A stretch of DNA of 64,000 bases from Stygiobacter sp. Its GTDB lineage: Bacteria; Pseudomonadota; Alphaproteobacteria; Rhodospirillales; Magnetospirillaceae. This document shows, piece after piece, positions 1-64,000 of this stretch. Position numbers and translations under genes: made by a program. The stretch is taken from assembly GCA_006218045.1 (NCBI GenBank), contig VBWB01000004.1, forward strand, positions 203,770 to 267,769. The letters run 5' to 3'. The notes below the pieces were generated by a model. That model searched no databases. It saw nothing but the letters and a program-made list of their open reading frames with translations, and was not told where the DNA came from. Within the stretch, counting starts at the first letter, position 1, and each line of letters begins with the position of its first letter.

Positions 1-1055
1 GCGCCATGTTCGGTCTGGTGGTCACCGGCCTGCTGGTGTGGATCACCGAATACTATACCGGTACCGATTATCGCCCGGTGCGCAGCGTCGCCCAGGCCTC
101 GACCACCGGCCACGGCACCAACGTCATCCAGGGGTTGGCGGTGTCCATGGAATCCACGGCACTGCCGGTCCTGGTCATCTGCGTCGCCATTCTGGCCACC
201 TATTCGGTGGCGGGTCTGTTCGGCATCTCCGTCGCCGCCACCACCATGCTGGCCCTGGCCGGCATGATCGTCGCCCTCGACGCCTATGGCCCGGTTACCG
301 ACAATGCCGGCGGTATCGCCGAAATGGCGGAACTGCCCAAGGATGTGCGCAAGATCACCGACGCGCTCGACGCCGTCGGCAATACCACCAAGGCGGTGAC
401 CAAGGGTTATGCCATCGGTTCCGCCGCCCTGGCCGCCCTGGTGCTGTTCGCGGCCTATACCGAGGATCTCAAGTACTATTTCCCCGACATAAAGGTGACC
501 TTCAGTCTGGAAGACCCCTATGTGGTGGTCGGCCTGTTCATCGGCGGTCTGTTGCCCTACATGTTCGGCGCCATGGGCATGATGGCGGTGGGCCGCGCCG
601 CCGCATCGGTGGTGGTCGAGGTCCGGCGCCAGTTCAAGGAAATCCCGGGCATCATGGAAGGCACCGGCAAGCCCGATTATGGGCGCGCCGTCGACATGCT
701 GACCAAGGCGGCGATCAAGGAGATGATCATTCCGTCCATGCTGCCGGTGCTGTCGCCCATCGTGCTGTTCGCGATGGTCGCCCTGGTTGCCGGTCAGGTC
801 GCCGCCTTCACCGCCTTGGGCGCCATGCTGTTGGGTACCATCGTCACCGGCCTGTTCGTGGCCATTTCCATGACCTCGGGCGGCGGCGCCTGGGATAATG
901 CCAAGAAGTACATCGAAGACGGCAATTTCGGCGGCAAAGGCTCCGACGCCCACAAGGCGGCGGTGACCGGCGACACCGTCGGCGATCCCTACAAGGACAC
1001 CGCCGGCCCCGCCGTCAACCGCCTTCGGCAGAGGGGCCTAACCATATCCCGGTGA
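1..1055 (+). CDS. hppA: Membrane-bound proton-pumping pyrophosphatase, C-terminal part (5' end outside window)
   Basis: This is the C-terminal ~350 residues of an H+-translocating inorganic pyrophosphatase, which couples PPi hydrolysis to proton pumping across the inner membrane. The frame is open to the first base. The family signature [10 protein letters not shown], the segment [18 protein letters not shown] and the late motif [16 protein letters not shown] are all present among several hydrophobic helices. In family members AVN near the end is followed by NPMIKI-type sequence and a last membrane helix. Here it is followed by [11 protein letters not shown] and a stop, so the terminal helix is missing. 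The final codons and the stop lie inside a perfect palindrome. Neither other forward frame restores the helix just downstream. Identity is very sure; whether the protein is active is unknown. Confidence 0.95.
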
Positions 1056-1077
1056 GTCTGACACACCGGGATATGGT
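1041..1077. terminator. 14-bp perfect inverted repeat between convergent hppA and bamE
   Basis: The arms ACCATATCCCGGTG (1041-1054) and CACCGGGATATGGT (1064-1077) are perfect complements around a 9-nt loop. The hairpin sits between two convergent genes and contains the hppA stop codon. It probably acts as a bidirectional terminator. A long U-tract is lacking on either side, so a REP-like element is an alternative. Confidence 0.7.
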
Positions 1078-1081
1078 ATTA

Positions 1082-1549
1082 TCAGTTGCGGCCCATGCCG
1101 CCCAAGCCGCCGCTTTCCGGCTTGGAGAAGCGACCGATATTGCCCATCAACTGCTCGAGGATTCCCAGTTCCTTGCCGGCGGTCGGGGTCTCGCGGTCGA
1201 CCAGGACGATTTCCTTGCCGTCCTGCAATTCCTTGTAGGTCACGGTCTTGACGATGCCGGCCATGTCGAAATTGACCGAAACCACCTTGCGGTCCTTCAA
1301 TTCCGGTTTGAAAAAAGCGGTGGTCTCGAACACAGCCGAGATGTATTGCCAGCTTTCATCCCCATAGGTCATGCTCGATGACGGCGTTCCCAGCAGGGCC
1401 TGGACCTCGTCGCGGCTGGTCTTGCCGGCGGTGATCTTGGCCAGATCCTCGGGGTGCGGCAGATTGCCGCGATTGTCGATGGTGGGCGTGCAAGCGGCGA
1501 TCCCGCCGATGACGGCGGCCAGCAAAGCGGTGCGGAATATCTTCTTCAT
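1082..1549 (-). CDS. bamE: Outer membrane assembly lipoprotein BamE (SmpA/OmlA family)
   Basis: A lipoprotein of about 155 residues. The N-terminus is basic (MKK), then hydrophobic, ending in a lipobox-like IAAC that would place the lipidated Cys near residue 20. The mature part has the BamE-like pattern: a 'KITAGKTSRDEVQALLGTPS' stretch followed by a strand pair around SWQYISAVFETTAFF. BamE is an accessory lipoprotein of the beta-barrel assembly machine in the outer membrane. An upstream GTG would add four residues, but the ATG at 1549 directly precedes the signal peptide. The gene converges on hppA and ends at the palindrome. Confidence 0.88.
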   Translation of the reverse strand: MKKIFRTALLAAVIGGIAACTPTIDNRGNLPHPEDLAKITAGKTSRDEVQALLGTPSSSMTYGDESWQYISAVFETTAFFKPELKDRKVVSVNFDMAGIVKTVTYKELQDGKEIVLVDRETPTAGKELGILEQLMGNIGRFSKPESGGLGGMGRN

Positions 1550-1682
1550 GGTCGCAATCACGTCTGGGCATTGACGGAGACGGGCTCCGTGTCCAAAGAT
1601 GGCGAAGATTGCACCCCGTGATGACGGGTTGTCAACGACCCCGCCGCCCTTGGGCCGGCCAGACGCTCAATCAGGACCGCCT

Positions 1683-2222
1683 ATGCCCTTCAGCCGATTT
1701 TTCAAACGCCGGCGTTTCGATGATGCCGCCAATGCCCTCTATGTCGCCCTGGTCGAGCAATCGCGCCAGCCGGCCTTCTATCGGGACCTGGGGGTGGCCG
1801 ACACCCTGGAGGGGCGATACGACATGATCATCCTGCACGCCTATATGCTGTTTCGCCGTCTGGGCAAGGGCGGTGGCGCGGGCTTGCGCGAATTGTCCCA
1901 GGAAACCTTTGATTTCATGTTCAACGACATGGATCAGAACCTGCGGGAGATGGGGGTGACCGATACCGGCATCGGCAAACGGGTACAGCGCATGGCCGAG
2001 GCCTTCTATGGCCGTACCGCCGCCTATGACAAGGCGCTGGAGCAGGGGGGCAGGGCGTTGCAGGAGGCCTTGGGCCGCAACCTCTACCAGGGCGTCGCTG
2101 TGCCCGCCGAGACCGAGGACCGCATGGCCGCCTATGTGCTGGCCCAGATGGCCCATTTGGATATTACCGCCGACGCGACCTTGCTGGCCGGTTCGCTGAC
2201 CTTTATCCCGGTGGCGGAGTGA
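1683..2222 (+). CDS. Ubiquinol-cytochrome c chaperone (CBP3 family)
   Basis: A 179-residue soluble protein matching the ubiquinol-cytochrome c chaperone domain. The sequence runs from an FYRDLGVADTLEGRYDMI-type start through HAYMLFRRL and the segment QETFDFMFNDMDQNLREMGV. The mitochondrial relative CBP3 helps assemble cytochrome b of complex III. The start at 1683 (MPFSRFF) is preferred because it has an AGGA ribosome site 6 nt upstream; an ATG at 1599 would add a 28-residue Pro-rich tail. The gene overlaps the next by 4 nt, so the two are translationally coupled. In alphaproteobacteria this gene commonly precedes a DUF177 gene and rpmF. Confidence 0.88.
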   Translation: MPFSRFFKRRRFDDAANALYVALVEQSRQPAFYRDLGVADTLEGRYDMIILHAYMLFRRLGKGGGAGLRELSQETFDFMFNDMDQNLREMGVTDTGIGKRVQRMAEAFYGRTAAYDKALEQGGRALQEALGRNLYQGVAVPAETEDRMAAYVLAQMAHLDITADATLLAGSLTFIPVAE

Positions 2223-2761
2223 GCGGGATGGAATACGTTCCCGAATTTTCCCGCCCGGTGCTGGTCGACGTCATTCCCACCCGCGGCATCGACATGGAGG
2301 TCGAGGCCGAGCCCGGTGAATGCGCGGCCCTGGCCGAACGTTTCGGCATTGTCGCGGTGCGCTCGCTGACCGCGTCGGTGCGGTTGCGGGCCATGGATAA
2401 CGGCACCTTGTTTCGCGTCGATGGTCGTTTGCGGGCCAAGGTGACGCAATCCTGCGTGGTGACGCTGGAACCGCTGGAGCAAGAGGTTGATGAAACTTTT
2501 ACTATGACCTTTGGCGGCAGCGAAGAGTCCGATAATATGGAGCTGGATTTGTCCATGGATGATGACGACCCGCCGGAACCCCTGGCCGACGGCGCTGTCG
2601 ACGTGGGTGAAGTGGTCGCCGAGCACCTCGCTTTGGCCTTGGATCCCTTTCCGCGCAAGGCCGGAGCCGCCTTGCCGGAGGTGGTCGAAGAGCCCGAAGT
2701 GGTCGAAGTTAAGGTCAGTCCGTTCGCGGCTCTTGCCGGCTTGCAGGAAAAAAAGAGATGA
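2219..2761 (+). CDS. DUF177 (YceD-like) protein
   Basis: A 180-residue protein of the DUF177/YceD family, usually encoded directly upstream of rpmF and implicated in 23S rRNA/ribosome accumulation. The central segment with QSCVVTLEPLEQEVDETF is the characteristic part: a single Cys and an acidic strand. A very acidic stretch (MDDDDPPEPL) follows and a VEVKVSPFAALAGL tail ends the protein. It starts at GTG 2219, or alternatively ATG 2228, overlapping the stop of the previous gene. Location next to rpmF supports the family call; the exact function is not shown by the sequence. Confidence 0.85.
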   Translation: MSGMEYVPEFSRPVLVDVIPTRGIDMEVEAEPGECAALAERFGIVAVRSLTASVRLRAMDNGTLFRVDGRLRAKVTQSCVVTLEPLEQEVDETFTMTFGGSEESDNMELDLSMDDDDPPEPLADGAVDVGEVVAEHLALALDPFPRKAGAALPEVVEEPEVVEVKVSPFAALAGLQEKKR

Positions 2762-2851
2762 CGGGGTCAGCAAACCCTTGCTCCTTGCAGACTTTTTGGC
2801 TAATAAACCTCCCTTTCCCCGTCAGGGCTTCTGAGCAGAGAGTACGAGAAA

Positions 2852-3040
2852 ATGGCTGTCCCGAAGAAAAAGACCTCCAAGTCCCGCCGCAACATGCGCC
2901 GTGCCCACCACGCGCTGCCGTCGGCTTCGGTGGTCGAGTGCCCCAATTGCGGCGAAGTGAAGCTGCCCCATCATGTGTGCGGCTCGTGCGGGCACTATGA
3001 TGGTCGCGAAGTCGTCGCCCAGGCCGAAGCCAACGCCTAA
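2852..3040 (+). CDS. rpmF: 50S ribosomal protein L32
   Basis: A 62-residue basic protein beginning [20 protein letters not shown], the universal start of bacterial L32. A CPNC...CGSC zinc-ribbon (two Cys-x2-Cys pairs) follows, so this is the zinc-binding form of L32, a structural protein of the large subunit. A 90-nt spacer separates it from the DUF177 gene. rpmF, plsX and fabH are a classic linked set joining ribosome and fatty acid/phospholipid synthesis. Confidence 0.98.
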
Positions 3041-3073
3041 ATCTCCCGCTGATCTCTTACGGAGCGCACGGAC

Positions 3074-4126
3074 GTGAGCGCACCCGTCACCATATCCATC
3101 GACGCCATGGGTGGCGATCATGCTCCCGAGATGGTGGTCGAGGGGGTGCGGCTTGCGCACGTCCGTCTTCCCCATGTGCGCTATCTGCTGTTCGGCGATG
3201 CTCAGCGACTTGAAGCGTTGCTGGAGAAGGCGCCCGAGATCAAGGGGGTCTGCACCGTCCGTCACACCGACGAAGCGGTCAGCAACGATGCCAAACCCAG
3301 CCAGGTTCTGCGTAGCGGTCGGCGTTCGTCCATGTGGCTGGCGGTTGACGCCGTCGCCAAGGGCGAAGCCGCCGGCGTGGTGTCCGCCGGCAATACCGGC
3401 GCCTTGATGGCGGTATCCAAGTTCGTGCTGCGCATGCTGCCCGGCATCGACCGCCCGGCCATCGCCGGCCTGTTCCCCACCGAAAAGGGGGAAACGGTGA
3501 TGCTGGATCTGGGCGCCAACGTCGATTGCAACGCCAACAATCTGGTTGAGTTTGCGGTGATGGGTGAGGTGTTCGCCCGTGCCGTCCTGGGCCTTGAGCA
3601 ACCTTCGGTCGGCCTGCTCAATGTCGGGTCCGAGGATATGAAGGGCAACGACGCGGTCAAGGCCGCCGCCGCCGCCTTGCGCGATTCGCCCTTGCCCATC
3701 CGCTTTCACGGCTTTGTCGAAGGCAACGATATCGGTGCCGGCACCGTCGATGTGGTGGTGACCGATGGTTTCACCGGCAATATCGCCCTCAAGACCGCCG
3801 AAGGCACGGTGAAGTTCTATTCGTCGTTCCTGCGTCAGGCGTTCCAAAGTTCGATCCTGGCCAAGATCGGCTACATCTTCGCCAAGCATGCCCTGAACAA
3901 GGTCAAGATGCGGACCGATCCGCGTCGCTACAATGGCGCCATGTTCCTGGGCCTGAACGGCATTGCCGTCAAAAGCCATGGCGGTACCGATGCCTTCGGC
4001 TTCGCCAATGCCATCGCCGTCGCCGTCGATCTGGTGGCCCATGGCTATAACGAGCGAATCCGCAAGGAATTCGACCGGTTGCATCCGCAGGATCCGCCTG
4101 CGCATCGTGCCGCCGGCAACGGGTGA
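3074..4126 (+). CDS. plsX: Phosphate acyltransferase PlsX
   Basis: A 350-residue protein that makes acyl-phosphate from acyl-ACP, the first step of the PlsX/PlsY route to lysophosphatidic acid. It opens with [17 protein letters not shown] and contains SAGNTGALM and the late [14 protein letters not shown] segment, all PlsX hallmarks. Translation starts at GTG 3074 behind a CGGAG-like site. The stop overlaps the start region of fabH by 4 nt if the GTG start of fabH is used. Confidence 0.97.
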
Positions 4127-4134
4127 CCATTTCC

Positions 4135-5109
4135 ATGATTCTGCGCTCTCAGATCGTCGGCAGCGGCAGTTATCTGCCGTCCCGCATTGTTACCAACGCG
4201 GAACTGGCCACCAGGGTCGATACCTCGGATGACTGGATCGTCGAGCGTACCGGTATCCGCCAGCGCCATATCGCCGCCGATGGCGAAACCACCTCGGATC
4301 TGGCCACCATCGCCGCCGAGCGCGCCCTGGCCGCCGCCGGCCTGAAGGGCAGTGACGTCGATTTGCTGATCGTCGCCACCGCCACCCCGGACAATACCTT
4401 TCCCGCCACCGCCACCAAGGTGCAAAGCCGCCTGGGCATGACCGGTGGCGCCGCCTTCGACATGCAGGCGGTATGTTCCGGTTTCATCTTCGCCCTGGCC
4501 ACCGCCGATAATTTCATCAAGGCCGAGCAGGCCCGCACCGCCTTGGTGATCGGTGCCGAAACGTTCTCGCGTATTCTTGACTGGGAAGACCGCGGCACCT
4601 GCGTGCTGTTCGGCGACGGCGCCGGCGCCGTGGTACTGCGCGGATCGTGGGAGAAGGGCAGCAACCAGGATCGTGGCATCTTGTCCACCCATCTGCATTC
4701 CGATGGTCGCCATTACGGCCTGCTGCATGTGGATGGCGGTCCGTCCTCGACCCAGACCGTCGGTCATCTGCGCATGGAAGGCAAGGAAGTGTTCCGCCAC
4801 GCGGTCACCAACCTGGCCCAGGTGGTGGGCGAGGCCTTGCGCGCCAATGATTTGAGCGCCGCCGACATCGATTGGGTGGTGCCGCATCAGGCCAACCGCC
4901 GCATTCTGGAAAGCACCGCCAGGAAGCTGGGCCTGTCCATGGATCGCATGGTGGTGACGGTGGATCAGCACGCCAATACCTCGGCGGCTTCCATTCCCCT
5001 GGCTTTCCACAGCGCGGTCAGCGATGGCCGCCTGAACAAGGGCGATCTGGTGGTGATGGAAGCCATGGGCGGCGGTTTTACCTGGGGTTCTGCCCTGGTC
5101 CGCCTGTAA
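4135..5109 (+). CDS. fabH: 3-oxoacyl-ACP synthase III (FabH)
   Basis: The condensing enzyme that starts fatty acid synthesis from acetyl-CoA and malonyl-ACP. The catalytic triad is visible: Cys in DMQAVCSGF, His in VPHQANRRI and Asn in HANTSAASI. The N-terminus has the [13 protein letters not shown] pattern and the [14 protein letters not shown] motif. The ATG at 4135 is chosen because GGGTGA lies about 7 nt upstream; a GTG at 4123 overlapping plsX would add four residues. Length about 324 residues, normal for the family. Confidence 0.97.
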
Positions 5110-5165
5110 TTTCCTTAAGCCAGACCTGCGCACATGGGCAAAGGTCTTCTTGCATCCCTTTGATA

Positions 5166-5194
5166 TTGACGCTTTTCCCGGGACAGGATAGGGT
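5166..5194 (+). promoter_or_regulatory. Candidate sigma-70 promoter upstream of ihfA
   Basis: TTGACG (5166-5171) and TAGGGT (5189-5194) are separated by exactly 17 nt, 42 nt before the ihfA start codon. The -35 box is strong and the -10 box weak. It would let ihfA-merR be transcribed apart from plsX-fabH. Confidence 0.4.
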
Positions 5195-5236
5195 CGACGA
5201 CCAATCCATGATCCCCCGTGAAAGGGGCTTTTCGGC

Positions 5237-5551
5237 ATGTCGGACAACACCATCACTCGCGCTCAACTCAGTGAAGCCGTCTACCAGGAGGTGGGGCTTT
5301 CCCGCAACGAATCCTCGGATCTGCTCGAGGCGGTGCTGGAAGAGGTGGCTGAGGCCTTGGCCCAGGGTGAAGCCGTGAAGATTTCGTCTTTCGGCAGCTT
5401 CGCCGTGCGCTCCAAGGGGCAGCGCATCGGTCGCAATCCCAAGACCGGCGAAGAAGTTCCGATCCTGCCCCGGCGGGTACTGGTCTTCCGTCCGTCCCAG
5501 CTTCTGAAGAAGAAGATCAACGACGGTCCGGTTTCCAAGGCTGGCAAGTAA
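5237..5551 (+). CDS. ihfA: Integration host factor alpha subunit
   Basis: A 104-residue HU/IHF-family DNA-bending protein. [21 protein letters not shown] at the start, [17 protein letters not shown] in the middle and the arm sequence [14 protein letters not shown] with its intercalating Pro identify IHF alpha rather than HU. It follows fabH by 127 nt and its stop overlaps the start of the MerR gene by one base. The ihfA-merR pair is common in proteobacteria. IHF is also a partner of sigma-54 activation, fitting the ntr systems later in the window. Confidence 0.96.
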
Positions 5552-6105
5552 TGACCGGCGACGGCGACGCATCCTCCGGGCGCCGCAGCAACGGTAAGTC
5601 CGAATCCGCCTTCCGTACCATCAGCGAAGTTGCCGATGACCTGGAGGTGCCGCAGCACGTCCTGCGTTTCTGGGAAAGCAAATTCCCCCAGGTCAGGCCG
5701 CTGAAGCGCGGCGGCGGGCGGCGCTATTACCGCCCCGAGGACGTGGCGCTGCTGCGCCGTATCCGTGACCTGTTGTACAGCGAAGGCTATACCATCAAGG
5801 GCGTGCAAAAGCTGTTGCGCGAGGGCGGTCATAAGGATGCCCCGGCGCCGTCTTCGGCACCGGCCCGAGACGAGCCGGAATTACAGCTTGATTTGTCGCC
5901 GCAGGCCGACGATGTCGAGGAAGACGACTTCACCATCATGGATGATGGTGAAGAGGACGACCAGCAGGCCATGGAATTGGAAGCCGACATGGTTGTCAGA
6001 CCGGCGGCTGAAGCGGGCTTGCGCCCGGAGATCCGTCAAGAATTGGCCCTGTTGCTGAACGAACTCGAACAAATGCGATCTTTGCTGCGTCCAAAGCAAC
6101 GTTGA
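5551..6105 (+). CDS. MerR-family transcriptional regulator
   Basis: A 184-residue protein with an N-terminal MerR winged helix-turn-helix (about residues 20-90): [19 protein letters not shown], then [17 protein letters not shown] and [19 protein letters not shown]. The C-terminal half is acidic ([16 protein letters not shown]) and has no metal-binding Cys, so it is not a typical metal sensor. The gene overlaps ihfA and is the usual 'MerR after himA' regulator whose targets are generally unknown. Confidence 0.9.
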
Positions 6106-6108
6106 GGG

Positions 6109-6137
6109 TTGCATCCCATCGGGGGCGTGAGTATAGT
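6109..6137 (+). promoter_or_regulatory. Candidate sigma-70 promoter for tRNA-Pro
   Basis: TTGCAT (6109-6114), a 17-nt spacer and TATAGT (6132-6137) make a good consensus promoter just after the merR stop. It would give a leader of about 95 nt before the mature tRNA. Confidence 0.55.
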
Positions 6138-6239
6138 GCGCCCCTCTTCCGGCGGTAACGCCGCTGGAACCCCCGCCAAGCCCTTGGTTTGGCAGCTATT
6201 CTTGGATATCGGCATCCGTGCCGTGTTCCTCGAATCGGT

Positions 6240-6316
6240 CGGAGCGTAGCGCAGCCCGGTAGCGCATCAGTCTGGGGGACTGGGGGTCGTGGGTTCGAAT
6301 CCCGCCGCTCCGACCA
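6240..6316 (+). tRNA. tRNA-Pro (anticodon GGG)
   Basis: Cloverleaf folded by eye: acceptor CGGAGCG pairs with CGCTCCG, then A and an encoded CCA. The D arm GCGC/GCGC, anticodon stem TCAGT/ACTGG with loop CTGGGGG (anticodon GGG at positions 34-36) and a TTCGAAT T-loop are all present. The length is 77 nt. Confidence 0.97.
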
Positions 6317-6319
6317 TTC

Positions 6320-6353
6320 TAAAGCCCTGAAGCCGCAAGGTTTCAGGGCTTTA
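6320..6353 (+). terminator. Hairpin terminator after tRNA-Pro
   Basis: Perfect 12-bp arms TAAAGCCCTGAA (6320-6331) and TTCAGGGCTTTA (6342-6353) with a 10-nt loop, starting 4 nt after the tRNA CCA. The A-rich and T-rich ends suit a bidirectional intrinsic terminator. The following ~190 nt (6354-6543) are AT-rich and hold no gene that I can support. Confidence 0.75.
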
Positions 6354-6543
6354 GTATTTCTGGGCCCCGATTATCCCAACACGCTTGGGATAACATACGC
6401 AGACACGCCGAAATCGCTGTTGGCCGTTATATCGATGGATTCTATAATCCCTTTAGGCGGCTACATATATAGGCTCAAGTGGTACAAAAGTAGATGTCGC
6501 ATGGAGTAAGCATCAAAATTCACGCCTTCTGCGGAGAAGTAAA

Positions 6544-7164
6544 TTGTGGGGTTATCTTGAAATAAAACGTATTATTGATATTTTAATGTCGGCATTGGCT
6601 TGTATTTTTATTTCACCTGTTTTTATTTTTATTTTTTGTGTGATTTATATTGTTGATGGGGCGTTTCCAATTTACCGACAGATTCGGGTCGGCTCTGCGG
6701 GGCGATACTTCACCTGCTACAAATTCAGGACCATGGTTGCCGATGCGGATCGGGCATTGAGCCATTGGCAGGCGGAGAACGCGCCCTTATTCAAACAGTA
6801 TCGGCAGGGTAATTTTAAACTTCCGCAGGATCCACGGGTGACGCCGTTGGGGCGCTTTTTGCGCCGTCACAGCCTTGACGAATTGCCCCAGCTTTTCAAC
6901 GTGTTGCGCGGGGATATGGCGCTTGTCGGTCCAAGGCCGCTCTTGCCGGAGGAGGTTGCCGATTATGGCGAAAACATCGTCCATTATCTAAAAGTAACGC
7001 CGGGTTTGACCGGGCTGTGGCAGGTGAGCGGTCGCAGTGAAACAAGCTTTCTTGATCGATCAGACTTTGATCTTGCCTATATCAGGCAAAAATCACTATG
7101 GCTTGACTTTATAATAATTTTAAAAACAGTCCGTATTGTCTTTAGTGGTCGTGGGGCCTATTGA
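6544..7164 (+). CDS. ExoY-type undecaprenyl-phosphate sugar phosphotransferase
   Basis: A 206-residue bacterial sugar transferase of the short ExoY/WcaJ-C type, which loads the first sugar phosphate onto undecaprenyl phosphate to start a surface polysaccharide. One N-terminal membrane helix (about residues 10-35) is followed by KFRTM, DELPQLFNVLRGDMALVGPRP and TGLWQVSGRS, the core motifs. The start is a TTG at 6544 with GGAG 7 nt upstream; a later ATG would remove the conserved KRIIDIL helix start. The 5' third is clearly more AT-rich than its surroundings, suggesting transfer. It converges with the next gene, the two overlapping by 7 nt. Confidence 0.92.
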   Translation: MWGYLEIKRIIDILMSALACIFISPVFIFIFCVIYIVDGAFPIYRQIRVGSAGRYFTCYKFRTMVADADRALSHWQAENAPLFKQYRQGNFKLPQDPRVTPLGRFLRRHSLDELPQLFNVLRGDMALVGPRPLLPEEVADYGENIVHYLKVTPGLTGLWQVSGRSETSFLDRSDFDLAYIRQKSLWLDFIIILKTVRIVFSGRGAY

Positions 7165-8144
7165 TTTTTTGCTCTCATTACCGTGGACAAATCGGTCATA
7201 TGCTGTAGTTCCGGCCATTTTTCCACCCAGCAGCAGACATGGCTGAAGCCTTGGATACGAAGGCTGCGTGCCGCCGCGCCATTCCCCAATTTTCCAAGAT
7301 ATGAGGCGATCACGTCGGCGGGCACGACGTCGTCATCGCTGCCGGTCAAGTGGATTTGCGGGATCGCGCGGAGAGTGCGGACAAAATCCGCCGGATCAAG
7401 CGAGCCGTCGAGTGGCGCCAGTCGCTCCCTGGAGACCCAGTACTTGACGTCCAGATTGGCGGCGATGGTGACCAAACCCGCGACATCGTCGCGCTGGCTT
7501 GCCAGCAAGGCGGCAACTGTGCCGCCGCCCGAATAGCCGACCAGCACCAGACGGCTGGCATTGGCCGAATGCTTCAGGCCGTTGACCACCTGGGCGATGC
7601 TGTCGATCACCTCGGGGGCGTAACGATGACTGGTCCAATATCGCGGATGGCAATTTTTACCCTGACCGGCGGCCAGAGTGTATTGACAGGGCCGTGCCAC
7701 GTAAGCGGCGGCACCATCGGCGTGATTAAGGGCCATCTGCAAGGCGATGGGGGTGGAAGGGGTCGGGTCGGGGGAAATCCGCCGGCTCCCCAGAAAGGCC
7801 AAGCCGTCGCCCTCAAGATAGACGGTCAACGTCTGCTGGGCCGGGCGCGGTGACAGGGCGGTGGCGACGACGAAGGCGCCGCCATCGGTCAAACTGTAGC
7901 GCCAACCGGCCTCGGCGGCGAAGCGAGCCGCTTTGTTGCGCGCCGGAATCAGGTCGTTGCCGCTACAGGCGCTGGTGACAAGGACAGCCAGTAATACCGG
8001 CCAACCTTTGTTTCGACGTGTTGGCCGGTATCTTGCCGCCATTGCGGCGGCGGCCAAGGGTGCGGATGCATCCGCCCGGCGAGGGGCGATACAACCGGTC
8101 AATTCTTTGGCCGGTTGGTATAAGGCGGAGAGGCGGGCGATCAT
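7158..8144 (-). CDS. Alpha/beta-hydrolase, probable lipoprotein
   Basis: An alpha/beta-hydrolase with the nucleophile elbow GYSGGG, an acid candidate in GSDDDVVP and a His in FSHVCCW near the end. PVLLAVLVTSACSGN looks like a lipoprotein signal ending at Cys, so the enzyme is likely anchored in a membrane facing the periplasm. The ATG at 8144 overlaps the stop of the upstream gene (ATGA), but it leaves ~48 residues before the hydrophobic stretch. The ATG at 8042 gives a normal signal peptide. Substrate unknown; the adjacent polymer-ligase gene suggests a role in polysaccharide or surface ester metabolism. Confidence 0.75.
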   Translation of the reverse strand: MIARLSALYQPAKELTGCIAPRRADASAPLAAAAMAARYRPTRRNKGWPVLLAVLVTSACSGNDLIPARNKAARFAAEAGWRYSLTDGGAFVVATALSPRPAQQTLTVYLEGDGLAFLGSRRISPDPTPSTPIALQMALNHADGAAAYVARPCQYTLAAGQGKNCHPRYWTSHRYAPEVIDSIAQVVNGLKHSANASRLVLVGYSGGGTVAALLASQRDDVAGLVTIAANLDVKYWVSRERLAPLDGSLDPADFVRTLRAIPQIHLTGSDDDVVPADVIASYLGKLGNGAAARSLRIQGFSHVCCWVEKWPELQHMTDLSTVMRAKNQ

Positions 8145-10093
8145 CGACGAGGCTCCAGGGCTGCCTTGGTTTCGGCATCAATGGGGGTGAAGCGGTGCAG
8201 GCCATCCTTCAAGGCTTGGCGCATCATCGCCAATCCCCTTTCGCGTTCCATCGTGCCCGGAGAATCCAACTGGACCAAACCGGAAAACCATAAGCCCACC
8301 GGTGATTGCCGGCTTCGCGGCGGCAATGCCATCAGCAAATCGGTGGTGGTTTGCCTCTTGCCGTTGATCAGCAACCAATTGGCATAGAGCGCAACCGCAT
8401 CCATCCGCAGGGGGGCGTGCTCGGCCAAGGCCAAGACAGCTTCATGCCAGAGGTCGGCGGAAAAGATGGCGGATGCCCGGGGGCTATAGGCCATTTGGAA
8501 CTGACTGCTTGACAAGGCCCAGGCCAAGGCGGGCGAGCAGGTCGGGCGACAGCGCGCCCCGGCTTCGGCCAGAACCAGGCTGAAACGGATCCTCATTTTT
8601 CGCGGCCAGTTCCGCCGGTGCAGATTGGTGGTGGTCTCGCCGATCAGTGTCGCCAAACCCAGTTGCGCTTGCCGAAGATCGGCGGGGATGATGGTGGGGC
8701 AAGGTGTCCTGCCTTTTTTCAGGCATTGGCGCAGGGGTTCCATGGCCAGGGCGTCGCGGGCCAGTGCGCCGCCCGCTCCCAGCATTGCGGCCGCCAGAAC
8801 AAGGGGCAGGGTAAGGGCGGCAAGCTTCGGCGTGCGTCCGATCCATTTGGTGATGCCGGCGGGAGAGATCAGGGCGCCCCAGGTGATGGCGATCGGCACC
8901 ATGTTCTCGGGCATCATGAACCACAGCGAATCCAGCATGGCCAGGGCCAGGGCCAAGGCCGCCGCCACCGGTCGCAGGGAGGGGCGGGCACCGGCAACCA
9001 CCGCCACCGGGATCAGAACCTGTAGCAGTAAGGCGGGGAGCCCGGCGGCGAACAGGGATTCCAGGAGCAAATGATGGCTGTGGAACTCATCCCGGGTGAA
9101 GTCGATCCAATCGGGAGTGGCCAGATTGATGCCGGTCGCCGGGAGATTGGCGAACAAATGAAGCTGAAAATGCCCCCAGCCGTGGCCGAACAATAATGTT
9201 GCCGGCGTAATGCTCAGGCTGTGTTCCAGGGCCCGGAACATGATCTGGCGCGATGCCAGCGATGGCGGCAAAAGTGTCGGATCGGTCAGGCGGATGACGG
9301 CGTAAAGGATGACGGCGACAACGACGATGGTACTCCCGGTTCCCCAGGCCCACCATTGCCACGGCAATCGCCGCCAGCGCCACAGGATTGGCAGCATGAA
9401 TGCGGCGCAGGCCGCCGCGCCCCAGGCCGTGCGGTTGCCGGATACGAACAGGATTGCGATCGAGGCCGCCACCAGCATGATCGCGCCGTTCCGCCAGCCC
9501 CGGTATTGGGCCGTGGCCGCCAGAGCCAGCATGGCCATCGCGTGATAGCCCAGATATTGATTGAAACCGTGCAGCGAGTGGCGCGGCAGCAGCGCGGACA
9601 GGGCTGAGGCGTCCAAGCCCGGGGCATGGCGCAGATTGAACCACACTACCACCACACAGAGCGCGGTCATCACCGTGCAGATCAGCTTGAACAGGCGGAG
9701 ATGCGGCAGCAGCACAAGTGCGGCGGCGACAAATCCGGCCTGGGCCGGGAACCAGATGGCCCCATACAAGGATTGGGGCGGCCCGAGCAACGCCGTCATC
9801 GGATAATCGGCAAAGGCGGCGCTGAGTGCGCTCCACAGACCCAGGGCCAGCAGGCAGGCCAGCACCGGAGCCCCCAAGCGGCCGATGCGACCGCGATGCG
9901 CGAGATGCACGCTTGCCCCCAGCAGACAGAAGGCGGCGGCAATGGGAATGGCGGCGTTGACGGCTTCGGTATCCCGCCACACCCCGAAACCCAGGCGAGG
10001 ATGGGCCAAGGCGATGGCCAGCAGCCCAGCCAGTAATCCGAGCAGAGCCAGCAAAAGGGCGGCGATACGGGCCATCTTCATGGGGGGCTTCAT
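8141..10093 (-). CDS. Wzy/O-antigen-ligase-like polytopic membrane protein
   Basis: A 650-residue integral membrane protein with about 12 hydrophobic segments and a large polar loop. The signature is VSGNRTAWGAA followed later by FGHGWGHFQ and FHSHHLLLESLFAAGLPALLL, the Wzy_C pattern of O-antigen ligases/polymerases. The last ~190 residues are soluble and helical (TPR-like). Translation starts at ATG 10093 with AAGG 5 nt upstream. The frame stays open for 460 further codons upstream, but that part is antisense to the barrel gene and is not counted. It likely acts on lipid-linked glycans in the inner membrane. Confidence 0.85.
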   Translation of the reverse strand: MKPPMKMARIAALLLALLGLLAGLLAIALAHPRLGFGVWRDTEAVNAAIPIAAAFCLLGASVHLAHRGRIGRLGAPVLACLLALGLWSALSAAFADYPMTALLGPPQSLYGAIWFPAQAGFVAAALVLLPHLRLFKLICTVMTALCVVVVWFNLRHAPGLDASALSALLPRHSLHGFNQYLGYHAMAMLALAATAQYRGWRNGAIMLVAASIAILFVSGNRTAWGAAACAAFMLPILWRWRRLPWQWWAWGTGSTIVVVAVILYAVIRLTDPTLLPPSLASRQIMFRALEHSLSITPATLLFGHGWGHFQLHLFANLPATGINLATPDWIDFTRDEFHSHHLLLESLFAAGLPALLLQVLIPVAVVAGARPSLRPVAAALALALAMLDSLWFMMPENMVPIAITWGALISPAGITKWIGRTPKLAALTLPLVLAAAMLGAGGALARDALAMEPLRQCLKKGRTPCPTIIPADLRQAQLGLATLIGETTTNLHRRNWPRKMRIRFSLVLAEAGARCRPTCSPALAWALSSSQFQMAYSPRASAIFSADLWHEAVLALAEHAPLRMDAVALYANWLLINGKRQTTTDLLMALPPRSRQSPVGLWFSGLVQLDSPGTMERERGLAMMRQALKDGLHRFTPIDAETKAALEPRR

Positions 10094-10222
10094 ATTCGCC
10101 TTCGAGGTGGATTTTCGTTGGGAATGATAATTATACCAAATCTTCCCTTGTCGGTCGCATCCGTCAAATGTAAATAATACGCTGTTAATTTGGTTCGGTG
10201 CTATCAGCGTCGGGTGGGTGAG

Positions 10223-11275
10223 ATGGGGTTGCGCAATGTCTTCTTGGGGCTTCTTGCGCTGTTGTGCGTATCGGCGAAATCCCTTTCTTCCGCTTCGGCA
10301 GCCGATGCTTACGCACAAAACCCCACGGTGACGCGGGAGGTGGCGCAAGAAGCCACCAAGCAGACGACCAGCATGATCAGCGGACGCATCAGCTCGGTAG
10401 TGTCGGGCGCCACCGGCAGCATTTCCCCCTCTGTTCCGACGTCGCCGGTGAACACCTCGGCCTTGATCGGCGATGGCAAGGCGGCCGGCGATGCGCCCGC
10501 GCGCGGTGGGCTCTGGGCCAATGCCAGCCATAATTGGATGTCGGGCAAGCAGGCCAGTGCCGATTTCGCCGGTACCATGAAGGTGGCGGTGGGGGGCGTT
10601 GATTATCGGATCACCGATCAACTTTTGCTCGGAACCTCGCTGGGCTACGAGCACGGATATTTCAGTCTGAAATACAGTGGCGGCAAGATGGTCGCCAATA
10701 ACTACGCCTTTGCTCCCTATATGGCCTATATCATCAACGATATCTGGAGCCTGGACGCCACCGCCGGCCATGCCTGGGTGAATTACGATATCAGTCGGGC
10801 GAATGGTAACGTCGCCGGCTCGACCAGCGGCAGCCGCTGGTTCGCCGCGTCCAACCTGAGTGCCAGCACGACACTCGGTCCCTGGCGCCTGGGCGCTTCC
10901 ACCGGTTACCTTTACAGCAAGGAAGATACCGAGGATTACGTCGAGACCGACGGAACCGCCGCCCGTGGGGTGAAGTTCCGGCTTGGGCAGGCGCACGCGA
11001 CCGTACGCGGCGGTTACCTGTTCCTGACCGATTGGGGCAGCGTTAATCCCTTTGTCGCGGCGCGGGCTGAATATGACGCCAACAAGACGGCGGCGACGGC
11101 TGTCGATGCCATTGGCACCAAGGGCTATGACGACCGTTTCGGCATGGTCTTCACCTCGGGTGTCAACCTGGCCATCGGCGATAGCCATTCGTTGTCCATC
11201 GAGGCTGCGTCCTCGCAATTTCGCGAGAACGTGGACAGCTTCACCCTTGGCGGAACCTATCGTTTCAAATTCTGA
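10223..11275 (+). CDS. Autotransporter beta-barrel domain protein
   Basis: A 350-residue exported protein. A signal peptide (MGLRNVFLGLLALLCVSAKS) is followed by ~75 Ser/Thr-rich residues and then a barrel of about 260 residues. The barrel has alternating aromatic strands (LWANASHNWMSG, LLLGTSLGYEHGYF, FAPYMAYIINDIWSLDATAGHAW) and a C-terminal YRFKF, the outer-membrane insertion signature. It matches the autotransporter beta-domain (type Va), but the passenger is almost absent. It is the only plus-strand gene in this accessory block and ends 11 nt inside the convergent glycosyltransferase gene. Confidence 0.85.
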   Translation: MGLRNVFLGLLALLCVSAKSLSSASAADAYAQNPTVTREVAQEATKQTTSMISGRISSVVSGATGSISPSVPTSPVNTSALIGDGKAAGDAPARGGLWANASHNWMSGKQASADFAGTMKVAVGGVDYRITDQLLLGTSLGYEHGYFSLKYSGGKMVANNYAFAPYMAYIINDIWSLDATAGHAWVNYDISRANGNVAGSTSGSRWFAASNLSASTTLGPWRLGASTGYLYSKEDTEDYVETDGTAARGVKFRLGQAHATVRGGYLFLTDWGSVNPFVAARAEYDANKTAATAVDAIGTKGYDDRFGMVFTSGVNLAIGDSHSLSIEAASSQFRENVDSFTLGGTYRFKF

Positions 11276-12479
11276 TCGCCAGCGAGGAAATGGCATCCAG
11301 GATGCTGCTGCGGCTTGATTGGCGCAGCAGCATCCGGCGGGCGTTCCGCGCACGCTCGGCTCCATCCCGATCCAGGCAGGCGGCGGCGAAATCCGTTGGA
11401 TGGTCGGCCACGAGCAGATGTTCACCGTGTCTGATCGGCAGCCCCTCGGCTCCCATCGTGGTGGAAACCACCGGAACACCAAGCGCGAACGCCTCCAGGA
11501 TTTTGATTCGGGTGCCGCCCCCGGCCCGTAAAGGGACCACGCATATTTTGGCTCGGGCGTAATAGGGTTCCACGCGATCCACCCGATTGGTCGCGGTTAC
11601 CCCTGGGACCGCGTTCATCCGACGGTGAAACGCTTCAGTGCATGGTCCGACCAGCCACAGGCGGATGGCGGCGGGTAATCGCGGCAGGATTTCCCGGATC
11701 AGCCATTCGGCCCCATCCCGGTTCGGCACATAGGTGAAGGTGCCGACCAGCAAGAGGTCGATATCCTGAACCGCCGGCGGCGCAGTGGGCGGCGACAGGT
11801 CCGGCGGGGCATTGGCAATGACTTGGATGGGAACCATCGGATAGTGGGCGGCCAAGCGCTCGCCATCGTCCGCGTGGCAGACGAGGGCAAGGCTCATCTG
11901 GGGGATCATGGCCTGTTCCAGGTGGGCGAAGCGCCGGGCCTCGCGCCTGTGGGCGGCGGCTTGGCCGGCTTCGCCCCGGCGGGCGTGCAGATCGGCCAAG
12001 CGCAGAAAGGTGGAACTGTCGATGTCGTCGAGATCAAGGATGATGGGCGGAGTGTCGGGCTGCCCCAATAACCCCGAGATCACCGGGGTCAGGTAAAGGC
12101 GCTGAACGTGGATCAGCCGGCACGGATTTTGGTGCAGGATTGACCGTATCACCGTGCCGGCTTCGGTCGGAAGCCGGCGGCAAAGCGATGGCTGCGCTTT
12201 CCATGGCGGCGACAGCAGACGGGCCAACCGCGATGGCGTGACCACCTCCACCTGACGGCATATCCCCTGTATTTCGGCGCTGACATGAGCGGCGCCGAAC
12301 AGGGCGACGACGACCAGATGAATGTCATGGGTGCGGGCATAGGCCTCGAGGAAGCACCAGGCCCGCATGGCCAAGCCGTTTCCCGTCGACGCCGGCATCG
12401 CCGGAGCGATGAACAGCAGACCCGGCTTGTTGCCGGTCGGGCTTTCCGGAGCAGGCGGTGGTGACGGGGTCAGGGGCAA
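11265..12479 (-). CDS. GT4-family glycosyltransferase (last gene of the ATP-grasp/HprK/PqqD cluster)
   Basis: A 404-residue GT-B fold glycosyltransferase. The N-terminal half carries NKPGLLFIAPAMPASTGNGL and ILDLDDIDS. The C-terminal half carries LLVGTFTYVPNRDGAEWLI and the donor-site segment LRAGGGTRIKILEAFALG with VVSTTMGAEGL, typical of GT4. It lies 12 nt after the PqqD-like gene and is most likely co-transcribed with it. The acceptor is unknown: it could be a lipid-linked glycan, or a peptide given the neighbours. Confidence 0.85.
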   Translation of the reverse strand: MPLTPSPPPAPESPTGNKPGLLFIAPAMPASTGNGLAMRAWCFLEAYARTHDIHLVVVALFGAAHVSAEIQGICRQVEVVTPSRLARLLSPPWKAQPSLCRRLPTEAGTVIRSILHQNPCRLIHVQRLYLTPVISGLLGQPDTPPIILDLDDIDSSTFLRLADLHARRGEAGQAAAHRREARRFAHLEQAMIPQMSLALVCHADDGERLAAHYPMVPIQVIANAPPDLSPPTAPPAVQDIDLLLVGTFTYVPNRDGAEWLIREILPRLPAAIRLWLVGPCTEAFHRRMNAVPGVTATNRVDRVEPYYARAKICVVPLRAGGGTRIKILEAFALGVPVVSTTMGAEGLPIRHGEHLLVADHPTDFAAACLDRDGAERARNARRMLLRQSSRSSILDAISSLAIRI

Positions 12480-12491
12480 ACCGCCCTGGCC

Positions 12492-12749
12492 TCAGACAAT
12501 CAACCCTTCCTCGCTCAGGCGCGCCACATAGGAGGCGACCTCGGCCAATGGCGGTTCCGGCAGTGCATAGGCGTCCTGAAGATAAGCGGCGATGTCCTCG
12601 ACGGAATTTTCGCCCGAGCACAGTTCCAGGATGATCGCCGCCGTATGGTTGAGGTAATGCACACGGTCGCGGCTGGCATCGAAAATAGAGAAGCCATTGG
12701 CCGCCGGGGTCACCTCAAGTCCGTCGATTCGGCACGGTTGTGCTGCCAC
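12492..12749 (-). CDS. PqqD-like peptide chaperone (RRE-type)
   Basis: An 85-residue PqqD-family protein: a beta-stranded start (CRIDGLEV, FSIFDASRDRVHYLNHTAAII), then LELCSGENSVEDIAAYLQDAY and a winged C-terminal helix pair. PqqD-like domains act as RiPP recognition elements that bind leader peptides. I choose GTG 12749, with AGAGGG about 11 nt upstream, because it lies just past the precursor stop and gives the normal length. An ATG at 12812 in the same frame would overlap the precursor gene by 56 nt. Adjacent HprK-like and nucleotidyltransferase genes are a known association for this subfamily. Confidence 0.8.
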   Translation of the reverse strand: MAAQPCRIDGLEVTPAANGFSIFDASRDRVHYLNHTAAIILELCSGENSVEDIAAYLQDAYALPEPPLAEVASYVARLSEEGLIV

Positions 12750-12756
12750 GATTCGA

Positions 12757-12939
12757 TCAGCCCTCTTCGCCACCGCCGCCAGAGGCGGTGGCATAAGCCT
12801 TGGTGCCGACATGGACGGTCATTGAATTCATATCGAAGGAGACCATGGTCGGCACCACGAAGGAGGTGGTCGCGACGATCCCCTTGATCAGGCTGCGCCT
12901 GTTGGGATCGATGCGCTCCAAAATCTTTTTGTTCGTCAT
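12757..12939 (-). CDS. 60-residue putative substrate peptide with twin-arginine-like leader
   Basis: A small protein with an AGGGAAAG ribosome site just upstream. Three parts are visible: a polar start (MTNKKILERIDPN), a twin-arginine-like hydrophobic stretch (NRRSLIKG, then IVATTSFVVPTMVSF), and a tail ending VGTKAYATASGGGGEEG. The tail has Thr, Ser, Lys and two Glu residues, all possible modification sites. It lies 21 nt after the HprK-like gene and directly before the PqqD-like gene, the arrangement expected of a RiPP precursor. That it is the substrate of the cluster is inference; a small Tat-exported protein is the alternative. Confidence 0.6.
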   Translation of the reverse strand: MTNKKILERIDPNRRSLIKGIVATTSFVVPTMVSFDMNSMTVHVGTKAYATASGGGGEEG

Positions 12940-12960
12940 CAGGCTTTCCCTCGCTGTCAG

Positions 12961-13797
12961 CTATTGATCCGGCAGGCCCTTGAGCAAACTCGCCGCCGCA
13001 GTCGGCTCACCATTTATCAGTACATAATTTCTGGTGTGTTTGACTACCCCTAATAAGATCGAAAACCATGTGATCGCGCGCTCTGGATAGGTCATGTTCT
13101 GCCCCAGCCGATGCATGGCGGTTTCAGTATTGATGGGGTGGATGCTGGTTTCGCCGCCGTGATTGCGCTCAAGAAAGACGATGCTGTCTATGGACGATCT
13201 GCACAGGTGCCAGGATAATCCGAGTTCGGTCGGGCTGATGGCATAAATACTGCGACCTTGTCGCAGGGTGGTTGATGGAAACTCCGCCTCGCGGCCGCTT
13301 ATTTCTGGGATCAGGGAAAAGGTTTTGGCGCGGACGTGGAAGCGGCGGGGATAGGGAATGGACTGGCCATCCGCCTCCACCACCACCATTTCGTCCCCCA
13401 GTACCTCGATGCCGTCCAGGGCGAGGCGCAGCATCAATGTGGTTTTTCCCGCCCGCTTGTCGCCGACGATCAACACGCGCCGTCCGTTGACGGTGGCACA
13501 GCCGGCATGGATCCGCATATGCGGAGGCAGGGAACGATGCGAGACGTCGTGGGCGCTGGTATAGAGGATACGCATGACCCGGTCGGGGTGGGCGACCGTG
13601 GCGATTTCGGCGCCATCCTTCAGCACGTGGAAGCGGCCATCCAGTGCGGCCACCTGATAGCGCACATGCCGGGTGGGGGAAATCCCCTGGACCGCATCTT
13701 GCGCCAGATAGCGCAAGGCCGAGCGGATGGCGGTGCTGTCGGTGGCGATCTCGATCTGGCAGGTGAGCAATTGAAAGCTCAGTGGGGCCGGGATCAT
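12961..13797 (-). CDS. HPr-kinase-like (HprK-related) kinase
   Basis: A 278-residue protein related to the C-terminal catalytic domain of HPr kinase/phosphorylase. The P-loop GDKRAGKT lies at residues 112-119, preceded by HAG (97-99) and followed by EVLGDEMVVV (131-140), where HprK has its second acidic motif. It lacks the N-terminal HprK domain and there is no HPr gene nearby. HprK-related kinases next to PqqD-like and nucleotidyltransferase genes occur in peptide-modification loci; in paeninodin-type lasso clusters one phosphorylates the precursor. Start ATG 13797 overlaps the upstream stop (ATGA). Confidence 0.82.
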   Translation of the reverse strand: MIPAPLSFQLLTCQIEIATDSTAIRSALRYLAQDAVQGISPTRHVRYQVAALDGRFHVLKDGAEIATVAHPDRVMRILYTSAHDVSHRSLPPHMRIHAGCATVNGRRVLIVGDKRAGKTTLMLRLALDGIEVLGDEMVVVEADGQSIPYPRRFHVRAKTFSLIPEISGREAEFPSTTLRQGRSIYAISPTELGLSWHLCRSSIDSIVFLERNHGGETSIHPINTETAMHRLGQNMTYPERAITWFSILLGVVKHTRNYVLINGEPTAAASLLKGLPDQ

Positions 13798-14945
13798 CGG
13801 TGTTTCCCCATCAGGCGGGGGACGATCTTCCATTTGTATTTGCAGAGCAATCGGGCGGTCAGGGCCATTCGGGCCAGCATTCGGGCCAGGGGATCGCGGC
13901 CCTGGGCCAGCGGTCCGAACAAAGATGCGAGTTCCAGTCGCAACAACAGCACTCGACCGATGGAGCGGGGATGCGTCGCCGCCATCAGACACAGGCGCCA
14001 ATGCAGTCGGACGGCCACAGGCACGGGCGCCGGGAATGGCCAGGGCTGGCGGAAGATACGACAGCATTGATACAGATGGTTGTCGAAGGCGAAGCTGCGG
14101 CCGGCCAGCCTGGCTCGGTGGCGCAAGGCCGGCCAGTCCAAGTGTGGATCGTGCCGGACCCGCATTTGCGCCAGATCGGCCAGATGACGCAAGGCGATAC
14201 GGGCCAGCGGCTCTACATGGTTGCCATGCTGACCATGGAGGGCGATGTGCAGTACGGCGTCACCCGGCGCGGGCAAGGCATAGCGCAGGCCATCCTCTTC
14301 AACCCTTATGGCCCGTTCCCACACCGCATCCGTTGGCAGGGCGCCCTGGAGAGCGGGCGGAACCATGTCGAAATGAACTTCAACCTCGCCGGCACTGCCC
14401 GCCATGGCCATGGCCGCCACATGGTGCGGGGCGGCGTGCCTGGATCGTGCGCGATATCCCAGGCTGGCCAAAGTGGCGACGGCTGCGCTCACCTGATCGG
14501 GGGGGACCAGGATGTCGATATCGACCATCCATCGTTGTCCCGGCTGCGGCAGTACTCCGCCCATTACCAAGGCCATGCCTTTCAGCAGCATGGGTTCGAT
14601 GCCGACGGCGTTGAGGGCGCGAACCAGTATTCCGGTCCGGGCCGTCAGGTGCTGTTGGTGATTGCTTTCGTGCCGCCATCCCTCCTCAAGCACCCGTGCC
14701 GGATGTCCCGGCGGCAGGCGGTCGCGAACGATCTGCGGCAAGGGGGTGCACAGGCCATGGCGGCACAAAGCCAACCATACCTTTCCTCGTATCTGATGGC
14801 GGGCGGAAAGCTCGGCGATTACGGCCAGCGCCGTAGGGTCGAAGCGGAGGCGGTGCCTGGTTTTCGCCGATAACTCAGGCCCCAGGATTTCCCCCAGATC
14901 GGCCAGAGTGCGGGACAATGCGAAAGACCGATCAGCCCTGGGCAT
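13794..14945 (-). CDS. Nucleotidyltransferase family 5-like protein
   Basis: A 383-residue protein of the putative nucleotidyltransferase (NTP_transf_5) type. LLKG at residues 120-123, followed by RWMVDIDILV with a DxD metal pair (142-144), is the hallmark of the fold. A His-rich segment (VLHIALHGQHGNHVEPLARIALRHLADL) follows. Family members occur in polysaccharide and RiPP clusters; their reaction is rarely known. It overlaps the GT2 gene upstream by 14 nt and the HprK gene downstream by 4 nt, so all three are translationally coupled. Confidence 0.8.
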   Translation of the reverse strand: MPRADRSFALSRTLADLGEILGPELSAKTRHRLRFDPTALAVIAELSARHQIRGKVWLALCRHGLCTPLPQIVRDRLPPGHPARVLEEGWRHESNHQQHLTARTGILVRALNAVGIEPMLLKGMALVMGGVLPQPGQRWMVDIDILVPPDQVSAAVATLASLGYRARSRHAAPHHVAAMAMAGSAGEVEVHFDMVPPALQGALPTDAVWERAIRVEEDGLRYALPAPGDAVLHIALHGQHGNHVEPLARIALRHLADLAQMRVRHDPHLDWPALRHRARLAGRSFAFDNHLYQCCRIFRQPWPFPAPVPVAVRLHWRLCLMAATHPRSIGRVLLLRLELASLFGPLAQGRDPLARMLARMALTARLLCKYKWKIVPRLMGKHR

Positions 14946-15777
14946 GGCGATAAGCCCGATAGCCGGAAATCAGGCCGACCAGTTTGCGCCGACTGCTCTG
15001 CGCCAGGGGGCCAAGCGGCAGGATTCCGGCCACGGCGTGTTTGATAACAAAACGAAACGTTCGCCACCAGCAGGCGGGATTGGGGTGTTTGGCCAGCATT
15101 CCGCCTTCACCCACCGCGTAATCATGGACGCGGGCGATGGCGTCGGCGGTCCAAGGTGGAGCTTTCGTCGGGTGATAAAGACGAAGCGCGGGGGTGAACC
15201 ATGCGCGCGGGCGGGGCATCCGGGCAAAGACCCGTAACAGCAGTTCCGCTCCTTCGGCGGCGGGGTAGGGGGCGCCGGGGCCGAAGCGGCTATCAAAGCC
15301 GCCAACGGCAAGAAAAAGGTCGCGGCGGATGAACAAAGTGGATTCCGTGGCACAACGCCACATGTCCCAACGGCCAAAAAATCCGGCGCGGCGGCGCCAG
15401 CGCAGGATGTTCGGTCGACCCTGGCCATCAATGGTGGTGCCCGAAATCACCGGCGTTCCGGCAGTGGCGATGGCGTGGTTCAACTGGGCCAAGGTTTCGG
15501 GCAGGAACCGGCAATCATCATCAGGAAATCCCAACCATTCATGCCGGGCCAGCGCCGCCCCGGCATTGCGGGCGGCGCTGGCATTGGGCTGGGGTAATCG
15601 CAGATGGCGGACCGGCATTGGATGGTCGCGGATAATGTCGGTGACGCGGTCATCCTTATTCTGGTCGACGAGAATCACTTCCAGATCGGCGGCGGCAGCC
15701 ATCGGCAGCGAGTCGAGAAAGGCGCGCACTTCCGCGGACCGCCCATAGGTCGCCACGACCAGTGAGATGGCGGTCAT
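14932..15777 (-). CDS. GT2-family glycosyltransferase
   Basis: A 281-residue GT-A glycosyltransferase: ISLVVATYGRSAEVRAFL, then EVILVDQNKDD, NASAARNAGAALARHEWLGFPDDDCRF (with the DDD metal-binding motif) and FDSRFGPGAPYPAAEGAELL. It is soluble except for a possible C-terminal membrane-associated segment. Start ATG 15777 overlaps the stop of the ATP-grasp gene by 4 nt. It probably adds a sugar to the product of this cluster; donor and acceptor are not readable from sequence. Confidence 0.87.
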   Translation of the reverse strand: MTAISLVVATYGRSAEVRAFLDSLPMAAAADLEVILVDQNKDDRVTDIIRDHPMPVRHLRLPQPNASAARNAGAALARHEWLGFPDDDCRFLPETLAQLNHAIATAGTPVISGTTIDGQGRPNILRWRRRAGFFGRWDMWRCATESTLFIRRDLFLAVGGFDSRFGPGAPYPAAEGAELLLRVFARMPRPRAWFTPALRLYHPTKAPPWTADAIARVHDYAVGEGGMLAKHPNPACWWRTFRFVIKHAVAGILPLGPLAQSSRRKLVGLISGYRAYRHAQG

Positions 15778-16925
15778 GCCCTGCGTCTCCGACGGAACCA
15801 ATCAGGGGTTGTCCGCAGCTTTTCCACGATATGGCCGGCAATACGATTTTCCGGGCCGATCCATGGAAAGTGAAAATACACCATGCCGGGTGATGAATTC
15901 ATTTCAAGTATGGAATAATTTTCATTACACGCCGGTTGCGTGACATCAGCAATCTTCATATCTATTGCTGTGATATTTACACCTGACAAGGTGTTGCACA
16001 TTGATTCAATTTTTTCTTTGTATGATGAGTGAATATTGTCAACCAAAGTTATGCTGTCACCCCATTGGGATGAGTTGGAAATTTTTTTAAGAAACACTTG
16101 CTCGCCTGCGCCCGGAATGGTGTCCAGATCATATCCTTGCTGATGCAGATTTTGTTTGAGCAGGGCGTTTACCTCGATCGGCGCTTGCCCCGTCCGCATT
16201 TTCTTTTCGACGTTCTTGCCGGCGATCAACCGGCCCAGGCTGGAACGGCCATCGCCGACGACATTGGGTGGAACATCCATGCGGATGCCGACGACGGACG
16301 GTTTGACGAAGAAGAAACGGTAGGTTGTCAAAGTGGAGGCGTTGCCGGACAAAGGGGGGAAGCTCACATGCCGTTCCACCAGGATTTGGGGGGTGAAGCT
16401 GGCGACGGCCTGGAAGGCACGGATGAAATCATCGGCGGTGGTGATATCGGGAAAGACAAACTCTCCCAGGCTGCCGGTGTTGGACTTGACGCAAACGTGG
16501 CCGCCGCAGGCGTGAAAGAATGCCACGGCCTGATCGTGTTCCGCGGGCGTGAAATGATTTCCGACCGGGGTGGGAAAGCCCATGGTGTCGAGCACCAGTT
16601 TGGTCGCATGCTTGTCGGCGATCAATTGGGGGAACGGCCCATTCACATGGGTGCTTTCCTCAAAGGGGACACCGGGAGGGGCGGTGGCGATGCGTCCCCA
16701 TCGGCAATAGGCCTCGCCATGGGGAAAATGGAGGTGCAGGTTAAGGTTGAGCTTTTGCCCGTCGGCGGAAGGCTGCCGGAAAAGCCTGAGGGGAACGTTC
16801 TGCGCCTGCGCCGCCTGGGCCAGGCAGGCCAGTTGCACATCGCCGCCACGGACGCAAGCCGTGGCGATGGAATCATCCCTGAAGCGTATCGTTACCGCGT
16901 CGCCGGTCAATTCCGTACGTCCCAT
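15774..16925 (-). CDS. ATP-grasp ligase C (GshAB/cyanophycin-synthetase-like), third paralogue
   Basis: A 383-residue protein with an ATP-grasp fold. Visible elements are DKHATKLVLDTMGFPTP, the phosphate-loop region VCVKSNTGSLGE and a Mg-binding end ILEMNSSPGMVYFHFPW. The end resembles the glutamate-cysteine ligase/cyanophycin synthetase group, which makes amide bonds through acyl-phosphates. It is a diverged paralogue of the two ligases at 18196-20387. The C-terminal ~75 codons (15850-16110) are much more AT-rich than the rest, suggesting a mosaic gene. The ATG at 16925 has no good ribosome site and overlaps the preceding GT4 gene, so it is probably translationally coupled. Confidence 0.82.
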   Translation of the reverse strand: MGRTELTGDAVTIRFRDDSIATACVRGGDVQLACLAQAAQAQNVPLRLFRQPSADGQKLNLNLHLHFPHGEAYCRWGRIATAPPGVPFEESTHVNGPFPQLIADKHATKLVLDTMGFPTPVGNHFTPAEHDQAVAFFHACGGHVCVKSNTGSLGEFVFPDITTADDFIRAFQAVASFTPQILVERHVSFPPLSGNASTLTTYRFFFVKPSVVGIRMDVPPNVVGDGRSSLGRLIAGKNVEKKMRTGQAPIEVNALLKQNLHQQGYDLDTIPGAGEQVFLKKISNSSQWGDSITLVDNIHSSYKEKIESMCNTLSGVNITAIDMKIADVTQPACNENYSILEMNSSPGMVYFHFPWIGPENRIAGHIVEKLRTTPDWFRRRRRA

Positions 16926-18037
16926 GAGGGGGGGCGTTGATGTGAAGCACCTTCCAGGGCTTGCTGGATCACCGCCCCCAACCGAGACCGGAAATGTGCC
17001 GGAGCATATCGTTCCGCGTTGGCCCGGCAATCCTCGGGCCGGATCGGCGGCCCGGACTCGAAACGCATGATCGCCCCCCGCAGCGAATCCACGGTTTGAT
17101 CGGTGAAGAAGAGGGCCGTCGGGGCCATCCCGTTCTCGGGCCGTAATGTTTCCGCCGCCCCACCCCGGTCCAAGGCAATGACCGGTTTGCCGCAGGCCTG
17201 AGCCTCAAGGGGGGCGATGCCGAAATCCTCTATGGCGGTGATGAGGAAGGCGCGGCATCGTTGCAGATGATCGTGCACCACGGAATCGGGCTGACGACCG
17301 AGGAAAGTGATGTTGGCCGTGGCCCGTCGCTTCAGCCGCCGGCATTCCGGCCCGTCACCGATGATCACCAAGCGCCGTTCCGGCAGGGCGGCGAAGCAAT
17401 CCACCATCAACTCGACCCGCTTGTAGGGGGTCAACCGCGTTACGGTCAGATAGAAATCCTCGCTGCGCCGGGACAGGCTTAGTCCTTGCGTATGCACCGG
17501 GGGATAAACCACGACCGCCTTTGTGTTCCAACACTTGGCAATACGGCGGGCGACAAAATTGGAATTGGCGATCAGGACGTCGGGACGGTGCGCCGACACC
17601 TGATCCCACAGGCGCAAGCGATGCAACAGCCAACGGGCGGGCCAGTGATGCAGGCCGGTCGAGAGATATTGCCCTTGCTGGTCCCAGGCGTAACGCATGG
17701 GAGAGTGCACATAGCTGACATGGATCTGATCGGGGCTGGTGATGATGCCCTTGGCGACCGCATGACTTGAGGACAGCACGAGAGCATAGCCCGAGAAATC
17801 CCATTGCTCGACCGCCAGGGGCATCAACGGCAGATAATGCCGAAAAAACCGGCGGGCAAAGGGCAGGTTCTGCACGAAGGAAGTGGCAACCGGACGCCCG
17901 CCCAACATGGTGCGATCATCAAGAAAGTCAGCGGTGGCGAAGAGATCAGCCTGTGGGTAGATATCCAGCATCTCGGCGATCACCCGCTCCGCCCCGCCCA
18001 GAACGTCCAGCCAATCGACGACGATGGCGACCTTCAT
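16907..18037 (-). CDS. GT4-family glycosyltransferase
   Basis: A 376-residue GT-B glycosyltransferase. It starts MKVAIVVDWLDVLGGAERVI, has the acceptor-side HSPMRYAWDQ motif, then YLTVTRLTPYKRVELMVDCF, RLVIIGDGPE and the donor-site ITAIEDFGIAPLEAQACGKPV. This set is seen in mannosyl/rhamnosyl-type GT4 enzymes of polysaccharide clusters. It follows an AT-rich 158-nt spacer, so it may start a second transcription unit. The stop overlaps the ATP-grasp C start by 19 nt. Confidence 0.88.
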   Translation of the reverse strand: MKVAIVVDWLDVLGGAERVIAEMLDIYPQADLFATADFLDDRTMLGGRPVATSFVQNLPFARRFFRHYLPLMPLAVEQWDFSGYALVLSSSHAVAKGIITSPDQIHVSYVHSPMRYAWDQQGQYLSTGLHHWPARWLLHRLRLWDQVSAHRPDVLIANSNFVARRIAKCWNTKAVVVYPPVHTQGLSLSRRSEDFYLTVTRLTPYKRVELMVDCFAALPERRLVIIGDGPECRRLKRRATANITFLGRQPDSVVHDHLQRCRAFLITAIEDFGIAPLEAQACGKPVIALDRGGAAETLRPENGMAPTALFFTDQTVDSLRGAIMRFESGPPIRPEDCRANAERYAPAHFRSRLGAVIQQALEGASHQRPPSWDVRN

Positions 18038-18195
18038 CGCGACCGTCTCAATACGGTGGGAATGCGCGTGATCACCTGATTATCTCCCGATCCATGCCTT
18101 TCATATTTAAGGGAGGGAGAGGCTTGATTCTAGAAAAATTTATTGCATCCAATATGCATATTCATTCCGTCGATCGGGAAGATATCTTGGAGCGG
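18038..18195 (-). promoter_or_regulatory. AT-rich spacer with a 12-bp palindrome
   Basis: The only sizeable gap inside the cluster. It is AT-rich against a GC-rich background and carries the perfect palindrome AATATGCATATT (18151-18162), a plausible operator. I see no convincing -35/-10 pair. Position suggests an internal promoter for GT4 and the downstream genes. Confidence 0.35.
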
Positions 18196-19296
18196 TCAGC
18201 CGCCGGGGACATCCCATTTCAGCAACATCCGGAGGATGGCTCCGGCAATGTTTTGCGGTGGGCCTTCCCACGGAAAGTGATAGGGCACCAGACCGGGGTT
18301 GCTGTTGATTTCCAGGATTCTGTAGTTGTCGGGGCTGGCCGGCATGGAGGGATCGGCGATCTTGGTATCGATGGCCGTGACATTAAAATCGCGGATGGCA
18401 TTGCACATGGCCGCGATGGATGCCGCATAGGAGGGATGAACCACACCCTCCGATGTGGTGCTGCTGTCGCCACCCTTGCAGCCATTGGACACCGAACGCA
18501 GAAAAAGCTGTGTTCCCGCGGCGGGAACATGGTCAAGCCCCAGACCCAGGCGCCGCAAATGGGCGTGCACGTCGTCATCGATGATGATGGGGGCATGGCC
18601 GGTGCGTAACCGTTTTTCCTCGTTCTTGGCCCGGACCAAAGCGGCGATATTACTGCCGCCGTCACCAAGGACATTGGCCGGCAGGTCAATGCGAACGCCG
18701 ACGATCCGGGGGCGGACATAGAAGAAGCGGACGGCCGGACCCGGGGCGAATTCCTCGACCAGAACATGGCTGCTTTGGCGGGCCGCCGCGATGAAGGCTT
18801 GCCGAACCTCGGTCTCGGTGGTCAGTCCTGGAAACACGTTGTTTCCTTGGTGGCCCTTATCCGGTTTGACGCAGACCGGGCGCCCCTGGGCGTGGAACCA
18901 TTCCACCGCGTCATTTTGCCCCAAGGCGTGAAAAATCTGACCGGCGGGCACCGGGATCCCCAATACCTGCATCAGCGTCTTGCTCGCTTGTTTGCGGTCG
19001 ACGACGACGGTGGTCGAGCCGTTCACGTGACGGCATTGGGCGAAACTGGCGCCGTGGGGGCCGGTTTTCAGTTCGCCCCGGCGGAAATAGGCGACACCCC
19101 AGGGCAGGGTGATCCGCAATCTCTGTGCCGGCTTCCCATGTTTGCGTGACCAATAGGGGATGAGCGCGGTGCCCAGGCCTTGGTCCTTGGCCGCTCGCAT
19201 CAACAAGGCGGCGTGCAGATCGTCATGTTCGACCAGGGTCATCGCCTCGGCGTCATCGCCGAGGGCGGCCCGCACCCGATCATCATGCGGTCTCAT
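18196..19296 (-). CDS. ATP-grasp ligase B (GshAB/cyanophycin-synthetase-like), second paralogue
   Basis: A 366-residue ATP-grasp protein, close to ligase A. The shared pattern is AMTLVEHDDLHAALLMRAA at the N-terminus, DRKQASKTLMQVLGIPVP, VCVKPDKGHQGNNVFP, FYVRPRIVGVRIDLPANVLG and the Mg-binding ILEINSNPGLVPYHFPW. The start at 19296 is supported by GAGG upstream and by lying 8 nt after ligase A; the same frame is open further upstream over ligase A. Such enzymes activate a carboxylate with ATP and join it to an amine. The substrate is unknown. Confidence 0.83.
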   Translation of the reverse strand: MRPHDDRVRAALGDDAEAMTLVEHDDLHAALLMRAAKDQGLGTALIPYWSRKHGKPAQRLRITLPWGVAYFRRGELKTGPHGASFAQCRHVNGSTTVVVDRKQASKTLMQVLGIPVPAGQIFHALGQNDAVEWFHAQGRPVCVKPDKGHQGNNVFPGLTTETEVRQAFIAAARQSSHVLVEEFAPGPAVRFFYVRPRIVGVRIDLPANVLGDGGSNIAALVRAKNEEKRLRTGHAPIIIDDDVHAHLRRLGLGLDHVPAAGTQLFLRSVSNGCKGGDSSTTSEGVVHPSYAASIAAMCNAIRDFNVTAIDTKIADPSMPASPDNYRILEINSNPGLVPYHFPWEGPPQNIAGAILRMLLKWDVPGG

Positions 19297-19304
19297 GGCC
19301 CGCC

Positions 19305-20387
19305 TCAGGCCGCATGGGCCAGCAGCATCCGGATCATGGCTCCAGCGACATCCTGGGATTCGCCCTTCCAGGGGAAATGAAACGGAACCAGACCGGGATT
19401 GTTGTTGATTTCCAAAATGCGATAATTCGTGGCGGTGGCCGGTGTCGTCGGATCGACGATTTTGGTATCGACGGCGGTGATGACAAGATCGTGGGCGGCA
19501 TTGCACATGGCGGTGATCTGGTCCACATAGGAGGGGTGGACGTCGGACCAGGTGGTAAAGCTGTCGCCGCCCTTGTAGCCATTGGAGACCGAGCGCAAGA
19601 AAATCCGCCGTCCGGGGAGCGGGACGTGGTCAAGCCCCAGGCCTTGACGGCGCAGATGCGTCAACAGGTCGTCGTCGACGATGGTGGGGGCGTGGCCGGT
19701 GCGCAGTCGCTTTTCCGTGTTTTTCCTGTCGATCAGCGCGGCAATGGTGCTCTGGCCGTCACCATCGACGTTGGCGGGCAGGTCGATGCGCAGGCCGACG
19801 ATGTGCGGTCGGACGAAGAAGAACCGGACGGCACTGCCGGGGGCCGATTCTTCGACCAGCACCTGCTTGCATTGGGCGGATGGCGAGCGAAAGGCGTGAC
19901 GGATGTCGGCCTCTTCGGTCAGTTCTGGAAAAACGTGAGTCCCCATGCTGCCCAAGGCCGGCTTGACGCAAACCGGGCGGCCAAAGTTTCGGGACCATTC
20001 CACCGCCGCATCTTCGGCGTTGCGTTCAAAGATTTGTCCCTCGGGAACGGGAAAGCCGAGCAGCTTGATCAATTCCTTGCTGGCCTGCTTATGCCGGATG
20101 ACATGGAACAGTCCGCCATTGATGTGTTGGCATTGCGATCGGGGAGCGCCGGACGGACCGACCAGCAGTCGTCCCCACTTGAAATAGGCCGTGTGCCGAG
20201 GGAGTTCCAGGCGTAGAAATCTTTGAATGTCTCCGGCGCCATCGGTTTTCCGGAAGGCTATATCGGCAGGAATGCCGACGGCCTTGGCTGCCCGCATGAG
20301 GATGGCGGCGTGCAAATCGTCGTTTTCCATCAGCGTGATGGCATCGGCATCAGCGCAAAACAATGCCCGGACCTGATCGTCGCTCAT
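19305..20387 (-). CDS. ATP-grasp ligase A (GshAB/cyanophycin-synthetase-like), first gene of the cluster
   Basis: A 360-residue ATP-grasp protein with a strong GGGGAAGG ribosome site. It aligns by eye with ligase B along its length: AITLMENDDLHAAILMRAA, RHKQASKELIKLLGFPVP, VCVKPALGSMGTHVFPEL, FFVRPHIVGLRIDLPANV and ILEINNNPGLVPFHFPW. The last motif carries Glu and Asn Mg ligands. The two probably arose by tandem duplication. As the first gene after the 128-nt gap from the injection-system operon, it probably begins the ATP-grasp/glycosyltransferase transcript. Confidence 0.83.
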   Translation of the reverse strand: MSDDQVRALFCADADAITLMENDDLHAAILMRAAKAVGIPADIAFRKTDGAGDIQRFLRLELPRHTAYFKWGRLLVGPSGAPRSQCQHINGGLFHVIRHKQASKELIKLLGFPVPEGQIFERNAEDAAVEWSRNFGRPVCVKPALGSMGTHVFPELTEEADIRHAFRSPSAQCKQVLVEESAPGSAVRFFFVRPHIVGLRIDLPANVDGDGQSTIAALIDRKNTEKRLRTGHAPTIVDDDLLTHLRRQGLGLDHVPLPGRRIFLRSVSNGYKGGDSFTTWSDVHPSYVDQITAMCNAAHDLVITAVDTKIVDPTTPATATNYRILEINNNPGLVPFHFPWKGESQDVAGAMIRMLLAHAA

Positions 20388-20503
20388 TGTCCTTCCCCTG
20401 CTGCCCGCTACCGAAGCGGGGCTGTTGTCGCCGCCCAGGTTATCGGCCCATATGGGTAATGATTATGCGGCTTTCAGTCTACTTCGGATTCGGTCCCGAT
20501 CAG

Positions 20504-20518
20504 CGGGATATGGTATTA
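20504..20518 (-). repeat. 15-nt sequence shared with the bamE/hppA palindrome
   Basis: CGGGATATGGTATTA on the plus strand occurs here and at 1067-1081. In both places its complement lies at a minus-strand stop codon. Here it supplies the TAA stop of the DUF4157 gene and runs into a small TCCCG-CTGAT-CGGGA hairpin, so it may be a terminator. One exact 15-mer pair is expected by chance in a window this size, so significance rests on position only. Confidence 0.3.
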
Positions 20519-20989
20519 CTCGGCGCTGGCCCGGGCGATGGCCGAGCCCATGTGGTCGGCCTCGCGCTCCAGCCCCTCATGGGTGTTGACCGGCTGGTCG
20601 CCGATGACGGTGTCGGCGCGGACCTGGCCCATGGCCTGCTGGGCCAGGTGCCACAGTTCGTGGCCGCGATCGGCCTCGGCGCTGATCAGGGCGTTGCGGC
20701 CCTGGGCATAGGATCTGGCCCCCACCGCCGCAAGCCGGGAATCGCTGGCCGCCACCTGGGTCACGCTGGCGTTGAGGGCGTGCAGGTTGACCCGACCGCC
20801 GGAGAGTTGCCGCACCGCCTCGTTTTCCGCCGTACTGATGCCGTTGCGGCTGCTCGGACGAGGCGGCAACGGGCTGGCGGCATAGTGGTAGGTTCCGGGC
20901 GGCCCGACTGACGGAGCCTGCGCCGATGGGACTGCCTGGGGAGGACCGGGCAGCGCGGCGGTGGCGGGGCTGGGCGAAAAACGGATCAT
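20516..20989 (-). CDS. eCIS-associated DUF4157 (HExxH) protein, putative cargo
   Basis: A 157-residue protein. Residues 110-114 are HELWH and 141-148 EREADHMG, the metallopeptidase-like core of the DUF4157 domain known as a marker of eCIS loci. The N-terminal ~60 residues are Pro/Ala/Ser-rich and include YHYAASPL at 34-41, shared with the two cargo candidates encoded just upstream. It is the last gene of the injection-system operon. DUF4157 is usually fused to a toxin; here it stands alone, so it may be a protease effector or a loading factor. Confidence 0.8.
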   Translation of the reverse strand: MIRFSPSPATAALPGPPQAVPSAQAPSVGPPGTYHYAASPLPPRPSSRNGISTAENEAVRQLSGGRVNLHALNASVTQVAASDSRLAAVGARSYAQGRNALISAEADRGHELWHLAQQAMGQVRADTVIGDQPVNTHEGLEREADHMGSAIARASAE

Positions 20990-21011
20990 CGTTGCCGGTC
21001 CTGGGGGGCGC

Positions 21012-21959
21012 CTATAGCCACTTCTTCAATTCTTCGACGCTGAAGGCATGATTGTATTTCATGCCGGAGATGGAGCGGCTCTTTTTCGATTTATCGCCCC
21101 AGTTGGCAGTGTCGATAGGGTCCAGGGAGACTGGATGGGCCATCCACCGATTGTTGGTCGTGCTGTTGCCGCCGTGGTGGGCCCAGTTGGGGTCCTTGGT
21201 GATGGTGCCGTATTCGTCGCGAAGGACGGTGTTCCCCTTGCCCATTTGAACACCGGAATATTTGGTGACCTCGGTATCGTTTTTGTTGCCATAGACCCGC
21301 TCGGTGGTTGCCTTGCCTTCGCCGTGGGAGAAAATGGCCTTCTCGATCTTGGCACCGGCAAGACCTGTATTGTTGGGGTCGCTGGTGACCTCGGCGTCAC
21401 AGACGAATACGCCGTCGGGACTGTCGCCCCGGTGGTTGGCGTCGACGTCGTAGGTGACTTCGCAGCCATTGGCGACCCAGTGTTTGACGTTCTTCTCCAC
21501 CTCCTGATAGTGCTCGCCATTGGCCGCCGTGGTGATGGGAAACAGATTATTGTAAAGAGCGACGCCGCCCAGATCGTGGTTGAGCAGGTGGCCGCGCACC
21601 CAAGTGGAATTGGTGTGGGCTTGCAGGGCTTGGAACAGAGTGTCGAAGGCATTGGAGCCGCCGGTATCGGTGCCGGCTTTGGGGTCGTTGGGGTCCAGTT
21701 CGGCATGCATGCTGGTGGCGACGTTGCCCGAGGCCTTATCGCTTTTCTTGGGGCCCCATTGATAGGTGAAGTTGGTCAACGGGCCGTACTCGATGACGGT
21801 CTGGCGCTGGATGGGCGGCCCCGCCGGCATGCGCTGCATCGGACTGGCCGCGTAATGATAGGCATGAGCCGGAGCTTGTGCGGCGGTGGTCGGCGCGGCG
21901 GCCGGGCGGGAGGATGGCGCGGCGGTAGCAGCGGTGGACGGGGAGGGCGGAGCGAACAT
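21012..21959 (-). CDS. Putative eCIS effector: DNA/RNA non-specific endonuclease
   Basis: A 315-residue protein with a Pro/Ala-rich N-terminus carrying YHYAASPM (34-41) and PIQR (49-52), then a nuclease-like domain. RGHLLNHDLGG (122-132), YNNLFPIT (136-143), N147 and H150 match the His-Asn metal site and second helix of the DNA/RNA non-specific endonuclease (NUC1-type 2) family. The start at 21959 is chosen because it puts the leader motif at exactly the same residues as in the DUF4157 protein, and it has AAAGG upstream; the frame is open further 5'. Likely a toxin delivered by the injection system. No separate immunity gene was recognised. Confidence 0.75.
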   Translation of the reverse strand: MFAPPSPSTAATAAPSSRPAAAPTTAAQAPAHAYHYAASPMQRMPAGPPIQRQTVIEYGPLTNFTYQWGPKKSDKASGNVATSMHAELDPNDPKAGTDTGGSNAFDTLFQALQAHTNSTWVRGHLLNHDLGGVALYNNLFPITTAANGEHYQEVEKNVKHWVANGCEVTYDVDANHRGDSPDGVFVCDAEVTSDPNNTGLAGAKIEKAIFSHGEGKATTERVYGNKNDTEVTKYSGVQMGKGNTVLRDEYGTITKDPNWAHHGGNSTTNNRWMAHPVSLDPIDTANWGDKSKKSRSISGMKYNHAFSVEELKKWL

Positions 21960-21978
21960 GGCCTTAGCCTTTCGGGGT

Positions 21979-22827
21979 CTATTCGAGGTCGTCGAACATA
22001 TCTTCGCGTTTGTCGAGAAAATCCTGGAACCCGGTCTTATCGTTGAATGGTTTCGACGGCTTGTCCACCAGCATGTCGAAGGTGGCATCTTGCTTGTTTT
22101 CCCCTTTGCCCGCCAACTTGCCGCGAGACGCGTCCGAGGTGCTCTTCCAGCTTGATGTGGCGTAGGGGTGCATGTTCATCAGTTGGTTCAAAGAGTGTTT
22201 GGCGACGACCAGGTCGGGCTTTTTTTTGGCCAGCTCGGATTTCGCCGTATCGTAAACGTCCTGATAGTCTTGCATGTAGCGGTCGATGCGGGGTTGCAGT
22301 GTCGCGTTGAAGCCGCTGTCGGGTTCTTCTTCCTCCATTATGCTTTCAAGGTCCTTGGGTTTGGGCACCTGGGAGGTGAACAGCTTCTTGATCTGAGGTT
22401 TGGTGTCGGCCTGAACCAAGGATTGCAGGATGACCTTGTGGGCCACGGTATGAGGCCCCTGCTTGGTGTGGGTCAGTTGCTGATGCGGCTTAAGATGGGT
22501 GTAGGTGTAAAGAGTGGGCGTGCGCGCCCGCAGCTTCTCATAGCCGGCATCCCGCAATTCCTTGTCATAGGCGGTGGCTTCCGCCTTGGTCGCGAATTCA
22601 GTGTAGGGATCATAGGAGGAATACCATCGCCCAGAGCCCCGTTTCTCGACCACCCGCTGGATAGGCTCTGCCGTCGACTGACCGGCCTGAAGCGGCGAGG
22701 GGGCGTAGCGGAAGTTCCCCATGCTCATGAACATGGCCTGGGACGCGGGCGGAGCGAGGGCTGATCCAGCCATGGCCGGGGCGGGCGTGAACTGGGATTG
22801 CGGCTGCGGTGATGCGAAGGCGCTCAT
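21979..22827 (-). CDS. Putative eCIS cargo protein of unknown function
   Basis: A 282-residue protein. The first ~60 residues are Ala/Pro/Gln-rich with FRYAPSPL at 39-46 and PIQR at 55-58, matching the leader of the neighbouring nuclease. The rest is mostly helical and charged: a GPHTVAH motif (124-130), a Lys-rich middle, and an acidic end (DKREDMFDDLE). I do not recognise an enzyme fold. Its ATG overlaps the ATPase stop, so it is coupled to the ATPase. The leader, position and lack of structural similarity suggest a payload. Confidence 0.6.
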   Translation of the reverse strand: MSAFASPQPQSQFTPAPAMAGSALAPPASQAMFMSMGNFRYAPSPLQAGQSTAEPIQRVVEKRGSGRWYSSYDPYTEFATKAEATAYDKELRDAGYEKLRARTPTLYTYTHLKPHQQLTHTKQGPHTVAHKVILQSLVQADTKPQIKKLFTSQVPKPKDLESIMEEEEPDSGFNATLQPRIDRYMQDYQDVYDTAKSELAKKKPDLVVAKHSLNQLMNMHPYATSSWKSTSDASRGKLAGKGENKQDATFDMLVDKPSKPFNDKTGFQDFLDKREDMFDDLE

Positions 22828-25001
22828 GCGTCATCCTCCAAGGTGGACAAGGCGGCGGGAAAAATCTTGCCGAGCTTGAGATATTCCCGCCCGGCGGCTT
22901 GGCGCACATGCTCGCTGGTGATGGCACCGCCTGCGGCCGCGGCCAGGATCGCGGCGCCGAAGGCGATGTTTTTGATGGTTCCGCCGCTGACGGCCAGATG
23001 CTCGGCCAGGGCCGGCAGGTCCAGCGGCTCGGCCTGGGGGGCTTGCGGCGGAAAGGCGCGCGTCCACAGACGCAGCCGCTCGTCCGGGCCGGGAAAGGGA
23101 AATTCCACCATGAAGCGGAAGCGGCGGGTGAAGGCCTTGTCCAGATTCTTCAGCAGATTGGTGGACAAGATGACGGTTCCGGCATAGCGCTCGATGCGCT
23201 GAAGCAGGTAGCCGGTCTGAAGATTGGCGTAGCGGTCATGGGAATCGTGAGTTTCGGTCCGCTTCGAGAACAACCCCTCGGCTTCATCGAAGAACAAGAT
23301 CACATTCAGCGCCTCGGCCTGATCGAACAACCGGGCCAGATGCTTTTCGGTTTCGCCGATATATTTGCTGAGAATGCCGGCCAGATCGATCTTGTACAAA
23401 GCAAGGCCCAGTTCATTAGCGATGATGGATGCCGCCATGGTCTTGCCGGTGCCGGAAGGGCCGTGGAACAGCACGCACAGGCCGTCGGGATTGTCCGAGC
23501 AGGCGTCGAAACCCCAATCGCCGATGACCCGGCGCCGATAGCGCACATCGGCCAGGATGTCGTCCATGGCCTGTCGCGCCGGCGCCGGCAACACGATGTC
23601 GGACAGGCGGTGGGGGCTGCGCACTTCCTGGGCCACCGCCAGGGGGTGGCGCTGGGCCTGATCGCGGCAAACCTCGTCCAGCAGGGTGTCGAGGGGGGTG
23701 TCGGGGGAAACGGTCATCCGCCGCGCCGCCGCTTCGCGCGCCGCCAGCCCGATCACTTCGTCGGTGAAGGGGTGGCGCTCGGCCAGCCGGGCCATCTGCG
23801 CCTCTTCCACCGCCAAGCCTTGGTCGTGGCAGTGGTGCCGCCAGATTTCCCGCCGCAAGCCCATACCGGGCGGCTCCAGCCGGATCAGCGCCGGGCGGAC
23901 CGTATGACCGCCATAGAGATGGGCCAGATCGGCCAGCCGCCGCGCCGGGCCGTTCAGCACCGCGACGAAGCGCTGGCTGATGAACAAGGTGTTGAGGACG
24001 AGGCGCAGGCGGTCGTCGTTTTCGCCATCCACCAAGGAAGACGTGTTCACCAGGATCAGGACGCGATTGCACAGCAGGGCGTCACGACACAGAACCCGCA
24101 GCCGCCGGTGCAGTTCTCCGGGCGGCTGACCGTCCTTTATCAGACGGAGCAGCGGCGCGGCATCCAGGCGCAGGCAGACCAGACCCATCCGCGCGAACAG
24201 GGCGGCGGCGGCGGCCTGCTGCAACGGGGTGTCCAGCCCCTGAAGTTGAAGGAGAAAGCCGCCAGCCCCGGAATCGGGACGGCAGGCATAGGCGATGAAG
24301 CGTTCCAATTGTTGCCGCTCGTCCGGGTTCAGGGGCAGATCGGCCAGGGGGGCGGTGACGGGCAGCTCTTCCAGCGCCTCGTCCAATTGCGGTCGCGGCG
24401 CCGCCTGCCCCAGCAGATAGGCGGCAATGACCGGAGCCAGCCGATAGGAGCCGGCAGCGTCCAGGGCGTCGAGGCCGCCGCTGCCGGCGGACTCGATCAA
24501 CTGCCAGTGCCGGGGCACGGCATCCTCGGCCAGACAGCGCACCAAGGCCGCCCGTGGCGACGGCCCGTCCAGCAGGCGGGAAAGGGCGGCCAGGGGCACC
24601 GCGTTGCTGTCGCCGTTTTCGCTTCCGTCCGCCTCGGCCAGACGGCGGAGCAGGGCGCGATAGCGGGGGTCCAGCGCCGGCAGTAATCCGACGATCAGCA
24701 AAATCTGCTCATTCCGGTCGGGCTGGAACAAAGCGCACAGATGCACCCAGGGAGAGAACAGCTCTTGGGTGATGCTGGCGCGGCTGCGTTCGGTCAGACG
24801 GGTCCATCCGTACGCGATGGCCTCGTCCAGGTGGCCCGATGGCGAACGCGCCAAAGTGTTCAGCCGCGCCAACGGGTCCGAACCGGTCGCCACTGGCGAC
24901 GACGGGGTCAAGGCCCGCTCGATCAGCAGATTGCCCAGGGCCATCAACTCGGTCAGGCACGCATCGTTGTCGGCGAAGGCGGGCGGTGGCGTCGACGTCA
25001 T
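22824..25001 (-). CDS. eCIS AAA+ ATPase (Afp15/Pvc15-like)
   Basis: A 725-residue protein with an AAA+ module in the C-terminal third: Walker A GPSGTGKTMA near residue 510, Walker B VILFFDEAEGLF near 565, and a sensor-like VILSTNLLKNLDKAFTRRF. The N-terminal ~450 residues are Leu/Arg-rich and include a second, degenerate nucleotide-binding-like region (LILVNTSSLVDGENDD). In Afp/PVC systems this ATPase is required for particle assembly and cargo loading. It overlaps the hydroxylase gene upstream and the cargo gene downstream by 4 nt each, tying both to the system. Confidence 0.92.
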   Translation of the reverse strand: MTSTPPPAFADNDACLTELMALGNLLIERALTPSSPVATGSDPLARLNTLARSPSGHLDEAIAYGWTRLTERSRASITQELFSPWVHLCALFQPDRNEQILLIVGLLPALDPRYRALLRRLAEADGSENGDSNAVPLAALSRLLDGPSPRAALVRCLAEDAVPRHWQLIESAGSGGLDALDAAGSYRLAPVIAAYLLGQAAPRPQLDEALEELPVTAPLADLPLNPDERQQLERFIAYACRPDSGAGGFLLQLQGLDTPLQQAAAAALFARMGLVCLRLDAAPLLRLIKDGQPPGELHRRLRVLCRDALLCNRVLILVNTSSLVDGENDDRLRLVLNTLFISQRFVAVLNGPARRLADLAHLYGGHTVRPALIRLEPPGMGLRREIWRHHCHDQGLAVEEAQMARLAERHPFTDEVIGLAAREAAARRMTVSPDTPLDTLLDEVCRDQAQRHPLAVAQEVRSPHRLSDIVLPAPARQAMDDILADVRYRRRVIGDWGFDACSDNPDGLCVLFHGPSGTGKTMAASIIANELGLALYKIDLAGILSKYIGETEKHLARLFDQAEALNVILFFDEAEGLFSKRTETHDSHDRYANLQTGYLLQRIERYAGTVILSTNLLKNLDKAFTRRFRFMVEFPFPGPDERLRLWTRAFPPQAPQAEPLDLPALAEHLAVSGGTIKNIAFGAAILAAAAGGAITSEHVRQAAGREYLKLGKIFPAALSTLEDDA

Positions 25002-25498
25002 GATGGCGCCTTGTCCGTATCGGGCTGGAAATCCACCAGCAGGATCAGCCTGTCGCCGTCACCGCCATTCCAGGCTTCGTGGTCGATCTTGTCGTCGAAC
25101 AGCAGGCAATGCCCTTCCCGCCAGCTCCGGGTCTCGGTGCCGACGCGAAGGCCGCAGCCCGGCGGCACCACCAGCCCCAAATGCAGCCGCAGCACCGTAC
25201 CGGCATAGCCGGTATGGGGGCGGATGCGGCTGCCGGCGGCCAAACGCGAGAATCCGGCATTGGTCACGCCGGGCAGGTGCTGGAGCAACTTGGTTGTTTC
25301 CGGGCAGAAGACGCAATTGGCCAGGATGGCGCGACCGGCGGCGAACAGGCCATAGACGCTCCAGCCGCCGTCATGCAGCGCGGTTTCGGGCCAGGGGCAG
25401 AACTCCCCGCCGGGCAGGGTCTGACCTTCAGCGCGAATGACATTCCAGGCGGCCTGGAGCCGGGAAGTGTGCGTAAAGCGCTCGGCGGGCAGGAACAT
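24998..25498 (-). CDS. Aspartyl/asparaginyl beta-hydroxylase-family protein
   Basis: A protein of about 166 residues with the Fe(II)/2-oxoglutarate cupin pattern of the Asp/Asn beta-hydroxylase family: RIRPHTGYAGTVLRLHLGL (first metal His and the RxHLGL strand), then CLLFDDKIDHEAWNGG (second metal His in the family motif) and DRLILLVDF. It is soluble and lacks the membrane anchor of eukaryotic ASPH. ATG 25498 is preferred; ATG 25516 in the same frame has no ribosome site. Set between the fibre gene and the ATPase with a 4-nt overlap, it may hydroxylate a particle or cargo protein. Confidence 0.8.
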   Translation of the reverse strand: MFLPAERFTHTSRLQAAWNVIRAEGQTLPGGEFCPWPETALHDGGWSVYGLFAAGRAILANCVFCPETTKLLQHLPGVTNAGFSRLAAGSRIRPHTGYAGTVLRLHLGLVVPPGCGLRVGTETRSWREGHCLLFDDKIDHEAWNGGDGDRLILLVDFQPDTDKAPS

Positions 25499-25505
25499 GG
25501 CGGGC

Positions 25506-28500
25506 TCACCCTTCATCCGGTATCGGCGGTGGCGTCTCGACGGCGGTTTCCTGACGGCCATCGCCGACCACCCGTGCCAAAGCCCGGATCATCAGCCGTC
25601 GCTGCGAATCGCCGAGAGTGACGTTGAGCGCCTGTTCCATGGCATCGACGAACTGGCCGATATTGCTGTTGATCAGGTCGATGTTCTGGCGGTTTTCCGG
25701 GCTTTCGTTGATCTGGATCAGGGCGCGGATGCCCTTGTCCAACATGGCCTTCTGCTGGTCGTTCAGGCTCAGTCCGGCGGCGCGGGCGCCGGTATCGATC
25801 ACGCCCTTGATGCGCGTATCCAGGTCCTGATCCGAGTCCTGGCCTTGTGGCGGCACCGCCTGGCAGACGATCTTCATCAGTTCCTGGGTGAAGGCATCGC
25901 GGCCACCGGCCTGGGCGTCCATTCCGGTGACGCTGCCCAGAACCTTGCTCAGGTCGCCGACCCGAGCCTCGATGATGCGCTGTGCCTGGGCCAGGGCGGC
26001 GGGCGTGGTCGAGGGCGATAGTATCGGTCGGTCGCCCATCCGCATCCAATCCTCCACGGGCACGGCCTCGGGCGCGGTCCGGGCCTGGGGCGGAATCGCG
26101 CTCATACTCGCCATGGCAGCGGTACCCGGTCCCAGCGGAACCCAGTAGAATCTCAGCATCGGTTGGGGAAGCTCCTTGGAAAGCTGAAGGGTGAGGGTCC
26201 AACTTTCGTTCTGATGCACCGGCACGGTCAGGGTTCCGCATTGCGGCACCGTGGCGGTCTTGGTGTCCTTGCCGTCGGGAACCTGATAGGTCAGCTCGAA
26301 GGCCGAGGTGAACAGCGACGTGCCCGAACTGGTGTTGCAGGTGAGGACACCGCCATATTGGTTCCGGCCATCAGTGGCTTGCAGCCCCAGCGAGGCGATG
26401 ACGAAGCCGTCGGTGGGGGCGGTGGTGGTATAAGTGCCGACCAGATTATTCCATCCGAGATTGCTGTTGTCGAAGCGGCGAAAACTGCTGAACAAGGTGA
26501 CCGCGCCCTGGGCGCTCACCACCACGCCGGCCACCGAAAGCGATCCGGCCTTGGCATTTCCCGTCACCGACAGCGACCCGGCCTGGGCGGCTCCGGTCAC
26601 CGTCAGGGTGTTGCTGGTGGTGGCGCCGCCCACCGACAGATCCTGATCGACGCGCGCGGTGCCACCCATGACCTGGAAGCGGTAGGGGCTGGTGTCGACG
26701 GCGGTGCCGCCGATGGTCGCCTGCCGGCTCACCGACAGCAACTGGGTGGTCACCGTGGTGAAGGTGCCGCCGCCGCTGACATTGGTGGGGCCGTTCACTT
26801 GCAGGGCGTAGGTCGGGTCGAGCTGATCCAGGGGAACGTTGATGGCCACGGTATTGGCCGGGCTGGTCTGGGCACCGTTGGAGGCCACCAGCAGGGCCGG
26901 CGGCGGCGGCAGGGCCGACAGGCCGCTGTTGTCCTGGAATGCCCCCATCAGCGACGAACGCACCATATAGGCCGAGATGTTGGCGCTGAAGGCGCTGACG
27001 CTCATGTCCCGTTGCAGGGTCAGCGAGGTGTCGCTTTCCACCGATTTCACCAGGCAGGAATTGACGCCGCTGGAATTGGGGATGAAATCGCCGATCTGGA
27101 TGAGGTCGCCCACCTTCACCTGCTTGGTGAACTGGGTCTTGGCGCCGACGATGCTGCTGCCGTTGCTGGAGATGGTGCCGTTGCCGGTCTGGATGGTGCC
27201 ATCCGGCGATTTCACACAGAAGGTGGAGCCCAGCACGATGATGGGAAACTGGTCGTTGAGGATCAGTTCGCCGTCGCCGAGCACCCTGGCCACCGAGCTG
27301 GACATCTGTTGCAAGGTTCCCACCTGGATACTGTCCGACGGGGTGACTTGGGAGAGGAACTGGGTCTGGAAGCCGATCAGTTTGTTGGGATTGGCGCGAT
27401 CCAGGGTCACCGTGCCGTTGCCGACGAAGGCGATGCCCGATCCCACCGACAGCGAGGCGAGCGGTTTGCTGGTCTGCACCCCCACATTGCCGTTGGCGTA
27501 ATAGATGGCGCTGTTGGGGGCGTTGACATCCTGTTTGGTCCAGTAGCTGAGGATGGGGAGATCCTTCAGCTTGGAGCCATTGCCTTCAAAGGACTGGGCG
27601 ATCACCGGACCGGCGGCGACCACCTGGGCCGAGACGTTCAGGCTGGAACCGCTGATGGCGCCATCCACCGTCAGGCCGCTGCCCTGGATCATGCCGTTGA
27701 CCTCGAGCGCAGCCTGGCTGGCGAAGCCGGTGCTCAATCCGATTCCCACCTGGCCTTCGGGGTTGATGGTCAGGGTATTGGGGCCGGCGGGGCCGCCGCC
27801 CTTGGGGGCGGCGGGCAGGCCCAGCCCCACCACGCCGTCTTGTCGAATGCGCAGAAGATCCAATTGTTGCGCCTGGGCTTGGCCGTCCGGAGTGGAAACC
27901 CGCACCAGGGTGGTACGCACATAGGAATAGAAATGGGGCAAGGACAGGTTGGGATTGAAGGGGGATTCCAACGTGTATTGCAGCGGGTTCTTGGTGGCTG
28001 CGGCGATTCTGCCCATGGCCGGCGTAGGGGCGGTTTCGCCCAACGGGATGTCGGGCATGATCAGATCGCCGGGCAACAGCGCCGGGGCAATGGCCTGGGT
28101 CAGGGTCAGCAAGGTGCCATCGCTGGTGATGGTTCCCGGCCCCTTGAGGTTGATGGGCCGCACCTCCAGGCATGCCTGGGGGTGATCCAGGCCGATTCCC
28201 ACGCCGGCGCGCGCGGTGAGTTGGCCGGAAAAGCCGGCGCGTCCGGCATCTATCTCCAGAAGCGAGGCAATGCCGTCACTGTCGCTGCGGGCCCCCATGG
28301 ATACCGTGCTCACCCGGTCGGCCTCGGTGGGGGCGGCCAACGGATTACCGTCGAGCAATCCGCTGCCCCGGGTGATCAGATTCAAGGTGCCGAAACGCCC
28401 GCCCACATAGCGCCGCTCGTTCCGGCCGTCCTCATAGGTCAGGGTGTTGATGGTTCCCTGGCTCGACATGTTGATGACCGCCAGCAGGATGTTCAGCCCG

Positions 28501-28913
28501 GGATCGGACAGGGTGCGGGCATATTCGATCAAAGGCTGCTGAAGTATCCGCTTGTATCCGGGAACGCCGCTGGCGGTGCTGAAGTCGAAGAAGGTGTCGT
28601 GATAGCGGATGGTCAGAAAATAGATCTGGCCGGCTTCGACGTCGGTCAGGGTGACGATTTGGGGCTGGGTCAGGATGATTTCCTGACCCAGGCGGTCGAT
28701 GGCCATGCCGGCTCCCACCCGCACCTGCCGCGATTGCACCGCCGACTGCCAGTAAACATCCAGGCCGCTGGCGATGCCGTAGGTGTGCAGACCGGCATTC
28801 AACGCCGACAGCATGGTCATGTGGTAGCGCTGCTCGCAGACGAAGTCGGCGGTCAGCAGGGCCTCGCCGGTGAAATAATTGGGCCGGGCGACGGGGGGGA
28901 TTTCCGTACTCAT
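25506..28913 (-). CDS. Large eCIS tail-fibre-like protein
   Basis: A 1135-residue protein. Residues ~1-60 (PNYFTGEALLTADFVCEQRY, then GLHTYGIASGLDV) match the N-terminus of the next structural protein upstream, suggesting a common baseplate-docking domain. The middle is Gly/Ser/Thr-rich beta repeats with the phage-fibre phrase FEGNGSKLKDLPI and repeated 'AGSLSVTGN'-type elements. The last ~180 residues are helical and polar. It has no transmembrane segment. By position, after the tail P2-I gene, it replaces Afp13-type fibres and probably recognises the target cell. Confidence 0.75.
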   Translation of the reverse strand: MSTEIPPVARPNYFTGEALLTADFVCEQRYHMTMLSALNAGLHTYGIASGLDVYWQSAVQSRQVRVGAGMAIDRLGQEIILTQPQIVTLTDVEAGQIYFLTIRYHDTFFDFSTASGVPGYKRILQQPLIEYARTLSDPGLNILLAVINMSSQGTINTLTYEDGRNERRYVGGRFGTLNLITRGSGLLDGNPLAAPTEADRVSTVSMGARSDSDGIASLLEIDAGRAGFSGQLTARAGVGIGLDHPQACLEVRPINLKGPGTITSDGTLLTLTQAIAPALLPGDLIMPDIPLGETAPTPAMGRIAAATKNPLQYTLESPFNPNLSLPHFYSYVRTTLVRVSTPDGQAQAQQLDLLRIRQDGVVGLGLPAAPKGGGPAGPNTLTINPEGQVGIGLSTGFASQAALEVNGMIQGSGLTVDGAISGSSLNVSAQVVAAGPVIAQSFEGNGSKLKDLPILSYWTKQDVNAPNSAIYYANGNVGVQTSKPLASLSVGSGIAFVGNGTVTLDRANPNKLIGFQTQFLSQVTPSDSIQVGTLQQMSSSVARVLGDGELILNDQFPIIVLGSTFCVKSPDGTIQTGNGTISSNGSSIVGAKTQFTKQVKVGDLIQIGDFIPNSSGVNSCLVKSVESDTSLTLQRDMSVSAFSANISAYMVRSSLMGAFQDNSGLSALPPPPALLVASNGAQTSPANTVAINVPLDQLDPTYALQVNGPTNVSGGGTFTTVTTQLLSVSRQATIGGTAVDTSPYRFQVMGGTARVDQDLSVGGATTSNTLTVTGAAQAGSLSVTGNAKAGSLSVAGVVVSAQGAVTLFSSFRRFDNSNLGWNNLVGTYTTTAPTDGFVIASLGLQATDGRNQYGGVLTCNTSSGTSLFTSAFELTYQVPDGKDTKTATVPQCGTLTVPVHQNESWTLTLQLSKELPQPMLRFYWVPLGPGTAAMASMSAIPPQARTAPEAVPVEDWMRMGDRPILSPSTTPAALAQAQRIIEARVGDLSKVLGSVTGMDAQAGGRDAFTQELMKIVCQAVPPQGQDSDQDLDTRIKGVIDTGARAAGLSLNDQQKAMLDKGIRALIQINESPENRQNIDLINSNIGQFVDAMEQALNVTLGDSQRRLMIRALARVVGDGRQETAVETPPPIPDEG

Positions 28914-28932
28914 GACGTTTGCGTCCCTTTCA

Positions 28933-29757
28933 TCATGGCGCCAGGGCCAGCCACGCCACCTGAAGCGGCGGGGAATCCGCCTGGGGGGTAACGGCGGTGA
29001 CCGTCAGGGTGAAGCCGATGGTGGTCACATCGCTGACCGACACCGCATAGGGAACACTGCCCTGGGCGCTGGCGACCACTCGGGGAGCCGCCGAGAAGGC
29101 CGGGACATCCGCCGCGATGAAGGTGACCGGTTGGGACAGGCTGGCCCCGACACGGGTCAAGGTGGTGGTGGGAATTGTGGCATTGCCCTGGCAGGCGCCC
29201 CCCGGCGCCACCATCACCGTATTGGCCGTGGCCTCCTGCGTCTGGACGCCAAAGGTGATGGGCAGACGGCTGGCGACGCCCTGGCGCATGTCGGTGATGC
29301 CGACGATGCTTCCGGATTCGTTCAGGCTGATCTTGGCCAGGATGATGCCGTTGCCGGGAGGATTGGGCATGCCCCCCAATTGGGGCAGGGCCGCCATGTT
29401 CAGGGTATAGGCGGGCATGCCGGTGGCCGCCTGGGTGGTGGTGGGATAGACCAGGTAGACATAGGTGGGATTGGGCGACGACTGGACGCTCAAGGTGGTG
29501 TTGGTGGCGCCTTGGGGCACGACCAGAAGGTGACCCGCCGGGTCGAGCCCGGCTCCGGTGGCGACGAGGACGGTGTTGGCGGTGGGGTTGGTGACCTCCA
29601 GCCCGCTCAACACCCCCGCCGTCATGGTCAACTGGTTTTGCAAGGTCAGCCAGTTGACGAAATAGGCCTGCTCGGTGCTCATATTGCCGGAGGTCAGGAA
29701 CATGCCGTCCTGATACGACACACAATAGGCGAATTCCTTGGGAATGGTCGGGGTCAT
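28933..29757 (-). CDS. eCIS structural protein with fibre-type N-terminal domain
   Basis: A 274-residue protein starting at ATG 29757 with AGGAA upstream. The N-terminal ~60 residues (YCVSYQDGMFLTSGNMSTEQAYF, then GVLSGLEV) follow the pattern 'Y-x-x-G-x-x-L ... E-Q-x-Y ... G-[IV]-x-S-G-L' shared with the 1135-residue protein. Proteins of this type are common in eCIS and contractile-tail loci. The rest is beta-rich with TNTT/TTTQ stretches and no Cys-rich or enzymatic motif. It may form the baseplate side of the fibre. Confidence 0.65.
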   Translation of the reverse strand: MTPTIPKEFAYCVSYQDGMFLTSGNMSTEQAYFVNWLTLQNQLTMTAGVLSGLEVTNPTANTVLVATGAGLDPAGHLLVVPQGATNTTLSVQSSPNPTYVYLVYPTTTQAATGMPAYTLNMAALPQLGGMPNPPGNGIILAKISLNESGSIVGITDMRQGVASRLPITFGVQTQEATANTVMVAPGGACQGNATIPTTTLTRVGASLSQPVTFIAADVPAFSAAPRVVASAQGSVPYAVSVSDVTTIGFTLTVTAVTPQADSPPLQVAWLALAP

Positions 29758-29765
29758 GACGGTTC

Positions 29766-30752
29766 CTAGCTTCCGAGAAGGGTGGTTTGGCCCAGAACGG
29801 CCGGCTGATTGTCCCAGGGGGGATAGGCGCGCAATTGCACGCTGGGATGCAAGGTCAAGCGATAGTGGCTGCTGGCCGGTCGGGCGGTATCCAGCAACTG
29901 GCGCAATTGCTGCCATAAGGTGGCGACCTGGCTGATCCCGGCGGCGTAGGGGACGAAATCGGGATTGGCTGCCGAGGGCAGACACACCTGCACGTCGAAC
30001 AGCCAGGGCGCATAGCCGCCCAATAGGGGCGTGGTGGTGTCCACCCTGTCGGCCAGAACGAAGGTCAGCCCCCGGGTCATCTGATCGGTGAGCTGAATTC
30101 CCGCTGGTTTCGGATTGCTCACCGTGACCGTGACCAGCCCGGTACCGGGCTGGTTGTCGCCGTTGGAGATCACCACGCCCGGGATCGACATGGGGAGATC
30201 CAGCAGCAGGTTGATCAGAAAACTCATGCCCTGGGGGGTGCCGCGCAGACGGTACAGGGCCGGCATCTGGGCGATGACCATGCGGGTCTTGTCGAGGCTC
30301 CAGCCGCCGGTCGGCACCAGATCGATCCAACCGGCCAGCCAAGCCAGGAAACCGCTCAACCAAAGGGTGAAGGCGCTTTGCCAGTCGGCGGGTGATACCG
30401 ATCCGGCCCCATGACCGGCCAGCGGGTCGGCGGGGGGCTCGACTCCGATATAGCTGTTGAAGCGGGCCAGAATCTGGGTCTGATTCGGCCCGGCGATGGG
30501 CGGAATGAAATCGGTGGTGTTGACAGGGAACAGGAAGCTGAAGCGGGGATAGAACAGATTGCCGATGACCTCGGCCGCCAGCAATTCCTGGATGCCCTTG
30601 CGCCCGTTCAACGGATTGTCGGCCACGCCGGTCAACAGCTTCTCGAAGACCTTGAGATAGTTGCCGAGGAAGGGGGCGTCCTGCCGGGTGAAAATGGCCG
30701 GCAGATAGCGCAGATAGCTGGAGGGCGGCGAAGAGGGGGGGACATCGGTCAT
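29766..30752 (-). CDS. Phage tail protein, P2 gpI-like (baseplate, Afp12-region)
   Basis: A 328-residue protein: SSYLRYLPAIFTRQDAPFLGNYLKVFEKLL at the N-terminus, a Trp-rich middle, and MPALYRLRGTPQGMSFLINLLL, the conserved 'AlyRlRGT.qG' motif of phage tail/eCIS baseplate proteins of the tail P2-I type. It links baseplate wedge and fibres in related particles. Its ATG overlaps the stop of the preceding baseplate gene by 4 nt. Compared with minimal P2 gpI (~170 residues) it is long, as usual for eCIS versions. Confidence 0.8.
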   Translation of the reverse strand: MTDVPPSSPPSSYLRYLPAIFTRQDAPFLGNYLKVFEKLLTGVADNPLNGRKGIQELLAAEVIGNLFYPRFSFLFPVNTTDFIPPIAGPNQTQILARFNSYIGVEPPADPLAGHGAGSVSPADWQSAFTLWLSGFLAWLAGWIDLVPTGGWSLDKTRMVIAQMPALYRLRGTPQGMSFLINLLLDLPMSIPGVVISNGDNQPGTGLVTVTVSNPKPAGIQLTDQMTRGLTFVLADRVDTTTPLLGGYAPWLFDVQVCLPSAANPDFVPYAAGISQVATLWQQLRQLLDTARPASSHYRLTLHPSVQLRAYPPWDNQPAVLGQTTLLGS

Positions 30753-31891
30753 GACGGGACTTCCCCGGCGGTCATGGCGCGGGCCCGCAAATCAAGGCAG
30801 CGCAGCAGCGGCAGGCCGGCATACAGCATGGCCGGCGGCGCGGCGGGCAGGGCGGCGAGCAAGGTGGTGACGCCCAACTGCGCCATACCGGGTTGTGACG
30901 GAGCGGGCAATTGCGGCGTCGGGATGTAGGTCAGGGTCAAGGACTCGATGACGCTCACGCCGGGCACGCTCTGGATCAACTGGCGCAAATCCGCCTCCAC
31001 CGGCGCCTGACCATAGGTCCAGGACGGCCTTCCGGGCAGGAAATAGGGGAACAGAACGGCGATCAGGGCATCCAGCACCACGCTGACCTGTGTCTGCGGC
31101 GGGCAAAGCACCGAAAGGCCGAGATTGATGGGGGTGCACTGTGCCGCCACCACCGTTACCCGGCTGCCCAGCAAAACCCGCGGGGTGATGAAGGTGGTGA
31201 CGGTGGCAAGCAACTGGCTCAGGCTGGAACTGGCGGCTTGGGCCGCCGTTCCGGTGGCGGGCTGGAGCAGCAGTACCCGCCGCAGCACGCCCTTGCCGTC
31301 CGGGTAAAGGGGATTGCCCAGGGGCGGGCGCTGGTAGCTGGGTTTGGCGTCGCTGAGAATGTAGAGCGCGGTCGCCTCGTCCTCGACCAAGGCGTCGGCG
31401 CGCAGCACCCGCGACGGCACCGGGTTGGTCTGCGTGCTTTGGGCGATGACCAGATTGGTCTGGTAGGCCAAGGCGGTGACGTCGGGCAGGGTCAGGGCCA
31501 AAGAGGGCGCCTGGCGATAGGTCAGAACCGCCCGTTGCAGGTCGTCGGCGCTGAGCGGCACGCCGCGTTCCACCTGGGCCAGGACTTGGCGCAGGGTGAG
31601 AAAGGCGAAGTCGTTGGTGTTGGCGGCGGCGGTGGCATAGGCGGTCTGGTTGGTGCTGAAGGCCAGTCCCAGAATCCAGCGCAGGAAGTTGCGCTGGGTC
31701 TCGATGGGGATGGCGTTGGTCTGGTACAGTAGGGATTCGCCGATCCAGCACAGCAACTGCAACAGGGTGATGCCGGGGTCCGAATCATTGAAGTCGGTCC
31801 ACAGCGGGGTGAACATGGGAATGCGCCGGATCAGCTCGGCCAGAAGCTGCTGCTCGTTCACGCTGTCCAGATCGGGGAGCTCGAACGACAT
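30749..31891 (-). CDS. Baseplate J/gp6-like protein 2
   Basis: A 380-residue protein starting with LPDLDSVNEQQLLAELIRRIPMFTPLWTDFNDSDPGITLLQLLCWIGESLLYQTN, a segment typical of eCIS putative baseplate assembly proteins (Pvc11 N-terminus). The C-terminal half has the baseplate-J beta layout: SRVTVVAAQCTPINLGLSVL, a VDALIAVLFPY-like helix and VPGVSVIESLTLTYI. It forms wedge units with the 1025-residue protein encoded 9 nt upstream, by analogy with Afp11/12. Confidence 0.8.
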   Translation of the reverse strand: MSFELPDLDSVNEQQLLAELIRRIPMFTPLWTDFNDSDPGITLLQLLCWIGESLLYQTNAIPIETQRNFLRWILGLAFSTNQTAYATAAANTNDFAFLTLRQVLAQVERGVPLSADDLQRAVLTYRQAPSLALTLPDVTALAYQTNLVIAQSTQTNPVPSRVLRADALVEDEATALYILSDAKPSYQRPPLGNPLYPDGKGVLRRVLLLQPATGTAAQAASSSLSQLLATVTTFITPRVLLGSRVTVVAAQCTPINLGLSVLCPPQTQVSVVLDALIAVLFPYFLPGRPSWTYGQAPVEADLRQLIQSVPGVSVIESLTLTYIPTPQLPAPSQPGMAQLGVTTLLAALPAAPPAMLYAGLPLLRCLDLRARAMTAGEVPS

Positions 31892-31900
31892 GGCCGGGCC

Positions 31901-34900
31901 TCAGGCTGTGAACACGAGGACGGCCATGGCCCCGGCCACCGGCAATTGGTTGGGTGCCAGGGCGACCGAGCCGTCGAAATGGCCGTTGAGGCTGATGGCG
32001 GCGACCGAGGTCACCCGCGGGTCCAGATAAAGCAGGCGCACCACCATGGCGGCTTCCACCGTCTGGCCGAACGCCCAGCCCAGGCCGTCGGGACCGCCCA
32101 GCACCGGCTGGAAGAAGCTTTGCATCTGTGCCTCCATCTCGGCCTGAACGGCGTTGCGGCGATCCGCCGACACCGATGCGTACACCTGGACGTTCACCTC
32201 CATGGCCACGTAATCCGGCCCGCTCACGCTGATCCGACCGGCCAACGGCGCCAGACATCGTTGCCGCAGCGCTGTCGACACCAGATCGAGCAAGGCCGGG
32301 TCGGCATAGGGCCGGGGGGTGGCGGAGCGGGGCAGCACGGCCACGGCGATCCCGCCCCGGTCGGTGGTGCGGGCGCGGGCGCGGGCCACCTGTGGGCTGG
32401 CGGCGGTGGCCAGGGTGGCGAAATCCTCGATCTGCACCGCCTGATCATTGGCTTTGACCAGGGCCGGGCCTTGGCGGTTCAACTGCGCCACCGTGTCGCC
32501 ATCGACCCCGCCCCGGGCGGCGACCGGGTTGAAGACCTGCTGGATGTCCGAGATGCCGGGCTTCAGCACGGTCAGGATGCCGGCTTCCACATTGCCGGCC
32601 AGACCATTGGTGCTGGCATAGCTGGCGGCGACGATGTTGTTGTGTCCGGCGGGAGGCACCATGCCGTTGCGGCCGTCGCCGAAGGTGATCAGGCCATTCT
32701 GGCTGTCCAGGGTATAATGCCGACTGGCCGGGCCGCTGAAGGCGAAATTGTCCACCTGGGTCCAGGGGATCGGAACCTGGGCTGTGCTTTCGGCGGTTCC
32801 CGCCTGATTTCCCGAGGCCTCGCCGGCCAGGCTGTCCAGGAGGGAGGTCGTCGAGGATGCGCCCTGATCGGAGCGCGCCATGGTCGCGGGTTCCAGCACC
32901 ACCAAATCGAGACCGGCCAGAACCGGGACATGGGACAGTTGGAACGACTGGGACGGGCGCTCGATGCTCGATCCCAGCACCTCGTCGATGATGGTGGTGC
33001 GATTGCCGGCCATGACGCTGTTGGGATAGAGGCCTCCCACCACCGTCCTTTGGGTTGGATTGGGGTTGTCGACGCGGAACCAGAAGGCGGTTTCCGAATA
33101 CAAGGTGGCGGCAATCATGGCGGCGGGAACGGTGAAGCCGACGATTCCCGATCGCGTCAGGCCGTCGGTGGAATCGTCGACGGACAGGGCGCACCACGTG
33201 GCGCCGTCGAACCACCACCATTCCAGGGCGGGATGGATGCTCCGGGTTTCCTCGGCCATCTGGACGTAGAGCCGTAGTGGCTGGCCGGTGGTGTACTCGG
33301 CGAAGCCCCCTGGGTCGAAACCGAGGAAGAAGGAACTGAAGGCCAGATCCACCGGCTTGTAAGGGCTGAAGCGGAAGCGGCTGAGGGTGAAGCTGTTGTA
33401 GGTCCAGAACTGGCTGGCCCGCGACGTGTAGGTGTAGCCCAGGCTGAGCGAGCGGATATAGGGTGGCGCATAGGTGCTGGGCGTGTAGGTATAGGAAAAA
33501 TTCACGCCTTCCGTATTGTTGAGATAGGTGATGACCTCCGGCTTCAGGGCGGCGGGCAGCACGGTGTCGGGAATGGCGTTGATGGCCTGATCCACCCCTT
33601 GGGTGGTGATGGTCCCGATGATGCCGTAGCCGCCTTCGGCGATCACCACCCGCACCCACAACCCGGTTTCACCCGCCACGGTGGCGGGGGCCATGGCCGG
33701 ACACAGGAAGCGGACCCAGGTCGGCCCCTGGGCGGCGTTCCGCCGCAATTGGTCGGTGGTATCCTCGAATTGGTGCGTTGCCCGGTCGGTGGGGGTGGCG
33801 TTGAGCGAAAGCCAGGCGCCGCCATCCCAATATTGCCAGGTCAACATCACCGGGTAATCGGCGCTGACCGTCCGCAGGTCGAAATTAAGGGCGATGCGCG
33901 CGCCCTGGCGTGAGAACAGATTATCCGAACGGATGTAGAAGGAATCCTCGGTGGCCGGCGTCTCGCCGAAGGGATAGGCGCCGTTATTGATGTTGACCTG
34001 GACCAGATTGGCCATGGCGGTCTGCACCGGGATGTTGCTGCCGGCAAAACCGCAACTGGCCCCGGTGACCACCGGCAACTGGCGCGACAGGGCCGTCACC
34101 ACCTGGACCAGCGGGGCGGGACAGACCAGCAGCCAATAAAGCGGGGTGGGATCGGCCTCTGCCATCAGGTCGGCGGTGAACCCAGCCTTCCGCCCGGCCT
34201 GGGCATACAATTCGGCCTGGACCTGGGCCACCGTTCGGGGCGCTGCCGCCGGCATGACCGACAGGGATATCTCCAGGCGCAGTCCGTCGCCCGATCCCCG
34301 CATCACCGCGCCCAGCGGGGCTAGGTCACCGTCGAACCATTGCTGGAAGTATTCGGGAAGCAGGTGGCTGCCGGTCAGGGTGATGGTCAGCTCCTGCAAG
34401 GCAGGGTCGGGTTTGAACAAGGCCGGATCGCCCATCATGAACCAATGGGGCAGGGCACGTTCCGCCGGATCGCTGTCGGCGGCGGGAAAGACCGGAACCG
34501 CCTGCCCGACGGTCAGGGCGGGCAGGGCGTTGATGTATTGATCCTGTGCCGGCAGGATGGTCAGGGCGGCATTGATGGTCGCCGGCACCACCAGCAGATC
34601 GGCATCGGTCTGGAAGCGCAGATCTTGGGTGGGGGCGTTCAGCACCGCGGTTTCCGCCGGCACCGGACGCGGCGGCTGCCCCCGGTGGAGGACGAAGGTC
34701 AGGGGGGCGCGCGCCTCGACCGGCGGTCGCAGCCGCAGACCGAGGAACTGGAACAGAGCCAACCGCCGCTGGTTCGGCACCTGATTCTCCATGTCGGCCA
34801 GATAGCCGGCCAGCAGGGAGAACAGCTTCAGAAGCACCAATCCCATATCGGTGCTGACGGCGGAATCCCGATCCGCCGGCCAGTATTTGCTCCAGTCAGG

Positions 34901-34978
34901 GCAATAGGCTTCCGCCAGGGTAAGGGCCTGCTGGTAGAACTGATCGGAAGATCGGAAATCCAGGCGCGGATCGGTCAT
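31901..34978 (-). CDS. Large baseplate J/gp6-like protein (Afp11/Pvc11-like)
   Basis: A 1025-residue protein. The N-terminus (DQFYQQALTLAEAYCPDWSKYW, then DMGLVLLKLFSLLAGYLADMENQVP) is the standard opening of eCIS baseplate components. Residues ~750-1000 form a baseplate-J-like domain: ISDIQQVFNPVAARGGVDGDT, IEDFATLATAASPQVARARA and MEVNVQVYASVSADRRNAVQAEMEAQM. The middle holds several beta-rich jelly-roll-like segments. It is the main wedge protein of the baseplate. Start ATG overlaps the coiled-coil gene stop by 4 nt. Confidence 0.87.
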   Translation of the reverse strand: MTDPRLDFRSSDQFYQQALTLAEAYCPDWSKYWPADRDSAVSTDMGLVLLKLFSLLAGYLADMENQVPNQRRLALFQFLGLRLRPPVEARAPLTFVLHRGQPPRPVPAETAVLNAPTQDLRFQTDADLLVVPATINAALTILPAQDQYINALPALTVGQAVPVFPAADSDPAERALPHWFMMGDPALFKPDPALQELTITLTGSHLLPEYFQQWFDGDLAPLGAVMRGSGDGLRLEISLSVMPAAAPRTVAQVQAELYAQAGRKAGFTADLMAEADPTPLYWLLVCPAPLVQVVTALSRQLPVVTGASCGFAGSNIPVQTAMANLVQVNINNGAYPFGETPATEDSFYIRSDNLFSRQGARIALNFDLRTVSADYPVMLTWQYWDGGAWLSLNATPTDRATHQFEDTTDQLRRNAAQGPTWVRFLCPAMAPATVAGETGLWVRVVIAEGGYGIIGTITTQGVDQAINAIPDTVLPAALKPEVITYLNNTEGVNFSYTYTPSTYAPPYIRSLSLGYTYTSRASQFWTYNSFTLSRFRFSPYKPVDLAFSSFFLGFDPGGFAEYTTGQPLRLYVQMAEETRSIHPALEWWWFDGATWCALSVDDSTDGLTRSGIVGFTVPAAMIAATLYSETAFWFRVDNPNPTQRTVVGGLYPNSVMAGNRTTIIDEVLGSSIERPSQSFQLSHVPVLAGLDLVVLEPATMARSDQGASSTTSLLDSLAGEASGNQAGTAESTAQVPIPWTQVDNFAFSGPASRHYTLDSQNGLITFGDGRNGMVPPAGHNNIVAASYASTNGLAGNVEAGILTVLKPGISDIQQVFNPVAARGGVDGDTVAQLNRQGPALVKANDQAVQIEDFATLATAASPQVARARARTTDRGGIAVAVLPRSATPRPYADPALLDLVSTALRQRCLAPLAGRISVSGPDYVAMEVNVQVYASVSADRRNAVQAEMEAQMQSFFQPVLGGPDGLGWAFGQTVEAAMVVRLLYLDPRVTSVAAISLNGHFDGSVALAPNQLPVAGAMAVLVFTA

Positions 34979-35175
34979 TGATGCTCCGTCAGCATTTCTT
35001 CAAGAACCTGGATGGCGCCGGTGATGCGCTGCAAGGTATTTTGCAGATCGCCCCGCCGTTGTTCCAGGGCGCGCATCTGTTCCAGACCGGAATCGTATTC
35101 CCGTCTCAAACGAGTGATCCGATCCTCGATGGTGGATTTGGAGGGGCCTGAGCCTTCGGCTGGGGGAGTGGTCAT
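34975..35175 (-). CDS. Small coiled-coil protein of the eCIS baseplate region
   Basis: A 66-residue protein. After a Pro/Ser start it is one long helix with heptad spacing (IEDRITRLRREYDSGLEQMRAL, LQNTLQRITGAIQVLEEML), predicted coiled coil. The ATG at 35175 is chosen over further upstream codons because of its position 17 nt after the gp25 gene and a GGAAA site; the next gene overlaps its stop. Small helical proteins at this position are seen in eCIS loci and may be chaperones or pins. I do not recognise a family. Confidence 0.65.
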   Translation of the reverse strand: MTTPPAEGSGPSKSTIEDRITRLRREYDSGLEQMRALEQRRGDLQNTLQRITGAIQVLEEMLTEHQ

Positions 35176-35192
35176 CACGTTTTCCTTGGGGG

Positions 35193-35603
35193 TTATTTCA
35201 GAAAGAAGGGATAGACGAGGTTGTCCGGACGGTTGCGGTCGCGGATCAGGTAGCCCACGTCGACCAGCAGGCACTGGCGGTTGCTGGGGTCGATGGTGGC
35301 GCTGATTTCGGTCACCTGGATGCGCGGTTCCCAGCGGTCCAGGGCCTGACGGGTGTAAAGCTCGGCCAGACTGGTGGTCGAGGCGTTGCCGGCGGCGAAC
35401 AGCAATTCGTTGATGCGGCAACCGAAGCCGGGCAGCATCACCCGCTCGCCCGGTGCCGTCTGCAAGATGATCAGAATAGCCTGCCGGATGTCCTCGGCAT
35501 CGGCGGCCATCTGCACCCGTCCCGCTTGGGTGGTGACGGGAAAGGCCCAGCCCCGTCCCAGGAAGTCGGCGTCGGAACTCTGCTGTGCGCTTTGCCGGGG
35601 CAT
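35193..35603 (-). CDS. Baseplate gp25/GPW-like protein (Afp9-like)
   Basis: A 136-residue protein of the gp25/lysozyme-like wedge family: FLGRGWAFPV at the start, DAEDIRQAILIILQTAPGERVMLPGFGCRINELLF (the defining 'iLxTapGERvmrpdfG' motif) and WEPRIQVTEI. In T4 gp25 and Afp9 it initiates sheath polymerisation on the baseplate. It lies 4 nt after the PAAR gene. Confidence 0.92.
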   Translation of the reverse strand: MPRQSAQQSSDADFLGRGWAFPVTTQAGRVQMAADAEDIRQAILIILQTAPGERVMLPGFGCRINELLFAAGNASTTSLAELYTRQALDRWEPRIQVTEISATIDPSNRQCLLVDVGYLIRDRNRPDNLVYPFFLK

Positions 35604-35607
35604 GGTG

Positions 35608-36018
35608 CTATCCGATCATGACGGTGGACAGGCCGGCCACCACCACCTGTGGTGGCGGCGCCTGGGGGCCGGCTGGTGGTATGTCGTGGCAGGTTTCGCA
35701 GAAATCACCCATGCGGGCTGCTGCCCGCCCCCCCAGGCGCACGGTCAGGCTGCCCATGATCACCCGTCCCAGATTGGTGGGCGGCACCTGGAAGGCGCCG
35801 GTGGCGGGGATGTGCGGCGGAATATTCTGGGCCATGGAACCCACCACCGCCGCCGGTCGTCCGTTCACCCGCACAGTGGGGCAGGTGTTCATGGTGATCT
35901 TGCCGTTGAAGGGGAAGGGTTGCGGCGTGGGCACCGGGCCGCCGGGCGACGGCACCAGGACGATGTGGATATCGGCGGCGTTGACGATGCTGTCACCGAG
36001 TTTGGCGGCGGGGGGCAT
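35608..36018 (-). CDS. PAAR-type spike tip protein (Afp10-like)
   Basis: A 136-residue protein with PAAR organisation: MPPAAKLGDSIV, a TCPTVRVNGRPAAVVGSMA repeat, GSLTVRLGGRAAARMGD and Cys/His residues in DFCETCHDI that can bind the tip metal ion. It caps the VgrG-like spike and sharpens it for membrane puncture. There is no toxin extension. Embedded between gpV-like and gp25-like genes as in Afp/PVC. Confidence 0.88.
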   Translation of the reverse strand: MPPAAKLGDSIVNAADIHIVLVPSPGGPVPTPQPFPFNGKITMNTCPTVRVNGRPAAVVGSMAQNIPPHIPATGAFQVPPTNLGRVIMGSLTVRLGGRAAARMGDFCETCHDIPPAGPQAPPPQVVVAGLSTVMIG

Positions 36019-36027
36019 GGCGCGTCC

Positions 36028-36642
36028 TCAGTTCAGGTCGATCATGGTGGCGGAAAGCTTGATGCTTTGGCCGCCGTTCAGTTTGGCCGAGGCCGCCGTC
36101 AGGTCCAGTTTGACGCTGCCGCTGCTGGTCTTCACCACCACCTCGGCGCCGGTGATGGTGACCGTCCCCTTGGCGGTGATGGTGACGTCGCCCTGACTGT
36201 CCAAGGTGATGTGGTTGTGGGCGGTGTCGATGCGGATGGTGTTCCGCTTCTCGTCACTGAGGGTCAGTTGTCCCGAGGCGGAATCATCCAAGGTCAGGGT
36301 TTTGCCCTGGCGGGTCTTGATGACGCGGACGTCTTGCTGCTTGTCCTTGGCGACGGGCGGGGGCAGGGCGCCGTTCCACAGGAAGCCCAGCACATAAGGC
36401 TGGTCGGGGTCGCCGTCGCCGAAAGCCACCAGGGCGGAATCGCCCTGGTTGGGCAGGAAGAAGGCGCCGTAATCCTTGCCGCCGTAAAAGCTCAGGATGG
36501 GAATCCAGTCGGATTCGATCTGCTGACCGCTGACCATGAACCGCACCTTGATCCGCCCCATGCCCTTGGGGTCGGTGGTGTCGCTGACCTGGGCCAGGGT
36601 CACGCCGGGTGCCCTGTCCTGAAACCAGGGTTGCTCGCTCAT
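36028..36642 (-). CDS. Spike protein part 2: baseplate assembly protein V-like (Afp8 C-terminal half)
   Basis: A 204-residue protein. It has an OB-fold-like start (APGVTLAQVSDTTDPKGMGRIKVRF), KDYGAFFLPNQGDSALVAFGDGDPDQPYVLGF and a repetitive beta-prism end (ITLDSQGDVTITAKGTVTITG), the gpV/VgrG C-terminal needle. Afp8 and VgrG are one chain; here the gpD-like and gpV-like halves are separate genes overlapping by 4 nt, closer to the P2 phage arrangement. Confidence 0.88.
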   Translation of the reverse strand: MSEQPWFQDRAPGVTLAQVSDTTDPKGMGRIKVRFMVSGQQIESDWIPILSFYGGKDYGAFFLPNQGDSALVAFGDGDPDQPYVLGFLWNGALPPPVAKDKQQDVRVIKTRQGKTLTLDDSASGQLTLSDEKRNTIRIDTAHNHITLDSQGDVTITAKGTVTITGAEVVVKTSSGSVKLDLTAASAKLNGGQSIKLSATMIDLN

Positions 36643-37682
36643 GCTCCGGTTCTCCTCAGGCGGATATCGGTGGCGTAGCCGCTCTTGTCGTCATAGCGGT
36701 GGGTGGCGGCGGTGACGTAGTAGATACCGTCGAAGCGGGGACTGAGCCCCTTCAGGCGGATATTGACGCCGGCGTTGAGGTTGGGATCGCCGACCAAAGT
36801 GGCGCTGCCCTGGATGAAGCGGTTGAGATTGGCCTGATATTGGGCGTCGGCCACCACCTGAAGGGCTTCGACCGAGGTGATGCTCAGCTGTTCGATGGTG
36901 ATGGCCGAATCGGGGAAGTCGCCCGCCATGCCGTAGCCGTTCTGGCGCCCGCCCATGCGGTCGCTGGGGCCGCCGGCACGGCTGGCGGCGCTGATGGGCT
37001 GGTTGTTGGCGGGATCGAAGCTGCGCACGGTGACCGTGCTGCCTTGGGTGGGCACCTTGAGATCCAGGTCGACCCGGTCCACGTCGCGGGGAAAATCAAG
37101 GGTGCGGATCGGGCTCTGCCCCTCGGCCGAGGGCCGGAACACCAGGGTGGTTCCGTCCATCAGCAGTTCGTGGTTGATCTGGGCGCCACGTTTCAGCAGG
37201 AACTGGTAATTGCTCTGGCGACGCTGCTGCACATAGCCGTTGATCTCGGTGCGGGTGCCGCGGGCCGAGACCGCCAACCCCGCCGAGCCGGCCACCTGGG
37301 ACACGATGTCGTTGTCGCTCAGATTCTCGAACACTCGGGTGTGGTTGCCGAACTGGAGCCGGTACATGCGATCGAAGCCACGGATGGTGGCGGTGGAATA
37401 AGCGCCGAAACGGGGTTCGATGGCGGTGATTTCACCGATGATCACCGTTTGCAGCCGGTCCAGGCCCAGTTGGATGGTGATGTCGTCGCCGGGCTTGAAG
37501 GTATCCAGGTTGATGCCCTGCCAGTTGCCGCCTTCCGACATCATGCTGAAGGTGAAATCGAACATGCCGGGCATGTTGATCTCGTTTCGCACCTGTACGT
37601 CGCTGATGGCGGCCACCACCGCCACCGGCAAGGGCGTGCGTTCGCGCAAGATGGTGAAGGCCCCGGTCTGGACGCTAGGCAT
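36639..37682 (-). CDS. Spike protein part 1: late control gpD-like (Afp8 N-terminal half)
   Basis: A 347-residue protein of the phage GPD/VgrG N-terminal type: IGEITAIEPRFGAYSTATIRGFDRMYRLQFGNHTRVFENLSDNDIVSQVA, then the YVQQRRQSNYQFLLKRGAQINHELL segment. It forms the hub of the spike. ATG 37682 overlaps the LysM gene stop by 8 nt and is preferred; an in-frame ATG at 37709 would add nine residues and overlap by 35 nt. Confidence 0.88.
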   Translation of the reverse strand: MPSVQTGAFTILRERTPLPVAVVAAISDVQVRNEINMPGMFDFTFSMMSEGGNWQGINLDTFKPGDDITIQLGLDRLQTVIIGEITAIEPRFGAYSTATIRGFDRMYRLQFGNHTRVFENLSDNDIVSQVAGSAGLAVSARGTRTEINGYVQQRRQSNYQFLLKRGAQINHELLMDGTTLVFRPSAEGQSPIRTLDFPRDVDRVDLDLKVPTQGSTVTVRSFDPANNQPISAASRAGGPSDRMGGRQNGYGMAGDFPDSAITIEQLSITSVEALQVVADAQYQANLNRFIQGSATLVGDPNLNAGVNIRLKGLSPRFDGIYYVTAATHRYDDKSGYATDIRLRRTGA

Positions 37683-38319
37683 TGGCGCCGCTCTCGAAGC
37701 TTTCGCCATGGGTATCGATGATCACCAGCGTGCGACCGATATCCGTGGGGCGGGGAAAATTGAGCGGGTCGTAGATTTTATTGGCGTCGGCGATCAGGCG
37801 CCATTGCGACGCGTCGCCCAAGGTGGTCTGGGCGATCAGGTACAGACGGTCGTTCTCGGTCACCGTCCACAACTGGCGGCAGTTGAAATAGCCGCGGGCG
37901 GCCAAATCCTGCTGCTCGGTCAGCACCGACTTGAAGGTGACGGTCAATTCGGCCCGCACCGGGATGCCGGAGGGCAGAAACATGGTGAATTTCTGCTCCA
38001 GCTTGGTGATCAGTCCGGTGAACAGCGGTCCGGCCCAGGTGAACACCACCACCGGCGGTTCCTTGCGCACGCCGGTTCCGGTACTGGGCATGGTCAATGC
38101 GGCGATGCGATTGGTGAGTTGGCGGACGTCGGACTTCTTCTCGAAGGTGTCGAAGAACAGGTTGACCACCAGATCGTCATTGTTGGTGCGCTGGAACTGG
38201 ATGTTGGAGCCTTCGCCCTGGACCACCACCGAGCGGTTCAGCGACAATTCGGTGGGGTTGTACATGACCGGGATTTCCTCCCGCGTCGATTCGACGATGA
38301 TCCGGGCTTTTTCCAGCAT
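37675..38319 (-). CDS. LysM-containing tube-baseplate adaptor (Afp7/Pvc7-like)
   Basis: A 214-residue protein. MLEKARIIVESTREEIPVMYNPTELSLNRS and GSNIQFQRTNNDDLVVNLFFDTFE match the contractile injection system tube/adaptor domain. The end (RQLWTVTENDRLYLIAQTTLGDASQWRLIADANKI, then GRTLVII) is a LysM-like module. In Afp7 this protein joins tube and spike. The start codon overlaps the stop of the Pro/Arg-rich gene (TAATG). Confidence 0.87.
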   Translation of the reverse strand: MLEKARIIVESTREEIPVMYNPTELSLNRSVVVQGEGSNIQFQRTNNDDLVVNLFFDTFEKKSDVRQLTNRIAALTMPSTGTGVRKEPPVVVFTWAGPLFTGLITKLEQKFTMFLPSGIPVRAELTVTFKSVLTEQQDLAARGYFNCRQLWTVTENDRLYLIAQTTLGDASQWRLIADANKIYDPLNFPRPTDIGRTLVIIDTHGESFESGANA

Positions 38320-39287
38320 TACAGCCCCCGCCGGTAGCGTTCGATGCCGTCACGGCGATCCACCGCCCGCACCACGTGATCGGTGATGGCGCGCAGCAGC
38401 TCGGGCGCGCGCAGGGCATCGCGCAGGGGCGTGCGCCAGGGGCTGGTCTGGGAAATCTCGTGCACCACCTTGCTGTGGACCTGTTGGGTGATGCGCTGGA
38501 TCTGCTGGTGGACCTCCTGGCCGAAGGTGCGGGGGGCGCGGCGATAGGCCAGGACGGTACCTTGGCGCGGGCGGTAGCTGGTCAGGCTCAGGGAGACCGG
38601 GCTGGGCTGCCAGCTTTGGCCGGGCATGGCCAGGACCAGATAGGTGGGTTGCCGCGCCGCGGTGGCCCCGGTGGACTGGCCCGCCATATTCGGGCGACCG
38701 CGTTCACGGCGGGGAGCGGCGGGAGAATGCCAGGCCCGGGCGCGTTCCAACAGATGGTGGGCAACGCTGTTCAGGGTGGAAAACCACTGGGTACGTTCCG
38801 GCTGGCCCGGTGGCCGGGGCGGCGGGCGGGGCACCGCGTTCGGCGGCGGCAATGATGGACCGGCCTTTCCGGTCGCCATGCGGTCGAGCAGATTCAGGAC
38901 GTCGCGGTGCCAGCCAGCCGGCGGCGCCCCCCGTTCCGAGGGACGCTCGCCCAGGCGCAGGATGCGCAGCTCGATCACGGTTCGCGGTGGAGCAGGCCGA
39001 GGCGCGACGGCGCGGGGCGGGCGCGGCGTGGGCATGAAACGCTGGCGTTCCGCCTTCAGAACCATCTGGATGGTGTGCAGCAGGTGCAGCCGGTCCCGTC
39101 GCGTGGCCGCCCTGTTCGCCGCCGGACGGGGCGATGGCGGTCGCAACAGGATCAGTGCGGTCTCATGGAGATTGGCCTGTCCCAGACGGCCCAACCCTCC
39201 CAAATTCCGCAGCCCCGCGGTCGCCTTCAGGAAGGGACGGCGGCCCAGCGAGGCGGAGCGCAGGGGAATCTGCGGCGGGCGGATCAT
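38319..39287 (-). CDS. Pro/Arg-rich eCIS protein of unknown function
   Basis: A 322-residue, strongly basic protein encoded between tube 2 and the LysM adaptor, overlapping both by 3-4 nt, so its reality is well supported. The N-terminal 200 residues are Pro/Arg/Ala-rich with short helices. The C-terminal part has QEVHQQIQRITQQVHSKVVHEI, a helix suited to coiled-coil pairing. The frame continues upstream of ATG 39287 but runs antisense-free into tube 2 and is rejected. By position it could correspond to Afp6, or be a tape-measure-like or cargo-binding protein. I do not recognise a family. Confidence 0.65.
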   Translation of the reverse strand: MIRPPQIPLRSASLGRRPFLKATAGLRNLGGLGRLGQANLHETALILLRPPSPRPAANRAATRRDRLHLLHTIQMVLKAERQRFMPTPRPPRAVAPRPAPPRTVIELRILRLGERPSERGAPPAGWHRDVLNLLDRMATGKAGPSLPPPNAVPRPPPRPPGQPERTQWFSTLNSVAHHLLERARAWHSPAAPRRERGRPNMAGQSTGATAARQPTYLVLAMPGQSWQPSPVSLSLTSYRPRQGTVLAYRRAPRTFGQEVHQQIQRITQQVHSKVVHEISQTSPWRTPLRDALRAPELLRAITDHVVRAVDRRDGIERYRRGL

Positions 39288-39733
39288 GAGCCGCCGCTCT
39301 TGATGACGCCCTGATGGGCCAGGACGAAACGCTGGGTGGCCACCAGGGATTGTCCGGCATCCAGGGCCGGACCTTGCCATTCCTTCGGCCAGGCGGAAAA
39401 GAAATTCCAGCAGATGGCCGGCTGGCCCTTGGCGTCGCGCAAATAGATGGAACCATTCTTGCGCTGGATATTGCCCTTGAGGGTCGCCAGGTACCAGGTC
39501 CACATGGGGTCCTGGGCGGTCAAGCCCGCCTCCAGGGTCAGGTCGCCATAGGTGACCTGACCGGGAAGCTTGTATTCGGTGTCGTTCACGCCGCCCTCGC
39601 GTACGGAACGGATCTCGACCTGGGACTGAAGACCGCTGACCGAGGAGAAGCCGCCGACCTGGATGCCTTCTATCTCCACCAGGAAATTGAAGGTGCGGAA
39701 GGGGTCCTGGGCGGGGCCGGTGGGCTTGGCCAT
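39284..39733 (-). CDS. Inner tube protein 2 (Afp5/gp19-like)
   Basis: A 149-residue tail tube protein: DPFRTFNFLVEIEGIQVGGFSSVSGLQSQVEIRSVREGG at the N-terminus, a TYGDLTLEAGLT strand and RKNGSIYLRDAKGQPAICWNFFSAWPKEWQGPALDA near the end, all typical of T4 gp19/Afp tube subunits. It differs from tube 1 (40285-40734), as expected where a distinct tube protein makes the ring next to the spike. Its ATG lies 1 nt after the stop of the -1 frame of the assembly chaperone. Confidence 0.92.
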   Translation of the reverse strand: MAKPTGPAQDPFRTFNFLVEIEGIQVGGFSSVSGLQSQVEIRSVREGGVNDTEYKLPGQVTYGDLTLEAGLTAQDPMWTWYLATLKGNIQRKNGSIYLRDAKGQPAICWNFFSAWPKEWQGPALDAGQSLVATQRFVLAHQGVIKSGGS

Positions 39734-39734
39734 G

Positions 39735-40252
39735 TCAATCCTCCAGACTTACGCCGGAGCGGTGTTCCTCGGAGTTCATCGCTTGGTTGATCCGACTGAT
39801 GTGTTCGCACCAATGGCGTCGTTCCGCGTGTTCCATGTTCAGCAGATCGTCCCGCGACCAATGGAAGTGATAGGCGATGAAGGCTATTTCGGCGTAGAGC
39901 TGGTCTGGAACGTCTTGGAGTTGAACTTTCCCGGCACGGAATCCTCCCCGGCCTCGCCTTCGATCTCATTGATGCGGTTGTAGACCTTTTGCAGGAAGTT
40001 GAAGTCCGCCGAGAACAGATCCTCGATCACCTTGGTGTTGATCATGTCCAGGCTGCCCAGGCGGGTGACCACCCGTGACAGCACGATCACCGACAGATAG
40101 GCGGGGTTGTTTTGCACCCGGTGGTCCCTGAGCGGCAAAATCTCGTCGGCGGCGGTGGCCAGCCGCATCACCCCTTCCCGGTGCAAGGTGCCATCACCAT
40201 CGCGATAACCGATGGGAAGGGTAAACTCGAATTCCGTAGAAATTGCGCTCAT
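39735..40252 (-). CDS. Tail assembly chaperone, long form made by -1 frameshift (G-T-like)
   Basis: Ribosomes slipping -1 at 39932-39926 (G GGA AAG) would leave the short frame and read VQLQDVPDQLYAEIAFIAYHF... to the TGA at 39737-39735, giving ~172 residues. The added 63 residues contain YAEIAFIAYHFHWSRDDLL and MEHAERRHWCEHISRIN, the pattern of a small DUF6760-like protein normally found at this place in eCIS operons. This frame is closed by TGA at 39968-39966 and has no ATG, GTG or TTG before an ATG at residue 31 of the extension, inside the conserved part. An SD-like GGGGAGGA lies 9 nt before the slip site. This mirrors lambda gpG/gpGT and dnaX. Confidence 0.72.
39884..40252 (-). CDS. Tail assembly chaperone, short form (zero frame)
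   Basis: A 122-residue protein: EFEFTLPIGYRDGDGTLHREGVMRLATAADEILPLRDHRV, then LSRVVTRLGSLDMINTKVIEDLFSADFNFLQKVYNRINE, the pattern of the phage tail assembly/eCIS chaperone group encoded between the two tube genes. The zero-frame C-terminus after the slip site (FNSKTFQTSSTPK) is low complexity. ATG 40252 with GTGAG upstream is preferred over GTG 40264. In tailed phages such chaperones bind the tape measure before tube polymerisation. Confidence 0.82.
   Translation of the reverse strand: MSAISTEFEFTLPIGYRDGDGTLHREGVMRLATAADEILPLRDHRVQNNPAYLSVIVLSRVVTRLGSLDMINTKVIEDLFSADFNFLQKVYNRINEIEGEAGEDSVPGKFNSKTFQTSSTPK
39926..39949 (-). promoter_or_regulatory. Programmed -1 ribosomal frameshift signal
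   Basis: On the minus strand an SD-like GGGGAGGA (39949-39942) is followed after 9 nt by GGGAAAG (39932-39926). In the zero frame it is split G GGA AAG, the X XXY YYZ form used by lambda G-T. Both spacing and heptamer are as expected for an SD-stimulated -1 shift. Confidence 0.72.
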
Positions 40253-40284
40253 TTTTAAGCTCACTGCTTATGATGGAAATTATC

Positions 40285-40734
40285 CTATTTAACACGCGTC
40301 ATATAGTCCATCGCAAGCTCAAGAGTTTCAACCAAAACGTCACTGCTGGCGGCGTTCAGCCCCGACGTCTCGTATTTGCTCGGCCAGGCGTTGATGACGT
40401 TCCAGCGGCATTTGTCGCTGCCATCGGGGGCGATCAGGATCAGCGACACGTTTTTCTTGGCGGATTTGCCGCCGGACCCTTGTTGCAGTACCTGCTGCTG
40501 CCAGTTGTAGAGATCCATGGAATCGGTCAGCCCCTTCTTCAGGCTGAGGCGGCCATAGCTGGACAGTCCCGACAGCGGTCGTTTGTAGATGGGGTCGGTG
40601 CCTTCGCGGTAATCGACGCTGTCAATGGTGATGTCGGGGATACTGGCCTCGGCAAAGGCCGCGATCTGGATGCCGGCGATCTCGACACGGAAGCGAAAGC
40701 CGCGATATGGATCGGTGAGAGTGGAGGTTGCCAT
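40285..40734 (-). CDS. Inner tube protein 1 (Afp1/gp19-like)
   Basis: A 149-residue tail tube protein: DPYRGFRFRVEIAGIQIAAFAEASIPDITIDSVDYREG, PIYKRPLSGLSSYGRLSLKKGLTDSMDLYNW and CRWNVINAWPSKYETSGLNAASSDVLVETLELA are the family pattern. It should polymerise into the inner tube that carries cargo. It follows the sheath gene by 32 nt with its own GGAAAAAGGG site. Confidence 0.93.
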   Translation of the reverse strand: MATSTLTDPYRGFRFRVEIAGIQIAAFAEASIPDITIDSVDYREGTDPIYKRPLSGLSSYGRLSLKKGLTDSMDLYNWQQQVLQQGSGGKSAKKNVSLILIAPDGSDKCRWNVINAWPSKYETSGLNAASSDVLVETLELAMDYMTRVK

Positions 40735-40766
40735 GGTCTAGCCCTTTTTCCTCTGCCGGTTGGCGC

Positions 40767-42380
40767 TTATGAGCCCGAGTCGGGGCCGGCGGTCTTTTGG
40801 GTGATGCGGATGATGACGAATTCCGCCGGATAGACCGGAGCCAGGCCGATATCGATGTACAACTGCCCCAGCTGGCGGGTTTCCGGGGGGTTGTTGGAGG
40901 CATCGCAGGTGACGAAGAAGGCCTCGGCGGCCGAGGCGCCGAACAGGCCGCCCTGTTGCCACAACGTGGTCAGGAACGCCGTGATGTCGCGGGTCACCGA
41001 CGACCACAACGGTTGATCATTACGTTCAAAAACAACCCATTGCAGGCTGTTCTTCAGGCTTTGCTCCACATAGATGAACAGCCGCCGGATGCTGACATAG
41101 ATCCACTGGCTGTCCTGGGACAGGGTGCGGGCACCCCAGATGACATTGCCGTAATTGATCTGATTGCGCACGGCGTTGATGCCGTTGGGGTTCAGCATGT
41201 CCTGGTCGGAATCGGTCAGCGCCAGATTGACCGCCACCACCGAGCGCAGGGCGCCGTCATTGACGCCGGCCGGCGACTTGTAGACACCCACATTGGCATC
41301 GGTATAGGCATAGCGCCCGAGGACCGGACCGGACGGCGGAACGGGCACGTTCAGCGCGGCGATGGGATTGAATATCCACAGCCAAGGGTAATAAAGGGCG
41401 CCATAGCCGGAATTCAGCGCCGTGCCGTTGCCGCCGGTGGTTGCCCCGGCGCCGGATTTGAATGAGGTGATGCCAGACACATCCAGGCCGAAGGGCGGGT
41501 CCACGGCATAGAACAGGCTGGTCAGCCCCTCGCAGAACTGGAGGTCCAGATTGATCAGGGTTCCCTGGGCCGCCTGATTGCTCTTGTTGGAACTGTCGGT
41601 CAGGGTGACGCTGTCCGGGACGGCCAGCAGGCTCAGGCTCTGCACCGTACTCAGGGTATTGACGGAGAGCGACAACTGATTGGAAGCCGCGACGCCGCCG
41701 GTCAGGGCCTTGGGCGCCGAGGTGTTGTCCGGTCGCTTGCCGTCGCTGGAGGCGACCCGGATGAACATGGAGTTGGAATTGATCCGGGTGACGAAGCCGG
41801 GCCCGGTATCCGTGCAACCGGAAAAGGATTCCAGCACATAGCAGGATTTTCCCGCCACCGTGGTGGCTGCCAAACCGTTCTGGCGGACGAAACTGACCAT
41901 CAACTGGGTGGGCAGGTCCACCTTGGTCAGGTCGGTCACCGCGTCGATGGTGGCGGCATCCACCGCCACCTGAAGTGAGAAGATCGGCGATGGGGTGTTC
42001 GCATTTCCGCTGGTCGGGACGCTGTTGGCGATGTTGACCAGAATAGTATTGCCCCACACCCCTGGGCTGGCGGCGGTAACGGTGGTGCTCCCCAAACTGG
42101 TGGTCGCAGCCTTGCCGCTGCCGGTATCGGTGCGCACCACATAGCAGGCGGTTCCTCCTTCCAGGAAGAACTCGTAGACCGCCCAGGGGGTGAAGCCGAA
42201 CCAGATGAAGCCGCCGAAAAGCCGTTGGAACGCGTTCCAACTGGTGATCAGGGTCGGCTGATTGACCGGACCCTTTTCGGTGATGCCGACGAAAGCGGCC
42301 ACCGAGGTCGAGGCGCCCTGGATGCTGCGCGTGCTGGGCACCTCTTGGACGTAAATGCCGGGATGGGCATAGTTAGGCAC
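40767..42380 (-). CDS. Contractile sheath protein (Afp2/3-like)
   Basis: A 537-residue sheath protein. The N-terminus is AHPGIYVQEVPSTRSIQGASTSVAAFVGITEKGP with FQRLFGGF; the C-terminus is WVVFERNDQPLWSSVTRDITAFL, FGASAAEAFFVTCDASNNP and QLYIDIGLAPVYPAEFVIIRI, all defining the sheath fold. Translation starts at GTG 42380 with a perfect AAAGGAGG 6 nt upstream, fitting high expression. Only one sheath gene is present, whereas Afp has three. Confidence 0.95.
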   Translation of the reverse strand: MPNYAHPGIYVQEVPSTRSIQGASTSVAAFVGITEKGPVNQPTLITSWNAFQRLFGGFIWFGFTPWAVYEFFLEGGTACYVVRTDTGSGKAATTSLGSTTVTAASPGVWGNTILVNIANSVPTSGNANTPSPIFSLQVAVDAATIDAVTDLTKVDLPTQLMVSFVRQNGLAATTVAGKSCYVLESFSGCTDTGPGFVTRINSNSMFIRVASSDGKRPDNTSAPKALTGGVAASNQLSLSVNTLSTVQSLSLLAVPDSVTLTDSSNKSNQAAQGTLINLDLQFCEGLTSLFYAVDPPFGLDVSGITSFKSGAGATTGGNGTALNSGYGALYYPWLWIFNPIAALNVPVPPSGPVLGRYAYTDANVGVYKSPAGVNDGALRSVVAVNLALTDSDQDMLNPNGINAVRNQINYGNVIWGARTLSQDSQWIYVSIRRLFIYVEQSLKNSLQWVVFERNDQPLWSSVTRDITAFLTTLWQQGGLFGASAAEAFFVTCDASNNPPETRQLGQLYIDIGLAPVYPAEFVIIRITQKTAGPDSGS

Positions 42381-42518
42381 GATGCGCCTCCTTTGGGCTG
42401 GAGCGTGAGGGGGTTAGGTCGGACCATGCGGCGCATCGGCCCAGAGAATGACGCCAGGGGCGCCCGTTTGGCGGCATTTTTCCAGCGTTGCCCGGCCAGT
42501 CGTTACCGTCGAAGTGAT

Positions 42519-43160
42519 TCATCCCGGCCTCATCACGCTCTCGTCCATGACAACGTCGAGGACGGTGGTCGTCATTGTATCGATCCTCAGGGTTTCCGAG
42601 CGGTCGGCATGGTTTGGCGCCGAAAAGGTCAGGGCGACCACGGTCGTACCGGGCAATGTCCCGGTCAGGGCCAGGGCATAGCGACCGTCATAGGCGCTGC
42701 CGATGGTGCTGTCCCCCGGTCCGCCGGCGGTTCGGGTGGCGATGGTCCGGTCTTTACCGCCGCGACTCCGATAGCGGGCGATAATGGTGGCACCGGACAA
42801 CGGCAGGATCGCACCATCCGCCGTACCGGCGCGGACTTGGCCCCGGATCACGGTGGCCCAGGCCGGATAGGGATAGGCCGGATCAGGGTCCAGACGGCAA
42901 AGGGCGATGGCCTCGGCCAAAGGCTGGTCGGTGGTGATCGGGGCGGTCAGGCCGATCTGGCCGGGAAAAAAGCCCGGGGCCGACACCTCCACAAGGTGAG
43001 GCCCCGGCTTCAATCCGGTGAAGGCGTAGAATGCCTGAGGCTTGGCGTGGGGCAGGCAGGGCCGGCCATCCAGACGGAACCGGGCCCCGGCCCCCTCGGC
43101 CGGCTGCCGGCTATAGCCGTCGATCAGTTGGACCACACCGCTGAGGCGAACCTGGATCAT
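42519..43160 (-). CDS. Carboxypeptidase-regulatory-like domain protein of the eCIS
   Basis: A 213-residue protein with two beta-sandwich units of the carboxypeptidase-regulatory/transthyretin-like kind: VQLIDGYSRQPAEGAGARFRL ... FYAFTGLKPGPHLVEVSAPGFF, then VIRGQVRAGTADGAILPLSGATI ... SAYDGRYALALTGTLPGTTVV. It is coupled to the cap gene by a 4-nt overlap. A 138-nt gap (42381-42518) with no gene precedes the sheath start. Possibly decorates the particle end; no enzymatic residues. Confidence 0.7.
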   Translation of the reverse strand: MIQVRLSGVVQLIDGYSRQPAEGAGARFRLDGRPCLPHAKPQAFYAFTGLKPGPHLVEVSAPGFFPGQIGLTAPITTDQPLAEAIALCRLDPDPAYPYPAWATVIRGQVRAGTADGAILPLSGATIIARYRSRGGKDRTIATRTAGGPGDSTIGSAYDGRYALALTGTLPGTTVVALTFSAPNHADRSETLRIDTMTTTVLDVVMDESVMRPG

Positions 43161-43828
43161 GGCGGCAACTCCCCGCCGACCGGGCCGTGATCAGCCGGGG
43201 GCGGGGCGAAATCGCCATCGGCGCGCTCCACCATGTCGGCGGCGGTGGAAATCCCCGAAGGCAGGCGCACCGGCGACAGCCGGTACAGCTTGGTCAGGCG
43301 ATAGGATTTGCCGGGAAAGCCGGCCCAGACATCGCGCAGCACATGAAAGGATTCGGTCTCGGGGACGATATCGATGCTGGCGTTGCCGGTGGCGCGCAGC
43401 AACGGATCCGACCAGGGGCCTTCCAAGGCGGCGATGTCGTGGAACAACCGGACCAGTTTGTCCCCCAGCACCAGTTCCAGTTCCGACGATTTGCCGTAGG
43501 GCACCATCATATAAATCAAATCCACCACCAACGGCGCCGCCACGCTGGTCAACGCCGCCGGTCGCCCGTCGCCAGCGGGACGACGGGTCAAGGTGGGGGG
43601 CAGATTGCGCAGCCAGGGGTTTTGGTCGATACGGTAGAGGAACAACGACAAACGGTTATCGTCATAGCTGTCGATATCCGCCGGCGAATCAAACACCACC
43701 GCCGAATCCGCCGCCAATTCGCCGATATGGCTGCGGATCAGCCGGGCCAGGGCGCTGCTGACCCGGAAGATGACCTGCCCGGCATCGACCGGGCCGCCGT
43801 CCTCGGCGGAAAGGGGGGGCATACTCAC
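43157..43828 (-). CDS. Tube/sheath terminator (Pvc16/Afp16-like, DUF4255)
   Basis: A 223-residue protein with the DUF4255/Pvc16 N-terminal domain: VIFRVSSALARLIRSHIGEL at the start, ADIDSYDDNRLSLFLYRIDQNPWLRNL, and VDLIYMMVPYGKSSELELVLGDKLVRLFHDIAAL. In Afp16 this protein caps the distal end of the tube and sheath and fixes particle length. The start is GTG 43828 or ATG 43822. As in many eCIS loci it lies near the operon start, before the sheath gene. Confidence 0.9.
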   Translation of the reverse strand: MSMPPLSAEDGGPVDAGQVIFRVSSALARLIRSHIGELAADSAVVFDSPADIDSYDDNRLSLFLYRIDQNPWLRNLPPTLTRRPAGDGRPAALTSVAAPLVVDLIYMMVPYGKSSELELVLGDKLVRLFHDIAALEGPWSDPLLRATGNASIDIVPETESFHVLRDVWAGFPGKSYRLTKLYRLSPVRLPSGISTAADMVERADGDFAPPPADHGPVGGELPP

Positions 43829-43837
43829 CGGGCGCCC

Positions 43838-44653
43838 CTACAGCACGAACAGGGTGTTGGTGGGGCTGACGAATTGCGGCTGGGTATTGCCCACCTGTGC
43901 ATAGACGGTGACCGAAGGATCGCATTGGGTCTTGAGATAAATGTAACGCATGTCGCGGAACTGAAGGGGGGGCGTCGGTCGCCAGGTGATGAAGGCCACC
44001 ATGCTGAAATCCTGCGTGCCGCTGCCGGTGGTGCTGGTCCTGACCAGGATGCGGCGGTTGCCGTAGGACAGGGTGGACAGCGGCAGGGCGCTGCCGTCGT
44101 CGCTGTAAAGCGTGACGCCCAGCGCCTCGGAGAAATCCGGCCCCAGGGTCCATTCGACCTCACCCTCGGGGGCGCCCAATTCGATCACCACCTGGGCGCC
44201 CGGCTTGGCCCCCTTGACGGTGAACAGCACGCCGCGATTGTTCAGGATCTGCGGTGGCAGAACGGCGCTGATCCGACCGTTACGCCATTGCATCGGGCTT
44301 CCGTTGCCGAAATAGGCCAGCACCACCGCGTCGTTGTTCAAGCTGCAATCACCTTGGATGAACTTGACGTCGGCATCGACCATCAACTGCAAGGTCAGAG
44401 TGAAGTCGTTGCTGGCCGGGCCCGAGGCCGAGGTCCGCACCGACAGGAGGTTGTCGTTGAACGAGATGGCCTGAATGCAATTGGATGTCGTGTTCGGGGC
44501 GTCGGGAATGACGTCGTAGGAGAAGCCCAGGCTGTCCCCGCTGTCCACGCCCAGGCACCACATGATGCCCGGCGACGAGAAGGAGATGGTGAGGTTGGAG
44601 TTGGCTGCCACGTTGTTGAACAGCAACACCACCGGAATCAGTTGCGCGCGCAT
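43838..44653 (-). CDS. Two-domain beta-rich protein, eCIS operon (unknown)
   Basis: A 271-residue protein with no signal peptide. Its N-terminal half reads 'LFNNVAANSNLTISF...IMWCLGVDSGDS' and its second half 'LFTVKGAKPGAQVVIEL...VEWTLGPDF'. Both follow the pattern hydrophobic strand, turn with Asn/Gly, hydrophobic strand, then W-x-x-G or WC-x-G. The C-terminus (MRYIYLKTQCDPSVTVYAQVG) resembles that of the next protein. These look like copies of one beta-sandwich. It has GAGGG upstream. Function unknown; a decoration or appendage protein is possible. Confidence 0.6.
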   Translation of the reverse strand: MRAQLIPVVLLFNNVAANSNLTISFSSPGIMWCLGVDSGDSLGFSYDVIPDAPNTTSNCIQAISFNDNLLSVRTSASGPASNDFTLTLQLMVDADVKFIQGDCSLNNDAVVLAYFGNGSPMQWRNGRISAVLPPQILNNRGVLFTVKGAKPGAQVVIELGAPEGEVEWTLGPDFSEALGVTLYSDDGSALPLSTLSYGNRRILVRTSTTGSGTQDFSMVAFITWRPTPPLQFRDMRYIYLKTQCDPSVTVYAQVGNTQPQFVSPTNTLFVL

Positions 44654-44671
44654 ATCATTGCCCTCGTCCGG

Positions 44672-45313
44672 TCAGAATTCGATGGCGAAAGAGCTGAGGC
44701 CGATCAGGCTGGTCCGATCAACCCGGGTTTCCAGCGTGGCACTGGCGTCAGGCGGCAGACTGATGTGGCCGCGCAAGTCGTGCTGGAAGGTACGGACATA
44801 GATCTGAATCTGGATTTCCTGGCAGGCGGCGTTGGTCTGCAAGTACATCTCGCGGGCATTCACCAGGAAACTCGACAGATACAGAACGGGGTCCTTGGTG
44901 GTGCTGATGGACATGCCCACCATCCCCTGACCCGGCCCCTTGCACCAGATGGCCCGCTGATCCTCGCGGATGTTCAGGGTCATCTTGCTGTTGGCGCGCA
45001 GCCCCGACAGCGTGATGGTCACGGGGTGCGAGGGAACCTCGCCTTCCAGGTCGGTGGGGTCGCAGGCGGGCGGCGGTGCCGCCATGGGAACCTGGGGCTG
45101 CGTGCTGGCGACGGGCGGGGTCGCCGGGGGAGTTTCGGGAGCCGCCGGCAGATCGGATGACGCATACTCCCGCCATGGGGGCGGTGCCGGCTGCTCGGTT
45201 GCCGTCGCGGCGGCCATACCGTCCTGGAATGCTGCCTTGCCTTTCGAGTCCGTGCCTTTTCGGGCATCGGTCGCGCCGGGACGGTTACCCTTTGGATCCT
45301 TGTCGTCGTCCAT
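44672..45313 (-). CDS. Pro-rich N-terminus plus single beta domain, eCIS operon (unknown)
   Basis: A 213-residue protein. Residues 1-95 are disordered-looking: a charged start (MDDDKDPKGNRPG) then Ala/Pro/Thr-rich. Residues 95-213 hold one beta domain: VTITLSGLRANSKMTLNI, IWCKGPGQGMVGMSIS and REMYLQTNAACQEIQIQIYV, paralogous to the 271-residue protein. ATG 45313 is used (AGGA 8 nt upstream) although the frame is open further 5'. The flexible N-terminus is unlike a sheath or tube part. Confidence 0.6.
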   Translation of the reverse strand: MDDDKDPKGNRPGATDARKGTDSKGKAAFQDGMAAATATEQPAPPPWREYASSDLPAAPETPPATPPVASTQPQVPMAAPPPACDPTDLEGEVPSHPVTITLSGLRANSKMTLNIREDQRAIWCKGPGQGMVGMSISTTKDPVLYLSSFLVNAREMYLQTNAACQEIQIQIYVRTFQHDLRGHISLPPDASATLETRVDRTSLIGLSSFAIEF

Positions 45314-45323
45314 GGCCGGAATC

Positions 45324-45710
45324 CTAGGCGGTGGGGAACGGAATGAACTGGTTTCCGAGCACCAGGGAGCCCCGGCCCGAATATCCCAGGAAGGCATAAG
45401 ACGCCGTCACACTGGGCTGGATGCCTTCGACGTTGAGCGCAAGGCCGGTTCCAATGGCGGTGACCCACAGCACGAACTGCAATCCCTGGTTGGCGGCACT
45501 CGTCGGGGCTTGCCCGATGAAGGATAGGCTTGGGCCGGCAAGAGTGAGGTTGATCAGCGCCGGAGTGGCGGAGGCCGTGTAGGGCATCACCTGGAAGGGA
45601 GCGTTGCTGCTGTTCTCGAAGCTGTTCTGGTCGGTCAACCGCAACTGGGCCTGAAGGGCCGTGACGCTGGAAAACTCATAGAACTGGAACGCGATTTGAT
45701 AGCCCTGCAT
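45324..45710 (-). CDS. Small beta-rich protein, eCIS operon (unknown)
   Basis: A 128-residue protein (MQGYQIAFQFYEFSSVTALQAQL at the start, AYLGY-like AYAFLGYSGRGSLVLGNQF near the end) with alternating hydrophobic residues, no Cys and no signal peptide. GGAGTGA lies 8 nt upstream of the ATG. It lies between the first gene and the Pro-rich protein and follows a GC-rich hairpin. No family recognised; its place suggests a particle component rather than cargo. Confidence 0.55.
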   Translation of the reverse strand: MQGYQIAFQFYEFSSVTALQAQLRLTDQNSFENSSNAPFQVMPYTASATPALINLTLAGPSLSFIGQAPTSAANQGLQFVLWVTAIGTGLALNVEGIQPSVTASYAFLGYSGRGSLVLGNQFIPFPTA

Positions 45711-45782
45711 GTGCTGTCACTCCAGAAAACCGCCGGGCCTGGAAACCGCCGGGGCGGGGAAGCATGAAGCCGCCTGAACCGT

Positions 45783-45808
45783 CCTGCCCCGCGCTCTGGC
45801 GGGGCAGG
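45783..45808 (-). terminator. Intra-operon hairpin after the first eCIS gene
   Basis: Arms CCTGCCCCGC (45783-45792) and GCGGGGCAGG (45799-45808) pair perfectly around a 6-nt loop in the 122-nt gap after the first gene. No U-tract follows on the minus strand, so it could be a leaky terminator or an mRNA-protecting 3' structure. Confidence 0.45.
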
Positions 45809-45832
45809 CGGCCCGGGTCGTCGTCCGGCTGC

Positions 45833-46261
45833 TTACTGTTGATTCCAGTAGAACAGGGTCGGAGTGGCGTTCACCACCTGGGACATGGCGCCGCCGATGG
45901 AGGCGGTGACCAGAACATTGGGGTCGGCCTGGCTGGCCAGGGTCAACGTATAGATGCCATTGGTGGCCGCCAGATAGCCCTGGAGGGTGAACTGGAGGGC
46001 GCCGCCGCCGCCGCCGGCGCTGCTGGTCAGGAAGGTGACCGAACCGGAGGTGATGTTCATCTGTTGCAGCGGCAGGGACCCCGACTGCGAGGCGACCTGA
46101 ATGCCAGCCGAGGTCGAAAAGGTCTTACCGGTGCTCCAGGAAATCTTCTGTCCAGCGTCGTTGGTGGCCACGACCACGGCGACCTTGGCTCCGGGGCTCA
46201 CATTGGTGACCTGGAGGATGATGGTTTGATAGACGGTATCGGCAGTATCCTGGGTGGTCAT
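45833..46261 (-). CDS. First eCIS-operon protein, beta-rich (unknown)
   Basis: A 141-residue protein with an excellent ribosome site (GGAGAGG, 6 nt before ATG 46261); codons further upstream in frame are rejected. IILQVTNVSPGAKVAVVVATND followed by KISWSTGKTF matches the 'strand-PGA-strand-W-x-x-G-x-x-F' pattern seen in the second half of the 271-residue protein. SSAGGGGGALQFTLQGYL forms a flexible linker. There is no signal peptide. As the first gene of a ~25.7-kb operon, and set off by a hairpin, it may be made in excess. Confidence 0.6.
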   Translation of the reverse strand: MTTQDTADTVYQTIILQVTNVSPGAKVAVVVATNDAGQKISWSTGKTFSTSAGIQVASQSGSLPLQQMNITSGSVTFLTSSAGGGGGALQFTLQGYLAATNGIYTLTLASQADPNVLVTASIGGAMSQVVNATPTLFYWNQQ

Positions 46262-46587
46262 AACGAACCTCTCCATTGGTGGTGCATATCGTTGCTGTAT
46301 GCATATAAAACGCTTAATCGCTGATATACACATACTGTGGGAGTTGTCATTGCATCATTAAAAATCCAATTGGTCAATTAATATTGGGTTAAATGCCACC
46401 TTAAAGTGTGCGGCATGAGCGCGACCGCTTTTTGCCGGTCGATTCCCGGATCATCCGCAGGGGTGTGGTGTTGACCCGCATTCAGGCGTGTTGCATGAAA
46501 TTCGATTTTGGGGCGTGAAGTGGGGGCCTTTGGGCTATTAAATGTTCAGTCTTGTTTGGCCCTACTGCCGATTGGTGACGATCAACC
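46262..46587. promoter_or_regulatory. AT-rich divergent promoter region of the eCIS operon
   Basis: A 326-nt gene-free region between the eCIS operon and a divergent glycosyltransferase gene. On the minus strand TTGACC (46377-46372), 17 nt, then TGCAAT (46354-46349) form a plausible sigma-70 promoter, about 90 nt before the first gene. The -35 box lies in the near-palindrome AATTGGTCAATT (46368-46379), a possible operator. No promoter was picked for the plus strand. Confidence 0.5.
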
Positions 46588-47685
46588 ATGTCCGCCGCCC
46601 CTCATCTTTGGCTTGCCCTGTCGCCCCATGGCTACGGCCATGCCGCCATGACCGCACCGGTCATCGCCGAAATCCAACGACGTCTGCCGGCGTTGCGACT
46701 GACCATCCAGACCCAGGTCGATCCGGATTTCCTGCACAGCCGTTATCGTGACTTCAATCACGTGGACCATATCGCCGATTTCGGCTTTCATATGGTTTCC
46801 GCCACAGGAATCGACCTTGCGGCCAGTGCGCAGGGCTACCTGGACCTATGCGACCGCTTCGATGTCGAGGTCGCCGACACTGCCGCGCGGATGGCCCTGG
46901 ATCCTCCGCATCTGGTCCTGTCCAATGTCGCCTTCATTCCCTTGGCGGCGGCGGCCCGATTGGGTATTCCTGCCCTGGCCCTGTCGTCGCTGAACTGGGC
47001 CGACATGTATGCTCATTACCTCGGCCACCGCCCGGAAGCCCCCCGCGTGCTGGAAAAGTTATTTTCCGCCTATAACGGTGCCCGGGCATTTCTGCGCTGC
47101 ACGCCTAGTCAGGAGATGAGCCTGAATAATCAGGTCAAAATCGGCCCCATCGCCCATGTCGGCCAGGATCGGCGGGCCGAAATGCGACGCAATCTGGGGC
47201 AGATCGCTGCCGACCGGGTCGGACTGATCGCCTTCGGCGGCATTGGTCACGATCTGGATCTGTCGTCCTGGCCGGTCTTGCCCGGCTGGTCGTGGCTGGT
47301 GGTATCCGATGACGTTGCCAGACCCGATATAAGCCATTGGCACCATGCCGGCCTGAATTTCAGCGATCTGATCGCTTCCGTCGACGTGGTGGTGACCAAG
47401 CCCGGTTACGGCACCTTCACCGAGGCCGGCATGGTCGGAACGCCGGTTTTGTATACAATGCGTCCTGATTGGCCGGAATCCCCCCATCTGGACAATTGGC
47501 TGGCTCAGCATACACAAGCCCTGGCCACGTCTCCCGATGCCTTGACAGGGGATCTCGCCAACTTACTGCAAAAGTTGTTTTCCAAGCGAAGGCAAGGAGT
47601 TGCCGCTCCGGATGGGGTAGCCGAGGCGGCGGAAATCATTGTCGCCGAACTGGGGCGAGTCAGTGCTGTCGACATACGTAGTTGA
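46588..47685 (+). CDS. GT-B glycosyltransferase (GT28/UGT-like)
   Basis: A 365-residue protein resembling MurG/UGT-type glycosyltransferases: HLWLALSPHGYGHAAMTAPVIAEI at the N-terminus (Gly-rich acceptor loop with HGYGH), VLSNVAFIPLAAAARLGIPAL in the middle, and VDVVVTKPGYGTFTEAGMVGTPVLY at the donor site. There is no membrane segment. It is divergent from the eCIS operon and 55 nt before cutA. The substrate is unknown. Confidence 0.78.
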   Translation: MSAAPHLWLALSPHGYGHAAMTAPVIAEIQRRLPALRLTIQTQVDPDFLHSRYRDFNHVDHIADFGFHMVSATGIDLAASAQGYLDLCDRFDVEVADTAARMALDPPHLVLSNVAFIPLAAAARLGIPALALSSLNWADMYAHYLGHRPEAPRVLEKLFSAYNGARAFLRCTPSQEMSLNNQVKIGPIAHVGQDRRAEMRRNLGQIAADRVGLIAFGGIGHDLDLSSWPVLPGWSWLVVSDDVARPDISHWHHAGLNFSDLIASVDVVVTKPGYGTFTEAGMVGTPVLYTMRPDWPESPHLDNWLAQHTQALATSPDALTGDLANLLQKLFSKRRQGVAAPDGVAEAAEIIVAELGRVSAVDIRS

Positions 47686-47739
47686 TGGGTCTGAATTCAT
47701 CACGGCGCTGCATCGACTATCCTGAAGGGAGGGGAGGAC

Positions 47740-48072
47740 GTGAGTATGCGTGAACAGGCCCGGATGGTCTATGTCACCGCGCCCAGCCACGATGTGGCGC
47801 TGGCCCTGGCCGAGGCCGTGGTCGGGGAAAGGCTGGCCGCCTGCGCCAATATCCTGGGCGCGATCACTTCGGTCTATTGGTGGGACGGCAAGCTGAACCG
47901 GGATGGCGAGGTGGCCATGGTGCTGAAGACCATGGCCACGCATATTCCGGCACTGACCGAACGAATCCGCCAGCTTCACCCCTATGAATGCCCATGCATC
48001 GTCGCCATTCCCATCGATGGCGGCAATCCCGATTTTATCACCTGGATCGCGGCGGAAACGGGATCGCGTTAG
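47740..48072 (+). CDS. cutA: Divalent-cation tolerance protein CutA
   Basis: A 110-residue trimeric CutA1-like protein: ARMVYVTAPSHDVALALAEAVVGERLAACANIL, TSVYWWDGKLNRDGEVAMVLKT and HPYECPCIVAIPIDGGN are diagnostic. GTG 47740 follows GGGAGGGGAGG; an ATG two codons later is equally possible. Linked to copper tolerance in E. coli, but the molecular function remains unsettled. Confidence 0.93.
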   Translation: MSMREQARMVYVTAPSHDVALALAEAVVGERLAACANILGAITSVYWWDGKLNRDGEVAMVLKTMATHIPALTERIRQLHPYECPCIVAIPIDGGNPDFITWIAAETGSR

Positions 48073-48169
48073 AGCCGATTTCGCACGATGCTGGCCGTTC
48101 CGGCCCCACTCAGGCGCCGCGCGGGCCTTGGTGCGGATTTCAGCCTGACCCATCAGATCGAAATCCGCA

Positions 48170-49321
48170 CTAAGACGGCAGCCAGACCGAAGCGGTGGCC
48201 TGGGCGGCGATGCCTTCGCGTCGTCCGGTAAACCCCAGGCCTTCGGTCGTGGTGGCCTTGACGCTGACCCGGTCCATGGGCAACCCCAGGATTTCACCGA
48301 TGCGGGCCCGCATGGCCGGGCGGTGAGGGCCGATCTTGGGCCGTTCGCAGATCAAGGTAACGTCCACATGGACGAGACGGGCACCGAGGCCAGAGACCAG
48401 ACCAGCGGCATGGGCCAGGAAACGGTCCGAGGAGGCACCGCGCCATTGCGGGTCGGAGGGAGGGAAATGGGCGCCGATATCACCGGCGCCGATGGCCCCC
48501 AAAACCGCGTCGGTCAAGGCGTGCAGGGCGACGTCGGCATCGGAATGCCCCTCCAGCCCCTGATCATGGGGGACCGGCACGCCGCACAGCCAAACCTTGG
48601 TTCCCGGCGCGAAACGATGGACGTCATAACCGTTACCGCTGACCGTATAGCCTTGGCCGCTGAAGCGCCCTTGGGCGCGGACCAAATCCTCTGCGCTGGT
48701 GATCTTGAAATTGTCCTCGCTGCCGGCGACCAGGGCAACGCGCAGTCCGGCCTGTTCGGCCACGGCGGCGTCGTCCGTCAGTTCCCGCCCCACGGCCTGA
48801 TGATGGGCCGCCAGGATCGGGCCGAAGCGGAATCCCTGCGGGGTTTGCGCCCGCCACAATCCGGTGCGGTCGACGGTGGTCTGCACCATGCCATCGTTGC
48901 CGCGCTTCAGGGTATCGGCCACGGCGATGGCCGGCAGGGCGCCGTCATGGTCGGCCAGGGCGGCAATGACCCGCGCCACCATGCCGCAATCGGCGAAAGG
49001 GCGGGCGCCATCGTGGATCAGCACCTGATCGGGGGTGAGGGCTGCTAGACTTTCCAGCCCCAGGCGAACCGAATCCTGGCGGGTTTCGCCGCCGAAAACC
49101 GGCTCCAACAGGGCCAATCCCTTGGCCGCCATCCGATAAAGCTCCTGGTCATCGGGGTGGATGACCACTCGAATGGCCGCGATGGACGGATCGGCGGCCA
49201 GTCGGGCCAGCGAATGACGCAATACGAGGCGTCCGGCAAGGTCTTGATATTGCTTTGGAACATCACCACCGAAACGGCGCCCGCGCCCGGCGGCGACCAC
49301 CAATGCCATTGTCTTTGCCAT
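48170..49321 (-). CDS. ispDF: Bifunctional IspD-IspF (MEP pathway)
   Basis: A 383-residue fusion of CDP-ME synthase (IspD) and MEcPP synthase (IspF), steps 3 and 5 of the MEP isoprenoid pathway. IspD part: [36 protein letters not shown] and QTPQGF. IspF part (from about residue 225): [45 protein letters not shown] and [16 protein letters not shown] 49321 (after another ATG at 49324) has GGAG 6 nt upstream; the frame is open further 5'. The fusion is typical of alphaproteobacteria. Confidence 0.96.
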
Positions 49322-49405
49322 CATCCACTCCGCTTTTGCCGGGCGAAGCCTAATCATCTGGCCGGCGGCTGCCAAGCACGGCCTTTTCCTGGCGCTAAAG
49401 GATGC

Positions 49406-49411
49406 TATAGT
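49406..49411 (+). promoter_or_regulatory. -10-like TATAGT next to the ccsA-type start
   Basis: TATAGT lies only 7 nt before the ATG at 49419. A start point at the usual distance would coincide with the ATG, giving a leaderless mRNA. No purine-rich ribosome site precedes the ATG. The -35 region is weak. Confidence 0.35.
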
Positions 49412-49418
49412 CGCGGCC

Positions 49419-50213
49419 ATGCCGACGACCAATCTTCTCAATGCTCTCGCCCTGTGCAGCCTGATTCCCGCCGCCGCCATCCCATTGCGGCAGGGGGCGG
49501 GCCGTGATGGTCCGTTCTGGGCGGCGTTGCTGCTGGCCATCACCGGCCCGGCGGCATGGTCGGTGCACCTGTTGTGGGGGGCGTGGCAAACCGGCCTGGG
49601 CACCAGCCTATGGGTCTCCATCGCCGCCAGCGCCCTGTTGTTTGCGCTGGTTGCCGCCCGTACCGAAACCGGCTGGCGGCTGGCGCCGCTGCTGATGCCC
49701 TATCTGCTGGCCTTGGGTTTTCTCGCCTCGGCGGTCAAGGGCGAGGCGCGACCGCTCAGCGGGGCGGCACCGGAAGTCTGGTTGGATCTGCATATTCTGA
49801 CGGCGGTACTGACCTATGCGCTGCTGACCCTGGCGGCGGTGGCGTCGCTGGCGGTCTTCTTGCAGGAGCGTGCGCTCAAGCACAAGCGCCCCACGCGTCT
49901 GACCCGCATGCTGCCGGCGGTTTTGCAAAGCGAGACCCTGGCCGGGCGGCTGTTGGTACTGTCCGAGGTGGTGCTGGGGTGTGGTTTGGCCTCGGGTATG
50001 GCCATCCAGTTCCTGGGAAGTGGTCGGTTGCTGCACTTCGACCACAAGACCCTGTTGTCCATCGTCGCTTTCGTGCTGATCGGCGCGCTTCTGACCGGTC
50101 ATCGGGTCTGCGGGGTGCGCGGAAGGCTGGCGGCGCGGGTGGTGCTGGTGGCTTATCTGCTGCTAACTTTGGCATATCCCGGCGTTAAATTTGTCACGCA
50201 AGTGATTTATTGA
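49419..50213 (+). CDS. CcsA/CcmC-type cytochrome c assembly membrane protein (YpjD-like)
   Basis: A 264-residue polytopic protein with about eight membrane helices. [28 protein letters not shown] and [19 protein letters not shown] with the two conserved His residues (LHI, DHK) match the cytochrome c assembly protein (heme-handling) domain; a WGAW segment lies in helix 2. E. coli YpjD is a comparable stand-alone member. Divergent from ispDF across 97 nt; probably leaderless. Confidence 0.85.
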
Positions 50214-50293
50214 GGCGCTTTTAGGCATATTTCCCATGGGTAAGCGGCTTTTGCCGTTGCGTTACGCAGCGTCTGCATAATAAATACGCAGTT

Positions 50294-51301
50294 ATGCACG
50301 ACGCCCTTCGCAAATCGGTCACCATCGGCTCGGTGACCCTCCCCAATCCGGTGATCCTGGCGCCCATGTCCGGAGTAACCGACATGCCCTGCCGCCGTCT
50401 GGTCAAGCGCATGGGCGCCGGCTTGGTGGTTTCCGAAATGATCGCCAGCCAAGCCATGATCCGCGCCAATCGCCAGACCATGAAAATGGCCAGCAACTGC
50501 GCCGAGGAACATCCCATGTCGGTGCAGCTTGCCGGCTGCGAGCCCGAGGTGATGGCCGAGGCGGCGCGCATGAACACTGATCGCGGCGCCGCCATCATCG
50601 ACATCAACATGGGCTGCCCGGTGAAGAAAGTGGCGGTCAAGGGCGAGGCCGGCTCGGCCCTGATGAAGGACGAGATCTTGGCCGGCCAGCTGATGGAAGC
50701 CACCGTGCGGGCCGTGGATGTGCCGGTGACGCTGAAATGCCGCATGGGCTGGGACCACAACCGCCTCAACGCGCCGCGGCTGGCCAGGATCGCCCAGGAA
50801 TCGGGGATCAAGATGGTCACCATCCATGGCCGTACCCGCCAGCAATTCTATACCGGCAGCGCCGATTGGACGTTCGTCCGTCAGGTCAAGGACGCGGTCG
50901 ATATTCCGGTCATCGTCAACGGCGACATCGAAACCATCGACGATGCCATCCGCGCATTGGCGGAATCGGGCGCCGACGGCGTGATGATCGGGCGCGGTTC
51001 TTATGGCCGCCCCTGGTTCCCCGGTCAGGTGGCCCATTATCTGGCCACCGGCGAACGCCCGGTCGATCCATCGTTGGATCAGCAATTGGCCATCTTGCTG
51101 GAACATTTCGACGACATGCTCAGTCATTACGGCACCGACACCGGCGTACGCATGGCCCGCAAGCATATCGCCTGGTATTCCAAGGGGTTGCACGGCTCGG
51201 CGGAATTCCGTTCGCACGTCAACAAGATGTCCGACGCCCAGGCCGTGCGGACGGCCATTCATGATTTTTATCTGCCGCTGCTGGACAAGGTGGCAGCATG
51301 A
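50294..51301 (+). CDS. dusB: tRNA-dihydrouridine synthase DusB
   Basis: A 335-residue FMN enzyme (NifR3) reducing uridine in the tRNA D-loop. Motifs: [31 protein letters not shown] with the catalytic Cys, [11 protein letters not shown] and [12 protein letters not shown]. It is the classic gene before ntrB in alphaproteobacteria and overlaps the ntrB start by 4 nt. Confidence 0.96.
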
Positions 51302-52416
51302 TCGGGAAGGTATCCGCCATGCTGCGCCGCCCCCAAGCTGCTTCCATTGACCCATCCGTGGTGCTGGGGGCGCTGGCGTCGTCGATCCTGGTGATCGATG
51401 TCGGCAACAATATCCAATACGCCAATGCCTCGGCGGAACAATTATTCCAGTCGGGTGCTTCCTATCTGCTGGGTAAGCCGATCACCGATCTGCTGCCCCC
51501 CGATTCGCCCATTCTGTCGCTGATCGAGCAGGCCCGTAACGATGCCCAGGTGGTATCGGAACACGGTATTTCCCTGGATACCCCGCGCACCGGCAACCGC
51601 ACCGTCACCGTCCAGGCGGCACCGGTCAATGAATGCCCCGGTCTGGTGGCGCTATCGCTGCATGAACAATCCATCGCCCTTAAAATCGGCGGGTCATTGT
51701 CCAGCCGTAACGCTGCGCGCTCGGTATCGGCCATGGCCGCCATGCTGGCGCACGAGGTCAAGAATCCGCTGTCGGGTATCCGCGGTGCCGCTCAGTTACT
51801 GGAAAGTGCCGCTTCCGAGGATGACCGGGTGCTGACCCGGCTGATCATCGATGAGGCCGACCGCATCGTCGCCCTGGTCGATCGCATGGAAGTGTTCTCG
51901 GACAAGCCCATGGTCGAACGCGGTGCCGTCAACATCCATCAGGTGCTGGAACATGTGCGCCGCATCGCCGAAAATGGTTTTGCCCGCACTGTGCGCATCG
52001 TCGAGAATTACGATCCGTCCTTGCCGCCGGTGGCCGGCGACCGTGACCAGTTGATCCAGTTGTTCCTCAATCTGATCAAGAATGCCGCCGAGGCCGTGCC
52101 CGCCGAAGGCGGCGAAATCATCATTTCCACCGCTTACCAGCATGGTGTGCGTCTGGCCGTTCCGGGTACGGAGGTCCGCCGACATCTACCGCTGTTGGTC
52201 AGCATTCAGGATAATGGTGTCGGTATTTCCGATGACTTGCGTCCACATCTGTTCGATGCCTTCGTCACCACCAAGCCTTCGGGTACCGGATTGGGACTGG
52301 CTTTGGTTGCCAAAATCGTGGGGGATCTGGGGGGCATCGTCGAATTCGACAGCACGCCCCGCCGCACCGTGTTCAAGGTGATGCTGCCCATGGTTCAGGA
52401 AGGGGACGAGGGCTGA
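51298..52416 (+). CDS. ntrB: Nitrogen sensor kinase NtrB (GlnL)
   Basis: A 372-residue soluble histidine kinase: PAS domain (residues ~20-130), phosphoacceptor His in [21 protein letters not shown] box [12 protein letters not shown], and G boxes DNGVGIS and [11 protein letters not shown]. It responds to PII signalling and phosphorylates NtrC. ATG overlaps the dusB stop and its stop lies 4 nt before ntrC. Confidence 0.96.
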
Positions 52417-52420
52417 TACG

Positions 52421-53872
52421 ATGACCACTAATTCCACCATTCTGGTTGCCGACGATGATCGTGGCATCCGCACCGTTCTGGCCCAGGCCCTGGGCCGTGC
52501 CGGTTACGAGGTGCGGACCACCGGCAATGCCTCGACCCTGTGGCGCTGGGTGTCGGAAGGCGAGGGCGATCTGGTCATCACCGACGTGGTCATGCCCGAT
52601 GAAAGCGGTCTCGACCTGCTGCCGCGCATCAAGAAAATCCGTCCCGATATGCGCATCATCGTCATGAGCGCGCAAAACACCCTGCTGACCGCGGTTAAGG
52701 CCACCCAGCGCGGGGCTTTCGAATATCTGCCCAAGCCCTTCGACCTCAAGGAACTGGTGGCTGTTGTCAATCGCGCATTGACGGCGCCGCGTTCGGCTCC
52801 GGCCGAAGGTCACCCCGGCGACGATGACGAGGAAAAGCTGCCGCTGATCGGTCGCTCGCCAGCCATGCAGGAAATCTACCGCACCTTGGCGCGGCTGATG
52901 GGCACCGACCTGACGGTGATGATCACCGGCGAATCGGGCACGGGCAAGGAACTGGTGGCGCGGGCCCTGCATGATTACGGCAAGCGCCGCAACGGGCCGT
53001 TCGTCGCCATCAACATGGCGGCGATTCCGCGAGAACTGATCGAAAGCGAATTGTTCGGCCATGAAAAGGGCGCCTTCACCGGCGCCACCCAGCGGGCCAC
53101 CGGTCGGTTCGAGCAAGCCGAGGGCGGCACGCTTTTCCTGGATGAAATCGGCGACATGCCGCCCGAGGCCCAGACCCGGCTGTTGCGGGTGTTGCAGGAA
53201 GGCGAATACACCACGGTGGGCGGGCGTACCCCCATCCGCGCCAATGTGCGCATCGTCGCCGCCACCCACCGCGACCTGACCCAGTTGATCCGCCAGGGCC
53301 TGTTCCGCGAGGATTTGTTCTATCGCCTCAACGTCGTCCCCATTCGTCTGCCGCCGTTGCGGGAACGTACCGAAGATATCCCCGAACTGATCCGCCATTT
53401 CCTCGCCCAGGGCAGCAGCGAGGGCTTGCCGCAAAAGAGCATCGATGCCCAGGCCATGGACCGGCTGAAGCGCCATCGCTGGCCCGGCAATGTACGGGAG
53501 TTGGAAAACCTGGTCCGCCGTCTGGCCGCGCTTTATTCGCAGGAAGTCATCGGCATCGAGGTGATCGAGGCCGAACTGGCCGGCGGCGCTCCGGCCAGCG
53601 ATGCCATGAGCGCCGGTGATGGCGATGGATTGTCGGCGTCGGTCGAGCGGCATCTGCGCGAATATTTCGGCAGCCACGAAGACAGCTTGCCGCCCCCCGG
53701 CGTCTATGACCGGGTCCTCCGGGAAGTGGAGCGTCCACTGATCGCCCTGGCTTTGGAAGTCACCCGTGGCAACCAGATCAAGGCGGCGCAAATCTTGGGC
53801 CTCAACCGCAACACCTTGCGCAAGAAGATCCGCGAATTGGATGTTTCCGTCGGGCGTGGTGGCTTCAAGTAA
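52421..53872 (+). CDS. ntrC: Nitrogen regulator NtrC (GlnG)
   Basis: A 483-residue response regulator: receiver with DD and phospho-Asp in [16 protein letters not shown]+ domain with Walker A GESGTGKE, the sigma-54 contact loop GAFTGA in [11 protein letters not shown], Walker [13 protein letters not shown], and a Fis-type C-terminal helix-turn-helix ([18 protein letters not shown]). It activates nitrogen assimilation genes with sigma-54. Confidence 0.97.
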
Positions 53873-53883
53873 CGGGGGACCGC

Positions 53884-56127
53884 ATGGCCGCTGACCGTCG
53901 TCGCCTGGGGCTGCGCCTGATGATCTGGGCGCGCAATGTCGGACTTGCCCGCAAGCTGGCCTTCGGCCTGACCCTGGCGGTGGTTCCCTCGGTGGTGGCC
54001 ACCTTCCTGGCCCTGACCGTGTCCGGCCCCATCGGTCCCGATCCCAAGACGGTGCTGTCGCTGATCGCCCTTGACGTCATGCTGCTGGTGGCATTGGCGG
54101 TGGTTATCGGCGTGCGCATCATCGGCGTGTGGCGGGCGCGGCGGCGCGGGTCGTCGGGGTCGCGCCTGCATTTGCGCTTCATCGTGCTGTTCTCGCTGGT
54201 GGCGCTTACTCCGGCCATCGTCGTTTCGGTCGGTTCCACCGTGTTTTTCCGCTATGGCGTCGAAAGCTGGTTTTCCGACCGCGTGCGCACCGCGCTTCAG
54301 GCCTCGTTGCAGGTGGCGCGGGCGTACTTGGAGGAACACCAGCAGATCATCGGCGGCGATGTCCTGGCCATGGCCAACGACATCAACCGCGAAGGGCTGC
54401 TGCTCAGCCGCAATCCCCAGCGTTTTTCCAGCTTCATTTCCGGGCAGGCGGCGCTGCGCGGTTTGACCGAGGCGGTGGTTTTCGATGGTCAGGGGCGGGT
54501 TCTGGCCCGCACCGGCCTGGCTTTTTCCATCGAATCCAGCCTGGATCAAATCCCGTTCTGGGCCCTGGAAAAGGCGCGATCGGGCGAGGTAGCGGTGTTG
54601 ACCACCGATGACGATGATCGTGTGCGCGCCTTGGTCCAGTTGCAGGGCTTTTTCGACGAGACTTTCTTGTATGTGGGCCGCTTCGTCGATCCCAAAGTCA
54701 TTGGCCACATGGAACAAACCTCGGCGGCGGTAGCCGAATACGAAAATCTGGAGGGGCGGCGCCTGAGCCTGGAGCGCGCTTTCTCCATGATCTTCGCCAT
54801 CATCGCCTTGCTGCTGCTGCTGGCGGCGGTGTGGGTGGGCTTAAGCATGGCCATGAGCCTGGCCACGCCCATCGTCCGCCTGATCGATGCCGCCGAACGG
54901 GTACGTTCGGGTGATCTGACGGCGCGGGTGGCCGAAGGCAAGGGGGCGGACGAGATCGGTTCGCTGGTTCGCGCCTTCAACCGCATGACCGAGCAATTGT
55001 CGGAACAGCGCCAGGAACTGATCGATGCCAACCGCGAGTTGGATGAACGTTCGCGCTTTACCGAAACGGTTTTGGCCGGCGTTTCCGCCGGGGTGATCGG
55101 CCTGGATCGCGACGGCAATATCCATCTGCCCAACCGTTCCGCCTGCGAGCTGCTGGCGGCCCTCCCCGAAGCGTTGATCGGCCAACATTTGACCGAGATC
55201 GCGCCGGAATTCAGCACGGCCTTCGATGAAGTGGTGCGCCGCCCGGAAAAGCTGATCCAACACGAAATCAAGCTGGTGCGGCAAGCCCGGCAGCGGACCT
55301 TGCTGGTGCGGCTGGCTGCCGAACGGCTGGACGGTGAGACCATCGGCTATGTGGTTACCTTCGACGATATTTCCGAGTTGGTTTCCGCCCAGCGCACCGC
55401 CGCCTGGGCCGATGTGGCCCGGCGCATCGCCCACGAGATCAAGAACCCGCTGACCCCGATCCAACTGTCGGCGGAGCGGCTAAAGCGCAAATATCTCAAG
55501 GAGATACAAAGCGACCCCGAGACCTATTCGACCCTGGTGGATACCATCGTCCGCCAAGTGGGGGATATCGGGCGTATGGTCGACGAGTTTTCCTCCTTTG
55601 CTCGCATGCCGGCGCCACAGATGAAAAAGGCGGATCTCGCCGCCATCTGCCGCGAGGCACTGTTCCTGCAAAAGACCGGCAATCCCGATGTCCGTTTCAC
55701 CAGTGTCATCCCCGACCACCCGGTGCCCATGCTGTGCGATTCCAGATTGTTCGGGCAAGCCTTGACCAATCTGTTGAAAAACGCGGTCGAAGCCATTCAG
55801 GGCCGCGATGGGGGCGATGTGTCCCCCGGTCAGGTCTCGTTGGCGCTGTTTTCCGACAAATCGCGCATTACCATCGAAGTCAGCGATAACGGCAGGGGGC
55901 TGCCCAAGGAAAACCGCGACCGTCTGACCGAACCCTATGTCACCACCCGCACCAAGGGCACCGGATTAGGACTTGCCATCGTCAAGAAAATCGTAGAAGA
56001 CCATGAGGGTGATCTTCGACTGGAGGATGCGCCATCCGGTGGTGCCCGGGTGTGCATGGTCTTCCGCGAAGGTGACGATACCTCGCAGGTTCCCGCTGCC
56101 GAAATGACGGCTCAACATGGCTCATGA
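53884..56127 (+). CDS. ntrY: Nitrogen sensor kinase NtrY
   Basis: A 747-residue membrane histidine kinase. About four N-terminal membrane helices (one pair at residues ~15-80, one ~95-120, another ~300-325) surround a periplasmic sensor. HAMP follows (ATPIVRLIDAAERVRSGDLTARV), then PAS, His box ARRIAHEIKNPLTPIQLSAERL and G box TKGTGLGLAIV. It pairs with NtrX, whose start it overlaps by 11 nt. Confidence 0.95.
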   Translation: MAADRRRLGLRLMIWARNVGLARKLAFGLTLAVVPSVVATFLALTVSGPIGPDPKTVLSLIALDVMLLVALAVVIGVRIIGVWRARRRGSSGSRLHLRFIVLFSLVALTPAIVVSVGSTVFFRYGVESWFSDRVRTALQASLQVARAYLEEHQQIIGGDVLAMANDINREGLLLSRNPQRFSSFISGQAALRGLTEAVVFDGQGRVLARTGLAFSIESSLDQIPFWALEKARSGEVAVLTTDDDDRVRALVQLQGFFDETFLYVGRFVDPKVIGHMEQTSAAVAEYENLEGRRLSLERAFSMIFAIIALLLLLAAVWVGLSMAMSLATPIVRLIDAAERVRSGDLTARVAEGKGADEIGSLVRAFNRMTEQLSEQRQELIDANRELDERSRFTETVLAGVSAGVIGLDRDGNIHLPNRSACELLAALPEALIGQHLTEIAPEFSTAFDEVVRRPEKLIQHEIKLVRQARQRTLLVRLAAERLDGETIGYVVTFDDISELVSAQRTAAWADVARRIAHEIKNPLTPIQLSAERLKRKYLKEIQSDPETYSTLVDTIVRQVGDIGRMVDEFSSFARMPAPQMKKADLAAICREALFLQKTGNPDVRFTSVIPDHPVPMLCDSRLFGQALTNLLKNAVEAIQGRDGGDVSPGQVSLALFSDKSRITIEVSDNGRGLPKENRDRLTEPYVTTRTKGTGLGLAIVKKIVEDHEGDLRLEDAPSGGARVCMVFREGDDTSQVPAAEMTAQHGS

Positions 56128-57520
56128 CATTCTGATCGTCGACGACGAGGCCGATATCCGCGCGCTGATCGCCGGCATTCTTGAAGACGAAGGGTATGCC
56201 ACCCGCGAGGCCGGAAATTCCGATGCCGCGCTCGAGGCGGTGCGCGCCCGCCGTCCCAGCCTGATCATCCAGGATATCTGGCTGCAAGGCTCGGATATGG
56301 ATGGCTTGGGTATTCTGACCGCGGTCAAACACGACCACCCGGACGTGCCGGTGGTGATGATTTCCGGCCATGGCACCATCGAGACGGCGGTGGAGGCCAT
56401 CAAGATCGGCGCCTACGACTTCATTGAAAAGCCGTTCAAGACCGACCGCTTGTTGATCATCGTCGAGCGTGCTATCGAAGCGGCCAAACTGCGCCGCGAA
56501 AACGCCGAATTGCGTCTGCGCATCGGCAACCCGGTGGCGGTGGGCGATCTGGTCGGCGCCTCGCCCTTCATCGTCCAGATCCGCCAGGCGGTGGACAAGG
56601 TGGCGCCCACCAATTCCCGCGTTCTCATCACCGGCCCCGCCGGATCGGGCAAGGAAGTGGCGGCCCGCATCATCCACGCCCGCTCGCGCCGGGCCGAGGC
56701 GCCGTTCGTGGTGCTCAACTGTGCCGCCATGCATCCCGACCGCATGGAAGTCGAGCTGTTCGGCACCGAGCACGGTGACGGCACCGATGCGCCACGCAAG
56801 ATCGGCACCTTCGAGCAGGCCCATGGCGGCACGCTTTTGTTGGACGAAGTGGCCGACATGCCGTTGGAAACCCAAGGCAAGATCGTTCGCGTCCTGCAAG
56901 ATCAGACGTTCGAGCGGGTCGGCGGCGGCACCCGGGTGGAAGTGGATGTCCGCGTCATCGCCACCACCAACCGCGATTTACAGGCCGAACTGGCCGCCGG
57001 GCGTTTCCGCGAGGATTTGTACTATCGTTTGAACGTGGTCCCCATCCGGGTGCCGTCCTTACGTGAACGCAAGGAAGACGTTCCGGCCCTGGCCCGGCAT
57101 TTCATGCAATTGGCCGCCCAAGCCGCCGGTACCCAGGGTCGCCCGTTGGGTGAAGACACCCTGGCTGCGTTGCAGGCCTATGATTGGCCGGGCAATGTGC
57201 GGCAATTGCGCAACGTGATGGACTGGTTGCTGATCATGGCTCCGGGCGAGGCGGGCGAGATGATCCGGGCCGACATGCTGCCGGGTGAGATCAGCGCCAT
57301 CACCCCAGCCGTGTTGCGCTGGGAGAAATCCAGCGAGATCATGACACTGCCCTTGCGTGACGCGCGGGAATTGTTCGAGCGTGAATATCTGTTGGCCCAG
57401 GTCAATCGTTTCGCCGGCAATATCTCGCGTACGGCGGCATTTGTCGGCATGGAGCGTTCTGCCCTGCACCGCAAATTGAAGTTGTTGGGCGTCAATACCG
57501 ACGAAAAGACCAAGCCCTGA
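56117..57520 (+). CDS. ntrX: Response regulator NtrX
   Basis: A 467-residue NtrC-family protein: receiver (ILIVDDEADIRALIAGIL, IQDIWLQGSDMDGLG), AAA+ domain with GPAGSGKE and GTLLLDEVADMP, and a C-terminal Fis helix-turn-helix (ISRTAAFVGMERSALHRKLKLLG). Where NtrC has GAFTGA, NtrX reads EHGDGTDAPRKIGTF, so the sigma-54 contact loop is missing, as known for NtrX. It therefore probably acts on sigma-70 promoters or as a repressor. Confidence 0.95.
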   Translation: MAHDILIVDDEADIRALIAGILEDEGYATREAGNSDAALEAVRARRPSLIIQDIWLQGSDMDGLGILTAVKHDHPDVPVVMISGHGTIETAVEAIKIGAYDFIEKPFKTDRLLIIVERAIEAAKLRRENAELRLRIGNPVAVGDLVGASPFIVQIRQAVDKVAPTNSRVLITGPAGSGKEVAARIIHARSRRAEAPFVVLNCAAMHPDRMEVELFGTEHGDGTDAPRKIGTFEQAHGGTLLLDEVADMPLETQGKIVRVLQDQTFERVGGGTRVEVDVRVIATTNRDLQAELAAGRFREDLYYRLNVVPIRVPSLRERKEDVPALARHFMQLAAQAAGTQGRPLGEDTLAALQAYDWPGNVRQLRNVMDWLLIMAPGEAGEMIRADMLPGEISAITPAVLRWEKSSEIMTLPLRDARELFEREYLLAQVNRFAGNISRTAAFVGMERSALHRKLKLLGVNTDEKTKP

Positions 57521-57545
57521 GCCGGGCATGGAGTAGGGGACGAAA

Positions 57546-58922
57546 ATGAAGGTTATCGTCTGCGGCGCCGGACAGGTGGGCTTCAACATCGCCCATTATC
57601 TGGCCAGTGAAAACAACGACGTCACGGTCATCGACCAACGTCCCGAACTGATCCGCAAGATCACCGATACCGTCGACGTGCAGGCCGTGCTCGGTCATGC
57701 CTCGCATCCATCGGTGTTGGAGCAGGCCGGGGCGGGGGATGCCGACCTGTTGATCGCGGTGACCCAGTTCGACGAGGTCAACATGGTCGCCTGTCAGGTG
57801 GCCCATTCCCTGTTCAACGTGCCGACCAAGATCGCCCGCGTCCGCGCCCAATCCTATTTGCAGCCCATGTGGTCCAATCTGTTCACCCGCGACCATATGC
57901 CCATCGACGTCACCATCAGCCCGGAAATCGAGGTGGCCCGCGCCATCACCCGGCGCTTGCAGGTGCCCGGCGCCATCGACGTCATCCCCATGGCCGGCGA
58001 CAAGGTGCGCCTGATCGGCGTACGCTGCAACGAACAGACCCCGCTGATCAATACGCCGTTGCGGCAATTGACGGTGCTGTTCCCCGATCTCAACATCGTC
58101 ATCATCGGTATCGTCCGCGACGGCAAGCCCATCGTGCCGACGGCGGAAGATCAGATGCTGGAAGGCGACGAGGTCTATTTCGTTGTCGATACACAGCAGG
58201 TGGACCGGGCGCTGTCCGCCTTTGGCCGCGAGGATTGCGCGGCGCGGCGCATCGTTATTTTCGGCGGCGGCAATATCGGCCTGTTCCTGGCCCAGCAGAT
58301 CGAGGAGGCCCATCCCGGCGCCACGGTCAAGATCATCGAGATCAACAAGGAACGAGCCGAATACGTGGCCAAGAGCCTGCACCGCACGGTGGTGCTGAAC
58401 GGCGATGTCCTGGACACCGAAATCCTGACCGAGGCCAATGTCGCCAATGCCGAAACGGTGGTGTCGGTCACCAATGACGACGAAACCAACATCCTGGCGG
58501 CGTTGCTGGCCAAACGTTACGGTGCCAAACGGGCCATGAGCCTGATCAACAAGACCACCTATAACGCCCTGATGGGGCCGTTGGGTATCGACGTGGTCAT
58601 CAGCCCGCGCGCCATCACCGTGTCCAACATCCTGCAACACGTGCGTCGTGGCCGCATTCATGCGGTGCATTCCCTGCACGAGGGCTTCGGTGAACTGATC
58701 GAGGCCGATGCCCTGGAAACCTCGAGTCTGGTCGGCAAGCCGCTGCGCGAGGTCAAGTTACCCAACGGCGTGCTGCTGGGCGCGGTGGTTCATAACGGCG
58801 CCATGATTAGCCCGCGCGGCAACACCGTGGTCCAGGCCGGTGATCGCATCGTCCTGTTCGCCGCCGCCGAGGCGGTGAAGAAGGTGGAAAAGATGTTCTC
58901 GGTCCGGCTGGAGTACTTCTAG
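57546..58922 (+). CDS. trkA: Trk potassium uptake protein TrkA
   Basis: A 458-residue cytoplasmic regulator of K+ transporters with two RCK units. Rossmann starts are MKVIVCGAGQVGFNIAHYLA (residue 1) and RRIVIFGGGNIGLFLAQQI (residue ~235). Each is followed by an RCK_C segment ending in an EVYFVVDTQQ/DRIVLFAAAEA-type strand. Position after ntrX is the standard alphaproteobacterial order. Confidence 0.96.
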   Translation: MKVIVCGAGQVGFNIAHYLASENNDVTVIDQRPELIRKITDTVDVQAVLGHASHPSVLEQAGAGDADLLIAVTQFDEVNMVACQVAHSLFNVPTKIARVRAQSYLQPMWSNLFTRDHMPIDVTISPEIEVARAITRRLQVPGAIDVIPMAGDKVRLIGVRCNEQTPLINTPLRQLTVLFPDLNIVIIGIVRDGKPIVPTAEDQMLEGDEVYFVVDTQQVDRALSAFGREDCAARRIVIFGGGNIGLFLAQQIEEAHPGATVKIIEINKERAEYVAKSLHRTVVLNGDVLDTEILTEANVANAETVVSVTNDDETNILAALLAKRYGAKRAMSLINKTTYNALMGPLGIDVVISPRAITVSNILQHVRRGRIHAVHSLHEGFGELIEADALETSSLVGKPLREVKLPNGVLLGAVVHNGAMISPRGNTVVQAGDRIVLFAAAEAVKKVEKMFSVRLEYF

Positions 58923-58923
58923 G

Positions 58924-59772
58924 GTGCCGCGCGTCAGCTATGTGAACGGGCGCTATCTGCCCCACCCCCAGGCCGTAATCCATGTGGATGATCGCGGCCA
59001 CCACTTCGCCGATGCCGTCTATGAAGTCCTGCCGGTGGTCAAGGGGCGTCTTTGCCATCTGGACCAGCATCTTGATCGGTTGGAGCGCTCGTTGGGGGCC
59101 CTGGCCATTTCCTGGCCGCTGCCGCGTCGGGTGTTGCCGCTGGTTCTGGATCAGGTCATCCGCCGCAACCGCCTGACCGATGGTTTGGTTTATATCCAGG
59201 CCAGCCGCGGTGCCGCCCCGCGCAATCACGCCTTTCCGTTGGATACCCCGTCCAGTCTGGTGATCAGTGCCTGGCCCCATACCGGCCCGGCGCCGGCGCT
59301 GATCGAACAGGGGGTGCGCGTGGTCAGCCAGCCCGATCTGCGCTGGAAACGCCCGGATATCAAGGCCACCGGCCTGTTACCCAATGTGTTGGCCCGGCAA
59401 TCGGCGCGCGAGGCCGGCGCCTTCGAGGCGTGGCTGGTCAGCGACCGCGGCTTCGTCACCGAGGGCAGTGCCACCAACATCTTCATCGTCGCCCATGACG
59501 GCGCGCTTTTGACTCATCCTGCCGACACGTCCATCCTGGCCGGGGTGACGCGGAGCAATGTACTGAAACTGGCCCGCACTCTGGGGCTGGAGGTGGGCGA
59601 GCGCCCCTTTACCCTGGCCGAGGCCTTGCGCGCCCGTGAAGCCTTTATCACCGGCACCACCATGATGGTGATGCCGGTGGTTAAAGTGGATGATGGCGTT
59701 ATCGGCGACGGCCATCCCGGTCCGGTCACACGCCGCCTGCGCGAGCTTTATCGGGAGCTGCGCCGTCCATGA
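58924..59772 (+). CDS. dat: D-amino-acid-transaminase-like PLP enzyme (class IV)
   Basis: A 282-residue class IV aminotransferase. VNGRYLPHPQAVIHVDDRGHHFADAVYEVLPVVKG is a D-amino acid transaminase start. Residues RWKRPDIKATGLLPNVLA hold the PLP Lys, and FVTEGSATNIFIV the phosphate-binding loop. The GTG start is 1 nt after the trkA stop. A branched-chain or ADC-lyase specificity cannot be excluded, but the length and end match D-aminotransferase. It overlaps the HAD gene by 4 nt. Confidence 0.9.
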   Translation: MPRVSYVNGRYLPHPQAVIHVDDRGHHFADAVYEVLPVVKGRLCHLDQHLDRLERSLGALAISWPLPRRVLPLVLDQVIRRNRLTDGLVYIQASRGAAPRNHAFPLDTPSSLVISAWPHTGPAPALIEQGVRVVSQPDLRWKRPDIKATGLLPNVLARQSAREAGAFEAWLVSDRGFVTEGSATNIFIVAHDGALLTHPADTSILAGVTRSNVLKLARTLGLEVGERPFTLAEALRAREAFITGTTMMVMPVVKVDDGVIGDGHPGPVTRRLRELYRELRRP

Positions 59773-60437
59773 GCCGACCGCACGCCATTTTGTTCGACTG
59801 GGACAACACCTTGGTGGATTCGTGGGAGTGCATCCAAGCCGCCTATAATGGCACTTTCCGCCATTTCGGCATGGGTGAATGGAGCCGCGAGGAAGTCGAG
59901 CGCAACGTCGCCAAATCGCTGAAAGATTCCTTCCCCGACATGTTCGGTGAAAACTGGATCGAGGCTCGTGAGGTGTTCACCCGGACCTTCGCCGCCATCC
60001 ATCTGGACTTTCTGCGCCCGCTGCCCGGTATCGAGGACATGCTGCGGCGCCTGCACGAAGAGGGCTTCTATCTGGCGGTGGTATCCAACAAGCGCGGCAC
60101 GTTCCTGCGCACCGAGGCCCGGGCCCTGGGCTGGGATATGTGGTTCGGCGCCCTTGTCGGCGCCAGCGACGCCGCCGCCGACAAGCCAGCGGTGGACCCG
60201 GTGACCATGGCCCTGGCGCCCAAGAATCTTCAACCCCAGATGCAAGTCTGGTTTGTCGGCGATTCGCCTATCGATATGCATTGCGCCATCAATTCCGGTT
60301 GTACCCCGGCATTGTTGCGGGCGGAACCCGCCCGCCCGGGTGAGTTCGATGCCCACCCCCCGGCTTATTACTTTCCCAGCCCTCAATCTCTTCTCAGCCG
60401 ATTGGACGAACTATCGGTTCCCAATCCGGCGATTTGA
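59769..60437 (+). CDS. HAD-family phosphatase (phosphoglycolate-phosphatase-like)
   Basis: A 222-residue haloacid-dehalogenase-fold hydrolase. AILFDWDNTLVDSWECIQ is motif I, LAVVSNKRGTFLRTEA motif II/III and VWFVGDSPIDMHCAIN motif IV. The Trp in DWDN instead of DLDG is a variant seen in this gene between dat and hfq. Substrate unknown; a small phosphorylated metabolite is likely. Confidence 0.9.
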   Translation: MSRPHAILFDWDNTLVDSWECIQAAYNGTFRHFGMGEWSREEVERNVAKSLKDSFPDMFGENWIEAREVFTRTFAAIHLDFLRPLPGIEDMLRRLHEEGFYLAVVSNKRGTFLRTEARALGWDMWFGALVGASDAAADKPAVDPVTMALAPKNLQPQMQVWFVGDSPIDMHCAINSGCTPALLRAEPARPGEFDAHPPAYYFPSPQSLLSRLDELSVPNPAI

Positions 60438-60459
60438 TGATAACCAAGGGAATCTAGGG

Positions 60460-60477
60460 AGGTCTTCTCGAAGACCT
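60460..60477. promoter_or_regulatory. Palindrome upstream of hfq
   Basis: AGGTCTTC (60460-60467) and GAAGACCT (60470-60477) pair around 2 nt, in the 80-nt gap between the HAD gene and hfq. It could be a short hairpin ending the upstream transcript or an operator; there is no U-tract. Confidence 0.35.
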
Positions 60478-60517
60478 ACGAAGAACAATCTCGGGCAATA
60501 AGAACGGAACATCAACC

Positions 60518-60772
60518 ATGTCCGCCGAAAAGTCGCAGAACGTGCAGGATGTGTTTCTCAATCACATCCGTAAGCAAAAGACTCCGGTTACCATCTTTTT
60601 GGTTAACGGTGTCAAGTTACAAGGTATCGTCACCTGGTTCGATAATTTCTCGGTGCTGCTGCGTCGGGATGGGCACACCCAATTGGTGTATAAACACGCC
60701 ATTTCGACGGTGATGCCGTCTGCCCCCATTCAGTTGTTCGAGCCACCCATCAAGGACGGCGGCGAAGAATAA
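60518..60772 (+). CDS. hfq: RNA chaperone Hfq
   Basis: An 84-residue Sm-like protein: [42 protein letters not shown] (Sm1) and [13 protein letters not shown] (Sm2, with the YKHA RNA-binding motif). It forms a hexameric ring that binds sRNAs and mRNAs. It lies directly before hflX with no intergenic base. Confidence 0.98.
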
Positions 60773-62086
60773 GTGTCTGAAAGCACGAACGAAGGCATTG
60801 CCTCTCGTCAGCGGGCCATGGTCGTCCATCCGGCCATCAAGGTGGCCATTGGCGGTTTGCGCGACCCGCAATCCCGTTTGGATGAAGCCGTTGGCCTGAC
60901 CCAGGCCATTGATCTTGACGTGGTGGCCGCCGAATTGGTTCCGGTATCCAAGCGGCGGCCCGCCACCTTGATCGGCAAGGGGGCGGTCGAGCGTCTGGCC
61001 ATCGTGGTCAAGGACCAGGATATCCAGGTGGCTATCGTCGACGGCCACCTGTCGCCGGTCCAGCAACGTAATCTGGAAAAGGAATGGGCGTGCAAGGTCA
61101 TCGACCGCACCGGCCTGATCCTGGAGATTTTCGGCGCCCGCGCCCGCACCCGTGAAGGCTCGTTGCAGGTGGAACTGGCCGCCTTGTCCTATCAGCGCTC
61201 GCGGCTGGTGCGGTCATGGACCCACCTGGAACGCCAGCGCGGCGGCTTCGGCTTTTTGGGCGGTCCCGGTGAAACCCAGATCGAGGCCGACCGCCGCATG
61301 ATCGGCGACCGCATCGTCAAGCTGAAGCGGGAATTGGAAGAGGTCAAGCGCACGCGCGAGTTGCACCGCTCGGCGCGGCGCCGGGTGCCTTATCCCATCG
61401 TCGCCCTGGTCGGCTACACCAATGCCGGCAAATCGACGCTGTTTAACCGCCTGACCCGGTCCGAGGTTCTGGCCAAGGACATGCTGTTCGCCACCTTGGA
61501 TCCGACCATGCGCGGTCTGAAACTGCCGTCAGGCCGGCAGATCATCCTGTCGGATACGGTGGGTTTCATTTCGGACCTGCCGCATGAACTGGTCGCCGCC
61601 TTTCGCGCCACCTTGGAAGAGGTGCTGGAAGCCGACGTGGTCGTGCATGTGCGCGACATGGCCCATCCCGATGCCGAGGCCCAGGCCTCCGACGTGGAAC
61701 TGGTGCTGAAGGAACTGGGCCTGGGCGATATGGTCGACCGCGGTCTGGTCGAGGCCTTGAACAAGATCGATCTGCTGCCGGAAGGCGCGCGGGAAGGGGT
61801 GGTCAATCAGGCGGCGCGCAAGCCGACGGCCTTGCCCATTTCCGCCCTCACCGGGGCGGGGGTGGATGCCTTTTTGGCCTGTATCGATGAAAAGCTGTCG
61901 GAAAACCGCCTGATCATCGATGTCAGCTTCGCTCTCGGCGACGGCGCCGCCATTGCCTGGATGTACCGCAATGGCGAAGTGCTGGAACGCAGCGACGACG
62001 AGACGCAAACCCATTTGAAAGTTCGTCTCGACCCGGCCAATATCCAGAGATATCAACAGATGCTCGCCAACGGGGGAATCGAGTGA
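60773..62086 (+). CDS. hflX: GTPase HflX
   Basis: A 437-residue GTPase that binds the 50S subunit and rescues ribosomes. An N-terminal HflX domain (LIGKGAVERLA, VDGHLSPVQQRNLEKEW, RTGLILEIFGARA) leads to GGPGETQIE and the G domain: GYTNAGKST (P-loop), DTVGFISDLPHELV (switch II), NKIDLL. GTG start immediately after hfq. Confidence 0.96.
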   Translation: MSESTNEGIASRQRAMVVHPAIKVAIGGLRDPQSRLDEAVGLTQAIDLDVVAAELVPVSKRRPATLIGKGAVERLAIVVKDQDIQVAIVDGHLSPVQQRNLEKEWACKVIDRTGLILEIFGARARTREGSLQVELAALSYQRSRLVRSWTHLERQRGGFGFLGGPGETQIEADRRMIGDRIVKLKRELEEVKRTRELHRSARRRVPYPIVALVGYTNAGKSTLFNRLTRSEVLAKDMLFATLDPTMRGLKLPSGRQIILSDTVGFISDLPHELVAAFRATLEEVLEADVVVHVRDMAHPDAEAQASDVELVLKELGLGDMVDRGLVEALNKIDLLPEGAREGVVNQAARKPTALPISALTGAGVDAFLACIDEKLSENRLIIDVSFALGDGAAIAWMYRNGEVLERSDDETQTHLKVRLDPANIQRYQQMLANGGIE

Positions 62087-62847
62087 AGGTTGATGTGGCC
62101 AAGGTTGCCGGTCTGATCCGTCAGGCGGCGGAAGCGGAGATTCTGCCGCGCTTCAAGAAGCTGAGCCGCGATCAGATTCGCGAGAAAAAGCCCAACCAAC
62201 TGGTCACTGACGCCGATATCATGGCCGAGCGGCTGCTGACCCGGCTGCTGACCGACCTCATCCCCGGCGCGGTGGTGGGCGAAGAGGCGGTAGATGGCAA
62301 TCCGGCCCTGCTCGACGCCCTCAATCACCCCGGCGTGGTCTGGGTCATCGACCCGGTGGACGGCACCGGCAATTTCGCCAACAACAACCCGCGCTTCGCC
62401 GTCATCGTTGCCCTGGTGGTCGATGGGGTCACCATGGCCGGCTGGATTCACGACCCCATCCCCAACCGTACGGTGACCGCCGAAATCGGGCAGGGGGCCT
62501 GGCGCGACGGCACCCGGCTGAAAGTGGCGGCGGAAGTGCCGCTGCCGCGGATGACCGGATCGGTGAAAAAGCGCGGCAAAGTCGCCGATTGCGTCCTGCA
62601 CGTCGCCCGGCGCGGCAGTGCCGCCCATGATTATCTCGATCTGGCCACCGGACGGCAGCATTTCGCCCATTTCCGCCGCCTGATGCCGTGGGATCACGCG
62701 GCTGGAGTGCTGATCCATACCGAAGCCGGCGGCCATGCCGCCATGCTGGGCGGCGAGGCTTATACCCCGGTGCTGCATGCCGATGGGCAATTGCTGCTGA
62801 CCCCGGGTCCGGAAAGCTGGCGGCAACTGGCACCGTTGGTGGATTAA
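62083..62847 (+). CDS. Inositol-monophosphatase-family protein
   Basis: A 254-residue FIG-superfamily Mg-dependent phosphatase. Motifs: VVGEEAVDG, WVIDPVDGTGNFANN, and late WDHAAGVLIHTEAGGHAAMLGG. All metal ligands seem present. It could act on inositol-1-phosphate, 3'-phosphoadenosine phosphate or another substrate. It overlaps hflX by 4 nt and converges with the SDR gene on a shared TTAA. Confidence 0.9.
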   Translation: MKVDVAKVAGLIRQAAEAEILPRFKKLSRDQIREKKPNQLVTDADIMAERLLTRLLTDLIPGAVVGEEAVDGNPALLDALNHPGVVWVIDPVDGTGNFANNNPRFAVIVALVVDGVTMAGWIHDPIPNRTVTAEIGQGAWRDGTRLKVAAEVPLPRMTGSVKKRGKVADCVLHVARRGSAAHDYLDLATGRQHFAHFRRLMPWDHAAGVLIHTEAGGHAAMLGGEAYTPVLHADGQLLLTPGPESWRQLAPLVD

Positions 62848-63608
62848 CCGCGAAACACCGTCAATCCGGCGGGCGCCTGTGACACCGGCATCAACTCGAT
62901 GCGGTTGATATTGACGTGATCTGGCAGGGACGTCGCCCAAATAACTGATTCTGCAATATCTTCCGATGTCAGCGGTGTGGTGCCGTCATAGACCTTGGCC
63001 GCTGCCTCGGCATCCCCCTTGAAGCGCACCAGCGAGAATTCGGACCCAGCGCACAGGCCGGGTTCGATGTTGGTCACCCGCACCTTGGTCTTGACCAGAT
63101 CGACGATCAGATTGAGCGAGAACTGGCTCACCGCCGCCTTGGAAGCGCCATAGGCATTGCCGCCGGGATAGGGATAGGTGCCGGCGATGGAGGATATATT
63201 CACCACATGGCCGTGATTGCGCTCGACCATGCCGGGCAGGACCGCGCGGGTGACATACATCAGCCCTTTGACATTGGTGTCCATCATCGCCTCCCAATCG
63301 TCCAGATCGGTCCGATGCGCCGGTTCCAGCCCCAGGGCCAGTCCAGCATTGTTGACCAATACGTCGATGGCGGTGAAATCGGCGGGCAGGCCAGCGACGG
63401 CATCCGCCACCGCTTGGCGCTGGCGCACATCCAGTTCCATCAAATGGCAGGGAACCTTCAACTCTGCCTGCAATTGGCGCAGTCGGTCGGCCCGGCGCCC
63501 GCACAGGATCAGCCGTGCCCCCAAGGCCGCATAGGCGCGGGCGATGGCGGTGCCGAAACCGGCGGTGGCGCCGGTGACAAAGACGATGCGGTCGGTCCAA
63601 TCGGCCAT
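62844..63608 (-). CDS. Short-chain dehydrogenase (YdfG-like)
   Basis: A 254-residue classical SDR: cofactor motif TGATAGFGTAIARA, Arg pair CGRRADRL suggesting NADP, NNAGLALG, catalytic Ser in NISSIAGTYPYPGG, YGASKAAV (YxxxK) and a late VIWATSLPDHVNINRIELMPV. The pattern is that of YdfG, acting on 3-hydroxy acids such as serine or malonic semialdehyde. ATG 63608 is used. Its stop overlaps the inositol phosphatase stop in the palindromic TTAA (62844-62847). Confidence 0.92.
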   Translation of the reverse strand: MADWTDRIVFVTGATAGFGTAIARAYAALGARLILCGRRADRLRQLQAELKVPCHLMELDVRQRQAVADAVAGLPADFTAIDVLVNNAGLALGLEPAHRTDLDDWEAMMDTNVKGLMYVTRAVLPGMVERNHGHVVNISSIAGTYPYPGGNAYGASKAAVSQFSLNLIVDLVKTKVRVTNIEPGLCAGSEFSLVRFKGDAEAAAKVYDGTTPLTSEDIAESVIWATSLPDHVNINRIELMPVSQAPAGLTVFRG

Positions 63609-63619
63609 GGCGCAATCCT

Positions 63620-64000
63620 TCAAAGCGGGCGGTTGGGGTCGGGGTCGCGCAACATCACCAGGGTGGGAGTAGCCGACAGCGCGTTTTCGATTTTCCAGAT
63701 ATAGACTTTGTACTGGCCATAGGGACGCACTTCGGTGGCATTGTGCCGCAACACATTGGCGTCGGTAGTGATACGGAATTCGCCCTCCATGCCGATGCCC
63801 AACTCGGCCATACGCTGGGCGTCGCCGGTCTTGACCCCGTTGGCGTCGATGATGATGGAGCCGTCTTCATTGGATTTCATGGACAGCAAGCGGGCATCGC
63901 GGCGCAGGAACGAACTGAGCTGGACCTTACCCAGGCGGCCTTGGCGTTCATACTTGACGCGAAAACGGCCCTTGCCGATGCGCTGAAGATCCTTGATGGC
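63620..64000 (-). CDS. Protein of unknown function, 5' end outside window
   Basis: The frame is open to the last base and encodes the C-terminal ~126 residues of a longer protein: IKDLQRIGKGRFRVKYERQG, LSSFLRRDARLLS, then MEGEFRITTDANVLRHNATEVRPYGQYKVYIWKI and RDPDPNRPL. It is basic and beta-rich, without membrane helices. An internal TTG at 63889 is not likely to be the true start. The gene ends 11 nt before the SDR start region, so the two could be co-transcribed. Confidence 0.6.
   Translation of the reverse strand, partial: AIKDLQRIGKGRFRVKYERQGRLGKVQLSSFLRRDARLLSMKSNEDGSIIIDANGVKTGDAQRMAELGIGMEGEFRITTDANVLRHNATEVRPYGQYKVYIWKIENALSATPTLVMLRDPDPNRPL

Follow-up and report, generated by a model that had tools for sequence, protein, structure and literature searches.

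The chaperone gene of eCIS operons very probably carries a programmed −1 ribosomal frameshift site, from which both a tail assembly chaperone and a chaperone–DUF6760 fusion would be produced. Most ribosomes would finish the chaperone of about 120 residues, and a fraction would shift one base backwards at a G-run heptamer (G GGA AAG in the 64,000-nucleotide stretch of Stygiobacter sp. DNA analysed here, hereafter the window), pushed by an SD-like element some 7–11 nt upstream and, in most lineages, also by a stem-loop; the slipped ribosomes would then continue into DUF6760 and yield the fusion, with a predicted length of 172 aa in the window. If the parallel with lambda gpG/gpGT holds, a length-measuring protein would be coated by the common chaperone, the rarer fusion would recruit tube subunits, and neither product would remain in the particle. 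Slipping in cells, its efficiency and the resulting ratio, and the role of the two products are those we infer from lambda and P2 (PMC5009743, in the portion available).

In the window, genes for sheath, tube, spike and baseplate lie in one eCIS cluster with a Pvc16-type gene (Table 1), and the chaperone gene with its overlapping ORF in another frame sits between two tube genes. The zero-frame product matches phrog_508, tail assembly chaperone (3.5e-8), and is 36–62% identical to 30 aligned homologues. The −1 frame, described in a first-pass annotation made from the letters alone as encoding a small conserved-looking domain, matches PF20546, DUF6760 (E 8.4e-19), and weakly Phage_P2_GpE (0.022). 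That annotation had proposed a chaperone and a chaperone fusion made by −1 slipping, and the anatomy it drew on is all in place: GGGAAAG split as G GGA AAG between the tube genes, the SD-like element 9 nt before it, 63 codons of the −1 frame after the slip until the terminal TGA, and the TGA that closes this frame upstream. The only ATG, GTG or TTG codons of the −1 frame are ATGs at 39836 and 39779, both within the conserved domain, and none precedes the conserved part, as had been claimed. The ATG of the downstream tube gene begins 1 nt past the −1 frame stop. By the rate in 14 eCIS ORFs of the window, an in-frame X XXY YYZ would fall within the 27 codons of overlap by chance with a probability of 0.069, and a G-run heptamer with one of 0.038; because this chance amounts to 4–7%, the window taken alone is suggestive only.

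Table 1. Features of the chaperone/DUF6760 locus and neighbouring eCIS genes, in window coordinates.
Feature	Coordinates	Strand	Details
Pvc16 N-terminal domain protein	43157..43828	minus	PF14065 5.2e-29
Tail sheath protein	40767..42380	minus	PF17482 1.1e-15, PF04984 1e-8
Upstream tube protein, gp19 family	40285..40734	minus	PF06841 3e-39
Zero-frame ORF, tail-assembly-chaperone-like (TAC)	39884..40252	minus	122 aa; ATG 40252, stop TAG 39886-39884
TGA closing the −1 frame on its upstream side	39966..39968	minus	
−1 frame encoding DUF6760	39735..39965	minus	open between TGA 39968-39966 and TGA 39737-39735
SD-like element GGGGAGGA	39942..39949	minus	9-nt spacer 5′ of the heptamer
Candidate slippery heptamer GGGAAAG	39926..39932	minus	zero-frame split G GGA AAG; P-site codon is residue 108
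Zero-frame stop TAG	39884..39886	minus	within the −1 coding region
Downstream tube protein, gp19 family	39284..39733	minus	PF06841 6.1e-40
Contractile injection system tube protein	37675..38319	minus	PF19266 3.1e-22
Spike and baseplate genes: GPD, base V, PAAR, gp25, baseplate J	31901..37709	minus	PF05954, PF04717, PF05488, PF04965, PF04865

A single copy of DUF6760, with its frame intact, was found in the genome of the window. Counting that genome, the domain was detected in 3 of the 55 genomes searched from the window's family, in 4 of 289 of its class (3 above the Pfam cut-off) and in 7 of 398 of its phylum (again 3 above the cut-off). Surveys of other phyla found it in 23 of 396 genomes around an Actinopolymorpha locus, 26 of 301 around a Chloroflexi locus, 81 of 188 around a Myxococcota locus (30 places being taken as loci), 15 of 146 around a Nostoc locus and 10 of 196 around a Methanophagales locus. 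A scan of genome contigs yielded at least 47 loci, and among the matches listed are Nitrospira, Phycisphaerales, Thermoanaerobaculia, Chlorobiaceae, Zixiibacteriota, Chthonomonadaceae, Nitrosomonas, Nostoc, Methanophagales and Methanoperedens; a plasmid search with a Nostoc query returned 35 records and adds Paenibacillus, Treponema and Haloferax. With the window's single sequence as query, there was no match among 50,697 phage records and none in viral contigs.

A total of 167 loci were assembled, including the window (L001) and ten second fetches (L057–L066); three of these (L006, L008 and L088) have no DUF6760 match with the profile built here, and 164 were kept. Since the loci include duplicates, counts are also given for clusters at 80% nucleotide identity. 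Using profiles built here, DUF6760 lies in the −1 frame relative to the chaperone and overlaps it in 156 of the 164 loci, from bacteria and archaea, and in all 156 its frame is already open before the chaperone stop. Eight loci fall outside this class: L007 and L112 are in-frame fusions, L081 has G GGG GGC together with GTG/ATG, L082 has an ATG, L084 has DUF6760 in the same frame as the chaperone after a stop and with a GTG, L040 and L145 show by eye the −1 relation and GGGGGAG, and L009 is described below. Eleven further loci outside the motif definition, with both genes recognisable—ten hand-chosen from the 35 plasmid records (L168–L173 and L186–L189) and one from the class search (L183)—all have the −1 relation and a heptamer, which is a G-run in ten and GGGAAAC in one (Haloferax); in four of them (L171, L172, L186 and L188) the stop also coincides with an ATG or GTG. 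L184 has no recognisable chaperone and L185 no DUF6760.

Of the 156 loci, 147 have a heptamer in slip phase near the chaperone end, located in the final 17 codons of the overlap (GGGGGAN 110, GGGGGGN 26, GGGAAAN 11), as do 71 of 80 clusters (47, 15 and 9, respectively). The rate expected from chaperone bodies is 0.9–1.5%, and no heptamer was found at the ends of 240 control ORFs (same strand, at least 120 codons, from the cluster loci), expectation and controls being computed on 16 codons. Together with the frame relation, these counts support the proposed synthesis of a chaperone and a chaperone fusion by −1 slipping. The prevalent site is G GGG GAA/GAG or G GGG GGN, and the window's GGGAAAG is a minority form, a circumstance that, like the downstream stem-loop, goes beyond what the first-pass annotation had described. 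GGGAAAG is highly shift-prone in E. coli according to the available part of PMC5009743. The strict X XXY YYZ pattern is present in the window and in the 24 of 71 clusters with GGGAAAN or GGGGGGN; the other 47 have GGGGGAN, and G GGG GAR departs from the strict pattern, its A-site re-pairing requiring a G-U.

The same bias is seen without conditioning on the heptamer. In 61 of the 80 clusters the last six residues of the chaperone include G-[EGKD]; the residue before that Gly varies, its codon has G as the third base in all 61 (30.0 expected), and the Gly itself is GGG in 58 of 61 (13.5 expected). G-ending codons and GGG despite a varying residue point to selection on the bases and not on the protein. 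In 60 of the 71 clusters the chaperone stop follows the second slip codon directly or after one more sense codon; in the window the stop lies 13 codons past the slip site. The nine clusters counted as lacking a heptamer are L010, L073, L079, L080, L083, L086, L087, L143 and L167, of which L073 and L167 have near-heptamers (G GGG CGA and G GGG AAA) plus stems. The archaeal loci L159–L163, from the survey around the Methanophagales locus, and L171, from Haloferax, have GGGAAAT or GGGAAAC as candidate slip sites; in L160 and L162 the stop is TAG and the −1 frame lacks a start.

The SD-like element had been likened to the stimulator of dnaX, and over the 71 heptamer-bearing clusters it proves to be a position-specific signal. 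Only at spacers 5–13 is mean anti-SD pairing 5′ of the heptamer stronger than under a synonymous-codon null, with z of −4.7 to −5.7 at the peak spacers 7–11 and no excess at 18–28 (the null at spacer 2, an overflow value, was not used). This is a mean effect over clusters: locus by locus, 44 of the 71 are below their own null median, 16 tie and 11 are not below it.

A stem-loop begins ~5 nt 3′ of the slip site in most lineages. When the 50 nt past the heptamer were compared with dinucleotide shuffles, the mean folding z was −3.29, with 56 of 71 clusters below −2; against synonymous recodings of the DUF6760 frame the mean was −3.14, again with 56 of 71 below −2. Control positions gave mean z values of 0.00 upstream (1 of 71 below −2) and −0.22 at +60 (5 of 71). 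The main stem is GGCTACC.CCTCG paired with CGAGG.GGTAGCC. In an alignment of 64 of the 71 clusters (A1, leaving out L001, L002, L004, L159, L160, L161 and L163), 81.4% of cells pair and covariation is 0.225 versus 0.140 (sd 0.009) in shuffles. Two subsets were split by eye after the folds had been seen (leaving out L003, L005, L012, L014, L020, L023 and L034), so that their counts lean towards structure: the main type (A2, 47 rows) pairs in 92.0% of cells with covariation of 0.227 versus 0.137 (sd 0.010), falling to 0.04–0.13 when slid, and ten clusters from the actinobacterial and Chloroflexi surveys (A3) have another stem, GACGTACGC/GCGTACGTC, 87.3% paired, with covariation of 0.167 versus 0.089 (sd 0.016). 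In each of the three alignments, none of 500 shuffles reached the observed covariation. RNAalifold places a stem in A2 (−12.9) and in A3 (−19.8); it predicts no structure on the mixed 64-row A1, in our reading because some rows use a shifted register.

The window differs from this general pattern along with its closest relatives. L001 (the window), L002, L003 and L004 cluster together on the chaperone tree (SH-aLRT 96), share the −1 arrangement and lack a start in the 150 nt that precede the core; L001, L002 and L004 carry GGGAAAG in slip phase. In L003, which is of the window's genus, the matching position reads by eye G GGC AGG, and G GGG GAA lies 15 nt upstream, near the position of the window's C GGG GAG; the slip site thus seems to have moved in L003 while the frame relation stayed. 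The downstream stem is absent in all four loci (synonymous z of +2.42, +0.08, −0.41 and +0.84), and z for the window's downstream region against the dinucleotide null is +1.65. The window would therefore rely on GGGAAAG and the SD-like element with no stem.

A different route to DUF6760, which we consider unlikely, is termination–reinitiation, whereby DUF6760 would be a separate protein restarted at an overlapping ATGA or GTGA, or at a non-standard ATA, GTA or TTA, with the G-run as its Shine–Dalgarno sequence. Homologues with an ordinary start and no heptamer, which the first-pass annotation had regarded as counting against frameshifting, do exist as a minority: a starred clade from the actinobacterial survey (L079, L080, L083, L086 and L087) has a start–stop overlap (ATGA/GTGA) and no stem at z < −2, L010 likewise has an ordinary start and no heptamer, L082 with its ATG looks alike, and L084 has its GTG after a stop in the chaperone frame. 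ATG is present in 7 of the 9 heptamer-less clusters (Fisher p 6e-4, relatedness being ignored). Because of the five-cluster clade and L010, frameshifting would be the prevailing but not the sole solution for the chaperone/DUF6760 pair. Even among the 71 heptamer-bearing clusters, 13 have an ATG and 14 a GTG only, and coupled initiation is possible in these 27; in the other 44 there is no ATG, GTG or TTG between heptamer and core, which argues against a restart. Of the two features that had been singled out for comparison among homologues, the heptamer is thus conserved over the loci aligned, and startlessness is frequent but not universal. No start codon overlaps the upstream stop in the window, where the zero-frame stop falls at the AFIAYHFHW motif, past any possible start position. 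The conserved SD lies, by arithmetic, ~15–21 nt from any would-be start and 7–11 nt before the slip site, which fits stimulation of frameshifting better than initiation, and the G-run would abut such starts by 0–3 nt. On the chaperone tree, which was made by a quick search on 121 columns with the slip region excluded and has 16 of its 77 inner branches starred, there are 19 changes in start presence versus 5 in heptamer presence, with 28 in stop identity, 18 in heptamer type and 13 in the stem. In RefSeq, five plasmid records give DUF6760 a CDS of its own and a sixth has an unnamed small CDS, as a restart would have it; the annotated starts of the six are ATA, ATT, an internal TTG, ATG, GTG and GTG, and the first three (L168, L169 and L170) are likely annotation artefacts of a frameshift.

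The remaining explanations bear on the heptamer itself. Transcriptional slippage, adding a base at the G-run in part of the mRNA, would give the same fusion with no ribosomal slip, and runs of at least five G at the site in the majority of loci, with 12 G in L014, are what it would call for. Such slippage usually requires longer runs, though; there is no long run in the window's GGGAAAG or in the archaeal GGGAAAT/C, and the SD and the stem, placed as for an elongating ribosome, would be left unexplained, and we regard this account as very improbable. Least probable of all, to the point of being scarcely credible, is that the overlap in the window is a decayed or misassembled gene with a coincidental heptamer. 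The chance level given above for the window and its lack of a downstream stem are compatible with coincidence, but the −1 arrangement and startlessness recur in L002, L003 and L004, GGGAAAG is common to L001, L002 and L004, the −1 arrangement extends to 156 loci, and the window's DUF6760 frame is intact and is the only copy found in its genome.

DUF6760 is most likely the eCIS counterpart of the P2 E′ extension, judging by profile matches. P2 gene E has an annotated −1 frameshift giving E+E′ (NC_001895), and its E′ part is PF06528 (2.1e-22). PF06528 is matched by 12 of 28 DUF6760 members (best 1.4e-4), three PHROGs (phrog_1756, 6416 and 10636) are common to DUF6760 and E′, and hhalign aligns the two with a probability of 92.8 (E 4e-7); it is because of these matches that we favour the assignment. 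The chaperone half has a weak tie to Phage_TAC_7, matched by 4 of 31 members (best 0.0043); hhalign gave no alignment of this half with P2 gpE. Neither the chaperone nor the DUF6760 profile matches solved chains in the PDB beyond chance (best 0.68), as would be expected of assembly factors that mature particles do not contain. A reading of DUF6760 as the Cis6/Afp6 plug was rejected, with no PDB match for the single sequence and none for the profile at E up to 1. A physical fusion does occur in nature: in L112:748-1653, immediately below a gp19 tube gene, a T4_baseplate domain (PF12322, 4.6e-13) and DUF6760 (2.9e-8) share one continuous reading frame, and L007:1438-2289 is a similar T4_baseplate-like/DUF6760 fusion, with both matches below the Pfam cut-offs.

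Among known systems, P2 E/E+E′ is alike in that a tail protein is extended by a small C-terminal −1-frame domain, E′ being similar to DUF6760. P2 differs in being a phage, in having a T-run at its annotated slip site where eCIS have a G-run heptamer, in having gene E followed by the tape measure gene T, and in a chaperone half that hhalign does not align. T4-like tail chaperones also reportedly come in two forms, by a mechanism other than frameshifting (so the title of Vladimirov, Gautam and Davidson, Virology 2022, is said to run), and the in-frame fusions in L112 and L007 carry a T4_baseplate domain. The slip heptamer of lambda G/G-T is the same as the window's GGGAAAG, and we know of no DUF6760 in lambda G/G-T. 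The likeness to lambda is in the two-product logic (PMC5009743, available part), the eCIS fusion being a prediction. The lambda frameshift is described for long-tailed phages and not for eCIS. E. coli dnaX has an A AAA AAG-type site, and its shift yields the short product, whereas slipping in eCIS would yield the long one. The dnaX arrangement of upstream SD, heptamer and downstream hairpin (PMC3711429, available part) is similar, although the hairpin is family-wide in eCIS and lacking in the window's clade. The spike plug Afp6/Pvc6/Cis6/Alg6 resembles DUF6760 in being a small protein of eCIS whose gene is close to those of the tube; Cis6 and Alg6 are visible in solved particle structures (PMC8894136 and PMC8894135, available parts), whereas the DUF6760 profile matches no solved chain.

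We found no report of frameshifting in eCIS among the open-licence PMC papers searched. In the available parts of PMC8894136, PMC8894135, PMC11495950 and PMC12210884 the word frameshift is absent; in those of PMC8528098 it is used of a Tc mutation, and in those of PMC13222765 it appears only in a reference. What would be new here is frameshifting of the phage tail-chaperone kind in bacterial and archaeal particles that are not phages, predicted mostly at a G GGG GAR site with dnaX-like flanks. More broadly, we consider evenly poised between right and wrong the proposal that the −1 frameshift is ancestral to the DUF6760-bearing contractile injection particles of bacteria and archaea and shares its origin in a single event with the P2 E/E+E′ frameshift; that it was kept as the heptamer, the stop and the stem sequence turned over, and was replaced in one clade by start–stop coupling and elsewhere by in-frame fusion; and that it sets the chaperone-to-fusion ratio governing tube assembly in these non-phage particles. 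If frameshifting takes place as proposed, tail-type frameshifting would extend from phages to eCIS, archaeal ones included, DUF6760 would gain a function as an E′-type extension, and the ATA, ATT and internal TTG starts in three of the six RefSeq records would be accounted for. Annotated eCIS operons and expression constructs may miss, or wrongly start, an assembly factor. As the signal is compact, injection-particle assembly and length control would be testable by synonymous changes in seven bases.

Several minor observations were made in passing. In the window, the ORF at 38319-39503 has no Pfam match; it is flanked by the second tube gene and the gene for the CIS tube protein, where the Afp gene order would put the Afp6/Cis6 plug. 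Beside the eCIS cluster, at 43838-46333, are several ORFs that look alike by eye, of which the two scanned are also without a Pfam match. The DUF6760-like match of L009, around position 1524 and below the Pfam cut-off, reads by eye as WLAYHFHW followed by a GpE-like stretch, and L009 may represent a transitional form linking P2 E′ with DUF6760.
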